DNA of 64,000 bases, from positions 2,108,001 to 2,172,000 of the forward strand of contig NZ_CP103833.1 of the NCBI RefSeq assembly GCF_029774155.1, written 5' to 3'. Below are positions 1-64,000 of this stretch, one piece after another; position 1 is the stretch's first letter, and every line of letters begins with the position of its first letter. The position numbers and the translations under genes were made by a program. The DNA is from Actinobacillus arthritidis. GTDB taxonomy: Bacteria; Pseudomonadota; Gammaproteobacteria; Enterobacterales; Pasteurellaceae. Below the pieces are notes generated by a model. The model searched no databases and was not told the origin of the DNA. It was given only the letters and a program-made list of their open reading frames with translations.

Positions 1-1
1 A

Positions 2-730
2 CGCGGTCAGAAAACCGAGGTAACTAAGTCCATTAGTAATGATTTAGAAGTGCCGGCAAGTGCAGAAATTGTGTTGGAGGGTTATATTGACCCGAATGAA
101 ACGGCATTGGAAGGCCCGTACGGCGATCATACCGGCTATTACAATGAACAAGAGTATTTTCCGGTATTTACTGTGACGCATATCACCATGCGTCGTGATG
201 CGATTTATCATTCGACTTACACCGGTCGTCCGCCGGATGAGCCGGCAGTCCTTGGTGAAGCTTTAAACGAAGTATTTATTCCGATTTTGCAAAAGCAATT
301 TCCGGAAATCGTGGACTTCTATCTACCGCCGGAAGGATGTTCTTATCGCCTTGCAGTGGTGACGATTAAAAAACAATATGCCGGGCATGCAAAACGAGTG
401 ATGATGGGCGTGTGGTCGTTCCTCCGTCAATTTATGTACACCAAATTTGTGATTGTCTGTGATGACGATGTAAACGCAAGAGATTGGAAAGACGTAATTT
501 GGGCGATTACCACACGTTGTGACCCAAGCCGAGATACCACCTTAATTGATCATACACCGATTGATTACCTGGATTTCGCTTCACCGATAGCGGGCTTAGG
601 CTCAAAAATGGGGATTGATGCAACCAATAAATGGCCGGGCGAAACCAACCGTGAATGGGGTACACCGATTAAAAAAGATCCGAATGTGGTTAAACGTGTT
701 GATGAAATTTGGGAGCAATTAGGGCTATAA
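2..730 (+). CDS. ubiD: UbiD, 3-octaprenyl-4-hydroxybenzoate decarboxylase (C-terminal part)
   Basis: The 5' end lies outside the window; the frame is open from base 2, so the GTG at 50 is internal. The 242 visible residues match the second half of the roughly 490-residue prenylated-FMN-dependent decarboxylase that removes the carboxyl group of the octaprenyl-hydroxybenzoate ring in ubiquinone synthesis. Diagnostic stretches are [41 protein letters not shown] and the C-terminal [10 protein letters not shown]. After the stop comes about 150 bp without a gene, holding one uptake-signal core near 770-780. Family assignment is secure. Confidence 0.95.
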
Positions 731-879
731 CTTTAGCAATACGGTGAAAAGTTCGCTGAAAATCACAAGAGCAAGCGGTTAAATTTCCTTAAAAATTTAC
801 CGAATAAAAACAGCTTATTTCAGCAACTTTTGCCGTATTCAATTTTTATTTTTTATTACTTTTTATTAAAGGAGAACTT

Positions 880-1401
880 ATGTTACTGGTAAATCTTACC
901 TTTGTTAGCTTTTTTATTGTCCGTTTGTATAGTTTGAGCATTTCGATTAGAAATGAGAAAGCGCTTATCCAAAAAGGTGCTACGCAACACGGCAGTAAAA
1001 ATTCAAAACTATTATCTATTGTGCATGTCCTGTTCTATTTTTCTGCGTTGTTTGAAGCGAATTATTTTGCCCATCATTGGGACTATCTCAGCACGATCGG
1101 CACAGTTACTTTATTTTTCGCCTATATTGCGCTCTTTTGGGTGATCAATGAATTAAAAGAAATTTGGACGGTGAAACTCTATATTTTGCCAAACCATAAA
1201 ATTAACACTTCAACCTTATTCAGAACGATTAAACACCCTAACTATTTCCTAAATATCATTCCGGAACTGATTGGTGTGGTATTGCTTTGTCATGCGTGGA
1301 ACACACTGATGTATTTATTCCCGATTTACCTTGTTGTGTTAGGTATTCGCATTTATCAAGAAGAAAAAGTGATGAAGCCGCTGTTTGAGCAGGTAAAATA
1401 A
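880..1401 (+). CDS. isoprenylcysteine carboxyl methyltransferase (ICMT) family-like membrane protein
   Basis: A 173-residue protein with four or five hydrophobic segments. The C-terminal half has the ICMT/PEMT-type pattern: a cytosolic stretch TLFRTIKHPNYFLN (conserved R, H-P-N-Y), two closely spaced helices, then RIYQEEKVM with the paired glutamates that normally follow the last helix. Such proteins bind S-adenosylmethionine at the membrane, but bacterial members mostly have no known substrate. The start is supported by AGGAGAA just upstream of ATG. A 7-bp hairpin (1405-1423, arms AGGGGAC/GTCCCCT) lies between this gene and the convergent Fic gene. Membership is likely; function is unknown. 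Confidence 0.7.
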   Translation: MLLVNLTFVSFFIVRLYSLSISIRNEKALIQKGATQHGSKNSKLLSIVHVLFYFSALFEANYFAHHWDYLSTIGTVTLFFAYIALFWVINELKEIWTVKLYILPNHKINTSTLFRTIKHPNYFLNIIPELIGVVLLCHAWNTLMYLFPIYLVVLGIRIYQEEKVMKPLFEQVK

Positions 1402-1404
1402 GTA

Positions 1405-1423
1405 AGGGGACGATATGTCCCCT
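1405..1423. terminator. hairpin between convergent genes
   Basis: Arms AGGGGAC and GTCCCCT with loop GATAT, just after the ICMT-like stop and just before the convergent fic stop. The T-tract is poor, so termination activity is only probable. Confidence 0.4.
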
Positions 1424-1429
1424 CTCTTA

Positions 1430-2251
1430 TCACGCTTTATTATCTATATGTAATAATCGATTACTCAGTTCATTTTTTTCTTCAAGTAATAAATTACGGA
1501 TAAAACGTACGAGAAATTCCGTGTTTTCATAAATGCCTTTAGCAAGATTATTATAGTTTGCTCGTACCAAGGCATTACGGAAATACCACGCATTTTCGGC
1601 AAAAATATCATTGGTTGCATTGAAGCCTAAAGTGTGAAGATATTTGATAAAGAATACGGCGGTAGTTCTGGTATTTCCTTCTTCAAAGCAGTGAATTTGC
1701 CATAATTGTGCGATAAATTGTGCTAAATGTTCGATAATTTGGTCGATTGATAGCCCTTTATAGCTGAATTTACGTTCTTGAGCTAAATCGTATTCTAAGG
1801 TTGTCAACAATTCAGAAGCCATGCCGTAAGTTACTGTTGCGCCGTCTAATACCCACTCTTTTTTCGTGATGTTATAAGTTCGCAATTGTCCGGCGTGTGG
1901 ATAAATATCCTGAAACAGATATTTGTGAATGGCTAAATATTGATTCGTATTAAATGAAAAAGCTGGCTCAGAGAGCAATTTGGCAATGCGTACCGAAACT
2001 TTATCCGCTTCTTCAGTACGATTTTCAATTTCTTTTGTCGGATTTGCTTGGTAATAACCTTCGATCCACTGTTCTGCCATTTCAAACGAGATTTCGCCTT
2101 CAATATGTTTAATTGCCGTCTCTCGTAAATAAGCTGAAGGCTTTAGTCCGTCGACATCTTGTAAACCAATAGCGGTTTGCCAAGCATAGCTTTTCTCTCG
2201 TTTAGAAGGTTCAAGATGGCGGATATATTCAGCGAAGGGATCTTTGGTCAT
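1430..2251 (-). CDS. Fic domain protein with N-terminal VbhA-like segment
   Basis: A 273-residue Fic protein. The catalytic loop is HCFEEGNTRTT at residues 187-197, with the general-base His and the GNxR that binds nucleotide phosphates; the upstream flap-side pattern YLFQDIYPHAGQLR is at 111-124. Fic enzymes transfer AMP or related groups to target hydroxyls. Residues 38-70 (centred on IEGEISFEMAEQWIEGYY) resemble the C-terminal part of VbhA-type antitoxins, suggesting a built-in regulatory module, although a clear (S/T)xxxE(G/N) inhibitory helix is not obvious. It is convergent with the ICMT-like gene, separated by a hairpin. No target can be named from the sequence. Confidence 0.85.
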   Translation of the reverse strand: MTKDPFAEYIRHLEPSKREKSYAWQTAIGLQDVDGLKPSAYLRETAIKHIEGEISFEMAEQWIEGYYQANPTKEIENRTEEADKVSVRIAKLLSEPAFSFNTNQYLAIHKYLFQDIYPHAGQLRTYNITKKEWVLDGATVTYGMASELLTTLEYDLAQERKFSYKGLSIDQIIEHLAQFIAQLWQIHCFEEGNTRTTAVFFIKYLHTLGFNATNDIFAENAWYFRNALVRANYNNLAKGIYENTEFLVRFIRNLLLEEKNELSNRLLHIDNKA

Positions 2252-2306
2252 ATCAGGATTCTCATAGGTTTGAATAACGATATTTTAATTGTAACAAGAG
2301 TAAAGA

Positions 2307-2350
2307 CAAGCGGTTAAATTTGCAAAATTTTCTGCAAATTTAACCGCTTG
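2307..2350. terminator. inverted uptake-signal pair, 18-bp stem
   Basis: Perfect inverted repeat: 2307-2324 pairs with 2333-2350, each arm containing CAAGCGGT. It sits just after the stop of the 2365-3369 lipoprotein gene and is the usual Pasteurellaceae arrangement in which two uptake signals form a terminator. Confidence 0.75.
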
Positions 2351-2364
2351 CTCGTATGGCTTAA

Positions 2365-3369
2365 TTACTCATTTTCAGCTTGGATATGATCTGGTGCTAA
2401 ATCATAGCCATCTTTAGACTTACGTTGATATTCCGTATTGAGTAACTGATTGATTTCGTACCAAGGTACGGTCAGGCTGATTTCACCTTCAGCGAATGGG
2501 CCTAATGCATACGGCGGATAAATAAATTTCACCCCATCATCGGTAAATAAGAAATCTTCCGAAACATAAAAGTCTTGTTTCGGGGTAAAGGTGCTGTATT
2601 TGCCGTTTGCATCCGGTTCGTTACGCTGTTCGTAATGACTCCACAAAATCGCAGAGAGTTCCACTTGTTTTGCTGGAGAGAGTAGGTCATCCAGTAAAAT
2701 AATACGTTTTTTATTTACATCGATATTAAAATATTTGGTGTGGTAGTTATTATGTGCGCCGCCGCTGTATTCATCATAGTTTTGGAAAAAGGTTACGATA
2801 TTATGGCGTTGTCCTAAATAAATCGTCTCCGCCGTTTGGGTAATACCTAAGGTTTCCCCTTCTTTTAAAGTTGCCAAATTTTCCTGATAATCTTGTTCCA
2901 ATACAGTTTTTAATTGGCTTAACTCATCACCATTTATTGCATTGCGATCAATTTTACTATTGGCATCGGCAGTTACCGGTTGATAAGTAATTAATACTTG
3001 TTTCGCCAATAAATTATCCAACCAATCAAAACCGGTCTTTGCCAAGCTAACAAAATAGTATTGCTCTGCCGACATAATTGCTTGTTCTTGATCGGCTTGC
3101 GGCTTAAATTTGATGCGTTCTTGTTTGGCAAAAAACGGATAAATTTCGGCATTTAGGGCTGGAATCGTTTGAGGAATATTCGATTTTTCCACTACGGTTT
3201 GTTGTAATGCGGTCAATTTTTGTTGAGAGTCTGTAATTTGCTGATTTAATTGCGTAATTGTTTGCTCCGCTTGTTGCAATTTTTCGGTTAATGCTTGGTT
3301 GTTTTTATCATCGCAAGCTGTAAGCATTAATGTTGCGGCAATTAATAGGCTAAGTGCTGTTTTATTCAT
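2365..3369 (-). CDS. lipoprotein with coiled coil and DUF3298-like domain
   Basis: A 334-residue protein with a lipoprotein signal (lipobox LTAC, Cys19). Residues 25-60 form a Gln/Leu-rich heptad coiled coil. The rest resembles bacterial DUF3298/RsiV-type extracytoplasmic domains: YSGGAHNNYHTKYFNID near residue 200, then the C-terminal GPFAEGEISLTVPWYEI. This suggests an envelope-anchored protein facing the periplasm. It is a single gene ending at an inverted uptake-signal terminator. The biochemical role of the domain outside RsiV-like anti-sigma factors is not established, and there is no sigma factor next to it. Confidence 0.75.
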   Translation of the reverse strand: MNKTALSLLIAATLMLTACDDKNNQALTEKLQQAEQTITQLNQQITDSQQKLTALQQTVVEKSNIPQTIPALNAEIYPFFAKQERIKFKPQADQEQAIMSAEQYYFVSLAKTGFDWLDNLLAKQVLITYQPVTADANSKIDRNAINGDELSQLKTVLEQDYQENLATLKEGETLGITQTAETIYLGQRHNIVTFFQNYDEYSGGAHNNYHTKYFNIDVNKKRIILLDDLLSPAKQVELSAILWSHYEQRNEPDANGKYSTFTPKQDFYVSEDFLFTDDGVKFIYPPYALGPFAEGEISLTVPWYEINQLLNTEYQRKSKDGYDLAPDHIQAENE

Positions 3370-3689
3370 AAAAGTGCCTTGATAAGAGAGAGAAAATTAT
3401 AGCTAAAAATAGCAAAATCAGTATAAATTGCAATCCATTTCAGATTTTTTATCTTGCATAGGTTATGATATTTGCCTTGCTTATAACAGTATGAAAATGC
3501 GATAATAAAACGCTTTTTTGTCTGGCAAAATTGCCAGTTTATTTGTAACAAATAAGCAAAAAAGTACCGCTTGTTGATAATCTAAATTGCAAGCCTAAGT
3601 GATTGATTTTGCGGTTAATTCGAGACAAGAAGATGCAACGTAAGACAAAAAATATCGCTTATTACACCCTCCGATTTTAATTTGCTTTA

Positions 3690-3740
3690 GACAGTCGGGA
3701 GACTGCCCCTAATCCGTTAAGGAATACAAAGGTATTCCGT
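3690..3740 (+). promoter_or_regulatory. rne leader hairpins (rne5-like 5' UTR)
   Basis: The 470 bp between the divergent lipoprotein gene and rne contain no gene. Two adjacent hairpins stand out: 3692-3705 (CAGTC-GGGA-GACTG) and 3721-3738 (GGAATAC-AAAG-GTATTCC), followed by a long untranslated stretch to the rne ATG at 3840. In enterobacteria the rne leader carries hairpins through which RNase E lowers its own mRNA; position and layout fit, but homology was not tested. Confidence 0.5.
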
Positions 3741-3839
3741 TTTATATAAAGGATTTCATTTAGTCGTGTAATTTACACCCAAAAGTAAATTGAATCGGGC
3801 GGTAATTTAAAAGTAAAAAATGAATAATGAGAAAACACA

Positions 3840-6817
3840 ATGAAAAGAATGTTAATCAATGCGACTCAAAAAGAAGAGTTGCGAGTTGCACTCGTTGATG
3901 GGCAACGTTTGTTCGATTTAGATATCGAAAGCCCAGGACACGAGCAAAAAAAATCGAATATCTACAAGGGGAAAATCGCCCGTGTTGAGCCAAGTCTTGA
4001 AGCCGCTTTCGTTGATTACGGTGCAGAACGTCACGGTTTCCTTCCTTTAAAAGAAATCTCACGTGAATACTTCCCAGCGGATTATGTATTCAACGGTCGC
4101 CCGAATATCAAAGATATTATCAAAGAAGGGCAAGAAGTTATCGTACAGGTGAATAAAGAAGAACGTGGTAATAAAGGTGCTTGCGTTGACCACTTTTATC
4201 TCGCTTGCCGGTAGCTATTTAGTTTTAATGCCGAATAATCCACGTGCCGGCGGGATCTCTCGCCGTATCGAAGGTGATGAGCGTTTAGAGTTAAAAGAAG
4301 CGTTAGATTGCTTAGATGTGCCAGAAGATGTCGGTTTAATCGTGCGTACCGCTGGCGTAGGCAAATCGCCAGAAGAGCTTCAATGGGACTTAAAAGTGTT
4401 GTTACACCATTGGGAAGCAATTAAAAAAGCGGCGGAATCTCGTCCGGCTCCATTCCTTATCCATCAAGAAAGTGATGTGATTGTTCGTGCGATCCGTGAT
4501 TATCTCCGCCGTGATATCGGTGAAATCTTAATTGATAACAAAAAAATCTTCGAAAAAGCGAAAAACCATATTCGTCTAGTGCGTCCAGATTTCATCAATC
4601 GTGTGCGTTTATATGAAGGTGAAGTACCGTTATTCAGTCATTATCAAATCGAATCACAAATCGAATCGGCGTTCCAACGTGAAGTGCGTTTACCGTCAGG
4701 CGGTTCAATCGTGATTGACGTAACTGAAGCATTAACGGCGATTGATATTAACTCATCACGCTCAACCCGTGGTGGCGATATCGAAGAGACTGCGTTAAAT
4801 ACCAACTTAGAAGCGGCGGATGAAATTGCACGTCAATTACGTTTACGTGACTTAGGTGGTTTGATTGTCATCGACTTTATCGATATGACTCCGGTGCGCC
4901 ACCAACGTGAAGTGGAAAACCGTATCCGTGAAGCGACACGCCAAGACCGTGCACGTATTCAGTTCGGTCGTATTTCACGTTTCGGTTTATTAGAAATGAG
5001 CCGTCAGCGTTTAAGTCCATCACTCAGCGAAGCATCAAGCCACGTTTGCCCTCGCTGTCAAGGTACGGGTAAAGTGCGTGATAACGAATCGATTGCACTT
5101 TCAATTTTACGCTTATTAGAAGAAGAGGCAATTAAAGAAAATACTGCACAAGTTCATACTATCGTGCCGGTACAAATTGCGTCTTACTTACTCAATGAAA
5201 AACGTAAAGCAATTTCAAGTATCGAAAAACGTCACGATGTACAAGTGATTGTGGTACCGACCGAGAGTATGGAAACACCACATTTCAGTGTATATCGTTT
5301 ACGTGAAAATGAAGTGTTACCAACACTTAGCTACGATTTAGCGAAGCACTATCATACTCACGAAGACGATGCTCAAATGAATATTCATACGGTTTCAGAA
5401 GAAGCATTAGTGACACGTAATGAACCGGTAATTACGGTCGAATCTGTATTACAAAGTAGTGAGCTAAATCTTCAACCGGCTCCGACGCCGGTGGAGCCGG
5501 CTAAACCGTCATTACTTAGCCGTTTGATTGCTAAGGTGAAAAGTTTCTTTGCCGCGGAAGAACAAGTTGAAGAGAAACCGAAGCCGAAATCTCGCAACCA
5601 ACGTGATCGCCGTAATCGTCGCGAACGACCAAATCGTACGGAACGCCAAGAGCGTAAACAGACGCAAGCAACAGGAAGAGCAAAAAGCACAACGTCAGGA
5701 ACGTAATCAAGAACGTGTGGAAGCGAAAAAAGCACGTCGCCAAGTGGTTGAAGAAGTGGCTGGTGGGCAAGAGGCTCAAACGGAATCACGTTCAAACAAT
5801 AAAGAAAACGCAGTGACGGAGCGTCGACAGCGTCGTGATTTACGTAAAAAAGTGCGTGTGGATAACGTGGAAAATACGGCTGTTACTGCTCAAGTCGTGG
5901 AAGAAAAAGTGCAAACTGTAGAGCAAATTCAACCGCTTATTACACAATCTGAACAACCGTTAGTGGCTGAAGATCGCCAAGACGTACGTGAAAACGGGCG
6001 TCAACGTCGTCTTCCTCGTCATCTTCGTGTTGGTAACCAACGTCGCCGTGAAAACAATAATCGTAAAGAGAACGCGGTTGCGGCAATGCCTTTAGCGGCG
6101 ACAGTTGCTTCTCCGGAAATGGCAAGCGGTAAGATTTGGGTAAAATTTAGCGAACCGGTATCAACTAACAAACCGAATAGCAAAGCGGAAGAAAAACCAC
6201 GTTTCTTATCCGTAGATGAAATGCTCGAACAACAAACTAGCGAGGCGGTAACTGAACCTGCTATCGAAATGAATATTGAGGATAATGCAAGTTCTGTTGC
6301 ACCGATTGTCGGCTTTATTAAACAATCTTCCGATCGTGATTTAGTGAAAGAAAATAAAGAGCGTTTACATCATCACACTGAAGAAAGTGAACAAGCGGAT
6401 GAGCAATTAGTTGAAAAAGCAATGGCAAAACATGTTGCTCCGCTAGGTGGCTTTGTGTCACAACATTCTGATCGTGATCTTGTTAAAGAAAAGAATGAAC
6501 GAGTACAAAAATACCAAGCTAAAGCAACACAAGCGCCTGCTGTTGAAGGTCTTAATGTAGGAGTAATTAAAGTGCCGGTATCAAATTACCAAAGTGAGTA
6601 CAGTTTTAATGGTAATTTGGGTACATTTTCTCGTGTAGCACATACTAAGTCAGCAATGACGGTCGCTTCTGCACCGGATAGAGTGTTAGAAATGGCAACG
6701 GTAACAGAATGGACACAATCCAAATATTATTTCTATGGAAAAGGGTTTGGCGGACATTCTAGTGCCGTGAGCCATGTTCATTCAGCTCCACGTGTTGCGA
6801 GCATAGATAATGAATAA
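3840..6817 (+). CDS. rne: RNase E (two frameshifts in this sequence)
   Basis: Endoribonuclease E, core of the RNA degradosome. About 991 residues when repaired. The N-terminal catalytic half is typical: S1-like RNA-binding segment, DNase I-like segment with [10 protein letters not shown], and the zinc-link CPRCQGTG. The C-terminal half is basic and disordered (about 4.9-6.8 kb), with arginine-rich stretches and two copies of a motif containing SDRDLVKE, near 6299 and 6433. The frame breaks at 4179-4184 (GCTTGC where GCTGC gives the conserved NKGAALTTF) and at 5664-5669 (GCAAGC where GCAGC joins the frames). Both are single-base insertions. As rne is essential in relatives, these are probably sequence errors. 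Confidence 0.93.
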
Positions 6818-6838
6818 CGTGTAATATTTTGAATCGAA

Positions 6839-6869
6839 AGCCAATTGATGTTTCAATTGGCTTTTTTTT
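6839..6869 (+). terminator. rne terminator
   Basis: Perfect 10-bp stem AGCCAATTGA/TCAATTGGCT (6839-6848 with 6853-6862), loop TGTT, followed by a run of T to 6869. It lies 22 bp after the rne stop. Confidence 0.9.
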
Positions 6870-6979
6870 AATCAAAAAGAAATATTTTTGGAAACTTATT
6901 TGATAAAGCATATTCTAAAGGGTATATGTTTGCTTAATTAAAAGTGGACATCATTTATTTTTTACATAAGGAAACACAA

Positions 6980-7506
6980 ATGAAAAAATCTCTATTAGCG
7001 TTAGTATTAGGTGCAACATTAACTTTAGCGACTTGTGATCAAGCAAACCAAGCAAAAGATGCAGTAGCGGCTAAAGCTCAAGAAGCCAAAACTGCAACAC
7101 AAGATGCGCGAAAGCGGTAGCGGACAAAGCAACTGAAGCAAAAGATGCAGTAGCAACTAAAGCGACAGAAATGAAAGATGCGACAGCAGCGAAAGTTGAA
7201 GAAGCCAAAACTGCAACACAAGATGCGCCGAAAGCAGTAGCGGACAAAGCAACTGAAGCAAAAGATGCAGTAGCAACTAAAGCGACAGAAATGAAAGATG
7301 CAGCGGCGAGCAAAAGTTGAAGAAGCCAAAACTGCAACACAAGATGCGGCGAAAGCAGTAGCGGATAAAGCAACTGAAGCAAAAGATGCTTGCAGACAAC
7401 TAAGGCGACAGAAATAAAAGATGCGACAACAACTAAAGTTGAATCAGCGACCGAAGCTGTAAAAGAAAAAGCAACTGAAGTAAAACAAGCAGTTGAAACT
7501 AAATAA
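6980..7506 (+). pseudogene. alanine/lysine-rich repeat lipoprotein, frame broken by several indels
   Basis: ATG at 6980 starts MKKSLLALVLGATLTLATC, a lipoprotein signal with Cys19. The repaired product is about 174 residues, almost entirely amphipathic helix of the form KATEAKDAVATKATEMKDA, resembling apolipoprotein- or LEA-like repeats. The DNA has three tandem units of about 120 bp starting at 7082, 7201 and 7322. Observed spacings of 119 and 121 bp show -1 and +1 slips. Further breaks lie at 7306-7311 and 7388-7395, and the stop at 7504 is reached with a net shift of +2. The gene is either a true pseudogene or intact in the cell and misread here. A long open frame on the other strand is only a shadow of the repeats. 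Confidence 0.7.
7082..7440 (+). repeat. three tandem ~120-bp units
   Basis: Each unit starts GAAGCCAAAACTGCAACAC and encodes about 40 residues of charged amphipathic helix. Units start at 7082, 7201 and 7322; the last diverges from about 7388. Confidence 0.85.
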
Positions 7507-7540
7507 TTCTTGCTAAGGTATCTCCAAACCAAAGCAAAAA

Positions 7541-7565
7541 AGCCCGCAAATTGCGGGCTTTCTTT
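7541..7565. terminator. terminator after repeat lipoprotein gene
   Basis: Stem AGCCCGC/GCGGGCT (7541-7547 with 7553-7559) preceded by A6 and followed by a T-rich run, so it could act in both directions. Confidence 0.85.
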
Positions 7566-7588
7566 TTAGGTAATGGATGTAATCCGAT

Positions 7589-7618
7589 AAAAAAGCGGTC
7601 GAATTTGACCGCTTTTTT
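7589..7618. terminator. inverted uptake-signal terminator for valS
   Basis: Perfect palindrome of six A, GCGGTC, loop GAATTT, GACCGC, six T. It lies 15 bp beyond the valS stop and has a U-tract on either strand. Confidence 0.9.
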
Positions 7619-7632
7619 ACTATTTACTTCGA

Positions 7633-10505
7633 TTAAAGATTTTCAATCGCTTGGTATTGCGTTTGAAGTTTCTCTAAACCATTTTGGTACTCTTGCATTT
7701 TTTCTCGTTCTTTTGCGATTACCGCTTCCGGTGCTTTTGCCACAAAGGCTTCGTTGCTGAGTTTGTTTTCAATGCGAGTGATTTCACCACGCATTTTCTC
7801 GATCTCTTTGGTTAATCGAGCTAACTCTGCTTCTTTGTTGATAAAGCCAGCCATTGGGATTAGCACTTCCACGTTACCCACTAATTTCGCTACTGAAAGT
7901 GGTGCAGTTTCGTCCGCACTTAGTACTTGTACGCTATCTAACTTCGCCATTGCTTTTAACAAGCGGTCGTTTTCCGCAAGAATTTTGCGTTGCTCGTCAG
8001 ATACGTTGCGAACAAGGAATTCTAAGCCTTTACTTGGGGCAATGTTGCTTTCCGCGCGAATGTTACGCACAGCAGTAATAACATCTCGTAACCAGTTGAT
8101 TTCCGCAATAGCCTCATCATCCACTAAATTTTCATCAAATTTAGGGAAAGGCTGAACCATAATTGAGCTATTTTCAGGTAAATTCGCTACAAGTGCTACT
8201 TTTTGCCAAATTTCTTCTGTGATAAACGGCATAATTGGATGAGCTAAACGCAGTAATTTCTCTAATACATCAATTAACGTATCTCTTGCGCCATTTTTTT
8301 GTGTACAAGACCCATTTGCAAATACAGGTTTTGTCAGTTCTAAATACCAATCACAGAATTTATTCCAAGTAAAATCATACACTTCATTTGCGGCTAAGTC
8401 GAAGCGATATTGTCCTAGTGCATCTCTAAATCTTTTTACTGTATTATTAAACTCTGCTTGAATCCAACGATCAGCTAAAGAAAGTTCAAAACCATCTTTA
8501 TCGCTAAGCTCCATACTTGTCACATTCATTAGCACATAGCGGCTCGCATTCCATAATTTATTACAGAAGTTGCGGTAGCCCTCTAAACGTTTCATATCCC
8601 AGTTGATATCACGACCGTTACTTGCTAATGCGGCTAAAGTGAAACGCAATGCGTCCGTACCGTGTGCGGCAATACCATTCTCAAACTCTTTGCGAGTCGC
8701 TTTAGCAATTTTTTCCGCCAGTTGCGGTTGCATCATATTACCAGTGCGTTTTTCGAGTAAATCTTCAAGGGAAATGCCATCAATCATATCGATTGGGTCA
8801 AGTACGTTCCCCTTCGATTTCGACATTTTTTGACCTTGCTCGTCACGAATCAAACCGGTTACATACACGGTTTTGAACGGAACTTGCGGTTTGCCGTTTT
8901 CATCTTTCACAAAGTGCATTGTGAACATAATCATACGTGCAACCCAGAAGAAGATGATGTCGAAACCAGTGATTAACACGTCAGTCGGGTGGAACATTTT
9001 TAGCTCTTTGGTTTGCTCCGGCCAACCTAAAGTTGAGAACGTCCACAAGCCTGATGAGAACCAAGTATCTAACACGTCTTCATCTTGGCGTAATGCAAGA
9101 TCTGCCGGTAAGTTGTGTTTTTGACGCACTTCTTCTTCGTTGCGTGCTACATACACATTACCTGCTTCGTCATACCACGCAGGGATGCGATGTCCCCACC
9201 ATAATTGGCGAGAGATACACCAGTCTTGAATATCACGCATCCAAGAGAAGTAAAGGTTTTCGTATTGTTTCGGTACGAATTGGATTTCGCCGTCTTCTAC
9301 CGCTTTAGTTGCTACTTCCGCAAGTGGTTTCACGCTTACATACCATTGGTCGGTTAGCATTGGCTCAATTGGCACGCCACCACGGTCGCCGTAAGGTACT
9401 TTCAAATCGTGCGGTTTGATGTCGTCTAATAAGCCTAACGCTTCAAAATCCGCCACCACTTTTTTACGCGCGCGAAACGCTCTAAGCCTTGATAATCCGC
9501 AGGGATTTTCGCTTCATAAGTCGTTAGTGGTTTACCGTCTGTACCGATAATTTCCGCTTCCGCACGGATATCCGCATTCATCGTCATCACGTTTACCATT
9601 GGCAAGCCGTGGCGTTTACCTACTTCGTAGTCGTTGAAATCGTGTGCCGGGGTAATTTTTACTACACCAGTACCAAACTCACGATCAACGTATTCGTCCG
9701 CCACAATTGGGATTTCACGGTTTGCAAGCGGTAATACTACCGTTTTACCGATTAATGATTGATAACGCTCGTCTTCTGGGTGAACTGCCACTGCCGTATC
9801 GCCTAATACGGTTTCAGGACGAGTAGTCGCTACCACTAAGTAATCTTTGCCGTCTGCGGTTTTCGCACCATTTGCTAACGGATAACGGAAATGCCAAAGC
9901 GAGCCTTTACTCTCTTTGTTTTCCACTTCTAAATCTGAAATAGCCGTGTGAAGTTTTGGATCCCAGTTTACGAGGCGTTTACCACGATAAATCAAGCCTT
10001 CTTCGTGTAAGCGAACGAACACTTCTTTTACCGCATTCGATAAGCCTTCATCCATGGTGAAACGTTCACGATCCCAGTCGATTGAGTTGCCTAAACGACG
10101 CATTTGTTGGCTGATTGTGCCGCCTGAATAAGCTTTCCAATCCCAGATTTTGTTGATGAAAGCCTCACGCCCATAATCGTGACGAGTTTTGCCTTCTTCC
10201 GTCGCGATTTTACGCTCCACCACCATTTGGGTTGCGATACCCGCATGGTCTGTACCGGTTTGCCAAAGGGTATTGTTACCTTCCATACGGTTGAAACGGA
10301 TTAATGTATCCATTAACGTTTGTTGGAAAGCGTGTCCCATATGCAATGAACCGGTTACATTTGGCGGTGGAATTGCGATACAGTAGCTTGGTGCATTAAT
10401 ATCTTCGCTCGGTTTAAAATAGCCTTGCGATTCCCAGTGTTGGTAGAGTGCTTGCTCTACGGCGGAAGGGTTAAAACGGTCTTCCATTGTGAATTGTTTG
10501 GTCAT
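7633..10505 (-). CDS. valS: valyl-tRNA synthetase (one frameshift)
   Basis: Class I aminoacyl-tRNA synthetase charging tRNA-Val; about 957 residues when repaired, the usual length. The HIGH-type motif is in [14 protein letters not shown] near residue 45; the editing domain follows; KMSKSKGNV lies in the 3' half; the C-terminal 65 residues form the tRNA-binding coiled coil. The frame breaks at 9470-9473: GCGC replaces the GCTGC (coding strand GCAGC) needed for the conserved ERFAARK. A single missing base in an essential gene is probably a sequence error. In enterobacteria holC lies directly upstream; here about 3.8 kb of other genes separates them. Confidence 0.95.
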
Positions 10506-10526
10506 TGGTTTTTCTCTGTTAAAAAT

Positions 10527-11276
10527 TTAACTTTTCTGATATGAATAAGGAATAATTGAAATTGCTATAAATTTATTCTCTAAATTAAAATTTGGTTCAA
10601 CTAAACAACCCCATAATCGTATCTCACTCTTTATATCGAAATCTTCGAAATATAATGTATTCGCTCTACTCCATACGTCTGACTCAGATTCATTGGCAAA
10701 TAAGAATAAGCAATGAGAATGGTTGTAGTGATTATCTTTGACTGCATTTATAGCATTGTCAATATTATATGTTTCTAAACTACTTTTTATATGTAGAGTT
10801 GATACTCCTCTACAAATCAAAAAATCAGCAATATCGTAAAAATCTGCTCTTGTACATAATGAATGAGAAGATGAAAATAGTAAAATTAACCATTTTATAT
10901 ATTCTTTAAATTGAATATCTTTATAATCTAGGTTAATGATATTGTATCTACTATTGTCATATAAAAATGAGTGTAACAATTCTGAGTTTCTATTAGTGTT
11001 GATTATAAAAATTCCATTGTGATTCGATTTTTCCCAGAGCGTGAAGCTGTTACCTATTCTACAAATATACTCACTTACTATCATTAAATCATCAGTAAAA
11101 ATAATTTTAAAGCTATCTTTTGGTAATCTGTCTAATTCAGATACTGATGATAGAAAATAGTCCTCTGTGTTGGTTATTAGTTTATAATTCTTTTCAATTA
11201 AACTTTTTATATTTTCATTTGAATAACAAAAATATACCCTTTCAGGGTGGTCTGATTCTGGTATCGGTGTAAACAT
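10527..11276 (-). CDS. unknown protein, possible degenerate FtsZ/tubulin-like fold
   Basis: A 249-residue protein of no recognised family, encoded in DNA more AT-rich than valS next to it. The order of segments resembles FtsZ: a strand FKIIFTDDL, a helix-strand pair ending GIFIINTN, a stretch ADFYDIADFLICRGVSTLHI in the place of the FtsZ central helix and following strand, then strand CLFLFANES, a helix, strand RLWGCLV and a final strand FIAISII. The GGGTGTG nucleotide loop of FtsZ is missing, so GTP binding is not expected. The resemblance is by eye and weak. It lies directly before valS on the same strand, with a 21-bp gap. Confidence 0.55.
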   Translation of the reverse strand: MFTPIPESDHPERVYFCYSNENIKSLIEKNYKLITNTEDYFLSSVSELDRLPKDSFKIIFTDDLMIVSEYICRIGNSFTLWEKSNHNGIFIINTNRNSELLHSFLYDNSRYNIINLDYKDIQFKEYIKWLILLFSSSHSLCTRADFYDIADFLICRGVSTLHIKSSLETYNIDNAINAVKDNHYNHSHCLFLFANESESDVWSRANTLYFEDFDIKSEIRLWGCLVEPNFNLENKFIAISIIPYSYQKS

Positions 11277-11335
11277 AATTTGTCCTATAAATTTTCCCCG
11301 ATGATGCCTGTTTTTAACGAGAGCCTATTTATTTA

Positions 11336-11358
11336 AGCACCCGTCAGAGACGGGTGCT
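11336..11358. repeat. 10-bp palindrome
   Basis: AGCACCCGTC/GACGGGTGCT (11336-11345 with 11349-11358), loop AGA. No clear T-tract. It is one of several hairpins packed into 11336-11484. Confidence 0.7.
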
Positions 11359-11373
11359 ATCGTTTGCTATTTT

Positions 11374-11431
11374 ACAAGCGGCCTGTTTTAAGAAGTTTTT
11401 TACAAAATTTTTCTTAAATCTAACCGCTTGT
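11374..11431. repeat. inverted uptake-signal pair
   Basis: ACAAGCGG at 11374-11381 faces CCGCTTGT at 11424-11431, with TTAAGAA/TTCTTAA pairing inside the loop. Confidence 0.65.
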
Positions 11432-11432
11432 C

Positions 11433-11455
11433 ACCCCACACGAGCCGTGTGGGGT
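11433..11455. repeat. 10-bp palindrome
   Basis: ACCCCACACG/CGTGTGGGGT (11433-11442 with 11446-11455), loop AGC. Confidence 0.7.
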
Positions 11456-11461
11456 ATAGCT

Positions 11462-11484
11462 GAGCCACACTATGGCTCTTTTTT
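11462..11484 (+). terminator. hairpin with T6 over the end of the small gene
   Basis: GAGCCA/TGGCTC (11462-11467 with 11473-11478) followed by T6 on the plus strand. The stop codon of the minus-strand gene 11470-11610 lies in its loop. There is no plus-strand gene for it to end. Confidence 0.45.
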
Positions 11485-11610
11485 CTGAATTAAGGATTTA
11501 AAACTTTCTTGCTTTTCTTTTAGCGTATTACCTTGAATATCTAAATAACCAAGACCATTTGTTTTATCAATGATTTCTTTAATATATTCGGCATTTTCAG
11601 GTTTTGTCAT
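11470..11610 (-). CDS. small hypothetical protein, 46 aa
   Basis: ATG at 11610 is preceded by a very strong ribosome binding site (AAAGGGGGGTG), which is the main reason to call this gene. The product begins MTKPENAEYIKEIIDK and is hydrophilic, lysine/glutamate-rich and mostly helical, with no recognised domain. It follows the broken Fic gene on the same strand after about 65 bp, and the stop codon falls in the loop of a hairpin. A role as partner of the neighbouring Fic protein is possible but unsupported. Confidence 0.5.
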   Translation of the reverse strand: MTKPENAEYIKEIIDKTNGLGYLDIQGNTLKEKQESFKSLIQKKEP

Positions 11611-11676
11611 TACACCCCCCTTTAAATTAAAGGTTTGAAAAATTTCTATAAGCTTTATCGCTTATACTCTCTATCT

Positions 11677-12416
11677 CTATGCCAAAATCGCCAAATACCT
11701 TTCCAACTCAGCTAATTCATATTGACTAATCAACTCAACTAAACTGCTTGTATCTTGCTGATTTCTATGGAAATCATCAAAACATTGGTAATAGTTTGCT
11801 CGATGAGTAAATTTAATATCAACAGGTAAATAGCCGTATTTTAATAATTCAAAGTTAATCAGTAATCGCCCAGTTCGTCCGTTGCCGTCAATAAACGGGT
11901 AAATATTTTCAAAGGCTAAATGTAGCAAACTGATTGCCTCTATAGGATGAAGTGCGGTCAGTTTTTGTTGATATTTTTCAATCAACGACGCATTTCTTCG
12001 GCAATTAAATAAGGTGCTGTCGGTTCATTTTCTGCCCCTAAAATTCGCACTGGAATTTTGCGATAAACACCTCGACTTTCCGCGTTATTCATTAAAACAA
12101 GCGAATGAATATCTTTAATTATTCGCTCTCTTAATGGTTCATTATTTGCTACTAATTCATAAATATAGTTAAACGCATCTTTAAAGCCTATAATATCCAA
12201 ATGCTCCCGAAGCGGCTTTTCAGCAATTGTCATTCCTTTCTTTAAAATTAGCACCGTTTCTCGAAGAGTAATGCTATTACCCTCAATCGCATTAGAGTTA
12301 TAAGAGCTACCAATAATAAATTCTTCACGCAAACGTGCAACTTCACTCGTAGAGAGTGGGCGGTGTTGGGCAAGTTGGTGCTTTAATTCATCGATTTTGG
12401 TAAGTTTCTGATTCAT
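11677..12416 (-). pseudogene. second Fic protein, frameshifted and with Tyr for the catalytic His
   Basis: Two overlapping frames (12416-11982 and 11985-11677) together give a class II Fic protein of about 246 residues. The N-terminal inhibitory helix motif is visible as SNAIEG (about residue 40). The catalytic loop reads IYPFIDGNGRTGR; the position normally held by the catalytic His is Tyr, while the GNGRxGR phosphate-binding part is intact. The frame breaks near 11983 in CGTCGTTG; one added base restores MRRLIEKY. Unlike most breaks in this window, this one does not fit a GCWGC repair. With the His change, genuine decay is plausible. A strong, protease-like alternative assignment is not suggested by anything seen. 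Confidence 0.75.
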
Positions 12417-12439
12417 TTTTATATCTCAATGCCAATTTT

Positions 12440-12555
12440 CAAATCTCCCCCTGCCCTCTTTGCTAAAGAGGGGAGTTGTTTTGTAGTAATGTGGAGAACG
12501 TTATTCTTCCACTAAACCAGTCCCCTCTTTAGCAAAGAGGAGGTAGGGGAGATTT
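12440..12555. repeat. 116-bp inverted-repeat element (MITE/REP-like)
   Basis: The ends are imperfect inverted repeats of about 36 bp (12440-12475 and 12520-12555), beginning CAAATCTCCCC and each holding a smaller palindrome, CTCTTTGCTAAAGAG. The 44-bp centre is unrelated. It lies between the zeta-like gene and the second Fic gene. Non-coding mobile repeat elements have this structure; no target-site duplication was confirmed. Confidence 0.65.
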
Positions 12556-12651
12556 GTCCAACACCATATTCCAATGCGGTATGCTGTTTTTCCAGTAAAT
12601 CGCCGAAACTGCTTAAAATTTCCAGCCCTAGCGGGACTGAACTATGTGTAA

Positions 12652-12676
12652 CCTAGTACGGCTTTGCCGTGCTAGG
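12652..12676. terminator. hairpin overlapping the 3' end of the zeta-like gene
   Basis: CCTAGTACGGC/GCCGTGCTAGG (11-bp stem with one G-T pair, loop TTT). It encodes the last eight residues and the stop of the zeta-like gene. No T-run follows. Confidence 0.5.
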
Positions 12677-13255
12677 ACTTTCCAATGCTGTTTTAACTTC
12701 TTCACACCACTTCGGTAATTCATCAAGCCATTGTGTTAATTCATTTTCACTGATATGAAAAACTAAATTTGGGGCTTCGCCTGAATTATCATAGATAAAC
12801 ACTTCATCGCAAAGCGGTACGATTTTAATTAAATTTTGCAAACTGATGTCGTATCGATTTCGAATAGTTTCCTCATCAATAAAATGCCCGCCGCTTGCAA
12901 CTCTCGCTTTTACTCGCTTGATGTTAATAGAAACACCATCAACACCAACATAATTTAACCGCACAAAAAAACCGTTTTCTTTCGCAGTTTTGATTCGTTG
13001 CAAAATGGAATTACCTGATAGGGTAGATTCCATAGAAAACGAAACTTGTTGGTTAACTGCAAATTTAAATAATTCAATCGCTTTTCTACCAGCTTGGCTA
13101 TCCACTGCACGGGGATTTTCAGGGCTAATTTGCATTGCAATATGATCTGAATCGATCACAATCTGCACGGTATCTTTGTTAAAACCACGCAAGGTTGTTT
13201 TGCCAGCTCCATTTGTACCGCAATAAAAAATCGCTAGATTATTTTGCTTTTGCAT
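12653..13255 (-). CDS. zeta-toxin family P-loop kinase
   Basis: About 200 residues. Walker A is GTNGAGKTTL near residue 15; VIDSDHIA follows; MESTLSG near residue 80 is the zeta-type substrate strand; and the later RVASGGHFIDEETIRNRYD is the characteristic lid/basic segment. Zeta toxins phosphorylate UDP-N-acetylglucosamine and block cell-wall synthesis, but many chromosomal relatives are untested. I chose the ATG at 13255; an in-frame TTG at 13261 is also possible. The start overlaps the end of a 58-residue gene by 17 bp, the usual layout of a toxin-antitoxin pair. The last codons lie in a palindrome, so the natural C-terminus may have been altered by that repeat. Confidence 0.8.
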   Translation of the reverse strand: MQKQNNLAIFYCGTNGAGKTTLRGFNKDTVQIVIDSDHIAMQISPENPRAVDSQAGRKAIELFKFAVNQQVSFSMESTLSGNSILQRIKTAKENGFFVRLNYVGVDGVSINIKRVKARVASGGHFIDEETIRNRYDISLQNLIKIVPLCDEVFIYDNSGEAPNLVFHISENELTQWLDELPKWCEEVKTALESPSTAKPY

Positions 13256-13415
13256 ATTCAATGACTATTTCTGTACCGTCTGGATAATGATCAACGATAT
13301 CACCATTTGGACGTTTAAAGGTTAGCACCTCACGCTTTTTCTTATCGTCCATCCACGCTTTAAATTGAATTTGCAGTTGGCGTTGTTGTTCTCTAATTTG
13401 TTCCATTTTGGTCAT
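13239..13415 (-). CDS. small protein, 58 aa, candidate antitoxin of the zeta-like kinase
   Basis: ATG at 13415 follows GGAG at a good distance. The product begins MTKMEQIREQQRQLQIQ, forming a basic amphipathic helix, and ends in a beta-type segment containing LTFKRPNGDIVDHYPDG. It is not recognisably epsilon antitoxin. Its 3' end overlaps the zeta-like start by 17 bp, so the two are almost certainly co-transcribed and translationally coupled. That position is the only evidence for an antitoxin role. Confidence 0.6.
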   Translation of the reverse strand: MTKMEQIREQQRQLQIQFKAWMDDKKKREVLTFKRPNGDIVDHYPDGTEIVIEYAKAK

Positions 13416-13481
13416 TTTCTTTCTCCAAAATTTGTAGATTTTTGCGGAAATCTGACCGCTTGTACCCCGAAATCTAGCTCG

Positions 13482-13913
13482 CTATTTTAATTGCAGTAAT
13501 GAACTATATTCCTCTTGCTCTGTTACGGTTTGTTGATAGAACCTTTGAATTTGTTCGGTCAGTTTATCCGAGAGTAAGATTTCTTGTTGTATATCGAGAT
13601 ATTTACGTTTGTCAGCATTGATATAGCAAGTAATCACCACGACATCACATTCAACTTTTGCACTCAACTGTAAGTTTTTATACACAATTCGCTGTTCGTT
13701 TAGGCATTTTTGTATATATTGTGCTAAATATTCACTCAGCTGTTGGCTAAATTGTTCAAACAGTTGGTAGTGATTAATATAATCGTGATAATTAATCTCG
13801 AAAATAGCTTCGCCATCAAAACGAAAATACATTTTTTCTTTGTCTGTATAGCGATATACACAGACTATAGCGACTAATAGCAGTATAACGGTAAGAAAGT
13901 AAAAAATATCCAT
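13482..13913 (-). CDS. single-pass membrane protein, unknown function
   Basis: A 143-residue protein with one N-terminal transmembrane helix (residues 3-20, IFYFLTVILLLVAIVCVY), then a soluble alpha/beta domain with alternating hydrophobic strands (LQLSAKVECDVVVITCYI near 85-103) and a Gln/Glu-rich helical tail. The stop of elaA's ATG partner is close: only 1 bp separates its start from the elaA stop, so it is the third gene of a holC-elaA-orf operon. No family recognised. Confidence 0.65.
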   Translation of the reverse strand: MDIFYFLTVILLLVAIVCVYRYTDKEKMYFRFDGEAIFEINYHDYINHYQLFEQFSQQLSEYLAQYIQKCLNEQRIVYKNLQLSAKVECDVVVITCYINADKRKYLDIQQEILLSDKLTEQIQRFYQQTVTEQEEYSSLLQLK

Positions 13914-13914
13914 T

Positions 13915-14343
13915 TTAACAACAAACCAACTGCATATCTAAATGTGGCATACCGTCTTCTAAGTATATATCCGAGATAGCCATAAAACCGAGTGATTCAT
14001 AAAAAGATTGTAAATATGCCTGAGCCTGAATTTTGATTGGTTTAGCATAAGCTCTAGCAAATTCGACCGCTTGTAACATCAATTCACGAGCTAAACCTGA
14101 ACCACGGTATTCTTTTGCTACCAAAACTCGACCGATTTTGACATAATCTTGATTAGGAATAATACGGGCATAAGCGGTTAGATTTTCACAATTTTTTGCA
14201 AACAAATGTGTAGCGATCAGATCTAAATCATCCACTTCTTGATAAGGACAATTTTGTTCTACCACAAAAACTTCAGTACGCAGTTTATAAATTTCAAATA
14301 ATTCAAGCGTTGATAAGTCTGTAAATGTTTTATTAATCCACAT
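13915..14343 (-). CDS. elaA: ElaA-type GNAT acetyltransferase
   Basis: A 142-residue single-domain GNAT protein. The ElaA signature VFVVEQNCPYQEVDDLD lies at residues 26-42. The acetyl-CoA-binding region is VKIGRVLVAKEYRGSGLARELM (about 68-89), and QAYLQSFYESLGF closes the fold. The substrate of ElaA proteins is unknown. It starts 1 bp before the holC stop, in the same operon. Confidence 0.88.
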   Translation of the reverse strand: MWINKTFTDLSTLELFEIYKLRTEVFVVEQNCPYQEVDDLDLIATHLFAKNCENLTAYARIIPNQDYVKIGRVLVAKEYRGSGLARELMLQAVEFARAYAKPIKIQAQAYLQSFYESLGFMAISDIYLEDGMPHLDMQLVCC

Positions 14344-14781
14344 TTATGCCTGTTCCGTTGTTAATTGCCAGCCTAGTTGACGATATTGCTTATAACGTTC
14401 TCGAGCTTGGGCTTTTTCTGCTTCATCTGATGGTACAAAATCAATAATCTGATTAAAACTATTGATAAAATCCGGCACGCTTGTTTGTAAGGAAATTAAT
14501 AAATCTCGTCGTTGTGCATTGCGTTTTCCTTTCCAAGCAATTTCTATCGGCGTGGCATATTGCGTCACTTCGCCGGACAGATTATGTGGCACAAATGAGT
14601 CCGGATCTCTTGTCCATAAGGCTTCGTCAATATTCAAGGCCTGCTGTTCGGTTTCACAAGCAATAAGTACCCGTTTTCCTAAACGCCACGCATTAGCGGC
14701 TAAATCGCACGCCATTGCTTCAGTAGCGGAAAGAGTTTCCTGCCCTGTCTGACTCAATAGGTAAAATTTAACTTGTTTCAT
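14344..14781 (-). CDS. holC: DNA polymerase III chi subunit
   Basis: HolC links the clamp loader to single-strand DNA-binding protein. The 145-residue product starts MKQVKFYLL at ATG 14781; the open frame continues upstream to 14913, but that part has no similarity and AAGG precedes the chosen ATG. Family stretches are RLGKRVLIACETEQQALNIDEALWT (split here by position 40-65) and PVEIAW-like PIEIAWKGKR, then RRDLLISL and the RERYKQYR tail. The gene is immediately followed by elaA, then an unknown membrane protein; valS is displaced by the accessory island. Confidence 0.93.
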   Translation of the reverse strand: MKQVKFYLLSQTGQETLSATEAMACDLAANAWRLGKRVLIACETEQQALNIDEALWTRDPDSFVPHNLSGEVTQYATPIEIAWKGKRNAQRRDLLISLQTSVPDFINSFNQIIDFVPSDEAEKAQARERYKQYRQLGWQLTTEQA

Positions 14782-15033
14782 TGACCAGCCTTGAAGAGAG
14801 AAGAATACAAAAGAGTAAGATTTTATCTGAAAATGAAGAAAATTTGAAATGTAAGCGGTCAGTTTTATTGGTTTTTTCACACTTTCATTCAAAATAATAC
14901 TGATTTTTATCATTCCTGAGAATTGAACTTATTTTTTCAATGTATATCTAACGCAACGATTCGGCTATTTCAATCATCAAGTAATGATGTAAAATATAGC
15001 TTCTATCAAACCTAAATTTTAGAGGACTTTACT

Positions 15034-15477
15034 ATGGGTTTATTTGATTTTGCGGCGAATATCGGCAAAAAACTTTTTAACAAAGAAGAAGAGGCATCAC
15101 AAGCGGTAACGGAACATTTAAACGAAGATAATCCGGGCGTTGAAAATGTACAAGTAACCGTTGAAAACGGTGTGGCGAATTTAACTGGTATTGCGGCAAC
15201 AGCGGCAGCGGTTGAAAAAGCGGTATTAATGGCAGGTAATATCGAAGGGATTTCAGAAGTGAAAATCGACGGAGTTGAGATTGCTAACGGTGAACAAATT
15301 GCCGGTGACGATGAATTTTATGTGATCGAAAAAGGCGATACGTTATGGGAAATCGCAACTAAAGCATACGGTAACGGAGCAAAATATAAAGCGATCGTTG
15401 AAGCAAATAAAGAAGTGATCAAAGACGAAAACAAAATCTTCCCGGGTCAAAAAATCCGTATTCCTAAAGGTTTATAA
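15034..15477 (+). CDS. kbp: Kbp/YgaU-type BON-LysM potassium-binding protein
   Basis: A 147-residue cytoplasmic protein without a signal peptide. A BON domain occupies residues 20-85 and a LysM domain residues 95-146, starting YVIEKGDTLWEIA and ending FPGQKIRIPKGL. The E. coli homologue binds potassium and helps growth at high K+. The ATG is preceded by AGAGGA. About 250 bp separate it from the divergent holC, presumably holding both promoters. An inverted repeat follows the stop. Confidence 0.9.
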   Translation: MGLFDFAANIGKKLFNKEEEASQAVTEHLNEDNPGVENVQVTVENGVANLTGIAATAAAVEKAVLMAGNIEGISEVKIDGVEIANGEQIAGDDEFYVIEKGDTLWEIATKAYGNGAKYKAIVEANKEVIKDENKIFPGQKIRIPKGL

Positions 15478-15512
15478 TCTTTTAGGAAAGAAGGCGTAAC
15501 GCTCGTTATTAT

Positions 15513-15563
15513 AAAAAATCAGTAAAATTGCCCCGCTTGTTCGGCAAATTTTACTGATTTTTT
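15513..15563. terminator. kbp terminator
   Basis: Long stem with one bulge: AAAAAATCAGTAAAATTGCC near 15513-15532 pairs with the mirrored copy at 15543-15563, ending in T6. The loop holds one uptake-signal core. Confidence 0.8.
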
Positions 15564-15616
15564 CATTTCTGTACCGTCATTTGGCGATGTTCTGCTCAAT
15601 ATTCCTCGACAGCCCA

Positions 15617-15650
15617 TTGACATAACGTTACAATGGAAGTCTATTTTTAT
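15617..15650 (+). promoter_or_regulatory. possible tig promoter
   Basis: A perfect -35 hexamer TTGACA at 15617-15622 with a T/A-rich -10 region (TCTATT) 17 bp later, 34 bp before the tig start. The -10 match is weak. Confidence 0.4.
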
Positions 15651-15683
15651 ATCTTTTATATACCCCCAACTTGAGGTTTAAGA

Positions 15684-16985
15684 ATGTCAATTTCTATTGA
15701 AACTTTAGAAGGCTTACAACGCCGCGTAACTATTACTGTAGCCGCAGATAAAATCGAAGCGACTTATAAAGAACAATTAAAAGGCTATGCGAAAAACGCT
15801 CGTGTAGATGGCTTCCGTAAAGGTAAAGTACCACACGCAATTATCGAACAACGTTTCGGTTTAGCGGCTCGCCAAGATGTATTATCTGATGAAATGCAAC
15901 GTGCATTCTTTGATGCAGTAATCGCTGAGAAAATCAACCTTGCAGGTCGTCCTACATTCACTCCTAACAACTACCAACCAGGCCAAGAATTTAGCTTCAC
16001 AGCAACGTTTGAAGTATTCCCGGAAGTTGAATTAAAAGGTTTAGAAAACATCGAAGTTGAAAAACCGGTTGTAGAAATCACAGAAGCTGATTTAGACAAA
16101 ATGATCGATGTTTTACGTAAACAACAAGCGACTTGGGTTGAATCACAAGAAGTCGCAAAAGCGGAAGACCGTGTTGTAATCGACTTCGTTGGTTCTGTTG
16201 ACGGTGAAGAGTTTGAAGGCGGTAAAGCGACAGACTTCACTTTAGCAATGGGTCAAGGTCGTATGATCCCTGGTTTTGAAGAAGGTATCGTTGGTCACAA
16301 AGCTGGCGAACAATTCGATATCGATGTTACTTTCCCTGAAGAATATCACGCTGAAAACTTAAAAGGTAAAGCGGCGAAATTCGCAATCACCCTTAAGAAA
16401 GTAGAAAACATCGTATTACCTGAATTAACAGAAGAATTCGTGAAAAAATTCGGTTCAGCAAAAACTGTAGAAGATTTACGTGCAGAAATTAAGAAAAATA
16501 TGCAACGTGAACTTAAAAATGCAGTAACTGCACGTGTTAAAAACCAAGTAATCAACGGTCTAATCGCACAAAACGAAATTGAAGTACCGGTCGCAGCAGT
16601 AGCGGAAGAAGTTGATGTATTACGTCGTCAAGCGGTTCAACGTTTCGGTGGTAAACCGGAAATGGTCGCACAATTACCGGCAGAATTATTCGAAGCGGAT
16701 GCAAAACGTCGTGTTCAAGTAGGTTTATTACTTTCAACTGTAATCGGTACTAACGAATTAAAAGTTGATGAAAAACGTGTTGAAGAAACGATTGCAGAAA
16801 TCGCTTCAGCTTACGAACAACCGGCAGAAGTTGTTGCTCACTACGCGAAAAACCGTCAATTAACAGAAAATATCCGTAACGTGGTATTAGAAGAACAAGC
16901 GGTTGAAGCAGTACTTGCAAAAGCGAAAGTAACTGAAAAAGCAACCTCTTTCGATGAAGTAATGGCTCAACAAGCTCAGGGCTAA
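15684..16985 (+). CDS. tig: trigger factor
   Basis: Ribosome-associated chaperone and peptidyl-prolyl isomerase, 433 residues, full length. The ribosome-binding signature GFRKGKVP is at residues 43-50. The FKBP-like domain spans about 160-245 ([30 protein letters not shown]). The C-terminal chaperone arms follow. Codon use is that of a highly expressed gene. It is a single gene, unlike the tig-clpP arrangement of enterobacteria. Confidence 0.97.
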
Positions 16986-16996
16986 TTCTCAAATAC

Positions 16997-17025
16997 AAAG
17001 CTCTCCGTTTTGGAGGGCTTTTAAT
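16997..17025 (+). terminator. tig terminator
   Basis: AAAGCTCTCC/GGAGGGCTTT (16997-17006 with 17012-17021, one G-T pair), loop GTTTT, then a short T run. An inverted uptake-signal pair follows at 17037-17090. Confidence 0.75.
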
Positions 17026-17036
17026 TAGCATTTTAT

Positions 17037-17090
17037 AAGCGGTTGATTTTAGAAAAAAATTTGCAAAAATTTCTCTAAAAGTAACCGCTT
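17037..17090. repeat. inverted uptake-signal pair
   Basis: AAGCGGTT at 17037 faces AACCGCTT at 17083-17090; the arms continue to about 16 bp with two mismatches. It lies between tig and yibN. Confidence 0.7.
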
Positions 17091-17117
17091 TTATTTTAAT
17101 TTAAAGAGAATTTAGTT

Positions 17118-17567
17118 ATGGATTTAACCTTTACTCAACAACTTCAACAATTTGTTAGCGCTCACCCGATTCTGATTTTTGCATGGATTGCGGTGTTTGT
17201 TGCAGTATTATTTAGCCTCTATAAAGGCGCTACCAGTAAATTTAAAACAATCGAACACGCACAGGCGACCCAACTTGTGAACAAAGAAGAGGGGGTATTC
17301 CTCGATTTACGTTCAGAAGATGAGTTCCGTGCGGGTCATATCGTAGATAGCCACCATATTCTGCCTAGCGAAATTAAAGCTAAAAATATTCATACTATCG
17401 ATAAATATAAAGATCGTCCGGTAATTTTAGTCGATAGCAATGGTTTTTCGGCTGGATCAAGTGCAGATTTACTTGCAAAACAAGGCTTTAGCAAAGTATA
17501 TGTGTTAAAAGAAGGTATTTTAGGCTGGCGTTCGGCAAATCTTCCAACCGTTAAAAAACATAAATAA
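17118..17567 (+). CDS. yibN: YibN-like membrane-anchored rhodanese domain protein
   Basis: A 149-residue protein with one transmembrane helix (residues 17-35) and a cytoplasmic rhodanese domain (50-142). The loop that carries the catalytic Cys in active rhodaneses reads VILVDSNGFSAG, with Asp where Cys is expected, so sulfur transfer is unlikely. It lies directly before secB with a 22-bp gap, as in E. coli where yibN, grxC and secB cluster, and E. coli YibN has been linked to membrane-protein insertion. Here no grxC gene lies between them. Confidence 0.85.
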   Translation: MDLTFTQQLQQFVSAHPILIFAWIAVFVAVLFSLYKGATSKFKTIEHAQATQLVNKEEGVFLDLRSEDEFRAGHIVDSHHILPSEIKAKNIHTIDKYKDRPVILVDSNGFSAGSSADLLAKQGFSKVYVLKEGILGWRSANLPTVKKHK

Positions 17568-17589
17568 TTGGGTCAATTAAGGAAATATT

Positions 17590-18090
17590 ATGTCTGAAGA
17601 AAATCAAGCAATTGTTCAAGAAGAAGAGCAAGCACAATTCGAACTTCAAATTCAACGTATTTATATCAAAGACGTTTCATTTGAAGCACCGAATTTACCA
17701 ACTATTTTTCATCAAGAGTGGAAACCGCAATTAGGCTTTGAGCTTGATACTGAAACTAAACAATTAGATGAAGATCTTTATGAAGTGGTTTTACATATTA
17801 ATGTTTCAACCACATTAGAAGACAGTGGTGATACCGCATTTATTTGCGAAGTAAAACAAGCGGGTGTCTTCACTATCAAAGGTTTAGAAGGTATTCAATT
17901 AGCACATTGTTTAGCATCACAATGTCCTAATGTGCTTTATCCCTACGCTCGCGAGTTAATCGCTAGCTTAGTGAACCGTGGTACATTCCCAGCATTGAAT
18001 TTATCACCAGTAAACTTCGATGCACTGTTTATGGATTACTTACAACGCCAAGAAGCAGAGCAAAACGCAGAAGCACCAACAGTAAACTAA
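17590..18090 (+). CDS. secB: SecB protein-export chaperone
   Basis: A 166-residue tetrameric chaperone that delivers unfolded precursors to SecA. Typical stretches are [17 protein letters not shown] at residues 19-35, the SecA-contacting acidic face, and [16 protein letters not shown] near 113-128. It follows yibN with GGAAATAT as a modest ribosome binding site and is followed by a strong terminator. gpsA, its usual neighbour, follows about 190 bp later. Confidence 0.96.
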
Positions 18091-18097
18091 TCTTTTT

Positions 18098-18136
18098 AAA
18101 GGTATGCGAGATCTGATCTGCATACCTTTTCTTTTT
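18098..18136 (+). terminator. secB terminator
   Basis: AAAGGTATGC/GCATACCTTT (18098-18107 with 18120-18129), 12-nt loop, followed by TCTTTTTA. Confidence 0.85.
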
Positions 18137-18280
18137 ATTTCCTTTCAAACTAAAATTTGCATAGCTTGAATGAACCGCAATTGACGGATTTATATCAAGT
18201 GGTATATTGAGCCTTTCTATTTTTATCAGCCGATTGAATACCGATCTTAAAATCTTTCATCTTAAAGGATAATACTATTA

Positions 18281-19289
18281 ATGAGTGAAATGTATTCCGC
18301 ACCCGTTACGGTTTTAGGTGCAGGTTCTTATGGTACGGCACTTGCAATTGCACTTGCCCGTAATGGTCATAAAACCTATTTATGGGGACATCATCCAGAT
18401 AAAATGGCAGTTTTAGCTACTGAGCGTATGAATAATGCCTTTTTACCGGGTATTGAATTTCCTGAATCCTTAGACATTGAAAGTGATTTGACAGAGGCTC
18501 TAGCAAAAGCACAGGATATCTTAATTGTAGTGCCAAGCCATGTATTTGCTGATGTATTAATGCAAATTCGTCCCTTATTGAATGCCCATCATCGTATTAT
18601 GTGGGCAACGAAAGGGCTGGAACGTAATACCGGAAGATTATTACAAACGGTTGCCGAAGAAATTCTGGGTAGTCAGTATCCGCTAGCGGTGCTTTCCGGG
18701 CCCACTTTTGCAAAAGAGTTAGCACAAGGTTTACCGACTGCCATCGCTTTAGCTTCAAATGACAAGCAATTTGCAGATGAAATGCGAGCGTATCCATTGT
18801 GCTAAGGCTTTCCGTGTTTATTTGAATAGCGATATGATTGGCGTACAATTAGGCGGTGCAATTAAGAATGTGATTGCCATTGGAGCTGGTATTTCTGATG
18901 GGATGGGCTTTGGTGCAAATGCACGAACGGCACTTATCGCCCGTGGTGTAGCTGAAATTAGCCGTTTAGGTACATCATTGGGTGCAAATGCCAATACTTT
19001 TATGGGAATGGCGGGACTAGGCGATTTAGTGTTAACTTGTACCGATAATCAATCACGCAACCGACGTTTTGGTTTAATGCTCGGGCAAGGTAAATCTGCT
19101 GAAGAAGCTATGGCAGAAATTGGGCAAGTGGTTGAAGGCTTCTATAATACGAAAGAGGCTTATTTATTGGCTCAAACCCAAGGGGTTGAAATGCCGATTG
19201 TCGAACAGATCTACCAGATGTTATTCTGTGGTAAAAATGCACATGATGTTGTTGCAACTTTATTAGGGCGTGAACGCAAAGGCGAATAA
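18281..19289 (+). CDS. gpsA: glycerol-3-phosphate dehydrogenase, NAD(P)+ (one frameshift)
   Basis: Makes sn-glycerol-3-phosphate from dihydroxyacetone phosphate for phospholipids; about 335 residues when repaired. The N-terminal Rossmann motif is [12 protein letters not shown]; the second half carries the substrate-binding domain with [17 protein letters not shown] (Lys in this stretch is catalytic) and NRRFG. The frame breaks at 18784-18789: GCGAGC stands where GCAGC gives the expected [16 protein letters not shown] single-base insertion in an essential gene is probably an error. It ends 10 bp before cysE, as in many gamma-proteobacteria (secB-gpsA-cysE). Confidence 0.94.
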
Positions 19290-19299
19290 AGAGGTTTAC

Positions 19300-20115
19300 A
19301 TGAACGAAAGCGAACTTAATCAAATTTGGCAGAATATTCGAGAAGAGGCACAGGAATTAGTTGAAAATGAACCGATGTTAGCGAGTTTTTTCCATGCCAC
19401 TATTTTAAAACATAATAATTTAGGTGGCTCATTGAGCTATATTTTAGCGAATAAATTAGCTAACCCGATTATGCCGGCGATCGCGTTAAAAGAAATTATT
19501 GAAGAAGCCTATCAGGCAAATCCTCAAATTATTGCCAGTCTTGCCTGTGATATTGATGCAGTTCGCACTCGAGATCCTGCAGTAGATAAATGGACAACAC
19601 CACTGTTGTATTTAAAAGGCTATCATGCGATTCAAAGTTATCGTGTGACACATTACCTTTGGCGACAAGGTCGTAAGGCGTTGGCAATTTACCTACAAAA
19701 TGAAATCTCTGTGGCATTTGATGTTGATATTCATCCGGCGACGAGATTAGGTTGTGGCATTATGTTTGACCACGCAACGGGTATTGTCGTAGGTGAAACG
19801 GCAGTGATTGAAAATGATGTCTCGATTTTACAAGGCGTAACGCTTGGTGGTACGGGTAAAGAACACGGTGATCGTCACCCGAAAATCCGTGAAGGGGTGA
19901 TGATTGGCGCCGGTGCAAAAATCTTAGGTAATATTGAGATTGGACGTTATTCGAAAATCGGGGCGAATTCGGTTGTGTTACAACCGGTACCGGATCATGC
20001 AACTGCGGCCGGTGTTCCTGCACGTATTATCGGACAATCTTCGGCTCAAAAACCCGCTTTCGATATGAATCAATATTTTGAGGATATTGAAGGGACTTAT
20101 GGTGATGGGATCTAA
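19300..20115 (+). CDS. cysE: serine O-acetyltransferase
   Basis: CysE acetylates serine with acetyl-CoA, the first step of cysteine synthesis. 271 residues. The N-terminal helical domain precedes a left-handed beta-helix of hexapeptide repeats (about residues 150-250), with the signature HPATRLGCGIMFDHATGIVV and GGTGKEHGDRHPKI. The C-terminal tail ends in GDGI, matching the usual Ile end that docks into cysteine synthase. ATG 19300 is preceded by AAGAGG; an earlier in-frame ATG at 19270 lies inside gpsA and is unlikely. Confidence 0.96.
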   Translation: MNESELNQIWQNIREEAQELVENEPMLASFFHATILKHNNLGGSLSYILANKLANPIMPAIALKEIIEEAYQANPQIIASLACDIDAVRTRDPAVDKWTTPLLYLKGYHAIQSYRVTHYLWRQGRKALAIYLQNEISVAFDVDIHPATRLGCGIMFDHATGIVVGETAVIENDVSILQGVTLGGTGKEHGDRHPKIREGVMIGAGAKILGNIEIGRYSKIGANSVVLQPVPDHATAAGVPARIIGQSSAQKPAFDMNQYFEDIEGTYGDGI

Positions 20116-20148
20116 GATTTGAAGAGTGACCAGTTAAATTAATAGGAT

Positions 20149-20194
20149 AAGGATTAAGCGTAATTCTAGATGTTAGGCTTAATCCTTTTAATTT
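20149..20194 (+). terminator. cysE terminator
   Basis: AAGGATTAAGC/GCTTAATCCTT (20149-20159 with 20177-20187), followed by TTAATTTTT. The rest of the 240 bp to menA should hold the menA promoter; no clear hexamers were picked. Confidence 0.8.
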
Positions 20195-20352
20195 TTATCA
20201 AACTTACGGTGGTTAAGATTTTATCCTTAGGTTCTCCATACGCAGAATAACAAAGGATTGTGGTAAAATTTATATGATACACACTTTTATCTAAGAGTAT
20301 TGGGTATAGTAAAAAATTTAAATTTTTAGTTAAAACAGGAAGAGATTAATTA

Positions 20353-21260
20353 ATGGATAAACATTCCGCTTTTTCGATTTGGTTCATCACTGCACGACCG
20401 AGAACATTACCTTTAGCTTTAGCTTCTATTATTGTTGGTTCGGCATTGGCATACTGGGCTGAGCATTTTGATTTGATTACCACAGTGCTTGCCTTTATTA
20501 CCACCATTTTATTACAAATTTTATCTAATTTTGCGAATGATTATGGCGATCACGTGAAAGGCTCCGATACAAAAGAACGAATTGGACCGCGCGTGCGATT
20601 CAACACGGTGCAATCACGGGTAGCCAATTAAGAAATGCGGTTATTTTACTTAGTATTTTATCGTTTATTGCTGGTGTAGGACTGACGGTTTATGCCTATC
20701 AATCTGTTCAAGATCTGGTTGTGTTTATTAGCTTAGGTGTTATTTCGATCGTGGCGGCAATTACTTATACGGTCGGCAAAAAAGCCTATGGTTATTTAGG
20801 TTTAGGCGATTTATTCGTACTGATTTTCTTTGGTTTTGTGGCGGTAATCGGTACATTCTACTTACAAGTCCATAGTATCCCGGCGATGATTTTTATTCCT
20901 GCTTTTGGATGCGGTTTATTATCGGTTGCCGTCTTAAATATCAATAATTTACGTGATATTAATCAAGACAAACAAGCTGGGAAAAATACCTTAATTGTAC
21001 GTATCGGCAGTCAAAACGGACGAATTTATCACGTGATGCTATTGGTACTCGCGGTCGTTTCTTATCTGATTTTTGCAATAAGTGAATTTCAGCATTGGTA
21101 TAGCTACTTATTTTTATTTGCCGTCCCGTTACTTGCTAAACACGGCGTATTTGTCTATCGCCACAAAGATCCGATTGAACTACGTCCGATTTTAGGACAA
21201 ATGGCAGGATTGGCGCTGATTACCAATTTATTATTCAGTTTAGGGATTTTCTTAGGATAG
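20353..21260 (+). CDS. menA: 1,4-dihydroxy-2-naphthoate polyprenyltransferase (one frameshift)
   Basis: UbiA-superfamily membrane enzyme attaching the polyprenyl tail in menaquinone synthesis; about 302 residues when repaired, with eight or nine transmembrane helices. The Mg-diphosphate motif is NFANDYGDHVKGSDT near residue 63; the second is NNLRDINQDKQAGKNT. The frame breaks at 20589-20592: GCGC stands where GCTGC gives the conserved ERIGPLRAIQHG. A single missing base. ATG 20353 follows AGGAAGAG. Confidence 0.93.
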
Positions 21261-21277
21261 GGTAAATGCTAAACAAA

Positions 21278-21322
21278 AAAAGACCGCTTGTTGGATGAAA
21301 CATCGCCAACAAGCGGTCTTTT
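21278..21322. terminator. bidirectional inverted uptake-signal terminator, 17-bp stem
   Basis: 21278-21294 pairs perfectly with 21306-21322; each arm holds ACCGCTTGTTGG or its complement, with A and T runs outside. It lies between the convergent menA and erpA genes. Confidence 0.9.
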
Positions 21323-21336
21323 CTTACAAAAATCTT

Positions 21337-21679
21337 TCAAATACTGAAAGAGGAACCACAGCCACAAGTTGAACTTGCATTCGGATTTTGTACTACGAAA
21401 CGGGAACCGTCCAAACCCTCGGTATAATCTACAGTGCCGCCGATTAAGTATTGTAAACTCATCGGGTCAACCACTAAACCAACGTTTTGGTTCTCAATGG
21501 TTAAATCGCCTTCATTTACTTGGTCGTCAAAGGTAAACCCATATTGGAAACCACTACAACCGCCCCCGGTAATATATACTCGTAAACGAAGATTCGGGTT
21601 ATCTTCGCCCTCAATTAAACTCTTAACTTTCTTTGCTGCAAGCATCAGTAAAGATAAGAGGAATTTGAATATCGCTCAT
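21337..21679 (-). CDS. erpA: iron-sulfur insertion protein ErpA (one frameshift)
   Basis: A-type Fe-S carrier, 113 residues when repaired, needed to deliver clusters to isoprenoid enzymes. Cluster ligands are seen in [11 protein letters not shown] and the C-terminal STCGCGSSF. The true start is ATG 21679 ([17 protein letters not shown]). The frame breaks at 21638-21643: GCAAGC on the plus strand stands where GCAGC is expected. It marks the left border of the known O-antigen locus and is divergent from wzz. Confidence 0.93.
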
Positions 21680-21823
21680 TTTTTATTCTCAGTTTGAATC
21701 TAAAATCTTTGGTATTATCTCCCAATATTAACTCTGCATCAATAACATTCTTTGCTTATCTATAGGCTTTCTAATATAATATACAGTCAATATATTTTTG
21801 TTATTTATTTTTGAGAAAACCTT

Positions 21824-22951
21824 ATGGCAACACTTGAACAAGTATCAAATGAACAAGTATCAAACCAAACTAACGAGGAAATCGATCTTGCTGAATTGGT
21901 TCGCGTGCTTTGGAAGAAAAAATTATTAATTGCTATTGTTACCTTTATTTTTACTGCATTAGCGACAATTTATGCTTTTACGGCGAAAGAGAAATGGACA
22001 TCTCAAGCAGAGATTATTACTCCTAGAGTGACGGATATATCTGAATATTTATCGTTACGTAAAGAATATAATTTAATTATTGGTTCAGAGTTTAAAGAAA
22101 ATGAGATTCGTAATGAACTCAGTGAGCTTTTTGGTCGTTATGTGCTTTCTTACGATGAAGCAATTGCTTTTTTTAAAACAACAGATACTTATAAAAAACT
22201 TTCAGAAACAGAAAGTGAAGAGACTTTACAAAGAGCAATTTCTGAGTTTGCAACGGAATCACTGAAAGTGATAAAGCCGGATGCTAAGAAAGATCCTAAT
22301 GCTCTAGGCAGTAAGATAGCAATCTCGTCTGATACAGCATTATCTGCACAAACTACATTGAATGACTTCATTCGTCATATTAGTGATACTTCTTTTAATT
22401 TCAGTAAAAATGAATTTATTTATTGGGTAAAAGAGAGCGTCTCTAGCCTAAATTACGAGAAAGAAGTGATAGAGCAAGACCAGAGTATTCAACGAAAAGT
22501 TCAGATTCAAAACTTAGAAACTGCACTTGATATGGCGAAAAAAGCAGGAATTAAAGAGTATAGTTCCGCATTATCATCAAATAGCTCTGTAGCCAATCTA
22601 GCGGTAAGTGATACAAAAATTCCATTATCTGACTCTAAATTATCAGATGGAACCTATTTGTTTATGCTCGGTGAGAAAAATTTACAAGCACAATTAGATA
22701 TTGCGAAAACTAAAGAAATTGTATATTCGCCAAGATATTACCAAATTCAGGAGCAACTTTTAAAATTAAATACTTTGTTACCCAAAGTAGAGAAAGTAGT
22801 AGGGCAAGCTTATAGTTATATTTCTAGCCCTGAATTACCGGTAAAACGAGATTGGCCTAAACGTTTTATTTTATTGTTAATTGGTGCAGTTATCGGTAGT
22901 GTGTTAAGTAGTCTTTGGGTTTTAGGTAAACATATTTTAAGTCAGAAATAA
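21824..22951 (+). CDS. wzz: Wzz-type O-antigen chain-length regulator
   Basis: A 375-residue polysaccharide co-polymerase. It has the Wzz layout: a cytoplasmic start (EEIDLAELVRVLWKKK), a first transmembrane helix at residues 35-52, a long periplasmic helical domain with coiled-coil character, and a second helix at 345-365 preceded by a proline-containing stretch (PELPVKRDWPKR). It sets O-chain length together with Wzy. It is the first gene of the cluster and is divergent from erpA. Confidence 0.9.
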   Translation: MATLEQVSNEQVSNQTNEEIDLAELVRVLWKKKLLIAIVTFIFTALATIYAFTAKEKWTSQAEIITPRVTDISEYLSLRKEYNLIIGSEFKENEIRNELSELFGRYVLSYDEAIAFFKTTDTYKKLSETESEETLQRAISEFATESLKVIKPDAKKDPNALGSKIAISSDTALSAQTTLNDFIRHISDTSFNFSKNEFIYWVKESVSSLNYEKEVIEQDQSIQRKVQIQNLETALDMAKKAGIKEYSSALSSNSSVANLAVSDTKIPLSDSKLSDGTYLFMLGEKNLQAQLDIAKTKEIVYSPRYYQIQEQLLKLNTLLPKVEKVVGQAYSYISSPELPVKRDWPKRFILLLIGAVIGSVLSSLWVLGKHILSQK

Positions 22952-22953
22952 TT

Positions 22954-23763
22954 ATGAATAGTAATAAAGATATAAAGATTATTATCGCGACGCATAAACA
23001 ACACTTTATGCCATTAGATGAAATGTATTTACCTTTACATGTTGGTAAATTAGGTAAAGCGGATCTTGGTTATCAAGGAGATGATAGCGGCGATAATATT
23101 TCAATAAAAAATCCTAATTTTTGTGAGCTAACGGGGCTATATTGGGCGTGGAAAAATTTGCCGAATGACTATTTAGGTCTAATCCATTATCGCCGTTTCT
23201 TTAGTGTGAAAAGCCGTACGGAACGTAAAAATAACCCGCTAGAAACCTTATATTTAACGAATAAAGAAGCAAGTCAATTACTAAGTCAATATGACGTAAT
23301 TGTACCGAGTAAGCGTAATTATTATATTGAAACGCTTTATTCCCATTATGCCAATACGTTACATGCAGAGCATTTAGATGTCACTCGTGAAATTATTGCT
23401 GAAAAGTACAGTGAATATTTAGCGAGTTTTGATGCGGTAATGAAGCAACGTAGCGGATATATGTTTAATATGTTCATTATGTCTAAAGAACTTGTAAATG
23501 ATTATTGTAGTTGGTTATTTCCAATTTTATTTGAATTAGAAAAACGTATTCCGGCAGAGCAATATTCAGCATTTCATGCCCGTTTTTATGGGCGTGTAAG
23601 TGAACTATTATTTAACGTTTGGTTAAAACAATATGCTCAATCTAAGCCATTAAAAATAAAAGCAATTCCGTTTGTTTATGGTGAGAAAATCAATTGGTTG
23701 AAGAAAGGAATGGCATTCTTAGTTGCTAAATTCTTCGGTAAGAAATATGAGAAGAGTTTTTAA
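22954..23763 (+). CDS. DUF4422 glycosyltransferase
   Basis: A 269-residue soluble protein of the DUF4422 family found in capsule and O-antigen clusters. Signature stretches are KIIIATHKQHFMPLDEMYLP at the N-terminus, FCELTGLYWAWKN near residue 51, LIHYRRFF, and MFNMFIMSKELVNDYCSWLF near 170. Members are GT-A-like glycosyltransferases, often galactosyl. ATG begins 3 bp after the wzz stop, so it is translationally linked. Donor and acceptor cannot be read from the sequence. Confidence 0.85.
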   Translation: MNSNKDIKIIIATHKQHFMPLDEMYLPLHVGKLGKADLGYQGDDSGDNISIKNPNFCELTGLYWAWKNLPNDYLGLIHYRRFFSVKSRTERKNNPLETLYLTNKEASQLLSQYDVIVPSKRNYYIETLYSHYANTLHAEHLDVTREIIAEKYSEYLASFDAVMKQRSGYMFNMFIMSKELVNDYCSWLFPILFELEKRIPAEQYSAFHARFYGRVSELLFNVWLKQYAQSKPLKIKAIPFVYGEKINWLKKGMAFLVAKFFGKKYEKSF

Positions 23764-23779
23764 GTCATAGGAAATAATA

Positions 23780-24857
23780 ATGAAGCGTATACTAGTGTAT
23801 GGAATGACAGATAATTTTGGAGGAATGGAAGCCTATATCCACAATATTTATCAGCATCTAGATCGGACTCAAATTCAGTTTGATTTTGTGTGTGATTTTC
23901 CAAACATGACCTTAAGTGATTATTATCTTGAACATGGCTGTAAAATTCATTTTATTCCACCTAAAAACCAAAGTTTATTTAAAAGCCTATGGGCTATGTG
24001 GAAAGTCATTAAAGAAAATAACTATGATGTTATTTATTTTAATATTATGAATGCCGGTTACGTACTTAATATGCTTCCTGCTTTTCTATTAGGAAAAAAA
24101 ATTATTGTGCACTCCCATAATGCAGGTACAGATAAGAAAAGATTGCACTATAAGTTAAGATGGTTATTGAATAATGTAGCTCACGTGAAACTAGCTTGTA
24201 CAGATGACAGTTGCTAAGTTTATGTTTGGTAAAGATAAGCAATATATATTGATAAAAAATGGCATTGATTTAAATAAATATCAATATGACATAAATATAT
24301 ATAATTCAACTCGTGATAAGTTAGGATGGAAGCGGAATAGTAAGACCATTTTATATGTAGCAAGAATGGACTATCAGAAAAATCCATTTTTTACGCTAGA
24401 CGTAATTAAGAAAATAAATCAATTAGATCCATCTGTACATTTTGCTTATGTTGGTGATGGACCTATGAAAAAAGATATTATTGCCTATATCAACGATAAT
24501 AACATCAATAATATTCATTTATTAGGGATTAGACATGATGTAAACGAATTAATGATCGCATCAGATTGTCTGATATTACCTTCATTATTTGAGGGGCTTG
24601 GTATTGTAGCTATTGAAGCTCAGGCCGCAGGTCTCCCTGTATATCTCTCAAATAGAATTCCTTTAGACGCTAAAATTTTATCTTCAACGGAATTTTTACC
24701 TATCGATGATAGTAAAGATATTAATTTGTGGGCTTCAAAAATTATGGACTGCTTAAATACAGATAAGCCAAGAAAGAGTGACAGAACAGTATTAGCGGAT
24801 GCTGGATATGATATAAAGTTAGTTGCGCAGAAACTCCAAAGTATTTTATTAAATTAA
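23780..24857 (+). CDS. GT4-family glycosyltransferase (one frameshift)
   Basis: A GT-B enzyme of about 358 residues when repaired. The N-terminal half has GGMEAYIHNIYQHLD, and HSHNAG ends its acceptor domain. The second half has LYVARMDYQKNP, VGDGPMKKDI and LPSLFEGLGIVAIEAQAAGLP, the standard nucleotide-sugar region with the EX7E-type motif. The frame breaks near 24208-24212 (GACAGTTGC); removing one base joins LACTDD to AKFMFGKD. This break does not fit the GCWGC pattern, so it could be real or artefact. Confidence 0.88.
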
Positions 24858-24867
24858 AGAGTAAATA

Positions 24868-25919
24868 ATGAATCACGCAAAAATTAGTCTCATCTTTGCT
24901 TGTTATAACGTTTCTCAATATTTGGATAAATTGTTCAAATTACTTGTAACTCAACCTTATCAAAATATTGAAATTATCTTTGTTGAGGATTGCTCAACAG
25001 ATGATACTAAAGCAAAATTACTGGCATTTAGTGACTCGAGAGTGAAGTTGCTTTGTAATGAAAAAAATATAGGGGCGACTGAAAGCGCAATCGAGGTATT
25101 CAGATTGCAACAGGAGAATATATTTGGTTTCCTGATCCCGATGATTTATTTGATGAATCGCTACTTACTAAAGTAAATTCCATTATTCAGCAAAATAGAC
25201 CTGATGCTATCAGTATTGGAATGCAGGAGCGATATGAAATAAATGGTAAAACGGATTATACAAAAGATATCATGAGCCAATATGATGGTTTAATTACAGG
25301 TGATTTTACTGATGTCTTTGTTGATTTAGAAGAATCATTCTTATTTGGTTATACAAATAATAAGTTTTATAAAACTAATATTATTCATAAGTATCGTATT
25401 TTGAATGAGCATCAGGCTTTAAAAGAAGATTTTGAGTTTAATATCAAAGTATTTAAGCAAGTATCTAATTTCTATTTACTAAATGAACCGCTTTATTTTT
25501 ATATGAAGCGTAATAACGGTAGCTTAACTTCTAAATTTGTACCGGATTATTTTTGTATTCATATGCAAACGCTCGAATCATTTAAGGAATTAGTTAAAGA
25601 AAAAGGCTCAATAAACAATAATGTTAACCGTTTATTAGTAAATCGCTTTGTTCGTTATTGTTTATCTGCGATAGAACGTAATAGTTCTCTAAAATCTGGG
25701 ATGTCTTTTTTAGAACAAAATCAATGGATTAAAGAGAATATTTTTAATCAAGAAAAATATAATGAATATTTATTACTTTCTGATTTAGTAAATAAGAAAC
25801 AGAAACTTTTTTATTTTTTAATTAAATATAGAATAGGATTTTTATTAGTTACTGTTGCGAATCTCGTTAAATTAGTCAAAGCAAAATTTCCTATTTTATT
25901 TGTAAAATTAAAAAGCTGA
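24868..25919 (+). CDS. GT2-family glycosyltransferase (one frameshift)
   Basis: GT-A glycosyltransferase of about 350 residues when repaired. It begins KISLIFACYNVSQYLDK, followed by EDCSTDDT; after repair the metal-binding segment reads WFPDPDDLFDES (DxD). The later EHQALKEDFEFNIKVF is the usual acceptor-side motif. The frame breaks at 25085-25088, where GCGC probably stands for GCAGC. The C-terminal 30 residues are hydrophobic and basic, suggesting peripheral membrane attachment. Confidence 0.88.
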
Positions 25920-25935
25920 TTAACTGGATTTTAAA

Positions 25936-26985
25936 ATGAAAAAATACCAAATTGTTGAGTTAAGTACCGAACATAACCATGCCGGCAGTAAAGCTGTGCA
26001 AGATGTTTATGAAATTGCATTATCACTAGGTTATGAAGAAAATATAATTAGGACTGCTACTACTGTTGATTCGTTTATAGCAAAAATTCAGCGTCAAATT
26101 CTCTTTCTTATTGACTGGATAAAAGTATATTTATCTATTGAAGCCAATTCTGTTGTACTTATTCAGAACCCATATCATCATAAGCAATTAATAAGAAATT
26201 GGGTATTGAATCGCTTAAAGAGAACAAAAAAGGTTAAATTTATTTCTTTAGTTCATGATGTAGAAGAATTAAGAAAAAGTTTATATAGCAACTATTATAA
26301 GAATGAATTTGAAACAATGTTATCTCTGGCAGATTCGATCATTGTTCATAATGATAAAATGAAGTCTTTTTTTATCAAGAAAGGTTATTCGGAAGACAAA
26401 TTAATCAGTTTAGGCATTTTTGATTATTTGCAAAAATCTGTAGATAAGAAACGTGTGATCTTTGAACGAGCTATTTCTGTAGCTGGTAATTTAGATATTA
26501 AAAAGTCAGCTTATATTGCACAATTAGGCTCGCTAGGCGCAATTAAAGCCCATTTATATGGACCTAATTTTGAACATTCTTTAGAAGCGTTTCCGAATAT
26601 TGAGTATCACGGTTCATTCCCTGCAACTGAAATTCCACAAAAATTAGTATCCGGTTTTGGATTGGTTTGGGATGGGCAGAGCATTGAAACTTGTACAGGA
26701 GATTTTGGCGAATACTTACAATACAATAATCCTCATAAATTATCGCTTTATTTATCATCAGGTATGCCAGTGGTTATTTGGGATAAAGTTGCTGAAGCAG
26801 ACTTTGTCAAAAAACATAATGTAGGACTTTGTGTGTCTTCACTAAATGAGTTACAAGATAAATTAAACGTAATGACTGAGCAAGAATTTGAAGAAATGGT
26901 AAATAATGTTGAAAAACAGACCGCCTATTTAATGAGCGGTGAATATACTAAAAAAGCTATTTCTGAAGCGGAAAGAGTTATTTAA
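25936..26985 (+). CDS. galactofuranosyltransferase-like glycosyltransferase
   Basis: A 349-residue GT-B protein resembling the WbbI-type beta-1,6-galactofuranosyltransferases of other O-antigen clusters. Visible features are an N-terminal AGSKAVQDVYEIALSLGY, FISLVHDVEELR near residue 108, SIIVHNDKMKSFF, and in the second half GLVWDGQSIETC and NNPHKLSLYLSSGMPVVIW. The presence of glf in the same operon supports a galactofuranose donor. The next gene starts 1 bp after the stop. Confidence 0.8.
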   Translation: MKKYQIVELSTEHNHAGSKAVQDVYEIALSLGYEENIIRTATTVDSFIAKIQRQILFLIDWIKVYLSIEANSVVLIQNPYHHKQLIRNWVLNRLKRTKKVKFISLVHDVEELRKSLYSNYYKNEFETMLSLADSIIVHNDKMKSFFIKKGYSEDKLISLGIFDYLQKSVDKKRVIFERAISVAGNLDIKKSAYIAQLGSLGAIKAHLYGPNFEHSLEAFPNIEYHGSFPATEIPQKLVSGFGLVWDGQSIETCTGDFGEYLQYNNPHKLSLYLSSGMPVVIWDKVAEADFVKKHNVGLCVSSLNELQDKLNVMTEQEFEEMVNNVEKQTAYLMSGEYTKKAISEAERVI

Positions 26986-26986
26986 A

Positions 26987-28318
26987 ATGTTTTTATATCT
27001 TTTAGTGTTTTCATTACTATTAATACTCATATTTAATTTATTAATAGTAAATCTTGATTATATGCATCCTTCGATTTTATTTGTCGTGCCATTTTTAGTA
27101 TTTGGCGTTACAAGTATCTTGGGAGAAGATGCTTACAAGATAATTTTTCATGAAGAAACACTATTGGTAATAGTAAGTTCAGCTTTAATTTTTACTTTAG
27201 TAACCTTGGTATCTCAAACCGTATACAAGACTAAATCTCAACTTAGCGAGCCTCTTACTGAAATTAAAATTAGTAAAAAAGTTACGGTTTTTTTTATAGT
27301 ATTTTTTATTGTAACTCAACTTGCTTTTATCAAGTATTTAGAAGCAATCTCACTAGCACATTTAGGGTATTCTAGTAGCTTAGGGGAAATGATTTCCCTT
27401 TATGACGTAATGACTAAATTTTGGCCAGAGATATTTTCTGAGTTAAATGTTCCCATTCCGTTATTATATCGTATTGGAAATCCGATCACTCAGGGCTTTG
27501 GGTATTTAATTGTTTATATTTTTATACATAATTATGTTGCGATCAAAAAAATCGATAAATTACAAGTATTAATTGTTTTGTTGCTTTGCTTAAATATCAT
27601 CCTAAATGGTAGTAGAAGTCCGATATTTAGAATTGTCACTATGATGTTGATAACCTTCTATATCCTCTATAATAAGCAGAATAATGTGAGAAAAGGCAAC
27701 CTTAAATTTTTATTAAAAAGTTTATTTATTGTGATTTTTTCTGGGACATTCTTTATTGCATTGTTAAGTCTAATGGGACGAGAAAATGATTTAGATTTGT
27801 TTCATTATATTTTTATCTATGTAGGAGCACCGCTTGTAAATCTTGATAATTATTTAGCTTTTAGACCTGAAGGTTCTTATGCAACTATTTTCGGAGAACA
27901 AACATTTAGGGGGTTATATGCTTATATAGCTAAAATAATTTCTGATGAGTCATTAATTTTCCCTACGATAGATCAGTTTACATTTAGTAATAATGGATTA
28001 GAAATAGGTAACGTATATACAACATTTTATTCATTCATTTATGATTTTGAATATGTTGGATTTATACCACTAATATTTCTTATTGCTTTATATTATATTT
28101 TTACATATCAGAAGCTAAAGACAGGGACTATCAAAACGAATAAAGTGCATTTTTCACTATTTGTTTATGCGTATTTGTTTAATGATTTAATTATGTTAGC
28201 TTTCTCAAATAGATTTTATACCACAGTATTAGATATAGGATTTATTAAAATTATTATATTTTCATATATTTGTCACTTTCTATTTGTACATAGAAATAAA
28301 ATAAAGGAAACTATATGA
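26987..28318 (+). CDS. wzy: Wzy-like O-antigen polymerase
   Basis: An integral membrane protein of 443 residues with 10-12 predicted helices and a large periplasmic loop around residues 280-340, the expected form of an O-antigen polymerase; NGSRSPIFRI near 205 resembles polymerase loop motifs. ATG 26987 is taken as the start because GAAAGAG precedes it and it follows the previous stop; an upstream in-frame start lies inside the previous gene. Wzy proteins share little sequence, so the call rests on topology and position. The stop overlaps the wzx start (ATGA). Confidence 0.8.
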   Translation: MFLYLLVFSLLLILIFNLLIVNLDYMHPSILFVVPFLVFGVTSILGEDAYKIIFHEETLLVIVSSALIFTLVTLVSQTVYKTKSQLSEPLTEIKISKKVTVFFIVFFIVTQLAFIKYLEAISLAHLGYSSSLGEMISLYDVMTKFWPEIFSELNVPIPLLYRIGNPITQGFGYLIVYIFIHNYVAIKKIDKLQVLIVLLLCLNIILNGSRSPIFRIVTMMLITFYILYNKQNNVRKGNLKFLLKSLFIVIFSGTFFIALLSLMGRENDLDLFHYIFIYVGAPLVNLDNYLAFRPEGSYATIFGEQTFRGLYAYIAKIISDESLIFPTIDQFTFSNNGLEIGNVYTTFYSFIYDFEYVGFIPLIFLIALYYIFTYQKLKTGTIKTNKVHFSLFVYAYLFNDLIMLAFSNRFYTTVLDIGFIKIIIFSYICHFLFVHRNKIKETI

Positions 28319-29775
28319 ATGTGAAAAGTGTGAAGTTTAACTTCATAATGAATTTGATTCTCACGGTGTCAAATTTTTTATTTCCTTTAGTGACATTTCC
28401 TTATGTATCTCGAATTTTACTACCGGAAGGAACTGGAAAGGTTGCTTTTGCTATTTCAGTGGTAAGTTATTTTTCTATCTTTGCATCTTTAGGCGTGGCA
28501 ACCTATGGTGTAAGAGCCTGTGCTCAGGTTAGGGATAACAAAGATTTACTTTCTAAAACAGTACACGAATTATTATTTATTAATATTATTGCAACAATTA
28601 TTGTATATGTATGTTTTTTATTGGTTGTTGCATTGGTACCTAGATTCGCAGTAGAAAAGGAATTGTTTTGGGCAACATCTATTTTTATTCTTTTTACTAT
28701 TATCGGTATTGAATGGTTATATAAAGGATTGGAAAAATATCAATATATTACAATTAGGACAATTATTTTTAAATTGATTGCCCTGATATTAGTATTTGTT
28801 TTTGTTAAAACAAAAGATGATTATATTATATTTTCCATTATTTCTGTTTTTGCTATAGTTGGTTCAGGGATATTTAATCTCTATAATTCTAGGAAGTTAA
28901 TTTATTATCGTATATATAAAAATTATGAGTTAAAAAAGCATATTAAACCAATGTTTTTTTTATTCCTTACGACATTGTCTATAGCAATATATACTAGTAT
29001 TGATGAAGCTATCTTAGGTTTATTGACCTCTTCTCAAGAAGTTGGCTACTATAATGCGACGATGAAAGTTAAGGGGATTTTATTTACTCTCATTACTTCG
29101 CTAGGCATAGTATTATTACCTCGTCTATCTTATTATGTGGAGAATAATATGACAGATGAGTTTCATTCTGCATTGAAGAAATCAATGAATTTTATTATTG
29201 TGATTGCAGTTCCGCTAGTTATCTTTTTTATGCTTTTTGCAAAGGAAACAATTTTAATATTAGCGGGAGAAAACTATATTAATGCAATTTTACCATTACA
29301 AATTATTGTTTGGGCGTTACTATTAAGTGCGATTACGAATATTTTAGGTATTCAGATTTTGCTTCCTTTAAAGAAGGATAAAGAGTCGCTTATTTCTGTA
29401 TTATTAGCGACAATCGTTGATATTATAGCTAATTTGGTTTTAGTTCCTCATTTAGCTTCAGTAGGGACTGCCATTTCAGTTATTTTGGCGGAGTTAACGG
29501 TATTAATTGTTCAATTGTTAATTTTGAGAAGATATATATTCATTCTCTTTAATGAATTGCAATTTTTTCGAATAGGGTTGGCCATAGGCTCTTCTATTAT
29601 ATTAAGTTTTAGTATATATCAATGGAATATAACAGACTCTGTTATGATTACATTTTTAATATTGAGTTGTATATTCTTTACGACTTATTTTTGTTTATTA
29701 TTAATTCTAAAAGAAAATTTTATGATGTATGTCTATCACACAATTCAGCATAAGATATTTAAACGAATTATATAG
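28315..29775 (+). CDS. wzx: Wzx O-antigen flippase
   Basis: A 486-residue polysaccharide transporter with about 14 transmembrane helices. The N-terminus FPLVTFPYVSRILLPEGTGKVAF is typical of Wzx/RfbX proteins, as is GIEWLYKGLEKYQYITIR near 140-157. It moves lipid-linked repeat units to the periplasmic face for Wzy. Its ATG overlaps the wzy stop by 4 bp. Confidence 0.92.
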   Translation: MNVKSVKFNFIMNLILTVSNFLFPLVTFPYVSRILLPEGTGKVAFAISVVSYFSIFASLGVATYGVRACAQVRDNKDLLSKTVHELLFINIIATIIVYVCFLLVVALVPRFAVEKELFWATSIFILFTIIGIEWLYKGLEKYQYITIRTIIFKLIALILVFVFVKTKDDYIIFSIISVFAIVGSGIFNLYNSRKLIYYRIYKNYELKKHIKPMFFLFLTTLSIAIYTSIDEAILGLLTSSQEVGYYNATMKVKGILFTLITSLGIVLLPRLSYYVENNMTDEFHSALKKSMNFIIVIAVPLVIFFMLFAKETILILAGENYINAILPLQIIVWALLLSAITNILGIQILLPLKKDKESLISVLLATIVDIIANLVLVPHLASVGTAISVILAELTVLIVQLLILRRYIFILFNELQFFRIGLAIGSSIILSFSIYQWNITDSVMITFLILSCIFFTTYFCLLLILKENFMMYVYHTIQHKIFKRII

Positions 29776-29808
29776 CATCATTGCACAGCATATCCTTGGA
29801 GAATAGAA

Positions 29809-30906
29809 ATGAAGTATGATTACTTAATTGTTGGAGCCGGGCTTTTCGGTTCAATTTTTGCTCATGAAGCCACAAAACGTGGTAAAAAATGTTTAGTGAT
29901 TGAAAAACGTGATCACATTGGTGGTAATTGTTACACCCAAAATGTTGAAGGCATCAATGTTCATAAATATGGTGCACATATTTTCCACACAAGTAATAAG
30001 ATGGTTTGGGATTATATTCAACAGTTTGCTGAATTTAATCGTTTTACTAATTCACCGGTTGCACGCTATAAAGATGAACTATATAGCTTACCATTTAATA
30101 TGCTGACGTTTAATAAAATGTGGGGAGTAATTACTCCACAAGAAGCAGAAGAAAAAATTAAAGAACAAATTGCTTTAGAAAATATTACAGATCCTAAGAA
30201 TCTTGAGGAGCAAGCAATCTCTCTTGTCGGTCGAGATATTTACGAAAAATTAATTAAAGGCTATACAGAAAAACAATGGGGACGTAAATGTACGGAGCTT
30301 CCTGCGTTTATTATTAAACGTTTGCCGGTGCGTTATACCTATGACAACAACTATTTCTATGATACTTATCAAGGTATTCCTATCGGTGGTTATACCGGTA
30401 TTTTTGAAAGAATGTTAGAGGGGATTGAAGTCAAATTAGGCGTAGATTTCTTTGCAGAACGAGAATATTACGAGGGCTTAGCAGAAAAAATCGTATTTAC
30501 CGGTATGATTGATGAATATTTTGGCTATCAATTTGGTAAATTGGAATATCGTAGTTTACGTTTTGATAATGAAGTTTTAGATATATCAAATTATCAAGGT
30601 AATGCTGTGGTTAATTATACTGAAGCAGAAGTGCCTTATACTCGTATCATTGAGCATAAGCATTTCGAATATGGTACTCAGCCAAAAACGGCGATTACCC
30701 GTGAGCATTCAAAGGAGTATGAAGAAGGAGATGAACCATATTACCCTATTAATGACGTGCGTAATAATGAACTTTATGCGCAATATAAGGCTTTAGCAGA
30801 TGCTACACCAAATGTGATTTTTGGTGGACGTTTAGCCCAATATAAATATTTTGATATGCATAATATTATTGCAGAAGCATTAGAGTGTGTAAAAGCACAC
30901 TTTTAA
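29809..30906 (+). CDS. glf: UDP-galactopyranose mutase
   Basis: Flavoenzyme converting UDP-galactopyranose to UDP-galactofuranose; 365 residues, full length. The FAD-binding start is YLIVGAGLFGSIFAHEA; further family stretches are GGNCYTQ, HKYGAHIFHT, KGYTEKQWG and the C-terminal GGRLAQYKYFDMHN. It supplies the donor for the galactofuranosyltransferase-like gene in the cluster, so the O-antigen should contain galactofuranose. Confidence 0.97.
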   Translation: MKYDYLIVGAGLFGSIFAHEATKRGKKCLVIEKRDHIGGNCYTQNVEGINVHKYGAHIFHTSNKMVWDYIQQFAEFNRFTNSPVARYKDELYSLPFNMLTFNKMWGVITPQEAEEKIKEQIALENITDPKNLEEQAISLVGRDIYEKLIKGYTEKQWGRKCTELPAFIIKRLPVRYTYDNNYFYDTYQGIPIGGYTGIFERMLEGIEVKLGVDFFAEREYYEGLAEKIVFTGMIDEYFGYQFGKLEYRSLRFDNEVLDISNYQGNAVVNYTEAEVPYTRIIEHKHFEYGTQPKTAITREHSKEYEEGDEPYYPINDVRNNELYAQYKALADATPNVIFGGRLAQYKYFDMHNIIAEALECVKAHF

Positions 30907-30923
30907 TATAGAGGAGTAACGCT

Positions 30924-32234
30924 TTGAATAAGATCATTGCTAAGATTAGCTTAATCCTTGTTGATTTTATCGCAATATTTGTATCGATTTTGGTCGCAGT
31001 ATCGCTAAGAAAAATACTTGGCTTATTCTTTACGCTTCCGGAAATTGATTATTCATATATTTTCTTTGCATACGTATATTTAATTTTAATTCTGATGATG
31101 GCGTATCTAGGGGTTTATACTAAGCGTTACGATTTCTGGCACGAAAGCAGATTAATTGTGAGAGGATCATTCCTCTCGTTATTAATTCTTCTTTCTGCCT
31201 TGGCACTTGGACAAAATGCCGAGTATTATTCAAGAAGTACATTGGTATTAATTTTCTTATGCTGTACGGTGATATTGCCTATAGCAAAGATATTTACCAA
31301 AAAGGTTTTATTTAAGTTAGGTATTTGGCAGTTACCGGCAAAAGTAATTAGTGAAAGTGAACAGTTCAAGAATGAGCTTTTTGAGGACCAATATTTAGGA
31401 TATGTAAAAGCAAATAATTCTGAGCATAAGATTATTTTTATCGATGGAGCTAATCTAGGTAAAGATAAACTTAATCAAATTATTGAAGATAATATTAAAA
31501 ATAGTAGAGAAATTATTTTTACACCCGTATTAAATGGATATGATTTCTCTCATTCATATATTTATAACATTTTTAATACAAGAACGAATATTTTCACACT
31601 AGAAAATGAGTTACTAAGTAAAACTAATCGAATTTTGAAATTATTAATGGACTATATTCTGGTAATTAGTTCAGCCGTTTTTTGGATTCCTGTATTAGGT
31701 TTAATTGCTTTTTGGATTAAGAAAGAAGATCCCAAAGGAGAGATTTTCTTCCAGCAGAGAAGATTAGGTGTAAATGGGAAGGAGTTTATGTGTTATAAAT
31801 TCCGTTCTATGTACTCCGATCAGTCGTTTATGCAAGAATGGTTAGAAAAAAATCCAGAGGAAGCGACCTATTATCGTATCTATCACAAATATATGAATGA
31901 TCCAAGAATTACTAAAATTGGGACATTCTTACGAAAAACGTCACTGGATGAACTCCCTCAATTAATCAATGTATTACGAGGAGAGATGAGCCTTGTGGGG
32001 CCTCGTCCTTATATGGTAATCGAAAAGAAAGATATTGGTAAAAAAGCACCGCTTGTATTGGCGGTAAAACCGGGCATTACAGGAATGTGGCAAGTCAGTG
32101 GGCGTAGTGATGTCAATTTTGATAGTCGTGTTGAAATGGATGTTTGGTATATGAAAAACTGGTCGCTTTGGAATGATATTGTAATTCTGATTAAAACTGT
32201 CCAAACCGTATTTAAACGTGATGGGGCTTATTAA
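30924..32234 (+). CDS. WbaP-like undecaprenyl-phosphate hexose-1-phosphate transferase
   Basis: Polyisoprenyl-phosphate sugar transferase that starts each repeat unit. 436 residues from a TTG start at 30924 preceded by GAGGAG. Four or five transmembrane helices at the N-terminus, a degenerate middle domain, a re-entrant helix near 245 and the catalytic C-terminal domain: FQQRRLGVNGKEF, YKFRSM, DPRITKIGTFLRKTSLDELP, GEMSLVGPRPY and the C-terminal end GAY. The galactose-1-phosphate specificity of WbaP is likely here but not certain. Confidence 0.92.
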   Translation: MNKIIAKISLILVDFIAIFVSILVAVSLRKILGLFFTLPEIDYSYIFFAYVYLILILMMAYLGVYTKRYDFWHESRLIVRGSFLSLLILLSALALGQNAEYYSRSTLVLIFLCCTVILPIAKIFTKKVLFKLGIWQLPAKVISESEQFKNELFEDQYLGYVKANNSEHKIIFIDGANLGKDKLNQIIEDNIKNSREIIFTPVLNGYDFSHSYIYNIFNTRTNIFTLENELLSKTNRILKLLMDYILVISSAVFWIPVLGLIAFWIKKEDPKGEIFFQQRRLGVNGKEFMCYKFRSMYSDQSFMQEWLEKNPEEATYYRIYHKYMNDPRITKIGTFLRKTSLDELPQLINVLRGEMSLVGPRPYMVIEKKDIGKKAPLVLAVKPGITGMWQVSGRSDVNFDSRVEMDVWYMKNWSLWNDIVILIKTVQTVFKRDGAY

Positions 32235-32355
32235 AAGTGATGGTTGATTTTTTCCAGATTATCAATATTTTCTTATTTAGTATATCTATTGCAAAATAAC
32301 ATATAATTTTGGTAAGAAGTTAATAACTAAATCATTGCTATTAAAGGATGATCTA

Positions 32356-33382
32356 ATGAAACAAACTACGTATCTGGTTTATTTAGATATACTAAATATT
32401 TTCGCTTGTTTTGCAGTACTGTTATTGCATCATAGGTATTGTACATTGGTATAATGTAAATGATATGGCTTGGCAACAAGCCTTATTTTTTGAAGTGGCT
32501 TTTTATTGGGCTGTTCCTATTTTCTTTATGTTAACAGGGGCAACGTTATTCGATTATCGTAATAGGTATTCGACCAAGCAATTTTTTATTAAGAGATTGC
32601 AACGCGCAGTTTTTCCATTTTTACTCTGTAGTTTAAGTTTACTCGGATATGGTTTTTACACTGGGGCTATAGAAACACTAAGTATTAAAGAGAGTATTAA
32701 TATGATCTTTAATACTAGAGATATTCCATTTATTGAAATATATTGGTTCTTTATACATTTATTTTCATTATATATGTTAGTTCCCGTGTTATCTTTATTA
32801 AAAGATAATTATAGCATTTTATGCTATATAGTAGGAGCTATGTTCCTCACTCATTCATTCTTTCCTGTTATTTTTGATTTTCTAAAATTACATTATAACT
32901 GGTCAATTATTTTCCCTATGGCAGGATACTCTATCTATTTAGTGTTAGGCTATTTATTATCCAGATATACATTAGAGAACAAATATAAGGTTATCATTTA
33001 TATACTCGGTGTATTTGGTGCTATATTTAGATATGTTTATACTTATCATTCTTCATTGGAAACTGGTCACTTAGATCGAACATTATTTAGTTATATGCAA
33101 TTTCATACAGTCTTTTTAGCAGTTGCAATTTTTGTTTTTGTAAAAGATTTTTTTAGTGATATTAAATTCTTTAATGCCAAAGTATTAGCTGTGTTATCTT
33201 CTTGTAGTTTAGGAATTTATTTAATTCATAAATTAATCATGCATTATGAATTAAAATTGTTAGCCATCTCTGAAGATAATTTCTATTGGCGTTTCTTTGG
33301 TGCTTTTATGACTTATAACATTTGTTTGGTTATTGTATTATTAGTTAAACGAGTCCCCTATCTAAGGGCTATCTTTCCATAA
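32356..33382 (+). CDS. acyltransferase-3 family membrane protein (one frameshift)
   Basis: About 341 residues with ten transmembrane helices when joined. The N-terminus [25 protein letters not shown] corresponds to the family start, where a conserved His after the first helix acts in catalysis; the frame breaks just after it, near 32431 (CATCATAGG). The main frame continues GIVHWYN and [16 protein letters not shown]. Such enzymes O-acetylate O-antigen sugars, giving serological variants. The break does not fit GCWGC, so a truly inactive gene is possible; O-acetylation is therefore uncertain. Confidence 0.82.
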
Positions 33383-33395
33383 AGAATATTATAAT

Positions 33396-34466
33396 ATGAA
33401 AATCCTTATCACAGGCGGAGCCGGTTTTATCGGTTCCGCCGTTATTCGTTATATTATCCAAAATACGCAAGATAGTGTGGTAAATGTAGATAAACTCACC
33501 TATGCTGGAAACCTTTCCTCGTTAGCAAGTGTGAGTAGTAGCTCTCGTTACCATTTTGAGCAAGTTGATATTTGTGATAGCGATCGAATTTCGCAACTTT
33601 TTTGCAAATATCAACCGGATGTGGTAATGCACCTTGCGGCGGAAAGCCATGTAGATCGTTCAATTGAGGGACCTGCGGCGTTTATTCAAACCAATATTAT
33701 CGGTACTTATACGTTATTAGAAGCAAGTCGTCGATATTGGATAGATTTGCCCTTAGATAAAAAGCACAATTTTCGTTTCTATCATATTTCAACCGATGAA
33801 GTTTATGGCGATTTAGGTAACCTCGAGGGGCTATTTACGGAAACTTCGCCTTACGCACCTTCCAGCCCTTATTCAGCTTCGAAAGCATCGAGTGACCATT
33901 TAGTTAGAGCTTGGTTTCGTACTTATGGTTTGCCAACATTAGTGACAAATTGTTCGAATAACTACGGTCCTTTCCAATTTCCGGAAAAGCTGATTCCATT
34001 AGTGATTTTAAATGCACTTGAAGGGAAATCGTTACCTGTTTATGGCAATGGTTTGCAAATTCGAGATTGGTTATTTGTAGAGGATCATGCTGTTGCACTT
34101 TATAAGGTGTTATGTGAGGGAAAAGTTGGAGAAACTTATAATATTGGTGGTCATAATGAGAAAACCAATATTGAAGTTGTTCGTATGATTTGCCGATTAT
34201 TAGATGAATTTGTGCCGAGTAGGCTCAATGGTATTGATAAATACGAAGGACTGATTACTTATGTCGAGGATCGTCCCGGTCATGATATTCGTTATGCGAT
34301 TGATGCAAGTAAAATATCAAGTGAATTGGCTTGGCGACCTCAAGAAACCTTTGAATCGGGATTACGTAAAACTGTCGAATGGTATTTAGCGAATCAGGAT
34401 TGGTGGCGAGCTATACTTGACGGCTCTTATCGCCGTGATCGTTTAGCATCGGATCTTAATACTTAA
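33396..34466 (+). CDS. rfbB: dTDP-glucose 4,6-dehydratase
   Basis: Second enzyme of dTDP-rhamnose and related sugar pathways; 356 residues, complete. Rossmann start [41 protein letters not shown] (catalytic Asp/Glu), [15 protein letters not shown] (Tyr-x3-Lys) and [16 protein letters not shown] are all present. The other genes of the pathway (rfbA, rfbC, rfbD) are not in the window, so its product must feed genes elsewhere or it is a remnant of another serovar's cluster. It is the last gene before rpsU. Confidence 0.96.
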
Positions 34467-34688
34467 ATATAGATAAATTAGGATCATTTGAGATCTTTCT
34501 CAAAAATAAAGCGGTCGTTGTATTTGTTTTTTAGTCTAAAAAGTGTGAATTTGCATAACGTTCTTACTGAATTTATCCTTTACTTTAACTATCAGTCATG
34601 CGGTAGAATGTGCTACCTTTTTTAGTTCTATGTCGCCAAAAATTGTGTGCGACTTTATTTAAACATATATTTCCTGAGGTGATGGCAT

Positions 34689-34904
34689 ATGCCAGTAATT
34701 AAAGTTCGTGAAAATGAATCATTTGACGTTGCATTACGTCGTTTCAAACGCTCTTGCGAAAAAGCAGGTTTATTAGCAGAAGTTCGTGCTCGTGAATTCT
34801 ATGAAAAACCAACTACAATTCGTAAACGTGAAAAAGCATCTTTAGCTAAACGTCACGCTAAACGTAATGCACGTGAAAATGCACGTAACACTCGTTTATA
34901 CTAA
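34689..34904 (+). CDS. rpsU: ribosomal protein S21
   Basis: A 71-residue, highly basic protein starting [21 protein letters not shown], the invariant S21 start. It opens the rpsU-dnaG-rpoD operon and marks the right border of the O-antigen locus. ATG 34689 is preceded by CTGAGGTGA. About 220 bp separate it from rfbB, with one uptake-signal core near 34510. Confidence 0.98.
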
Positions 34905-34933
34905 TTAGCAGTCTGCTATTTAGCTTAAATTAA

Positions 34934-34976
34934 CTAAAACCGTGAAACCTTTTGGAATCACGGTTTTAGTGTTTCT
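34934..34976 (+). terminator. internal terminator of the rpsU-dnaG-rpoD operon
   Basis: Perfect 12-bp stem CTAAAACCGTGA/TCACGGTTTTAG (34934-34945 with 34958-34969), 30 bp after rpsU. The equivalent terminator in E. coli lowers dnaG expression relative to rpsU. The T-run after it is short, fitting partial termination. An inverted uptake-signal pair follows at 35007-35060. Confidence 0.75.
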
Positions 34977-35006
34977 AGTGAACCCTCTATCTAACCTATA
35001 GTAAAT

Positions 35007-35060
35007 AAGCGGTCAAATTTTGATGATTTTTTGCAAAATTTAGTGTAAATATTACCGCTT
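35007..35060. repeat. inverted uptake-signal pair
   Basis: AAGCGGTCAAATTTT at 35007 faces TTACCGCTT at 35052-35060, between rpsU and dnaG. Confidence 0.6.
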
Positions 35061-35082
35061 GCCATTATGACAAGGAGAATCA

Positions 35083-36825
35083 ATGAAAGGCACTATTCCT
35101 CGTTCGTTTATTGATGATCTTGTTGCACGTACCGATATTGTTGAGCTGATCAATAGCCGAGTTAAACTTAAAAAAGCTGGGCGAGATTATCAAGCTTGCT
35201 GTCCATTTCATCACGAAAAAAGTCCTTCATTTACTGTCAGTCAATCTAAACAGTTTTATCATTGCTTTGGTTGTGGTGCACATGGTAATGCGATTAGCTT
35301 TTTGATGGATTATGATAAATTAGAATTTCCGGAAGCGATTGAAGAACTGGCGGCGATGCAAGGTTTGGAAGTGCCTCGCGAGAATGTGATAAATCGTGAT
35401 GGTAAGCCTCAGGCAAGTTATAAAACTAAACGTAATTTATATGAACTGTTAGAAGCGATTAGTCATTTTTATCAACAAAACTTAACCCAAGATATTCCTA
35501 GCCAAAGTTATTTACAAAGTCGTGGTCTTTCGTCGGAAATTATTGATCGCTTTGAGATTGGCTTCGCTCATAATTCAATGGATTCGGTGCTACGTAAATT
35601 TGGCACGAGTCGTGATGAGGTGCAGAAATTATTTGATACGGGTATGGTTACGCAAAATGATAGCGGTCGAATTTATGATAAATTTCGCAATCGTGTGATG
35701 TTTCCGATTCGTGATAAGCGTGGACGTGTGATTGCTTTCGGTGGGCGAGTAATGGGTGATGAGCGTCCGAAATATATGAATTCACCGGAGTCGGCAACTT
35801 ATCATAAAGGCAGTGAGTTATACGGCTTATTCCAAGTTTTAAAGCAAAATGAAAGCCCGGAATCTTTAGTTGTGGTTGAGGGTTATATGGATGTTGTGGC
35901 TCTTGCTCAATTTGGGGTGGATAATGCGGTTGCGTCATTAGGCACGGCAACCACTGGCGAGCAAATTCAACAAATGTTCCGCGTTACCGAACAAGTAATT
36001 TGTTGCTATGACGGAGATAGAGCCGGACGTGAAGCGCTGTGGCGGGCTTTTGAAAATGCATTACCTTATTTACACGACGGTCGTCAGTTGAAATTTATTT
36101 TCTTACCGGATAGTGAAGATCCGGACAGTTTTGTCCGTGTTCATGGTAAGCAAGGCTTTGAGGCATATTTGCAAAATGCAATGTCACTCAGCGATTTTCT
36201 ATTTGATTCTTTAATGGCACAAGTCGATCTTTCTAGTAAGGAAGGAAAATCAAAATTAGCGGCATTAGCGATACCGTTGATCAATCGTATCCCCGGAGAG
36301 ATGTTACGAGTATATCTGCGTAATATTTTAGGACAAAAATTAGGCATTTTAGATCCAGCACTGTTAGAGGCAATGTTACCAAGTCGGGTGTCAACATCAC
36401 AAAACACCGTGCTAAAAACGCCACAAATTAAGCGTACGCCAATGCGATTATTAGTCGCTTTATTATTGCAAAATCCGGCGTTAGTCAAATTTGTGCCGGA
36501 TATTTCCGCTTTGAAAACACTTGATGAGCCGGGATTTGAATTGCTAATTGAATTGGTTGATGTTTGTCGACAAAAAGTAGGCATTTCAATGGGGGCGTTA
36601 CTAGAACATTGGCGAGATAGAGCGGATTTTCGTACGCTGGAGCTGTTAGCCAATTGGGATCATTTAGTTATTCCCGAAAATATTGAAAGCACTTTTATTG
36701 AAACGCTCGATTTTCTTTATGCTAAATTAGTGGAAAAGCGAATTGAAACATTGATCGCTAAAGAGCGGACAATGGGACTTACTACAGAGGAAAAACAAGA
36801 ATTAGTGATGTTGATTGCACAGTAA
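35083..36825 (+). CDS. dnaG: DNA primase
   Basis: Makes RNA primers at the replication fork; 580 residues. The CHC2 zinc ribbon is at C40, H43, C61, C64 (CCPFHHEKS, HCFGCGAHGN). The catalytic RNA-polymerase core has FGGRVMGDERPKYMNSPES and the TOPRIM acidic motif VVVEGYMDVVAL plus CYDGDRAGREA. The C-terminal helicase-binding domain starts near 435. It lies after the internal terminator, in the standard operon. Confidence 0.97.
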   Translation: MKGTIPRSFIDDLVARTDIVELINSRVKLKKAGRDYQACCPFHHEKSPSFTVSQSKQFYHCFGCGAHGNAISFLMDYDKLEFPEAIEELAAMQGLEVPRENVINRDGKPQASYKTKRNLYELLEAISHFYQQNLTQDIPSQSYLQSRGLSSEIIDRFEIGFAHNSMDSVLRKFGTSRDEVQKLFDTGMVTQNDSGRIYDKFRNRVMFPIRDKRGRVIAFGGRVMGDERPKYMNSPESATYHKGSELYGLFQVLKQNESPESLVVVEGYMDVVALAQFGVDNAVASLGTATTGEQIQQMFRVTEQVICCYDGDRAGREALWRAFENALPYLHDGRQLKFIFLPDSEDPDSFVRVHGKQGFEAYLQNAMSLSDFLFDSLMAQVDLSSKEGKSKLAALAIPLINRIPGEMLRVYLRNILGQKLGILDPALLEAMLPSRVSTSQNTVLKTPQIKRTPMRLLVALLLQNPALVKFVPDISALKTLDEPGFELLIELVDVCRQKVGISMGALLEHWRDRADFRTLELLANWDHLVIPENIESTFIETLDFLYAKLVEKRIETLIAKERTMGLTTEEKQELVMLIAQ

Positions 36826-36861
36826 TTAAGCGGTCATTTTTAAGAAATTTCTTGCAAAACT

Positions 36862-36890
36862 ATCAAGAAAATTGCAATTAATGGTATAAT
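36862..36890 (+). promoter_or_regulatory. possible extra promoter of rpoD
   Basis: Extended -10 sequence TGGTATAAT ending at 36890, 38 bp before the rpoD ATG; the -35 region is weak. It lies between dnaG and rpoD, as the internal rpoD promoter does in E. coli. Confidence 0.5.
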
Positions 36891-36928
36891 CCAACACTAT
36901 TTTTGCTCGCACAAAACGGAAACGAATT

Positions 36929-38785
36929 ATGGAACAACAATTAGAACAGCAATCCCAATTAGAACTTCTGATTGCCCAAGGGCGTGAACAGGGGTATTTA
37001 ACGATTTCGGAAGTACATGACCACTTACCGGAAGAGTTGGTTGATGCAGAGCAGATTGAAGATATTATTCAAATGATCAACGATATGGGGATCAAGGTTT
37101 TAGAAACTGCCCCAGATACCGATGATCTGATGCTTGCAGAAAATATCGCAGATGAAGACGTGGTTGAAGAAGCAACAAAAGTGCTTTCGACTGTTGAATC
37201 GGAATTAGGACGAACAACTGATCCGGTACGTATGTATATGCGTGAAATGGGAACAGTCGAATTACTTACCCGTGAAGGCGAGATTGATATTGCAAAACGT
37301 ATTGAAGAGGGTATTAACGAAGTACAGTGTGCCGTTGCAGAATATCCAGAAGCCTTGACCGATTTAATCGGTTTCTACGCTCAAGTGGAAGAAGGTACAA
37401 TGCGTTTATCAGATCTTGTAACAGCTTTCGTGGATCCAAACATTGAAGCAGATGAAACATTAGCGGACTTAGATGTCGATTTAGATGATGAAGAAGCTGA
37501 AGATGTTGCTGATGTTGATGATGAGAACGAAGAGGAAGAAGGCGATAGCAGTGCGGATACAGGCGATGATAACTCTATTGACCCTGAGCTTGCACGTGAA
37601 AAATTCTATGCATTACGTGAGCAACACGAAAAAGCGTTACAAGCGATTCAAAAACACGGTCGTGCTCATAAAAAATCAAGAGAACATATCCAAGCACTTT
37701 CAGATATTTTCCGTGAGTTCCGTTTAGTACCGAAACAGTTTGATTTACTTGTTGAATCTATGCAAAAAATGATGAAACAAGTGCGTGCGGAAGAACGCCA
37801 AATTCAACGTTATGCGGTTGAATATGCACAAATGAAGAAAGCAGATTTCTTAAAATTGTTCCAAGGTAATGAAACCTCAGAAGAATGGATTGAAAAAGCA
37901 ATTAATGCGAAAAAAGGTGTCGCACCAAAACTAGCGAATTATATTGACCAAATTCGAGTCAATATCGCTAATTTACAACGTATGGAGCAAAATACCGGTT
38001 TAACGATCGCACAAATTCGTGAAATCGGCGGCCGTATTGCAAATGGTGAATTAAAAGCTCGCCGTGCGAAAAAAGAAATGGTAGAAGCGAACTTACGTTT
38101 AGTTATCTCGATTGCGAAGAAATATACCAACCGTGGTTTGCAATTCTTAGATTTGATTCAGGAAGGTAATATCGGTTTGATGAAAGCGGTAGATAAGTTT
38201 GAATATCGCCGTGGTTATAAATTCTCTACTTATGCGACATGGTGGATTCGTCAGGCGATTACTCGTTCAATTGCTGACCAAGCTCGTACGATTCGTATTC
38301 CTGTACATATGATCGAAACGATTAATAAACTGAATCGTATTTCTCGTCAATGTTTACAAGAAATGGGACGTGAGGCGACGCCAGAAGAGTTAGCAGAGCG
38401 TATGGGCATGCCGGAAGATAAGATTCGTAAAGTGTTGAAGATTGCGAAAGAGCCTATCTCAATGGAAACTCCGATTGGTGATGACGATGATTCACATTTA
38501 GGTGATTTTATTCAAGACGAAAGCCTTGAATTACCGTTAGATTCAGCAACGGCGGAAAGTTTACGTATCGCAACTAACGAAGTGTTAGAAGGTTTAACAC
38601 CTCGTGAAGCGAAAGTTTTACGTATGCGTTTCGGGATTGATATGAATACTGACCATACCCTTGAGGAAGTCGGTAAACAATTTGATGTAACACGTGAGCG
38701 TATTCGTCAGATTGAAGCGAAAGCGTTACGCAAACTTCGTCACCCGAGCCGTTCGGAAACGTTACGTAGTTTCTTAGATGACTAG
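36929..38785 (+). CDS. rpoD: RNA polymerase sigma-70
   Basis: Primary sigma factor, 618 residues. Region 1.1 at the N-terminus, region 1.2 ([21 protein letters not shown]), an acidic non-conserved region with a run of Asp/Glu near residues 185-215, region 2 ([35 protein letters not shown]), region 3 and region 4 with the -35-binding helix-turn-helix [18 protein letters not shown]. Last gene of the operon; a strong terminator follows. Confidence 0.98.
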
Positions 38786-38794
38786 CGATTAGAT

Positions 38795-38834
38795 AAAAAA
38801 TGCCCAAGTGAGTTTAATCCTTGGGCATTTTTTT
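38795..38834 (+). terminator. rpoD terminator
   Basis: AAAAAATGCCCAAG/CTTGGGCATTTTTT (38795-38808 with 38820-38833), 11-nt loop and a T7 run. Confidence 0.92.
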
Positions 38835-38841
38835 ATCCATA

Positions 38842-38886
38842 ACAAGCGGTTACATTTGCAAAAAATTCACAAATTTGACCGCTTGT
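38842..38886. repeat. inverted uptake-signal pair
   Basis: ACAAGCGGT at 38842-38850 faces ACCGCTTGT at 38878-38886, between the convergent rpoD and tyrS genes. Confidence 0.75.
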
Positions 38887-38898
38887 TCAGAACATAAA

Positions 38899-38922
38899 AA
38901 AAGGAAGCATGAGCTTCCTTTT
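38899..38922 (-). terminator. tyrS terminator
   Basis: AAAAGGAAGC/GCTTCCTTTT (38899-38908 with 38913-38922), loop ATGA, with a U-run on the minus-strand transcript. Confidence 0.85.
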
Positions 38923-38936
38923 CGTTTATATCAGGC

Positions 38937-40128
38937 TTATTTAACCGTTACACGAGCAAATTTACGTTTACCAACTTGATAAACAAAAGTGCCTTGTTGT
39001 GCGTTTTGACGAACATCTTCCACTTTTTCGCCATCAATTTTTACGCCGCCTTGCTGTGCTGAACGAATCGCTTCAGAAGTTGACGCAACTAAACCGGCTT
39101 CTTTTAATAAAGTCGCTAAACCAATTTCGCCTTCAAAAGTAAATTCCGGCATTTCATCTGGGATTGCACCTTTTTGGAAACGGTTGATAAACTCTTGTTC
39201 TGCTTGCATCTGCCGCCGCTTGATCGTGGAAACGAGCAATTAACTCTTTCGCTAAAAGAATTTTCACATCACGTGGATTTTTACCGGTCGCAACGTCTGC
39301 TTTTAATTGTGCAATTTCATCTAATGGGCGGAATGAAAGTAAATTATACCAATCCCACATTAATTCGTCTGAAATCGACATCACTTTACCGAACATATCG
39401 CTTGGTGCGTCTGTAACACCGATATAATTACCAAGTGATTTTGACATTTTTTTCTCGCCGTCTAAGCCGACAAGTAGTGGTAATGTCATTGCCACTTGTG
39501 GTTTTTGACCCGCTGATTTTTGTAGCTCACGACCTACTAATAAGTTAAAGGTTTGGTCTGTACCGCCCAATTCAACATCCGCTTCTAACGCAACAGAATC
39601 ATGACCTTGTAGTAACGGGTAAATAAATTCGTGAATTGCGATAGATTGGTTATTGGTAAAACGTTTTTTGAAATCGTCACGCTCAAGCATACGTGCAACC
39701 GTATAGTTTGACGCAAGGCGAATCATCCCTTCCGTACCTAATTTACCTAACCACTCAGAGTTGAATACTACACGAGTTTTATTCGGATCTAAGATCTTGA
39801 ATAATTGTTGTTTATAGGTTTCCGCATTGCGTAATACGTCTTCACGGGTGAGCGGTGGGCGAGTTGAGTTCTTACCAGACGGATCACCGACCATACCGGT
39901 AAAATCCCCGATTAAGAAGATCACTTCGTGACCAAGTTGTTGGAACTGGCGAAGTTTATTTAAAACAACGGTATGACCTAAGTGAATATCCGGGGCTGTC
40001 GGATCCGCACCTAATTTAATGCGTAACGGACGATTTTCTTTTAGCTTTTCAATTAAATCTTCTTCAGAATAAATGTTTTCAACACCGCGTTTCAGTTCGG
40101 CTAAGGTTGCTTCAATAGATTGAGCCAT
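38937..40128 (-). CDS. tyrS: tyrosyl-tRNA synthetase (one frameshift)
   Basis: About 396 residues when repaired; class I synthetase of the TyrRS type 2 (TyrZ-like) group with HLGHTVVL as HIGH motif near residue 50, KMSKSLGN near 230, and a C-terminal S4 RNA-binding domain (about 335-395). The frame breaks at 39202-39207, GCTTGC for GCTGC (coding GCAGC); repair gives [21 protein letters not shown]. One added base in an essential gene suggests an error. The upstream 280 bp hold a likely Fur-controlled small RNA. Confidence 0.95.
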
Positions 40129-40221
40129 TTGCTGATTCCTTATATCTTGTTTTAAATATGAAAATAAAATCTATTATAGCGGTATATGCTGAAATTGATA
40201 GGACTTAATCGGCGATAGGCG

Positions 40222-40291
40222 AAAAAAAACGCCTCATTTTGTGGGGGAATGAGGCGTAAGAGTTGGAGTGATTACCTATTATTTTTGAAGT
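40222..40291 (-). ncRNA. candidate Fur-repressed small RNA, ~70 nt
   Basis: The minus strand shows a complete small transcription unit inside a 280-bp gap. The promoter has -35 TTGCTT (40321-40326) and -10 TATCAT (40298-40303) with exactly 17 bp between. Seven bases on, transcription would start near 40291. It would end at a strong terminator: ACGCCTCATT/AATGAGGCGT (40229-40238 with 40248-40257) and U8, whose loop carries an unpaired C5 run. A Fur-like box covers the promoter. This is the structure of iron-stress RNAs such as RyhB, NrrF and the Haemophilus HrrF RNA; sequence homology to these was not tested. Confidence 0.6.
40229..40257 (-). terminator. intrinsic terminator of the small RNA (and/or the 40409 gene)
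   Basis: Ten-base-pair stem ACGCCTCATT/AATGAGGCGT with a run of eight A on the plus strand, giving U8 on the minus transcript. Confidence 0.9.
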
Positions 40292-40297
40292 GATTTA

Positions 40298-40326
40298 ATG
40301 ATAATAATTCTCATTAATATAAGCAA
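40298..40326 (-). promoter_or_regulatory. sigma-70 promoter with overlapping Fur-like box
   Basis: Minus-strand -35 TTGCTT, 17-bp spacer, -10 TATCAT. The 19-bp plus-strand sequence GATAATAATTCTCATTAAT starting at 40300 matches 14 of 19 positions of the Fur consensus and covers spacer and -10. A second, weaker match (12 of 19) lies upstream near 40352-40372. Confidence 0.6.
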
Positions 40327-40408
40327 TAATCTTTACAAATACTTACAAATAAGAATCCTTATCATTTACTACAATAAATAATAGGTTTGTATTCCAATCT
40401 CTTTACGT

Positions 40409-40879
40409 TTAGGCTTCTCTACAATTTAACCAAGGAACACGAGTCCCATTGATATTTCTATAATAAATTGAGCTTTGTTCACCGGCAATTAAATCAATGT
40501 AGCTACCTTGAATTGGATTGTATGAGCGATAGCTCACTTCAAAACGGGTACCTCTCGCATTAAGCGTTTTATTTTCGAGATGATCAAAGGCTTCGACTTT
40601 ACCACCGTCTAACTGAAAGTAAAAACCGAAATTATCTTTCATACGGCTTTCTCTAGAGAGAGGAAAATAGCTCGCTAAATAAGCACTATCACCGGTTGCA
40701 AGATTACGACAGGTATAATAATAACGTTTATAGTTTGCCGGATTGTGTAATTCGGCTTGGCTAATATTCGCCTTTAAATAACCGCCTTTGGCATTTTTCG
40801 ATGTTTGTGACGGTGTACACGCAAATAATGCGGTCAGTGTTGAAGTTAATAAAATAAGTTTAAGTGTGTTCATATCCAT
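40409..40879 (-). CDS. small lipoprotein of unknown function
   Basis: 156 residues with a lipoprotein signal (lipobox LFAC, Cys21 from the first Met; a second Met two codons later is an equally good start). The mature part has two Cys pairs at most (YTCRN near 56, WLNCRE at the end) and a beta-rich pattern (FGFYFQLDGGKVEAF, TRFEVSYRSY, SSIYYRNINGT). It slightly resembles MliC-type lysozyme-inhibitor lipoproteins and adhesin-complex proteins, but no key motif is present. It lies between the small RNA and a repeat element. Confidence 0.7.
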   Translation of the reverse strand: MDMNTLKLILLTSTLTALFACTPSQTSKNAKGGYLKANISQAELHNPANYKRYYYTCRNLATGDSAYLASYFPLSRESRMKDNFGFYFQLDGGKVEAFDHLENKTLNARGTRFEVSYRSYNPIQGSYIDLIAGEQSSIYYRNINGTRVPWLNCREA

Positions 40880-40943
40880 AAATTCCGATAAAAATCGCCT
40901 AACTCTTTAGCTAGGCAATCATAGTTTAAACGGATAAAGCAGT

Positions 40944-40985
40944 AAGCGGTAGAATTTGTAAGAAATTTTGCAAATTTGACCGCTT
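40944..40985. repeat. inverted uptake-signal pair
   Basis: AAGCGGTAGAATTTG at 40944 faces CAAATTTGACCGCTT ending at 40985. Confidence 0.7.
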
Positions 40986-41028
40986 GCTCACTATTTCTTA
41001 CGTTGGGCTTTTTCTGTTTTATGCCTCA

Positions 41029-41122
41029 ATGGACGCCAAGCGTGGCGTCCCTACAATAACTGCCGAATTTCGTTCTGATTTTGTATAACGTGATCAGTAG
41101 GGACACGATGCTTCGTGTCCCA
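41029..41122. repeat. REP/BIME-like element of two inverted hairpins
   Basis: Two perfect hairpins, GGACGCCA/TGGCGTCC (41031-41050) and GGGACACGA/TCGTGTCCC (41100-41121), face each other across about 50 bp, with TCCCTAC and GTAGGGA as the inner mirrored ends. This is the arrangement of REP-type intergenic repeats. Confidence 0.65.
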
Positions 41123-41149
41123 TTTTAATTCACATCGGTGTCTTTGCCC

Positions 41150-43510
41150 TTATTTCTTCGCCTTACCAGCGGTCGTTTTTTTCGCTTTTTTTGCAGATTT
41201 TGCTTTGGGCTTGTCGCCTTTTTTGCCTTTTGCTTTCACTGTTTTCGGTTCTTTGAAAACCGGTTTTTCGCCAGCATTTTTCTTCGCCTTCTGCTTCGCC
41301 GTTTTGCCCACTGCAATCCCTTTACGGAGATTATCAATTAACGCAAAGTCGATTTTCTTATCATCTAAACTCACATTGATGACTTTCACTTTGACCGGAT
41401 CACCTAAACGGTAAATAATGCCACTACCACCGACTAAACGCTGACGATCCGCATCATAATGATAGTAATCGTTGTCTAATGTTGAAATATGCACTAAACC
41501 GTCAATCAGTAACTCATTGATTTTAACGAATAAACCGAAACCGGTAACGCTTGAAATCACCCCTTCGAACGTTTCACCGAGATGATCTTGCATAAATTCA
41601 CATTTCAGCCAATCCGCTACTTCACGGGTTGCTTCATCCGCACGGCGCTCGGTTGCCGAGCATTTATCACCAAATTGATCGATGTCATCCAGTTTATAGT
41701 GGTAACCGCCACCGTCCGTATAATTGCGAGTGTTACCTTTTTCTTTTTCAATTAAGTATTTAATTGCACGGTGCGGCAGCAAATCCGGATAACGGCGAAT
41801 TGGCGAGGTAAAGTGAGCGTACTCGGTTAACGCTAAGCCGAAATGCCCTACGTTATCCGCCGCATATACCGCCTGTTTAAGTGAGCGGAGTAGCATAGTT
41901 TGAATTAACTCACGATCCGGACGATCAGCTAATTGTTCGATTAATTCCGCATAATCTTTCGGTTGCGGATCTAAGCCTACATTCCAAGTTAAGCCGCACT
42001 CTTTAATGAACGATTTGAAACTGGTCAGTTTTTCTTCGCTCGGTTTATCGTGAATACGGAATAATGCCGGCTCATTTGCTTTTTCGACAAAACGAGCCGA
42101 GGCGATATTCGCTAAAATCATACATTCTTCGATAATTTTGTGTGCATCGTTGCGAATCAGCGGTTCAATCCGTTCGATTCTGCCTTGCGGATTGAAAATA
42201 AATTGGTTTTCAACGGTTTCAAATTCGATTGCGCCACGGTTTTGACGAGCTTTTACTAACACTTGGAACATTTCGTTCAAGGTTTCCAAATGTGGTACGA
42301 GAGGTGCGTAACGCTCACGTAATGCTTCATCGCCTTCTAACATTTTCCAAACTTTGGTATAGGTTAAACGTGCGTGTGAGTTCATTACCGCTTCATAAAA
42401 TTGATAGCCGGTCAGTTCGCCTTTTTGCGATACAGTCATCTCCGCTACCAAACATAAGCGGTCAACTTGCGGATTCAGTGAACATAAACCGTTGGATAAA
42501 ATCTCCGGTAACATTGGAATCACTCGATTTGGGAAGTAAACCGAGTTACCACGGTTTGTCGCTTCTAAATCCAGTGCAGTTTTCGGGCGAACGTAATAGC
42601 TCACATCGGCAATCGCTACCCATAAACGCCAGCCGTCAGCTTCTTTTCTGGCAAAAACAGCATCATCAAAATCTCTGGCACTTTCACCATCAATCGTGAC
42701 TAATGGTAAGTCACGTAGATCCACTCGACCGAGTTTAGCTTCTTCCGGTACTTCTTCATTAAATTGGCGGATCTGTTTTTCTACACCTTCCGGCCAAACG
42801 TGCGGAATATCGTGATTACGCAGTGCAATTTCGATTTCCATACCCGGTGCGAGGTTATCACCTAAGATTTCGGTAATAAATCCCACAGGGCGATTGAAAC
42901 TCGCTTTGCGTTCTTGCAGTTCCACTACAACCACTTGCCCCATTCTTGCCCCCATACGTTGATCGTCAGGGATTAAAATATCTTGAGTAAGGCGGCTGTC
43001 GTCTGGCACAACAAAACCGATGCCACTTTCAAGGAAGAAACGGCCGACAATTTGTTTTTTACGTGCTTCTAACACACGTACAATACGTACCTCACGACGA
43101 CCCCGGCGATCGGTTCCGTTTGGCTGAGCAAGGACGAAATCACCGTGCATCACACGTGTCATTTGGTTATTCGGAATAAACCAGTCATCGCCCTTTTCAC
43201 CGCCTTCTACTTGCAGAAAACCGAAGCCATCACGATGACCGATCACCGTACCTTTAACCAAGTCCATTTTTTCCGGTAGGGCATAACGTTTGCGTTTGGT
43301 AAAAATTAATTGCCCGTCATTTTCCATCGCACGTAAGCGGCGGCGAACACCTTCGATACGTTCTTCGTCATAAATATGAAAGGCTTCAAGCAATTCTTCA
43401 CGGCTCATCGGCGCATCAAATTCTCGAATAGTGTTTAAAATAAATTCCCGACTCGGCACGGGATTCTCGTATTTCTCGAGTTCTTGTTGGTAATTTGGAT
43501 CAACGATCAT
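41150..43510 (-). CDS. rnr: RNase R
   Basis: A 786-residue 3'-5' exoribonuclease of the RNB family that degrades structured RNA. Order of parts: N-terminal winged helix ([21 protein letters not shown]), two cold-shock domains, the RNB domain with [12 protein letters not shown] holding the metal-binding Asp residues (near 285), the S1 domain ([19 protein letters not shown] near 655) and a lysine-rich tail of about 60 residues. An inverted uptake-signal pair (43529-43570) lies upstream. Confidence 0.97.
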
Positions 43511-43528
43511 AATGTTCTCTATATGCTA

Positions 43529-43570
43529 AAGCGGTCTGATTTGCAGAAAAATTGACAAATCAGACCGCTT
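43529..43570. terminator. inverted uptake-signal pair, 15-bp stem
   Basis: AAGCGGTCTGATTTG (43529-43543) pairs perfectly with 43556-43570. It lies directly after the minus-strand thioredoxin-like gene stop (43576) and before rnr. Confidence 0.75.
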
Positions 43571-43575
43571 GAATT

Positions 43576-44091
43576 TTAAGTGAGGCTAGACAGCCATAAA
43601 CGGACTTTAAGTCCCCAATAGCTTGTCAGCCCTGTTGTATGCTGTACCACCTTACCGTCTTTTATGATTAAAATCGTTGGTGTGGCTTGGATGTTCCAGC
43701 TTTTGGATAGTTCGCCATCAGGATCATTGATGACAGGGAAATAGTAATGTTCTTGTTGTAAATAATTAGCCACTTGTTGCGGATCTCCGGACTTAAGTGC
43801 AACGCTTAACACCGGAATCTTTTCATCGGAAAGTTGCTGAATCGCCGGTGAAGTAAATTTACAATAACCACACCAGTCGCCCCAAAAGTAGAGCAACATT
43901 GGTTGCTGATGGCTTAATTGGGCAATCACTTTCGGCTGTTGCTGTAAATCGTATAACACCTGTTGGGCAAATTCATTCGGCTCACTTGGTTTTCGATACC
44001 AGTCAACCGCAATGCTTAATACGATAAACATTAAACCGTATAGAAAAATATTTTTACCAAAACGTAATAAAAATATACTTTTCTTTGGCAT
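43576..44091 (-). CDS. membrane-anchored thioredoxin-like protein (ScsD-like)
   Basis: 171 residues: a transmembrane anchor at residues 13-30 and a periplasmic thioredoxin fold with the active site WGDWCGYCK (about 70-78) and cis-Pro in QATPTILI. The layout matches ScsD-type thiol oxidoreductases. Its ATG overlaps the fabR stop (TAATG), so it is the third gene of an oxyR-fabR operon, which suggests a link to oxidative stress in the envelope. Whether it is oxidant or reductant cannot be told from sequence. Confidence 0.82.
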   Translation of the reverse strand: MPKKSIFLLRFGKNIFLYGLMFIVLSIAVDWYRKPSEPNEFAQQVLYDLQQQPKVIAQLSHQQPMLLYFWGDWCGYCKFTSPAIQQLSDEKIPVLSVALKSGDPQQVANYLQQEHYYFPVINDPDGELSKSWNIQATPTILIIKDGKVVQHTTGLTSYWGLKVRLWLSSLT

Positions 44092-44722
44092 TATTGGTGA
44101 TCCTTATCGTGGCTATAAGTATAAGAAGCCGCACCACGGGCTAACATTCTTAATTGCATAATCACACGTTGTTTAAGTTTCTCTCGTTCTTGTGTGTTCA
44201 TATCAAGTGCATAAGAACCGGCTGTAAAAACGATAGTCACTAATCCTTCCGCTTGGATATAAGCGATTTCTCGGCTACTGTTCGGATCTTTTGAAACGAT
44301 ATAATCGGTTAATTCGGCAATAAAGTGCTGGATTTCCCGTGACGCGCGGTACGAAATGCTTGCGATGTGCCTGAACTTTCGCGTAATAATAAGCGAAACA
44401 CGTTCGGACGATCCGCAATTAATTCAAAAAATGTTTCGGTTGAAACAGCAACTACACTTCCGCCAGTCGCAATACGTTTACGTGCTTGTCGCATTAGTTG
44501 GCGTAATACTAAGCCGGATTCATCCACCATGGCTAAGCCTAGTTCGTCCATATCTTTGAAATGGCGATAGAATGAGGTCGGAGCAATGCCGGCTTCTCTT
44601 GCTACCTCGCGTAAGCTCAGGTTAGAAAAACTCTTTTCAGCACTTAATTGATTAAATGTCGCATCCACTAAAGCTCGGCGTGTTTTTTCTTTTTGCTGTG
44701 CTCTAATGCCTATGTTACTCAT
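44091..44722 (-). CDS. fabR: TetR-family regulator FabR (one frameshift)
   Basis: Represses unsaturated fatty-acid synthesis genes (fabA, fabB) in relatives. About 210 residues when repaired. The N-terminal DNA-binding helix-turn-helix is [24 protein letters not shown] (split about residues 30-53). The frame breaks at 44344-44347: GCGC stands for GCTGC (coding GCAGC); repair gives [19 protein letters not shown], as in other FabR proteins. It overlaps the oxyR stop by 8 bp and the next gene by TAATG. Confidence 0.9.
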
Positions 44723-45608
44723 GCTTGCTCTCTTGTTTCATAATCTGAGAGATTTCTTTGGCAAGGCGTTCATAACGAATACGTAACGGTGAGCCTGGGC
44801 GATAAATTAGCCCTACAGAACGATATGGTTTCGGATCGTTAAATGTGAGGTATTTTAAGCCTTCGCATGGTTTAGCCGCCAGTTCCGGAATTAGGGAAAT
44901 GCCGGCATTTGCCGCCACCATATTACGCAATGTTTCTAAGTTAGTCGCTTTAAAATGTGTGCTTTCTTTGGCACCGACAGATAAGCAGTAATCCAACGTT
45001 TGGGTACGTAAACAGTGACCATCATCTAAAAAGAGCAATTCTTTATCTTTTAATGCACTAATATCTAAGCCTTTTTGAGCGACCCATTCGTGTTGTTGTG
45101 AAACGGCCAATAACATTTGCTCGTTGAAAATAGGTACTTCGATAAATGGCTCGCTTTCTTTTACAAAAGCTAAGATACCGCAATCTAATTGACCGGATTC
45201 CAACTGATCGACTAATTGTGAAGTTTGTAGCTCGTAAATATAAAGTTCTAATTCGGGAAATGCCGATTTTAATGCAGGCAATACAAGTGGTAAAAGATAC
45301 GGACCAAGCGTTGGAATAATGCCGACGTGAAGTGGGCCGGACATTTCTTTGCCTTGGTTACTTGCCATCTCTTTTAGCACTTTTACTTCGCGTAATACGG
45401 CTTTAGCTTGTTCAACCAGAGTTAAACCGGCTTGCGTAAATAATACTTTACGGCTGGTACGCTCAAGTAAAACCGTACCTAATTCGTCTTCTAGTTTGCG
45501 AATTTGACCGCTGAGTGTCGGCTGACTCACATTACAGGCATCAGCCGCACGGCGGAAGTGTTTATAATCTGCTAAGGCAATTAAATATTCTAAATCTCTA
45601 ATATTCAC
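44715..45608 (-). CDS. oxyR: OxyR, peroxide-sensing LysR-type regulator
   Basis: 297 residues. N-terminal helix-turn-helix [22 protein letters not shown]; effector domain with the redox pair in [12 protein letters not shown] (Cys199 and Cys208 by OxyR numbering), which forms a disulfide with peroxide. It is divergent from the peroxiredoxin-glutaredoxin gene and heads an operon with fabR and a thioredoxin-like gene. An OxyR-type half-site pattern sits in the 125-bp divergent region. Confidence 0.96.
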
Positions 45609-45645
45609 AGGAACTCCCAGTTAGATCGAAGAATGACCATTTTTC

Positions 45646-45660
45646 CTATTAATCAAATAG
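45646..45660. promoter_or_regulatory. likely OxyR-binding core
   Basis: CTAT, seven bases, ATAG (45646-45660) matches the central half of the OxyR consensus. It lies between oxyR and the peroxidase gene, upstream of a -10-like TAGAAT at 45685-45690. Confidence 0.5.
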
Positions 45661-45733
45661 GCTGAATTATGGCATATTTAGGTGTAGAATGCGTGCGGTT
45701 TTTGAAAACATTATGTAAAACAGGAGAATTTTT

Positions 45734-46470
45734 ATGTCATTTAAAGATATGACTGGGCAAAAAGTGCCTAACGTAACCTTCCCAACTCGTAAAGGTGGCG
45801 AATGGGTTAATGTAACTACTGCAGATTTATTCGATAACAAAACTGTTGTAGTTTTCTCTTTACCGGGTGCATTCACGCCAACTTGTTCATCAACTCACTT
45901 ACCGCGCTACAATGAATTAGCGGGTGAGTTCAAAAAATTAGGTGTAGATTCAATCATCTGTATCTCTGTAAATGATACTTTCGTAATGAACGCATGGGCG
46001 AAAGACCAAGATGCGGAAAATGTGATCTTATTAGCAGACGGTAACGGTGATTCACTGAAGGTATGGGTCGTTTAGTTGATAAAGCGAACTTAGGCTTTGG
46101 TAAACGTTCTTGGCGCTATTCTATGCTTGTGAAAAACGGCGAAGTAGTGAAAATGTTTGATGAGCCGGAAAAAGACGGCGACCCGTTTGAAGTATCTGAT
46201 GCGGAAACTATGATCAAGTTCTTAAACCCTGAGTGGAAAGACCAAGATCCAATCGTGGTATTTAGCAAAACTGACTGCCCATTCTGTGCAAAAGCGAAAG
46301 CGTTATTAGCTGAAAAAGGCTTACGCTTTGAAGAAATCGTGTTAGACAACGATTCACAACGCGGTAAAGTGGTACGTGCGGTTGCAGGTAGCCAAACTGT
46401 TCCACAAATCTTTATCGGCGGTAAATTAATCGGCGGTAGCGATGCTTTAGAAGCGTATTTTGCAAAATAA
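45734..46470 (+). CDS. peroxiredoxin-glutaredoxin hybrid (PGdx; one frameshift)
   Basis: Fusion of a Prx5-type peroxiredoxin (residues 1-160, catalytic Cys in [14 protein letters not shown] near 50) and a glutaredoxin (165-245, active site CPFC). The Haemophilus homologue reduces peroxides with glutathione through its own glutaredoxin domain. The frame breaks near 46050, GATTCACTG, where GATTTCACTG gives [12 protein letters not shown]; one T is missing from a short run, which does not fit the GCWGC pattern. It faces oxyR, which probably controls it. Confidence 0.92.
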
Positions 46471-46492
46471 TAGGCAAATTTAACCGCTTATA

Positions 46493-46526
46493 AAAAAACC
46501 GAACGTTTAAGAGCGTTCGGTTTTTT
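46493..46526. terminator. bidirectional terminator between PGdx and fbp
   Basis: AAAAAACCGAACG (46493-46505) pairs with CGTTCGGTTTTTT (46514-46526). Confidence 0.92.
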
Positions 46527-46539
46527 GTTTTTATTAGGA

Positions 46540-47544
46540 CTATTCTGCAAACTCTTGCATAAATTTGACCGCTTGTTGCACCATTGAGGTTGAGCCGACA
46601 AAGAACGGTACACGCTGATGCAGTTCGGTCGGTTTAATATCTAAAATCGGATTAAATCCGTCCGTTGCCATTCCACCCGCTTGTTCGGCTAAGAACGCCA
46701 TTGGATTGCCTTCATATAATAAACGTAGCTTACCTTTCGGATATACAGTTGAGGTTGGGTAGATATAGATACCGCCTTTTAACAGATTGCGGTGGAAATC
46801 CGATACTAATGAACCGATATAACGCGATGAATACGGACGTTTAGTCGCTTCGTCACTTTCTTGGCAATATTTGATGAATTTTTTCACACCCATCGGGAAA
46901 GTGACATATTGTCCTTCGTTAATTGAGTAATATTTTCCTTCAAACGGCATTTTCATATCCGGATGAGACAGAATAAATAAACCGAGGGACGGGTCATAAG
47001 TAAAGCCGTTGACACCATTACCGGTCGTATAAACTAACATTGTAGATGAACCGTAAGTCACATAACCCGACGCCACTTGTTTACGCCCTTCTTGTAAGAA
47101 ATCTTCAATCGTAACCGGCGTACCAATCGGTGAAACACGTTTATAAATCGAGAAAATCGTGCCGACCGAAACGTTTACATCAATATTTGAAGAACCGTCT
47201 AAAGGGTCGGTCATTAAAATATATTTTGCATTTCTACCTCTTTCGTTGTCAAAAGCAACGAAGTTATCGTCTTCTTCAGAGGCAAAACCTGCCACATCTT
47301 CACGTGCAATTAATGCTTTTTTCATCGTTTCATTGGCAAATACATCTAATTTCATTTGTGCTTCGCCTTGAACATTTTCTGAACCGGCAACGCCTAAAAT
47401 ATCTTGGCTCAAACCGGCACAGTTAATTTCTCGGTGAATAATTTTAGCGGCTAGTCGAATAGAAGATAAGATACCGCTTAATTCACCTTTCGCTTCTGGG
47501 TACTCCGCTTGTTTTTCAATAATAAATTCGCCGAGCGTTTTCAT
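46540..47544 (-). CDS. fbp: fructose-1,6-bisphosphatase, class I
   Basis: Gluconeogenic phosphatase, 334 residues. The metal and substrate motif is [15 protein letters not shown] near residue 110-124; [22 protein letters not shown] (about 270) and [10 protein letters not shown] are also typical. It is divergent from mpl across 122 bp holding a perfect CRP half-site pair. Confidence 0.97.
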
Positions 47545-47626
47545 AATTTCTCCTTGGGCTGTGCTAGAATAATAGCCAGTATTATAGAGATAAAGCTAAT
47601 TTACCTCTAATAAGGCACAACAATTT

Positions 47627-47642
47627 TGTGACATCGATCACA
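47627..47642. promoter_or_regulatory. perfect CRP-binding site
   Basis: TGTGA-CATCGA-TCACA, both half-sites exact. It lies 85-100 bp upstream of the fbp ATG and 25-40 bp upstream of the mpl ATG. Activation of fbp is the more natural reading; it could also block mpl. Confidence 0.8.
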
Positions 47643-47666
47643 TATTTTTTACATTAAGGTTAATTT

Positions 47667-49031
47667 ATGACACAGAAACATATTCATATCTTAGGCATCT
47701 GCGGCACTTTTATGGGCGGAGTCGCGATGATTGCACGAGAGTTAGGCTATAAAGTGACAGGTTCGGATACTAATGTTTATCCGCCAATGAGTACATTTTT
47801 AGGGAATCACGGTATTGAAATTATTCCTAATTATGATGTAGCACAGCTTCAGCCGGCACCGGATTTAGTCGTTATCGGTAACGCAATGAGCCGTGGTAAT
47901 CCTTGCGTAGAATATGTATTGGATAATCAGCTAAATTACACTTCAGGTCCGCAATGGTTGCATGATCATCTGTTAAAAGATCGCTGGGTACTGGCGGTGT
48001 CCGGTACGCACGGTAAAACCACCACCACCGGTATGCTAGCGTGGATCTTAGATCAAAATCAGATTGATACCGGCTTTTTAATCGGTGGGGTTGCCGGTAA
48101 TTTCGGTATTTCGGCACGTGCTGGTTCAAGTAAATTTTTTGTGATTGAAGCGGATGAGTATGACTCTGCGTTCTTTGACAAACGGTCTAAATTTGTGCAT
48201 TACACGCCAAAAACATTAATTATTAATAATATTGAATTTGACCATGCGGATATCTTTGATGATTTAAAAGCAATTCAACGCCAATTCCATCACTTAGTAC
48301 GTACCATGCCGAGCAAAGGTTGTATTCTGTCTGCAGTGGCGGATGAAAATGTACAAAATACGCTGAAAATGGGCAGTTACAGCGAGTTACAATTTATCGG
48401 CGAAGATAAACAATGGTTTGCAAAACCGATTTCTGCTGATTGTTCGCATTTTGAAGTATTTCACAAGGGGGAAAAAGCCGGTGAAGTAAAATGGAATATT
48501 ATCGGAGCACATAATATGCACAATGCATTGATGGCAATCGCGATGGCACATCACGCCGGTGTATCTGTATCAGGTGCTTGTGAAGCACTCGGTTCATTTA
48601 TTAATGCGAATCGCCGCTTAGAAGTGAAGGGCGAAGTGAATGGCATTACCGTCTATGATGACTTTGCCCATCATCCGACCGCAATAGCGGCAACAATTGA
48701 TGCTTTACGTGGCAAAGTAGGCAAAGATCAGCGTATTTTAGCGGTGCTTGAGCCTCGCTCCAATACGATGAAAATGGGCGTGCATAAAGAAGAAATTGCA
48801 CCGAGTTTAGTTGATGCGAATGGGGTCTTTGTGTACCAACCGGATACGATTCCGTGGTCGGTTTCAGTGATTACCGATAATTTAACTCAACCTGCTAAAT
48901 GGTCGGCGGATTTAGATGAATTGGTCAGAATGGTTGTGGAAGAAGCGAAACCGACAGATCATATTTTAGTGATGAGTAACGGTGCATTTGGCGGTATTCA
49001 TCAGAAATTATTACAAGCATTGAAATCTTAA
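47667..49031 (+). CDS. mpl: murein peptide ligase
   Basis: UDP-N-acetylmuramate:L-Ala-gamma-D-Glu-meso-diaminopimelate ligase, recycling cell-wall tripeptide. 454 residues. N-terminal HILGICGTFMGGVAMIARELGY, ATP-binding SGTHGKTTTTGML (about 110-122), EADEYDSAFFDKRSKF and DDFAHHPTAIAATI are all Mur-ligase stretches. Divergent from fbp, often its neighbour in gamma-proteobacteria. A 10-bp hairpin (49071-49094, ATGGTGGGCA/TGCCCACCAT) follows. Confidence 0.96.
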   Translation: MTQKHIHILGICGTFMGGVAMIARELGYKVTGSDTNVYPPMSTFLGNHGIEIIPNYDVAQLQPAPDLVVIGNAMSRGNPCVEYVLDNQLNYTSGPQWLHDHLLKDRWVLAVSGTHGKTTTTGMLAWILDQNQIDTGFLIGGVAGNFGISARAGSSKFFVIEADEYDSAFFDKRSKFVHYTPKTLIINNIEFDHADIFDDLKAIQRQFHHLVRTMPSKGCILSAVADENVQNTLKMGSYSELQFIGEDKQWFAKPISADCSHFEVFHKGEKAGEVKWNIIGAHNMHNALMAIAMAHHAGVSVSGACEALGSFINANRRLEVKGEVNGITVYDDFAHHPTAIAATIDALRGKVGKDQRILAVLEPRSNTMKMGVHKEEIAPSLVDANGVFVYQPDTIPWSVSVITDNLTQPAKWSADLDELVRMVVEEAKPTDHILVMSNGAFGGIHQKLLQALKS

Positions 49032-49070
49032 TAAATAGGCAGAGATTCTCATTTGCTTCATAACACTTAA

Positions 49071-49094
49071 ATGGTGGGCAGAATTGCCCACCAT
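49071..49094. repeat. 10-bp palindrome after mpl
   Basis: ATGGTGGGCA/TGCCCACCAT with loop GAAT. No T-run, so a repeat rather than a clear terminator. Confidence 0.6.
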
Positions 49095-49161
49095 ACAAAA
49101 CAATTAAGATTTTCTATCATTGCAAAAAATTTGCAAAAATAACCGCTTGTCTTGTTGTCAC

Positions 49162-50208
49162 TTACTCTTTTTTCAGTAAGAAAATCCCTTGTTCGGTAAA
49201 ATGGATAAATGCTTCTTTTAATTCAGGATCAAATTGATCCGGATTTGCATTCACTAAAACTTCTTTACCGTTCCACTCTGCAACAATCTCCCAATGGTTG
49301 CCCATATAAACCGCATTCTTGATTTGACAACGCTGACCGGCTTCACCTATGGCGGTAAGTTGAATCGCTTCTGGGCGTACTCCGACTAAACATTCACCGT
49401 CTGTAATACCGAAATCAGCGACATTGTGAAGTGGGAAACGATAAGCTCCGATCGTGACGATACCTTGATTTAAGTTACCGTCAAAAATAGTGGATTCACC
49501 CATAAAGTTGGCAAGGAATAACGAGTTTGGACGCAAGTAGAGATCTTTCGCCGGTGCTTTTTGCATAATTTTGCCTTTATTCATCACGATCACCTCATCG
49601 GACACGGCAAAGGCTTCAGTTTGGTCGTGCGTAACATAAAGCGAGGTAATACCTAAACGCTGTTGCAGTTCACGAATTTTTTCACGCATTGAACGGCGTA
49701 AGTTGGCATCCAAGTTACTTAATGGCTCATCGAATAATAACACTTTTGGTTTTAATACTAAGGCTCGTGCTAATGCGACACGTTGTTGCTGACCACCTGA
49801 AATTTGATCGACAAATCGGTCTTCAAAACCGGCTAAATCAACCAGTTCTAACGCCTGTTTTACACGCTGTTTACGTTCTTCATTACTCACGCCCTGCATA
49901 CGCAAACCATAACCGACGTTATCGCCAATCGACATATGTGGGAAAAGTGCATACGACTGGAACACGATACAAATATCTCGATTTTGAATCGAAGATTTGG
50001 TTACGTCTTCGCCGTCAATAAAAATTTGACCGCTTGTCGGGTTCTCAAGCCCTGCGACTAAGCGTAACACCGTGGTTTTACCGCGACCGGAAGGCCCTAA
50101 TAAAGTGACCATCGTGCCACGTTTAATGACTAAATCTAAATTATCAATTACCGTTGCTTTACCAAAAGATTTGGTAATATTTTTCAGTACTAAGAAATCG
50201 TTGTTCAT
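49162..50208 (-). CDS. afuC: AfuC, ABC transporter ATPase
   Basis: 348 residues. Walker [10 protein letters not shown] (Arg where Cys is usual), Q-loop, signature [15 protein letters not shown], Walker [13 protein letters not shown] and switch His in YVTHDQTEA. The C-terminal 110 residues form a TOBE-type regulatory domain. Third gene of afuABC; energises transport. Confidence 0.94.
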
Positions 50209-50258
50209 AATATTTTGCCTTTTATATGCGGGCGACGTACATACCGCCCGTTGACGAA

Positions 50259-52322
50259 TTAATCTGCTTTTTTCGCTTTTGATTTCGCGATACGTGTATC
50301 TCCGACAATCCAGTCGAAGAATAAAATAATCGCCATCATCACCACAATTAAGATGGAACCGTATGCGATCGCCACTCCGTATTCACCGTCTTCAACGCGA
50401 TTTAATATATAAGCGGTTGCAACACGGGTATCTGCGGTCACAAGGAACACAATCGCACTCACGGTTGTCATCGCACGTACGAAACTGGTAACTAATGCGG
50501 ATAACAATGCCGGTTTGAGTAGCGGGAAGACGATAAACCAAATGGTTTTTAACGAACTGCCTTTCAATGATAATGAAGCTTCATCCAACGATTTATCCAA
50601 CTGACCAAGTCCGGCAATCGCCGCACGCATACCGATCGGCAAATCTCGCATCACCATTGAAATAATAATGATGATACCGGTGCCGGTAATATACATTGGT
50701 GCATCATTAAAGGCGAGAATATAAGACACACCGGCAACCGTACCCGGTACGGCAAAGCACAGCATGGTTAAGAACTCGAGAGTTTTCTTACCTTGGAAAT
50801 CTTTACGCACCACAATATAAGCGATTAATAAACCGAATAACGCTGTTAACGGTGCGGCAATACCGGCGTAGATCATCGTATTGATTAAAGACGGCCACGC
50901 CCCATCACTTAAACCTTGTCCAAACAACATTGCATAGTTATTTAAGGTTAAGGTGTAATCTACCCCCCAGTTTACTGTGAAACTACCGTAGAAAATACTG
51001 CCGTATAATGCAAGGTTGAACACCACCCAGAAACCTAACATCGCAATAATCGTAGCTTTCAAACCGCTCGGTAAATCTTGCACATCACCACGATAAGATT
51101 TACCTGAAACGGTTACATATGAGCGGTTACCAATCCACATATACTGAACGATAAAGATCAGTAATGAGAAAATTAGCAACATCGATCCTAAGGTACTTGC
51201 CGAAGCATAATCTAATTGTGAGCCGGCAATATAGAAATAAATTTGAGTGGCAATGACGTCAAAGCTACCGCCTAATACTAACGGATTACTAAAATCAGCG
51301 AGCGATTGGATAAACACGATTAAAAATGAATTTGCCAATGCCGGACGTAATAACGGAAAAATAATGTTGTAGAACGTTTGATAACGATTTGCTCGTAACG
51401 TATAAGACGCTTCTTCGATCGAAGGATGAATTGATTTCAACGCACCGTCTAAAATCATAAATGAAATCGGTGCAAAAGCGAGAATCTGTGCGATCGCAAT
51501 CCCGTTAAAACCATACAGCCAGTTATGATCTTTAAAGCCGAAGTAAGTATCTAAAAATTCGGTGACATAACCTGAACGACCAAGCATTAAGGTCACGCCA
51601 AGCCCCACCACAAACGGCGGTGTCACAATCGGTAGGATTGAGAAAATTTTTCCGATAAAGGCGGTACGGCGAGCGATTCGAGTGGTATAAAGTGCAAAGG
51701 CTAAACCGAAAACGGTTGAAACAATGCCGACAAAGCCGGAAAGGAATAGCGAGTTACTGATGACTCGAACAATATAACCTTGTCCTAAAATTCTAACGAC
51801 TTGTTCCGGTGCGAACGTTTCACCGTCATAAAACATCGAAATAAAAATTGCAACAGTCGGATAAACGATAAAGAAGAAAATCAGCAAGATAATACTAAGC
51901 AATGCCGCAATAATAAATTTATCACCTTGCATCATTTTGAGTTTAGCAAAGGCAAAGGTGGCAAGTGCGGTTAGACTTGCGATCAGCACCATCACTGAAT
52001 AGCCCATGCTGACTTGGTAAATCGTTGCCGAAATAAACGCAAACAGCAAAATAAAACTCACCAATGCCAGTTCTAGTTTTGCCTGTGCTTCATTTGAAAG
52101 TTTAAAGAAAGGTAGTAACCAAAAAACCACTAAAGGTAAAAACCACAGAATAGTCAGATTAACTGAAGACCAACCCATCGCATCTAAATATTCATCAGCG
52201 GTGCTTTCCAATAACCCGTAATCGAGAGCTTTGGAAGGCAGAACCATAAATGCAATAAGTGAGAGCAGAATCCAAAAGTGGCTAGATTCAAACAGCGATC
52301 TTTTATTTGTAATAGAATCCAT
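50259..52322 (-). CDS. afuB: AfuB, fused ABC permease
   Basis: 687 residues, a FbpB-type tandem permease with about 14 transmembrane helices and two EAA loops ([21 protein letters not shown] near 305 and [21 protein letters not shown] near 585). Located between afuA and afuC with a 50-bp gap to afuC. Confidence 0.93.
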
Positions 52323-52360
52323 ATAGCCTCACAACAACTAATAAAAAATATCGAAAAAAC

Positions 52361-52415
52361 AAGCGGTCGTTTTTCGTAGATTTTTTTGCAAAATTTTTAC
52401 GAAAAACGACCGCTT
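52361..52415. terminator. inverted uptake-signal hairpin, 18-bp stem, between afuA and afuB
   Basis: 52361-52378 pairs perfectly with 52398-52415. Placed after the first gene, it could reduce read-through so that the binding protein exceeds the permease, or protect the 3' end. Confidence 0.8.
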
Positions 52416-52426
52416 ATAAAAGGCAA

Positions 52427-53467
52427 TTATTTCGCTAATTTCACTTCATCAACCCATTTATTGATTAAGCGTTTACGTTCGTCACTTGCACCATATTTTT
52501 CAAAATTATAATCAATCAATTTCAGTTTAGTGAGATCAAACGCAAGAGGCGATTGTTCCGCCGTAGTATTGGTTAACGTTTGTAACGCTTGACCTTTTTT
52601 CCATGCGGTTTCCTGACCTTCTTTTGAAAGGGCGAAATCAACGAATAATTTAGCATTATCTAAGTTTCTCGCGCCTTTTAAGATACTTACGCCGCCTAAT
52701 TCATAGCCGGTGCCTTCACACGGCACAACCATTTCAAGCGGTGCACCCTGCTCTTTTTCTAACGCATAGTCGTGTAAGAAGCCGATACCAACTGTAGTTT
52801 CACCACGAGCGGCATTACGTGCCGGTGTGATACCGGATTTGGTATATTGAGAAATATTCGGATGAAGATGTTTGAAGTAATCGAACGCTTTATCTTCGCC
52901 CCAAAGTTGAGCAAAGGTTGCGATAGCAGTATAAGCCGTACCGGAACTTTGCGGATCGGCGATTTGAATTTCACCTTTTAATTTCGGATCGGTTAAATCG
53001 TTCCAGCATTGTGGCATTTTCTCAATACCTAATTTTTTCAAACGTTCAGTATTTACCGCAAAGCCCAAAATACCAATATATACCGCAGAACTCAGATTAC
53101 CTTTTACTTTTGCCGGATCTTGGAATTTTGGCATAATTTGGTCGATATTTGGTGAACGATATGCTTCTAATAAGCCTAATTCGCCTGCTTGTGATTGTGG
53201 ATCTAAAGTTCCACCGTACCACACGTCCGCTTGCGGATTATTTTTTTCTGCTTCAATTTTCGCAAAGGTACTACCTGAACCGTTACGGATAAAAGATGTT
53301 TTTACATCATATTTTTCTTCAAACGTTTTAGTCGCATTTTCACACATTACATTTGTCGCACTACAGTAAATCACTAAACGCCCTTTTGCTTGAGCCGCTG
53401 AACTAAACATTAAGCCTGCACCAAGTAACGCGACTGAAACTGCTAAAGAAAGTTTGCCAAATTTCAT
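52427..53467 (-). CDS. afuA: AfuA, periplasmic sugar-phosphate (formerly iron) binding protein
   Basis: 346 residues from ATG 53467, which is followed by a clean signal peptide (MKFGKLSLAVSVALLGAGLM, cleavage after AQA). An upstream in-frame ATG at 53500 would push the signal inside and is rejected. The mature protein is a class F type binding protein (RLVIYCSATN, WYGGTLDPQSQAGELGL, NPQADVWYGG, IGILGFAVNTERL). It was first named as an iron-uptake gene in A. pleuropneumoniae, but the protein was later shown to bind phosphorylated hexoses. The upstream CRP site agrees with a sugar role. Confidence 0.94.
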   Translation of the reverse strand: MKFGKLSLAVSVALLGAGLMFSSAAQAKGRLVIYCSATNVMCENATKTFEEKYDVKTSFIRNGSGSTFAKIEAEKNNPQADVWYGGTLDPQSQAGELGLLEAYRSPNIDQIMPKFQDPAKVKGNLSSAVYIGILGFAVNTERLKKLGIEKMPQCWNDLTDPKLKGEIQIADPQSSGTAYTAIATFAQLWGEDKAFDYFKHLHPNISQYTKSGITPARNAARGETTVGIGFLHDYALEKEQGAPLEMVVPCEGTGYELGGVSILKGARNLDNAKLFVDFALSKEGQETAWKKGQALQTLTNTTAEQSPLAFDLTKLKLIDYNFEKYGASDERKRLINKWVDEVKLAK

Positions 53468-53569
53468 AATCAAAACCTCATATTGAGTGTAAATCAACAA
53501 AATGTGATGAATTAAACATCACCATATTTTCTTTTTAACACTAATTTACAGTAATTGAAGCAAAAATAC

Positions 53570-53585
53570 CGTGAGCAAGTTCACA
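53570..53585. promoter_or_regulatory. CRP-binding site upstream of afuA
   Basis: CGTGA-GCAAGT-TCACA, nine of ten half-site bases, 103-118 bp upstream of the afuA start. Confidence 0.65.
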
Positions 53586-53658
53586 AAACGAAGATTTATT
53601 ACTTGGGAATGGGCGGTTATGAGTAAGAGAGTGATAGGAAAGGTAATTAAGAAAAAAG

Positions 53659-53704
53659 GAAGCGGTTAATTTTTGTATAATTCATACAAAAATCTAACCG
53701 CTTC
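53659..53704. terminator. inverted uptake-signal terminator
   Basis: A 20-bp stem with one bulge (53659-53678 with 53684-53704), 8 bp beyond the stop of the minus-strand gene 53712-54224. Confidence 0.8.
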
Positions 53705-53711
53705 AAGAGAG

Positions 53712-54224
53712 CTATTTCACAATAATTTTTGCACCATTTGAAAAAACAATCTGGCGAGCTTCAAATTGTGCGGTAAGTTCAGCTTTGTTGCTGAGGAAAA
53801 TTGCTTGAGCTTCTTGCGGTAATTCTGAAACCGGTACAGCAAAGGCTAATTCCGCTGTAGTTTGACGTTTTAAATTATCTTTAAAGGTAACCGGTGCATC
53901 TTGAGTTAAGATGACTTTACCATTATGGATATAATTTACCGCCCATTGCACAATACGAATATTACGCTTTGTTTTATTTTCAATACTATATTTAAAACTA
54001 ATCATCGGTTGACCTTGGTTATTACGTGCTAATTCATAACCAGAAAAGCCTAAACCAATACTATCGTTGAATTGTTTTAATTTAGCATCTTTCGCGGAAA
54101 GAGGTGCATTTTTTGTTGTTGCTTTGTGTTCAACTGTCGGCTGAATTTTATTACCTTCGGCATAGCTATTCATCGCTAAACATGCTGATATTGCTACAGT
54201 GGTAAGTAACGTAGAGAATTTCAT
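53712..54224 (-). CDS. periplasmic protein of unknown function
   Basis: 170 residues with a signal peptide (residues 1-23, cleavage after SYA). The mature domain looks beta-rich and immunoglobulin-like: ISFKYSIENKTKRNIRIVQWAV, KVILTQDAPVTFKDN and TAELAFAVPVSEL, a pattern seen in small secreted domains that carry an intracellular-growth or export role elsewhere, but no family is recognised. It is a single gene between afuA and manA. Confidence 0.65.
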   Translation of the reverse strand: MKFSTLLTTVAISACLAMNSYAEGNKIQPTVEHKATTKNAPLSAKDAKLKQFNDSIGLGFSGYELARNNQGQPMISFKYSIENKTKRNIRIVQWAVNYIHNGKVILTQDAPVTFKDNLKRQTTAELAFAVPVSELPQEAQAIFLSNKAELTAQFEARQIVFSNGAKIIVK

Positions 54225-54290
54225 AATTCACCTCAATTTTCTTTAGGATTAAAATCTGATTTTAATTAACTATAGTGTATATTGTCAGAT

Positions 54291-55496
54291 TTACGGCACA
54301 GTTGCAATGACAGCATAACCGTCAGTTTCCGCAATAATCTCAACTTGGCTGTCTGTCGCAATAAAAACAGATTCACCTTGCTGTAAATAAATGGATTCTT
54401 CGCCTAAATCGATATAGATACTGCCTTTCATAACCAGCAAGATACTGGCACTATCCGTAGTAAAGTTTTCTTCATCAAACGCCTTAAATTCCATATGTTG
54501 TAAAGCAAAATCCTTTGCTTCCGGTGTCGGATAAAGATGAATAAATCCGTCGCTTTCTTGATAAGGCGGAATAATTTTCGGTGTAATAGGGCGATAATCA
54601 ATCGAATGTAAAAGTGCCGGCACATCAATATATTTAGGCGTTAAACCGCCACGAATAACATTATCCGAATTTGCCATTAATTCAATGTTCTGTCCACGTA
54701 AATAGGCGTGAGGTAAGCCGGCTCCCTGATATAGACCTTCACCTTTTTTCATATGTACGATATTGAAAAAATAGAAGCTGATTAAACCGCCGTCAATTTC
54801 CTCGAGCGGCGATTGCATATTTTCAACAATATAGCAGACCCAATAATCCGGATTATCCAGTTTCAACTTATCTGCTTGATATTCTGCACGTTTTGCTTCT
54901 ACCACAGGCAAGATCCATTGAGCAAGCTGTTGTTTATCCGCTTGCATAATATCGGCATAAACGAGAGGCAAACCTTTTTCTTCTAACGCTTGAGCAATAG
55001 GTTTAAGGGAATCGTGAACTTGCAGAGAAGCTTGAATTTCACTAATGGCTTTAAATCCGTGCAATGCCCATACATCGGATAAGGCAATCATCATCTCCGG
55101 TTTATGGTTAGCATCTTTGTAGATTCGATTCGGTGCATTTAACGGAATATTACGTAAATTTTCCTGCTCAAAACCATATTCAGCTTCGGTTTTAGTCGGA
55201 TGCACTTGAATAGAAAGCGGTTGTTTTATATCTAAAATTTTCAATAAATAAGGGAGTGTGTCCCCGAATTGATCACGAATTTTGTCACCAAGCAATTCAG
55301 GGGCGGTTTCAATGACTTTATCAAGAGGAAGCCAATTTTGCTCAAAAAGCATATCGGACGGTGCGACAGGATGAGCACCTAACCAATATTCTGCGTAAGG
55401 TTTATCATCAGGTTCGGATAATTTCAGAAAGTTTGGAATAAAGCTCATTCCTCCCCAAACATAATGCTGAAATTTACCTTTTAATTTAAAAATCAT
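54291..55496 (-). CDS. manA: mannose-6-phosphate isomerase, class I
   Basis: 401 residues. Zinc ligands lie in LSIQVHPTKTEAEYGFEQE (Gln, His), NHKPEMMIAL (Glu) and GAGLPHAYLRGQNIELMANSDNVIRGGLTPKYID (His; split about 255-290). It converts mannose-6-phosphate from the mannose PTS to fructose-6-phosphate. It is the last gene of manXYZ-yobD-manA; its ATG overlaps the yobD stop. Confidence 0.95.
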   Translation of the reverse strand: MIFKLKGKFQHYVWGGMSFIPNFLKLSEPDDKPYAEYWLGAHPVAPSDMLFEQNWLPLDKVIETAPELLGDKIRDQFGDTLPYLLKILDIKQPLSIQVHPTKTEAEYGFEQENLRNIPLNAPNRIYKDANHKPEMMIALSDVWALHGFKAISEIQASLQVHDSLKPIAQALEEKGLPLVYADIMQADKQQLAQWILPVVEAKRAEYQADKLKLDNPDYWVCYIVENMQSPLEEIDGGLISFYFFNIVHMKKGEGLYQGAGLPHAYLRGQNIELMANSDNVIRGGLTPKYIDVPALLHSIDYRPITPKIIPPYQESDGFIHLYPTPEAKDFALQHMEFKAFDEENFTTDSASILLVMKGSIYIDLGEESIYLQQGESVFIATDSQVEIIAETDGYAVIATVP

Positions 55497-55951
55497 TATT
55501 TATATCCTCCAAAAAAGCTTACCACTTTCTCAATATCTTCGGGTGTTTGAATACGTACGAATAAGCGTCGTCCGCTTTTCAAATCAATCACAAGAATTTG
55601 TGACTGAGCCAAGTTAATTTGATGAATATTATCATACTTAAAAAATACATTGGCAAAAAAGAACCCTTGTTCTTTCAATATCAAACGTGGCGAACGTAAA
55701 AAAGTCACATAGATACAAAGTATAATCGAAAACGCCAACAAATAAACCGTTAACGCTTCAATGCTATTCCGTACACCATAAGCCATCGTTAATGCAATTA
55801 ATCCGATTAAGATCCACGCATCTCCTTTTACTTGGCGTTGTAATTGCACGACTAGTTTCGTTTCACCTTTCAGCTTAGGCATAATCACTTGATCGTAAAC
55901 AGCAAAAGCGAGTACACAGATAATACCGACAAGAAGAATTATGTTTGTCAT
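55496..55951 (-). CDS. yobD: YobD-like DUF986 membrane protein
   Basis: 151 residues from ATG 55951 (MTNIILLVGIICVLAFAVYD), with three transmembrane helices and a short C-terminal cytoplasmic strand domain (LAQSQILVIDLKSGRR). The open frame upstream to 56068 runs through an uptake-signal pair and is not coding. In E. coli yobD also follows manZ. Function unknown. Confidence 0.85.
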   Translation of the reverse strand: MTNIILLVGIICVLAFAVYDQVIMPKLKGETKLVVQLQRQVKGDAWILIGLIALTMAYGVRNSIEALTVYLLAFSIILCIYVTFLRSPRLILKEQGFFFANVFFKYDNIHQINLAQSQILVIDLKSGRRLFVRIQTPEDIEKVVSFFGGYK

Positions 55952-55989
55952 TGACAATTTACCACTCAATAAAATGAAGGTTATAAAAA

Positions 55990-56047
55990 ACAAGCGGTCA
56001 AAATTTATTGAATTTTTGTAAAAAAATCCGCAAATTTTACCGCTTGT
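55990..56047. repeat. inverted uptake-signal pair
   Basis: ACAAGCGGT at 55990-55998 faces ACCGCTTGT at 56039-56047, between manZ and yobD. Confidence 0.75.
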
Positions 56048-56118
56048 AAAATAAGACCACGGAAACACAAATTATATCTATGCGATTAGAGTAAGTCGGT
56101 TTCCGTGGAAAAGCAATA

Positions 56119-56955
56119 TTAAGCTAATGCGCCTGTCGCCGCACCTAAGATACCGATAACAAAGAAACCTACGATAATCCAAAGTGCATTTACACGGTTA
56201 CGTAGTAACCACATACAAGCAAAGGTTAATAATAACGGTAATAAACCCGGCATTAAGCTATCAAGAATTTGTTGTACGGTTGTTGTTTGCTCCGTACCGT
56301 CTTGCATTTGAATCGTAGAAACGACAAGTGGCACATTGATGCTTGTCCATTTCTGAACTAACGCCCCCATGATAAATAAACCAAGGATTGATGCGCCTTC
56401 CGTTAATTTTTGCAACAAGCCGCCACTCATATCTTGTACTACGTCTAAACCTTTTTTATAACCGTAAGTTACACCATAGTAACGGGTCGCTAAACGAACT
56501 AGGTTAAATAATACGAAGAATAAAATCGGGCCGAGGATTGAACCGTTTAATGCGATACCCGCACCAAGCGCCGCAAATACCGGACGTACCGTACCCCAGA
56601 AGATTGGGTCGCCTACACCGGCAAGCGGTCCCATTAAACCAACTTTAATACCGTTGATTGCCGCATTGTCGATCTCTTTACCGTTTGCACGCTCTTCTTC
56701 CATTGCAATCGTCACACCTAATACCGGTGCGGCAACGAATGGTTGAGTATTAAAGAATTCTAAGTGACGTTTAATCGCATCTTTACGTTCTTGTGAGTTT
56801 TGGTCCGGATATAAACGTTTGATCACCGGTACCATTGAGTAAGCAAAACCTAAGCCTTGCATACGTTCAAAGTTCCATGAACCTTGGAATAAGTTTGAAC
56901 GACGAACAACCGCATTCAAATCACTTTTTGTTACTTTTTTAATTTCAGTCGTCAT
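56119..56955 (-). CDS. manZ: mannose PTS EIID component
   Basis: 278 residues. EIID signature GSWNFERMQGLGFAYSMVP near residue 25, NTQPFVAAPVLG, LMGPLAGVGDPIFWGT near 130 and several C-terminal membrane helices. Together with ManY it forms the membrane channel of the mannose/glucose PTS. Confidence 0.96.
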   Translation of the reverse strand: MTTEIKKVTKSDLNAVVRRSNLFQGSWNFERMQGLGFAYSMVPVIKRLYPDQNSQERKDAIKRHLEFFNTQPFVAAPVLGVTIAMEEERANGKEIDNAAINGIKVGLMGPLAGVGDPIFWGTVRPVFAALGAGIALNGSILGPILFFVLFNLVRLATRYYGVTYGYKKGLDVVQDMSGGLLQKLTEGASILGLFIMGALVQKWTSINVPLVVSTIQMQDGTEQTTTVQQILDSLMPGLLPLLLTFACMWLLRNRVNALWIIVGFFVIGILGAATGALA

Positions 56956-56968
56956 AATAAATTCCTTC

Positions 56969-57793
56969 TTAGTCTAAGCGGTTGTCTAAGCCGTTATCAG
57001 TCGCTTGTGCTACCACAACTTGTTGGCTTTTGTTGTATTTAGGATGTAATTGGATATAAAGCAATGCCATGATTGCACCTAATGCACCTAATGCAACAAG
57101 GTTGAAATCAGTAAAGCCAGCAATTACAAAACCTGCGAAGAAGAAAGGCATTAAGTGACCCGCACGCATCATATTGATAACCATTGCGTAACCTACTACC
57201 GCAATGAAGCCACCTGCAATTTTAAGACCTGTTGTCACAACCGGCGGAATTGCATTTAACATTGTTTGTACAACGTCAGTACCTGCTGTTAACGCAACAA
57301 CAAGCGCCGGGATAGCAATACGCATTACTTGAAGCATTAACGCACCACGGTGTAACCAGTCTAAGCGAGTTAAGCTACCGTCTTCGATTGATTTATCTGC
57401 CGCGTGTTGGAAACCAACGGTAATTGCACGCACCACATAAGTTAATACTTGACCTGCTGCCGCAAGCGGAATTGCAACTGCGATACCTGTTGCGATTTCT
57501 TGACCGCCAACAATAACAAGGATAGTTGAAACAACAGAAGCTAATGCCGCATCCGGTGCCACTGCCGCACCGATGTTCATCCAACCTAATGCCATTAATT
57601 CCAGCGTACCGCCGATAATAATGGCATTTTTAATCACTTCTGCAGAATCCGGTGCACCTACTGATAACGCTAAACCAACTAACGTACACGCCACAATTGG
57701 ACGTTGCGTTTGCCATTCATCAAGGATTGAACCTGCGCCTGAAATACAAGCGACAAGGAACACGAAAAGAATTTGTAAGAATGAGAGTTCCAT
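56969..57793 (-). CDS. manY: mannose PTS EIIC component
   Basis: 274 residues, seven or eight transmembrane helices. EIIC family stretches are LDEWQTQRPIVACTLVGL near 25-42, GGTLELMALGWMNIGAAVAPD near 60-80 and the GHLMPFFFAGF region. Starts 11 bp after manX. Confidence 0.96.
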   Translation of the reverse strand: MELSFLQILFVFLVACISGAGSILDEWQTQRPIVACTLVGLALSVGAPDSAEVIKNAIIIGGTLELMALGWMNIGAAVAPDAALASVVSTILVIVGGQEIATGIAVAIPLAAAGQVLTYVVRAITVGFQHAADKSIEDGSLTRLDWLHRGALMLQVMRIAIPALVVALTAGTDVVQTMLNAIPPVVTTGLKIAGGFIAVVGYAMVINMMRAGHLMPFFFAGFVIAGFTDFNLVALGALGAIMALLYIQLHPKYNKSQQVVVAQATDNGLDNRLD

Positions 57794-57804
57794 AATAATT
57801 TCCT

Positions 57805-58783
57805 TTAAATTAAGTTATTTTTCTTCAATAATTCCATCATATTCTGACGACTATCACTTGCTACTTTACGTACTTCTAATTCAACGCCTTTTGAGTCAAT
57901 CGCTTTAAATGCATCAATATCTTTCTGATCTACTGCCACCGCATGGCTAACCATTTGTTTGCCTTCTTTATGAGAGATACCGCCTACGTTGATTGAAGTT
58001 AACGGAACACCGCCTTCAATTAGGCTTAATACATCGCTTGGGTTAGTAAATAGTAGCATTACACGATCGTCTGCATATTCAGGGTTGTTATATACACGGA
58101 TCATTTTCGCAACATCAACCACGTGAGCGGTTACACCTAGTGGCGCCACACTTTTCAGCATGGTAGAACGTACTTTATCTTTCGCCACATCGTCATTTAC
58201 GACGATGATACGTTTTACTTTGCTTTCTTTAGTCCATACGGTTGCAACCTGACCGTGGATTAAACGGTCATCAATACGTGCTAATGCAATCGTCATACGG
58301 CGACCGTCATCCACAATTTGTTGTGGGGCTGGCGCTGTCGGTTGCGACTGTGCCGTAGAAGCTACCGATTCTGCTACAGCCGGTTGGTGATTTAATGAAC
58401 GTACGCCTGTTGAGCCGGCTTCTAACACCACCTCAACCAATTCTTCTAGCGATTCAACATCATCACGAGCCATACATGCATTTACCAGCATCGGAATATT
58501 CACGCCGGTTACGACATCCATATTTGTTTTGCCTTCTTGGAAACGGTTTGCCGCATTAAATGGACTACCGCCCCACATATCAACAAGGAAAAGCACTCGA
58601 TCACAATGTGATAACTTGCCTTCCACTAATGCTTGATATTTACCCATAATGGTTTCTGCATTTTCGCCAGGCACGAAGTCGATATAGGCAACGTCTGACT
58701 GCTCGCCGATCAACATCTCAGTGGTTTTGAGAAGTTTGCTCAGCGGCAACACCATGGGTTGCTATAATGATAGCAATATTCAT
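57805..58783 (-). CDS. manX: mannose PTS EIIAB component (one frameshift)
   Basis: Phosphoryl-transfer subunit, about 325 residues when repaired. The EIIA domain starts MNIAIIIATHGVAAEQ with the phospho-His in ATHG; a Pro/Ala/Gln linker follows near residue 145; the EIIB domain has ARIDDRLIHGQVA with the second phospho-His. ATG 58783 follows GGAGAAA. The frame breaks near 58737, where three A stand for two in GAGCAACTTCTC. Order is manXYZ, with a CRP site upstream. Confidence 0.94.
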
Positions 58784-58883
58784 CATTTTCTCCTTTATAA
58801 TGAATTTACAAAACTTGCTTTATTGAAAATTGGAGTAAATTTATTTTATTGGTTTACATAAATCAAACCTAATTTTCTTAATT

Positions 58884-58899
58884 TGTGAGATATATCGCA
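58884..58899. promoter_or_regulatory. CRP-binding site upstream of manXYZ
   Basis: TGTGA-GATATA-TCGCA, nine of ten half-site bases, about 100 bp before manX. The rest of the 58787-59005 gap is very AT-rich with no gene seen. Confidence 0.6.
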
Positions 58900-59005
58900 T
58901 TTCTTTGCTTGTTTTGTATGTTATATAACCTATTAAGTGTATTTTTATTAATTTTATTTTAAAATTAATTATCGAAATTAATAGGAAAGTACGAAGATAA
59001 GATAA

Positions 59006-59039
59006 AAAAAGACCGCTATTAAAAAATAGCGGTCTTTTT
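59006..59039. terminator. terminator after metS
   Basis: Perfect 15-bp stem AAAAAGACCGCTATT (59006-59020) with 59025-59039, loop of four A; A and T runs on both sides. Confidence 0.9.
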
Positions 59040-59059
59040 GAGAGAATTTTTGACAAATA

Positions 59060-59152
59060 TTATTCTTTAGGTAAACGTTTGATAGCGAGAAATAATCCGC
59101 CCCAAATAATAATAAGTGCAATGCTCATCATAATAATTGCTGAAGTATTCAT
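59060..59152 (-). CDS. metS: MetS small subunit of NSS amino-acid importer, 30 aa
   Basis: Starts MNTSAIIMMSIALIIIWGG and ends FLAIKRLPKE: one transmembrane helix with a short basic tail, as in the MetS subunits of MetPS methionine/alanine importers. ATG 59152 is preceded by GGAGG at optimal distance, and the gene starts 11 bp after the metP stop. A strong terminator follows. Confidence 0.85.
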   Translation of the reverse strand: MNTSAIIMMSIALIIIWGGLFLAIKRLPKE

Positions 59153-59163
59153 TAGATTGCCTC

Positions 59164-60677
59164 CTATTGCTCTACATTAAAGTCTGCTTCATTGTTCCAT
59201 TTCAAGCGAGAGAGGATAAATGCTACCACAATCAGTGCAATTGCCATTCCCCAACCGAAGATATTGATAAACCAGTTTGGATAGCCTTCATAACCTTCAT
59301 TAAAGACTTTAATAATTTCACTGAATAACATAAAGGCTAATACACCTGTAGTGATAACTACACATAAACGCCATAGCGTACCAACTTTAATCGAAGAGGT
59401 TTTATTAATATGATGTCCCAGTGTGCTGAGTTTACCTTTAGCTACGATAGCGACTAAAGAAACGAAGGCTACCGCAACAATACCGAAGTTATTGACGAAT
59501 TTATCCATCACATCCAACATCGGTAAGCCGGTTGTAGTGCCGAATAATACAACAGATACAACCATCATTGGTAAGCCGACAATAAAGGTTGAAGCAATAC
59601 GACCGAATTTTAATTTGTCTTGCATTGCGGCAATAATCACTTCAATTACAGAAATGAATGAGGTTAATGCGGCAAATGTGAGTGAACCGAAGAATAACAC
59701 GCCAAGTAAAGTTCCCATCGGTGCTTCATTAATAATGGTTGGAAAAGCAAAGAATGCTAAACCGATACCGCCTTTTGCTACTTCGCTAACTTCCTGGCCG
59801 GCGACGGTTGCCATAAAGCCTAAAGTCGCAAATACCCCAATCCCTGCTAACACTTCAAAACTGGAATTGGCAAAGCCTACCACCATACCTGTTCCGGTAA
59901 GATCCGCATCTTTTTTCAAGTATGAGGAGTAAGTTACCATAATGCCGAAGCAAATGGATAATGAGAAAAAGATTTGACCATAAGCGGCAATCCATACACT
60001 TGGATCGGCAAGTTTTTCCCAGTTTGGCGTGAATAAGGCATCTAAACCTTTGCTTGCACCGGGTAGGAATAATGCTGAGATAACTAAGATGATAAACATC
60101 ACAACTAACACTGGCATTAGAATACTTGAAGTTTTTGCGATCCCTTTTTCTACCCCTAATGCCAATACGATAAGTGCGATGATCCATACAGCAATCAATG
60201 GACCCACAACCATACCGACAAAATCAAAGCTGATACCATTAGCAACATCAGCCATTTTCAGAAATTCACCGACAAAGAAATCGACTGGTTTATCTCCCCA
60301 CGCTTTAGTTAGGGAGAAATAGGTATAAACTGCCGCCCAACCAAGTACGACTGCATAATAAATACCGATGATCACATTCACTAAAACTTGCCACCAGCCG
60401 AATACTTCAAAATGCTTATTTAAACGGCGGAAAGAAAGGGGGCGGCAGCACGATGACGATGTCCGATAGCAAAATCTAAGAAGAGCGACGGAATCCCGGC
60501 AGTTAAAAGTGCCACGATATAAGGAATAATAAATGCACCACCACCATTTTCGTAAGTGGTATAAGGGAAACGCCAAATGTTTCCTAAGCCAACGGCTGAG
60601 CCGATGGCGGCAATAATAAAGGCATTACGTCCTGAAAATGTAGCACGAGTTGCCGGAGCTGAGTTATGAGAAGACAC
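59164..60677 (-). CDS. metP: MetP-like sodium:amino-acid symporter, NSS family (one frameshift)
   Basis: About 504 residues when repaired, 12 transmembrane helices. The NSS start is [18 protein letters not shown], with sodium-binding residues in the GSAVGLGN turn; [11 protein letters not shown] follows. The frame breaks near 60436-60446 (CCCCC run in the coding strand); one more C would give [16 protein letters not shown]. The adjacent metS gene supports the MetPS type. The 380 bp upstream hold no gene: only its promoter region, nothing recognised, and the terminator of the next locus. Confidence 0.9.
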
Positions 60678-61006
60678 GAAATATACCTCAAAGTTTGAAT
60701 TTTAAACACACGTTTTTATTTAGAAAAAATAGATAGCGGATAAACCGCAATGGCGAGAAATATGCCGAAGAATTGTTGAGAAGTAAAGCTGATAAAATAA
60801 AATATATTGGCATTTTTGTGTGTTTTTTTAGATAAATAAACTGGTTAGTTGTGTTTGTTTTGGATTATTATTCTGATTTTGTTTGGTTTTTAGAGGTTTA
60901 TATAGTGTGCTGATTCAATTTGTAGCACAAATGTTTGAATATCAAGGGCTTAAAAAATGAGCAGAAAAGAATGGGTAGGAGAAAGGACAACAAAGCGAAA
61001 TGAGAA

Positions 61007-61048
61007 AAGCGGCTAATTTTGTTAAAAATTTGACAAAATTAACCGCTT
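61007..61048. terminator. inverted uptake-signal terminator
   Basis: AAGCGGCTAATTTTGTTAA at 61007 pairs, with two mismatches, with the mirrored copy ending at 61048, 10 bp beyond the corB-like stop. Confidence 0.75.
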
Positions 61049-61057
61049 ATCGGATGA

Positions 61058-62329
61058 CTATTCTTTGGTTGGGAGAACTGGTTCGACTTTAGCTTGTTTT
61101 ACCATATTATCCGCCACTTCTAGAACTGTAACTTTTAAATTATTCAGTTCAAATTGCGTATCTTCATCCGGAATTTTTTCAAGATGTTCCAAAATAAGAC
61201 CGTTGAATGTTCGTGCTTCATCAACCGGTAAATTCCAGCCAAATAATTTATTTAAATCACGTAAATTTGCTGAACCTTCAATAATGACCGTGCCATCCGA
61301 TTGTTGCTGAACTTCTTCTTCGATCGTTGGCGCGGTGGAAGTAGTAAACTCACCAACAATTTCTTCTAAAATATCTTCTAAGGTAACTAAACCTTTAATA
61401 TCGCCATATTCATCAACCACTAAACCGATACGCTCTTTATTGCTTTTAAAGTTCATTAATTGTGTCGTCAGTGGTGTGCCTTCCGGAATAAAGTACACCT
61501 CGTCAACCGCACGAATGAGTGTTTCCTTACTTGGTTCGTCTTTTTCTAATAACAAGCGGAATGCCTCTCGTACACGCAACATTCCTAGCACATTTTTATC
61601 CATATTGCCTTTATACAACACTACTCGGGCATGTGCCGCATGATTTAGTTGACGCATAATGGATTTCCAATCGTCATCAATATCGATACCGCCAATATCA
61701 TTACGAGGTACCATAATATCTTCGACTGTTACTTTTTCCATATCTAAGATGGAAATTAACATTTCTTGGTGTTCAGTCGGAATAAATTTCCCGGCTTCCA
61801 AAACTACACCACGTAATTCTTCCGCACTTAATCCGGTGTTTTCATCTTTTTTAACGCGTAAGAGTTTCATTAAAGCGTTGATGATTAAATTCATAAAGAA
61901 TACCAACGGCATTAATAATTTTTTTAATGGGGTCAAGATGTAACTTGCAAAAAAACCGATTCTTTCCGGATAAATTGCGGCAATCGTCTTAGGTAAGATT
62001 TCTGAGAAAACCAGCATGACAAAGGTCAATGCACCAGTTGCAATTGCCACACCGGCATCACCGGCTAAACGCATACCGATCATTGTTGCAATTGCAGAAG
62101 CGACAATATTGACTAAGTTATTACAGATAAGGATGAGGCTGAGTAATACATCTGTTTTACTGAGTAACTTTTCTGCAAGTTTCGCCCCTTTATGACCGCT
62201 TTCGGCAAGGTGACGCATTTTATAACGGTTAAGTGACATTAAACCCGTTTCAGAACTTGAGAAAAATGCAGAAAGGAATAAAAGAATGGCGAGTGAAATA
62301 AAAAGCGTACTCAGGGGAATACTGTCCAA
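61058..62329 (-). CDS. CorB/YfjD-like CNNM family transporter or regulator
   Basis: About 423 residues. Four N-terminal transmembrane helices form the DUF21/CNNM domain (FFSSSETGLMSLNRYKMRHLA, NNLVNIVASAIATMIG), followed by two CBS domains (VEDIMVPRNDIGGIDIDDDW, GLVVDEYGDIKGLVTLEDILEE) and a CorC-HlyC domain. CorB relatives transport or regulate Mg2+/Co2+. I prefer a TTG start at 62329 because AGGA lies 8 bp before it; an ATG at 62356 lacks a ribosome binding site. The ypjD-type partner lies upstream, as in E. coli. Confidence 0.9.
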   Translation of the reverse strand: MDSIPLSTLFISLAILLFLSAFFSSSETGLMSLNRYKMRHLAESGHKGAKLAEKLLSKTDVLLSLILICNNLVNIVASAIATMIGMRLAGDAGVAIATGALTFVMLVFSEILPKTIAAIYPERIGFFASYILTPLKKLLMPLVFFMNLIINALMKLLRVKKDENTGLSAEELRGVVLEAGKFIPTEHQEMLISILDMEKVTVEDIMVPRNDIGGIDIDDDWKSIMRQLNHAAHARVVLYKGNMDKNVLGMLRVREAFRLLLEKDEPSKETLIRAVDEVYFIPEGTPLTTQLMNFKSNKERIGLVVDEYGDIKGLVTLEDILEEIVGEFTTSTAPTIEEEVQQQSDGTVIIEGSANLRDLNKLFGWNLPVDEARTFNGLILEHLEKIPDEDTQFELNNLKVTVLEVADNMVKQAKVEPVLPTKE

Positions 62330-62357
62330 AATAAAAGTCCTATATAAATGAATCATT

Positions 62358-62410
62358 AAGCGGTCAAATTTGAAAAATTATTTGTAAAATTGCCGAAAAT
62401 TTAACCGCTT
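62358..62410. repeat. inverted uptake-signal pair
   Basis: AAGCGGTCAAATTT at 62358 faces AAATTTAACCGCTT ending at 62410, between the corB-like and ypjD-like genes. Confidence 0.7.
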
Positions 62411-62424
62411 CCAGTATCTATCGG

Positions 62425-63222
62425 TTAGACAAAATGGCTACCGAAATAACCGACAGTAAGTAGTATTGTACCTAAAATCGAATAAATTAGCACCCGATTT
62501 CCACGCCAACGGAATTTCCATTGTCCTAAAAGCTGGATATTGTAAACAAGCCAAGCAAGGAATGAGAATATTGCTTTATGGATTTGTTCCGGTGCAAAGA
62601 AGTTATGTAAATAAATCATACCTGAAATTAATGTCACCGTGAGCAATGCTTGAGCGACTAATGTTAGTGTAAAAAAGTGGCGTTCTACAGTCATTAACGG
62701 TGGTAACATACTACAAAAAACTGCTTTTTTACTTTTAAGTTTCTTATCTAGCCATTTTAATTGGAATGCATAAATTAAAGCGAGGAAAAACAGAGCATAA
62801 GAAAAAATTGCAATGCCTAAATGGAATATAAGCCCAGTGTTTTGTGCAATATTTTTGACAAAATTACCGCTTGTAAAAGTAGAGATGGCGACACTACAGA
62901 TACCAAAGGTATAAACGACCATCAACGGAAACCAAACAGTTTTCCAACGCGGTAAAGCCAGTGTAGCGAAGGCCGTTAGTAATAAACTCATCATTGAATT
63001 TACGTTTGCGAGCGAGAAATTTTGCCCTATTCCCCTTAAAATAAATTCCTGAGATAAGCTGATAGTGTGGAATAGTACGGCAAGCAAACCGAAACCAAAG
63101 ACCGCTTTAATATTCGGTTTTTGATCTGCAGTTTGGTGTTCTAAATTGACGAGTGTGGGAGTAACCCATAATAATGCGGTAAAATAAGCGAGCATCGCTA
63201 AAGTAGCAAATAACATTGTCAT
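62425..63222 (-). CDS. ypjD: YpjD-like cytochrome c assembly family protein
   Basis: 265 residues from ATG 63222, eight transmembrane helices of the CcsA/CcmC type with heme-pathway style stretches (HLGIAIFSYALFFLALIYAFQL near 145-166, and HKAIFSFLAWLVYNIQLLGQ near 220). The E. coli homologue lies beside yfjD (corB) and has been linked to Mg/Co efflux rather than cytochrome assembly. An earlier in-frame start at 63261 is less likely. Confidence 0.85.
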   Translation of the reverse strand: MTMLFATLAMLAYFTALLWVTPTLVNLEHQTADQKPNIKAVFGFGLLAVLFHTISLSQEFILRGIGQNFSLANVNSMMSLLLTAFATLALPRWKTVWFPLMVVYTFGICSVAISTFTSGNFVKNIAQNTGLIFHLGIAIFSYALFFLALIYAFQLKWLDKKLKSKKAVFCSMLPPLMTVERHFFTLTLVAQALLTVTLISGMIYLHNFFAPEQIHKAIFSFLAWLVYNIQLLGQWKFRWRGNRVLIYSILGTILLTVGYFGSHFV

Positions 63223-63426
63223 CCCGTTTAAATTCAAAATAAGAATAGTTTTCAGATACAAATTACCAGTTTTATTGATTTTTTGCTATGGTTAGATGTG
63301 AAAAAATTCTTAAAGTTTACCTTATATCAAAGCATTTGAATGATCTTATCTCACAGTAGATATATTTTAGAAAAATCCGATTTTCTCTTTGACTATTTTG
63401 CTTTCTATCTGTAATATGCACACCCT

Positions 63427-63951
63427 ATGCAAAAGGTAAAACTACCCCTTACTATTGACCCATATAAAGACGCTCAGCGTCGAATGGATTACGAAGGCTA
63501 TTTTCCAAGTAGTCTACTTAGTCGTTTGGGTGAATCAGTATGTAATGTGCTAAGCGATGCACAAGTTACTCTCTCGTTATATGTTGATCCACAACGCTTA
63601 ACCGTCATTAAAGGGACGGCGAAAGTTGAGGTGGAATTTGATTGTCAACGATGTGGTAACCCGTTTACACAAACGCTTGACTGTTCGTTTTGTTTCAGTC
63701 CAGTGTCCAATATGGATCAGGCGGACAATTTGCCCGAAATTTATGAACCTATCGAAGTAAACGAGTTCGGTGAAGTAAATTTACTAGATATGATTGAAGA
63801 TGAATTTATCATCGAATTGCCTCTAGTCCCGATGCATAGTGAAGAACACTGTGAAGTGTCCGTGAGTGAACAGGTGTTTGGCGAATTGCCGGAAGAATTG
63901 GCGAAAAAACCTAACCCGTTCGCTGTATTAGCTAATTTAAAGAAAAACTAG
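63427..63951 (+). CDS. yceD: YceD, DUF177 protein
   Basis: 174 residues. Starts MQKVKLPLTIDPYKDAQRR; the middle has the two CxxC-like segment FDCQRCGNPF, and the end carries EELAKKPNPFAVLANLKK, the usual C-terminal DUF177 motif. YceD is nearly always followed by rpmF and has been linked to 23S rRNA accumulation. Divergent from ypjD across about 200 bp. Confidence 0.94.
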   Translation: MQKVKLPLTIDPYKDAQRRMDYEGYFPSSLLSRLGESVCNVLSDAQVTLSLYVDPQRLTVIKGTAKVEVEFDCQRCGNPFTQTLDCSFCFSPVSNMDQADNLPEIYEPIEVNEFGEVNLLDMIEDEFIIELPLVPMHSEEHCEVSVSEQVFGELPEELAKKPNPFAVLANLKKN

Positions 63952-63968
63952 ATCTAGGAGTATAGCCA

Positions 63969-64000
63969 ATGGCTGTTCAACAAAATAAAAAATCTCGTTC
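63969..64000 (+). CDS. rpmF: ribosomal protein L32 (5' end only)
   Basis: ATG 63969 preceded by TAGGAG; the first residues MAVQQNKKSR are the invariant L32 start. The gene runs out of the window. Confidence 0.93.
   Translation, partial: MAVQQNKKSR

What the first reader, a model, noticed from the sequence alone, without database searches (positions are those of the whole stretch)
40222..40326. Probable Fur-controlled small RNA between tyrS and a lipoprotein gene
One strand shows, in order, a Fur-like box, a well-spaced sigma-70 promoter (TTGCTT, 17 bp, TATCAT) inside that box, about 40 nt of unpaired sequence, and a strong terminator with U8 and a C5 run in its loop. No open frame is present. 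The layout matches iron-stress RNAs such as RyhB, NrrF and HrrF. The C5 run and the leader are candidate seed regions. A second, weaker Fur-like match lies upstream.
Basis: partly seen in the sequence, partly recalled or inferred. Interest (0 to 1): 0.75.

Follow-up and report, generated by a model that had tools for sequence, protein, structure and literature searches.

The report
Iron-sparing small RNA of Pasteurellaceae
A roughly 70-letter regulatory RNA gene, apparently switched on when iron runs short, is found in nearly every Pasteurellaceae genome examined and appears built to block production of iron-using respiratory enzymes, much as RyhB does in E. coli but with an unrelated sequence.

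Summary
Minus strand 40326-40222 carries a -35/-10 pair inside a near-consensus Fur box, then a ~70-nt noncoding unit ending in a strong terminator with a CCCCCACAA loop. A covariance model finds it in 136 of 140 Pasteurellaceae genomes; in a 247-genome sample of the order all 19 matches were Pasteurellaceae. The Fur box, a 13-nt leader UAAUCACUCCAAC and the CCCCACA loop are kept while the stem changes by compensatory pairs. It matches no Rfam family at threshold. An HrrF-like element lies elsewhere in the same genome, so this is a second, distinct family. In a quarter to a third of loci the next gene is not tyrS, so it is not a tyrS leader. Predicted targets: the leader pairs with ribosome-binding site and start codon of fdnG and a ykgE-like Fe-S gene, the loop with those of napA and, less often, dmsA; fdnG and napA far exceed background. 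Published A. pleuropneumoniae data show these genes falling under iron restriction. Best reading: a Fur-repressed, RyhB-like iron-sparing sRNA. Transcript, Fur binding and targeting are not shown here, and an H. influenzae RNA-seq study reported HrrF as its only Fur-regulated sRNA.

The parts
40222..40291 (-). sRNA gene, about 70 nt, predicted +1 near 40291
   Evidence: promoter spacing, terminator; model R1 hit G000:C1:2148222-2148291 = window 40222-40291, 100.9 bits (the window sequence is one of the 14 in the model); fold z -4.73
40298..40303 (-). -10 hexamer TATCAT
   Evidence: sequence
40321..40326 (-). -35 hexamer TTGCTT (3 of 6 to TTGACA), 17-nt spacer
   Evidence: sequence; in homologues at least 4 of 6 at the best of four spacings in 73 of 101 rows, no control run
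40299..40313 (-). Fur box overlapping the -10
   Evidence: 1 mismatch, expected 0.02; at most 2 mismatches in 24 of 24 and 75 of 75 distinct homologous regions
40350..40364 (-). second, weaker upstream Fur-like box
   Evidence: 3 mismatches, not significant alone; frequent in relatives
40275..40283 (-). AAUAAUAGG 5' leader, complementary to ACCTATTATT upstream of napA in two genomes (G010, G013)
40262..40274 (-). invariant seed UAAUCACUCCAAC (complementary to ribosome-binding site plus start codon of fdnG and a ykgE-like gene)
40229..40257 (-). terminator stem-loop, covarying stem; loop CCCCCACAA = second proposed seed (napA, dmsA)
40222..40229 (-). run of eight T (U tail; the first T also closes the stem)
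   Evidence: sequence
38937..40128 (-). downstream neighbour tyrS, frame-broken in this assembly
40409..40879 (-). upstream neighbour, lipoprotein-like ORF (by eye), 156 aa, no Pfam family

Best explanation
A trans-acting, Fur-repressed, RyhB-like iron-sparing sRNA. With iron, Fur-Fe covers the promoter (shown: conserved box over the -10; inferred: binding). When iron is low the ~70-nt RNA is made (inferred). Its unpaired leader UAAUCACUCCAAC pairs with the Shine-Dalgarno and start codon of fdnG and a ykgE-like gene, and its terminator loop CCCCACA with the G-rich Shine-Dalgarno of napA and, in some species, dmsA. This blocks translation of iron-sulphur/molybdenum anaerobic respiratory enzymes (shown: conserved complementarity; inferred: repression).
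For: BLASTN hits in 24 of 25 family genomes, with seed and loop in all 24. Model hits in 136 of 140 family genomes; all 19 matches in the 247-genome order sample were in the family. Stem covariation: 6 of 10 pairs changed on both sides, 98.6% of cells paired, slid controls at most 55.7%. Fur box kept. GGAGTGAT in 16 of 27 fdnG initiation regions and GTGGGG in 20 of 29 napA, against 0 of 430 background regions for each, after one background region that was itself fdnG had been removed. Against 80 background regions that also have GGAG/GGGG, leaving out the genomes that suggested the target: fdnG leader p 2e-10, ykgE-like leader p 0.002, dmsA loop p 0.002; napA loop p 6e-10, GTGGGG in 14 of 20. 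HrrF-like decoy not significant for any of the four. Published iron restriction lowers dmsA, napA or napF, fdxG/fdnG and ykgE in A. pleuropneumoniae; in A. actinomycetemcomitans the anaerobic reductases that fall under iron restriction are all Fur-activated.
Against: No transcript shown here. Santana 2014 reported no Fur-regulated sRNA but HrrF in H. influenzae. The Hfq co-IP list of A. pleuropneumoniae has no entry whose named flanks fit. The same enzymes are reported HlyX/ArcA genes, so their fall under low iron could be transcriptional. The reversed leader also scored below the unmatched background for all four genes (p 2e-4 to 2e-11), so G-rich Shine-Dalgarno sites inflate that comparison; napA and dmsA are not significant for the leader with the matched background. 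One of 200 shuffled leaders matched or beat the real one for fdnG, and one for the ykgE-like gene. dmsA is weak: GGAGTGAT in 1 and GTGGGG in 3 of 15. Own napA has only GTGGGA. The seed is invariant, so no compensatory change between RNA and target could be sought.
Confidence: 0.75

Rival explanations
1. A Fur-regulated sRNA, but its main targets are others (for example a porin, a SirB-family gene, cydA), and the enzyme genes fall through HlyX/FNR and ArcA.
For: The seed also matches the initiation regions of a porin and a SirB-family gene in the own genome, and the exact match recurs at a SirB-like gene in five genomes. fdn, nap, dms and ykg genes are reported HlyX/ArcA-controlled.
Against: fdnG and napA matches are far above a Shine-Dalgarno-matched background and recur across genera.
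Confidence: 0.18
2. A cis-acting leader/attenuator of tyrS controlled by iron.
For: Same strand, terminator 93 nt upstream of the tyrS start; tyrS next downstream in 16 of 24 and 54 of 75 loci by automatic call, 56 of 75 after re-check of miscalls.
Against: In 8 of 24 and 19 of 75 loci another gene follows, yet the RNA is kept.
Confidence: 0.03
3. A diverged copy of HrrF or of JA01-JA04.
For: Same family of bacteria, same apparent Fur control.
Against: The own genome has an HrrF-like element elsewhere, next to a frame that I read as PmbA. cmscan of 17 homologous loci (E up to 0.1) and 16 (gathering), three of them A. actinomycetemcomitans, matched none of these families at our site.
Confidence: 0.02
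4. Not transcribed on its own: a Fur site and a terminator only.
For: No expression data here; -35 weak in this genome.
Against: Invariant unpaired leader and loop, spaced promoter and near-universal single copy across the family.
Confidence: 0.02

Closest known systems
RyhB (E. coli), PrrF, NrrF
   Same: Fur-controlled intergenic sRNA predicted to repress iron-using enzymes (their function recalled)
   Different: No Rfam match at gathering (that these families are in Rfam is recalled except PrrF); only a weak PrrF alignment (19.2 bits, threshold 90, E 0.6). About 70 nt, two proposed pairing modules
HrrF (RF02728), H. influenzae
   Same: Fur-controlled, Pasteurellaceae-only; its reported targets include molybdate uptake modABC (PMC4144887: abstract, passages and sections 9, 10, 21 and part 1 of 28 read)
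   Different: Different locus (pmbA-hpt), ~97 nt, different conserved core; this genome has a relative of it as well as our element
JA01-JA04 (RF02729-RF02732), Aggregatibacter
   Same: Iron/Fur-regulated sRNAs of the same family of bacteria
   Different: No cmscan match at this locus in 3 A. actinomycetemcomitans loci; HrrF paper says the H. influenzae JA03/JA04 orthologues lack nearby Fur boxes. The JA paper itself was not held
Unnamed iron-induced sRNA of A. actinomycetemcomitans 624 (PMC5156373, passages)
   Same: One of two sRNAs raised by iron restriction and in the direct Fur regulon; the other is the HrrF homologue
   Different: Its place is in a dataset I could not read; predicted there to target nitrite reductase. 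It could be this RNA

Membership tests
HrrF (RF02728) | Score over Rfam gathering cut-off (77 bits) at this locus | tested here: not met
   no match in window or at our site in 17 scanned homologous loci
HrrF (RF02728) | Located downstream of pmbA | tested here: not met
   locus lies between a lipoprotein-like ORF and tyrS; the own HrrF-like element is downstream of a frame read by eye as PmbA
JA01-JA04 (RF02729-RF02732) | Covariance-model match | tested here: not met
RyhB / PrrF / NrrF Rfam families | Covariance-model match | tested here: not met
Functional class: Fur-repressed iron-sparing sRNA | Conserved Fur box over promoter | tested here: met
Functional class: Fur-repressed iron-sparing sRNA | Independent noncoding unit with own terminator | tested here: met
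   by sequence:
Functional class: Fur-repressed iron-sparing sRNA | Complementarity to mRNAs of iron-using proteins | tested here: met
   predicted only:
Functional class: Fur-repressed iron-sparing sRNA | Induced by low iron, derepressed in a fur mutant | not testable with these tools
   no expression data; published sRNA tables could not be mapped
Functional class: Fur-repressed iron-sparing sRNA | Hfq dependence | not testable with these tools
   no entry with fitting named flanks in one A. pleuropneumoniae Hfq co-IP list (one section of that paper read)

The most novel reading that the evidence does not exclude
The missing RyhB of the Pasteurellaceae: an ancestral, mostly single-copy Fur sRNA with two independent Shine-Dalgarno-blocking modules, the leader (fdnG, ykgE-like) and the terminator loop itself (napA, dmsA). 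It would switch off molybdenum/iron-sulphur anaerobic respiration in low iron, while HrrF lowers molybdate uptake.
Probability: 0.55. Interest if true: 0.78.

Novelty: new member of a known kind. Interest (0 to 1): 0.7.

Why it matters
A 2010 study of iron restriction in A. pleuropneumoniae found a broad fall of anaerobic respiratory enzymes and wrote that a role of RyhB or other sRNAs in this family remained to be demonstrated (PMC3091793, passages). A conserved candidate with explicit pairing sites makes that question directly testable across a family with many pathogens of people and livestock. It also questions whether HrrF is the only Fur-regulated sRNA of H. influenzae.

Tried and rejected
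A tyrS leader was rejected because linkage is lost in many species. HrrF/JA identity was rejected by cmscan and by the separate HrrF-like locus. Rfam chance matches (PyrG leader, SpF11, PrrF) were rejected: E 0.35-0.6, far below thresholds. Matches outside the family (G025, G031, G037) are 25-40 bases long, over the two Fur-like boxes, and were not counted as homologues. The exact leader pattern ACCTATTATTT gave mostly hits away from gene starts and no more matches than its reversed control over 7 genomes (30 against 37). The loop pattern TTGTGGGGN{3,9}ATG gave 25 matches in 5 genomes against 13 for the reversed control; many of the 25 open only short frames and so are not gene starts, but they include napA (G010) and, in Mannheimia-like G110, a ykgE-like gene and two redox proteins (Pfam finds a TAT signal and a 4Fe-4S domain in pieces of the latter).

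Published sRNA tables of A. pleuropneumoniae JL03, H. somni and M. haemolytica could not be mapped to this locus because most rows give locus tags; 'tyrS' does not occur in the M. haemolytica and JL03 texts. Rossi 2016 Table 1 had no content in the held text.

The first MAFFT alignment A1 misaligned the stems, so A2, 14 sequences with stems in register, was used for the model. The pattern search selects for the seed and loop, so conservation claims rest first on the BLAST-found loci. Target candidates were picked after seeing matches: fdnG and dmsA in G000, the ykgE-like gene in G010, G066, G068 and G110, napA in eight genomes among loci brought in by the DmsA search; these genomes are left out (for napA only G010) and (napA, all eight). 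In one search the window's leader and loop were used, each genome's own. Rows dropped: G041 (sRNA not parsed); own napA (frame broken at its start); rows with under 100 bases upstream. Some DmsA-like rows have an uncertain start.

Full report
Observation. On the minus strand the window reads TTGCTT (40326-40321), 17 nt, TATCAT (40303-40298), a leader, a stem of ten pairs with loop CCCCCACAA, and eight T. The predicted transcript, about 40291-40222, is 70 nt and folds at -14.6 kcal/mol, z -4.73. The Fur 15-mer with at most one mismatch occurs once in 64 kb, expected 0.02. The -35 is weak (3 of 6) and the automatic scan listed neither promoter nor terminator, so the case rests on conservation.

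Conservation. BLASTN of 201 bp found it in 24 of the 25 family genomes among 41 searched (G018 missed), and all 24 hold the seed and loop. A model from 14 aligned RNAs hits 136 of 140 family genomes (misses G018, G135, G144, G145), twice in G059 and G122 and otherwise once. In a 247-genome sample of the order all 19 matches are in the family. Both large searches used Infernal's stricter filters, which lose weak matches. A pattern scan of named genomes gave 81 stretches, 80 of them listed, of which 78 are Pasteurellaceae (genera placed by recall), including H. influenzae, A. actinomycetemcomitans, M. haemolytica, H. ducreyi and H. somni; the Saprospiraceae and Erythrobacter rows lack a Fur-like box and a T run and look like chance. 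In 36 aligned RNAs UAAUCACUCCAAC and CCCCACA are invariant, for the pattern-found rows by selection. The stem covaries: 6 of 10 pairs change on both sides, 98.6% of cells pair, 0 of 500 shuffles reach the covariation score. A Fur-like box with at most 2 mismatches is in 24 of 24 BLAST-found and 75 of 75 pattern-found distinct regions, against under 1% of dinucleotide shuffles.

Not a tyrS leader. By automatic ORF call tyrS is the next gene in 16 of 24 BLAST-found and 54 of 75 pattern-found loci, and sfsA is upstream in 7 of 24 and 48 of 72 (SfsA by NCBIfam). A tblastn re-check showed tyrS 0.3-0.7 kb downstream in two of the remaining loci (L097, L054) and 3.8 kb downstream in L070. So in 8 of 24 and 19 of 75 loci another gene follows, but the RNA stays. 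The two sets share some genomes.

Not HrrF. Rfam holds HrrF as RF02728 and JA01-JA04 as RF02729-RF02732 (PMC5753348, passages). The window has no Rfam hit at gathering. The own genome has an HrrF-like element, below cut-off (34.8 bits against 77), at G000:C1:663586-663688, downstream of a frame that I read as PmbA, with a Fur-like box upstream, as in H. influenzae (PMC4144887; abstract, passages and named sections read). So two families coexist.

Targets. The 12-mer TTGGAGTGATTA with at most one mismatch has 27 matches in the own genome: the sRNA gene itself and 26 others (over 12 genomes 255 matches against 150 for the reversed control). Of the 26, four lie in sense exactly over Shine-Dalgarno and start codon: formate dehydrogenase-N alpha, a DMSO/selenate-family reductase A, a porin and a SirB-family protein; one lies 68 nt upstream of a cydA start; the rest lie inside frames, antisense or unassigned (names). 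The exact 12-mer GGAGTGATTATG occurs 42 times in 30 family genomes, against 5 for the reversed control, a control that does not keep the Shine-Dalgarno or start codon. Of the 42, 14 are fdnG, 5 a SirB-like gene, 3 a CCG-domain, ykgE-like gene, and Hmp-, YtfE- and CysG-like genes come once each (Hmp and CysG named by recall); the other 17 are other genes, short frames or unassigned.

Test in orthologues. Thirty genomes of 27 genera were searched for each protein. Against 430 background initiation regions, with each genome's own sRNA, the leader duplex is in the best 1% for 20 of 26 fdnG, 9 of 19 ykgE-like, 5 of 28 napA and 3 of 14 dmsA; the loop duplex for 2, 2, 19 and 6. The only background region with GTGGGG was fdnG itself, in A. 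segnis; it was removed, leaving 430. Against 80 background regions that also have GGAG/GGGG, and without the genomes that suggested each target, fdnG (leader, p 2e-10, 25 rows) and napA (loop, p 6e-10, 20 rows) stay strong; the ykgE-like gene (leader, p 0.002, 15 rows) and dmsA (loop, p 0.002, 13 rows) are modest. Orthologues are not independent, so the p values overstate. The HrrF-like decoy shows nothing; the reversed leader does show a shift against the unmatched background, which is why the matched one is needed.

Published expression. A. pleuropneumoniae microarrays under iron limitation list dmsA, napFDAGHBC and fdxG as lowered, and qPCR gives ykgE 0.12, napB 0.18, fdxG 0.30 of control (PMC3091793, passages); an earlier array agrees for dmsA, the formate dehydrogenase-N alpha gene (there bisC), ykgE and napF (PMC1832192, passages). 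A 2025 study gives fdnG log2 -1.97 in mRNA and -3.61 in protein, dmsA -6.27 and -3.09, napA -3.03 and -3.78, and eight changed sRNAs (PMC12507848, passages). In A. actinomycetemcomitans two sRNAs rise under iron restriction, one the HrrF homologue, and five are in the direct Fur regulon (PMC5156373, passages). These fit but do not prove direct control, and many other anaerobic genes fall too. Identity of the arrays' ykgE with my ykgE-like gene is by recall.

Against. Santana et al. state that no other putative sRNA showed Fur dependence. Their TruSeq libraries may under-represent 70-nt RNAs; that is my inference. The Hfq list of A. pleuropneumoniae has no entry with fitting named flanks, nor has the vesicle list. 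I found no paper describing this locus in ten searches, but several tables could not be mapped.

Verdict. Real, conserved, Fur-controlled sRNA: very likely (about 0.93, my judgement). Iron-sparing translational repressor of molybdenum/iron-sulphur respiration: likely (0.75). It works like RyhB but belongs to no family tested.

Noticed in passing
window 38937-40128 (-): tyrS is split into two overlapping frames (tRNA-synt_1b part and S4/C-terminal part) while relatives such as L002 have one frame of 396 aa; own napA (L416) is also frame-broken near its start, suggesting indel errors in this assembly.
   Followed up: partly
L119 7490-7525 and 7649-7684: Pasteurella bettyae carries two tandem copies of the sRNA, each with its own Fur-like box, 159 bp apart; model hits also come twice in G059 and G122.
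   Followed up: no
L048, L056, L058, L078, L080, L084, L107: Six Rodentibacter loci and H. seminalis have about 20-27 extra nt between the promoter and the invariant seed; they look hairpin-like by eye, not folded.
   Followed up: no
G000:C1:663586-663688 (L039): The HrrF-like element of this genome scores below Rfam's cut-off (34.8 against 77 bits), as do those of 7 of the 8 other same-genus genomes searched (the eighth had no match); the Rfam model seems too narrow for the genus.
   Followed up: partly
L323, L324, L311, L329, L350: A SirB-like membrane gene carries GGAGTGATTATG at its start in five genomes (Pfam SirB tested for the own gene only); a possible unexplained target.
   Followed up: no
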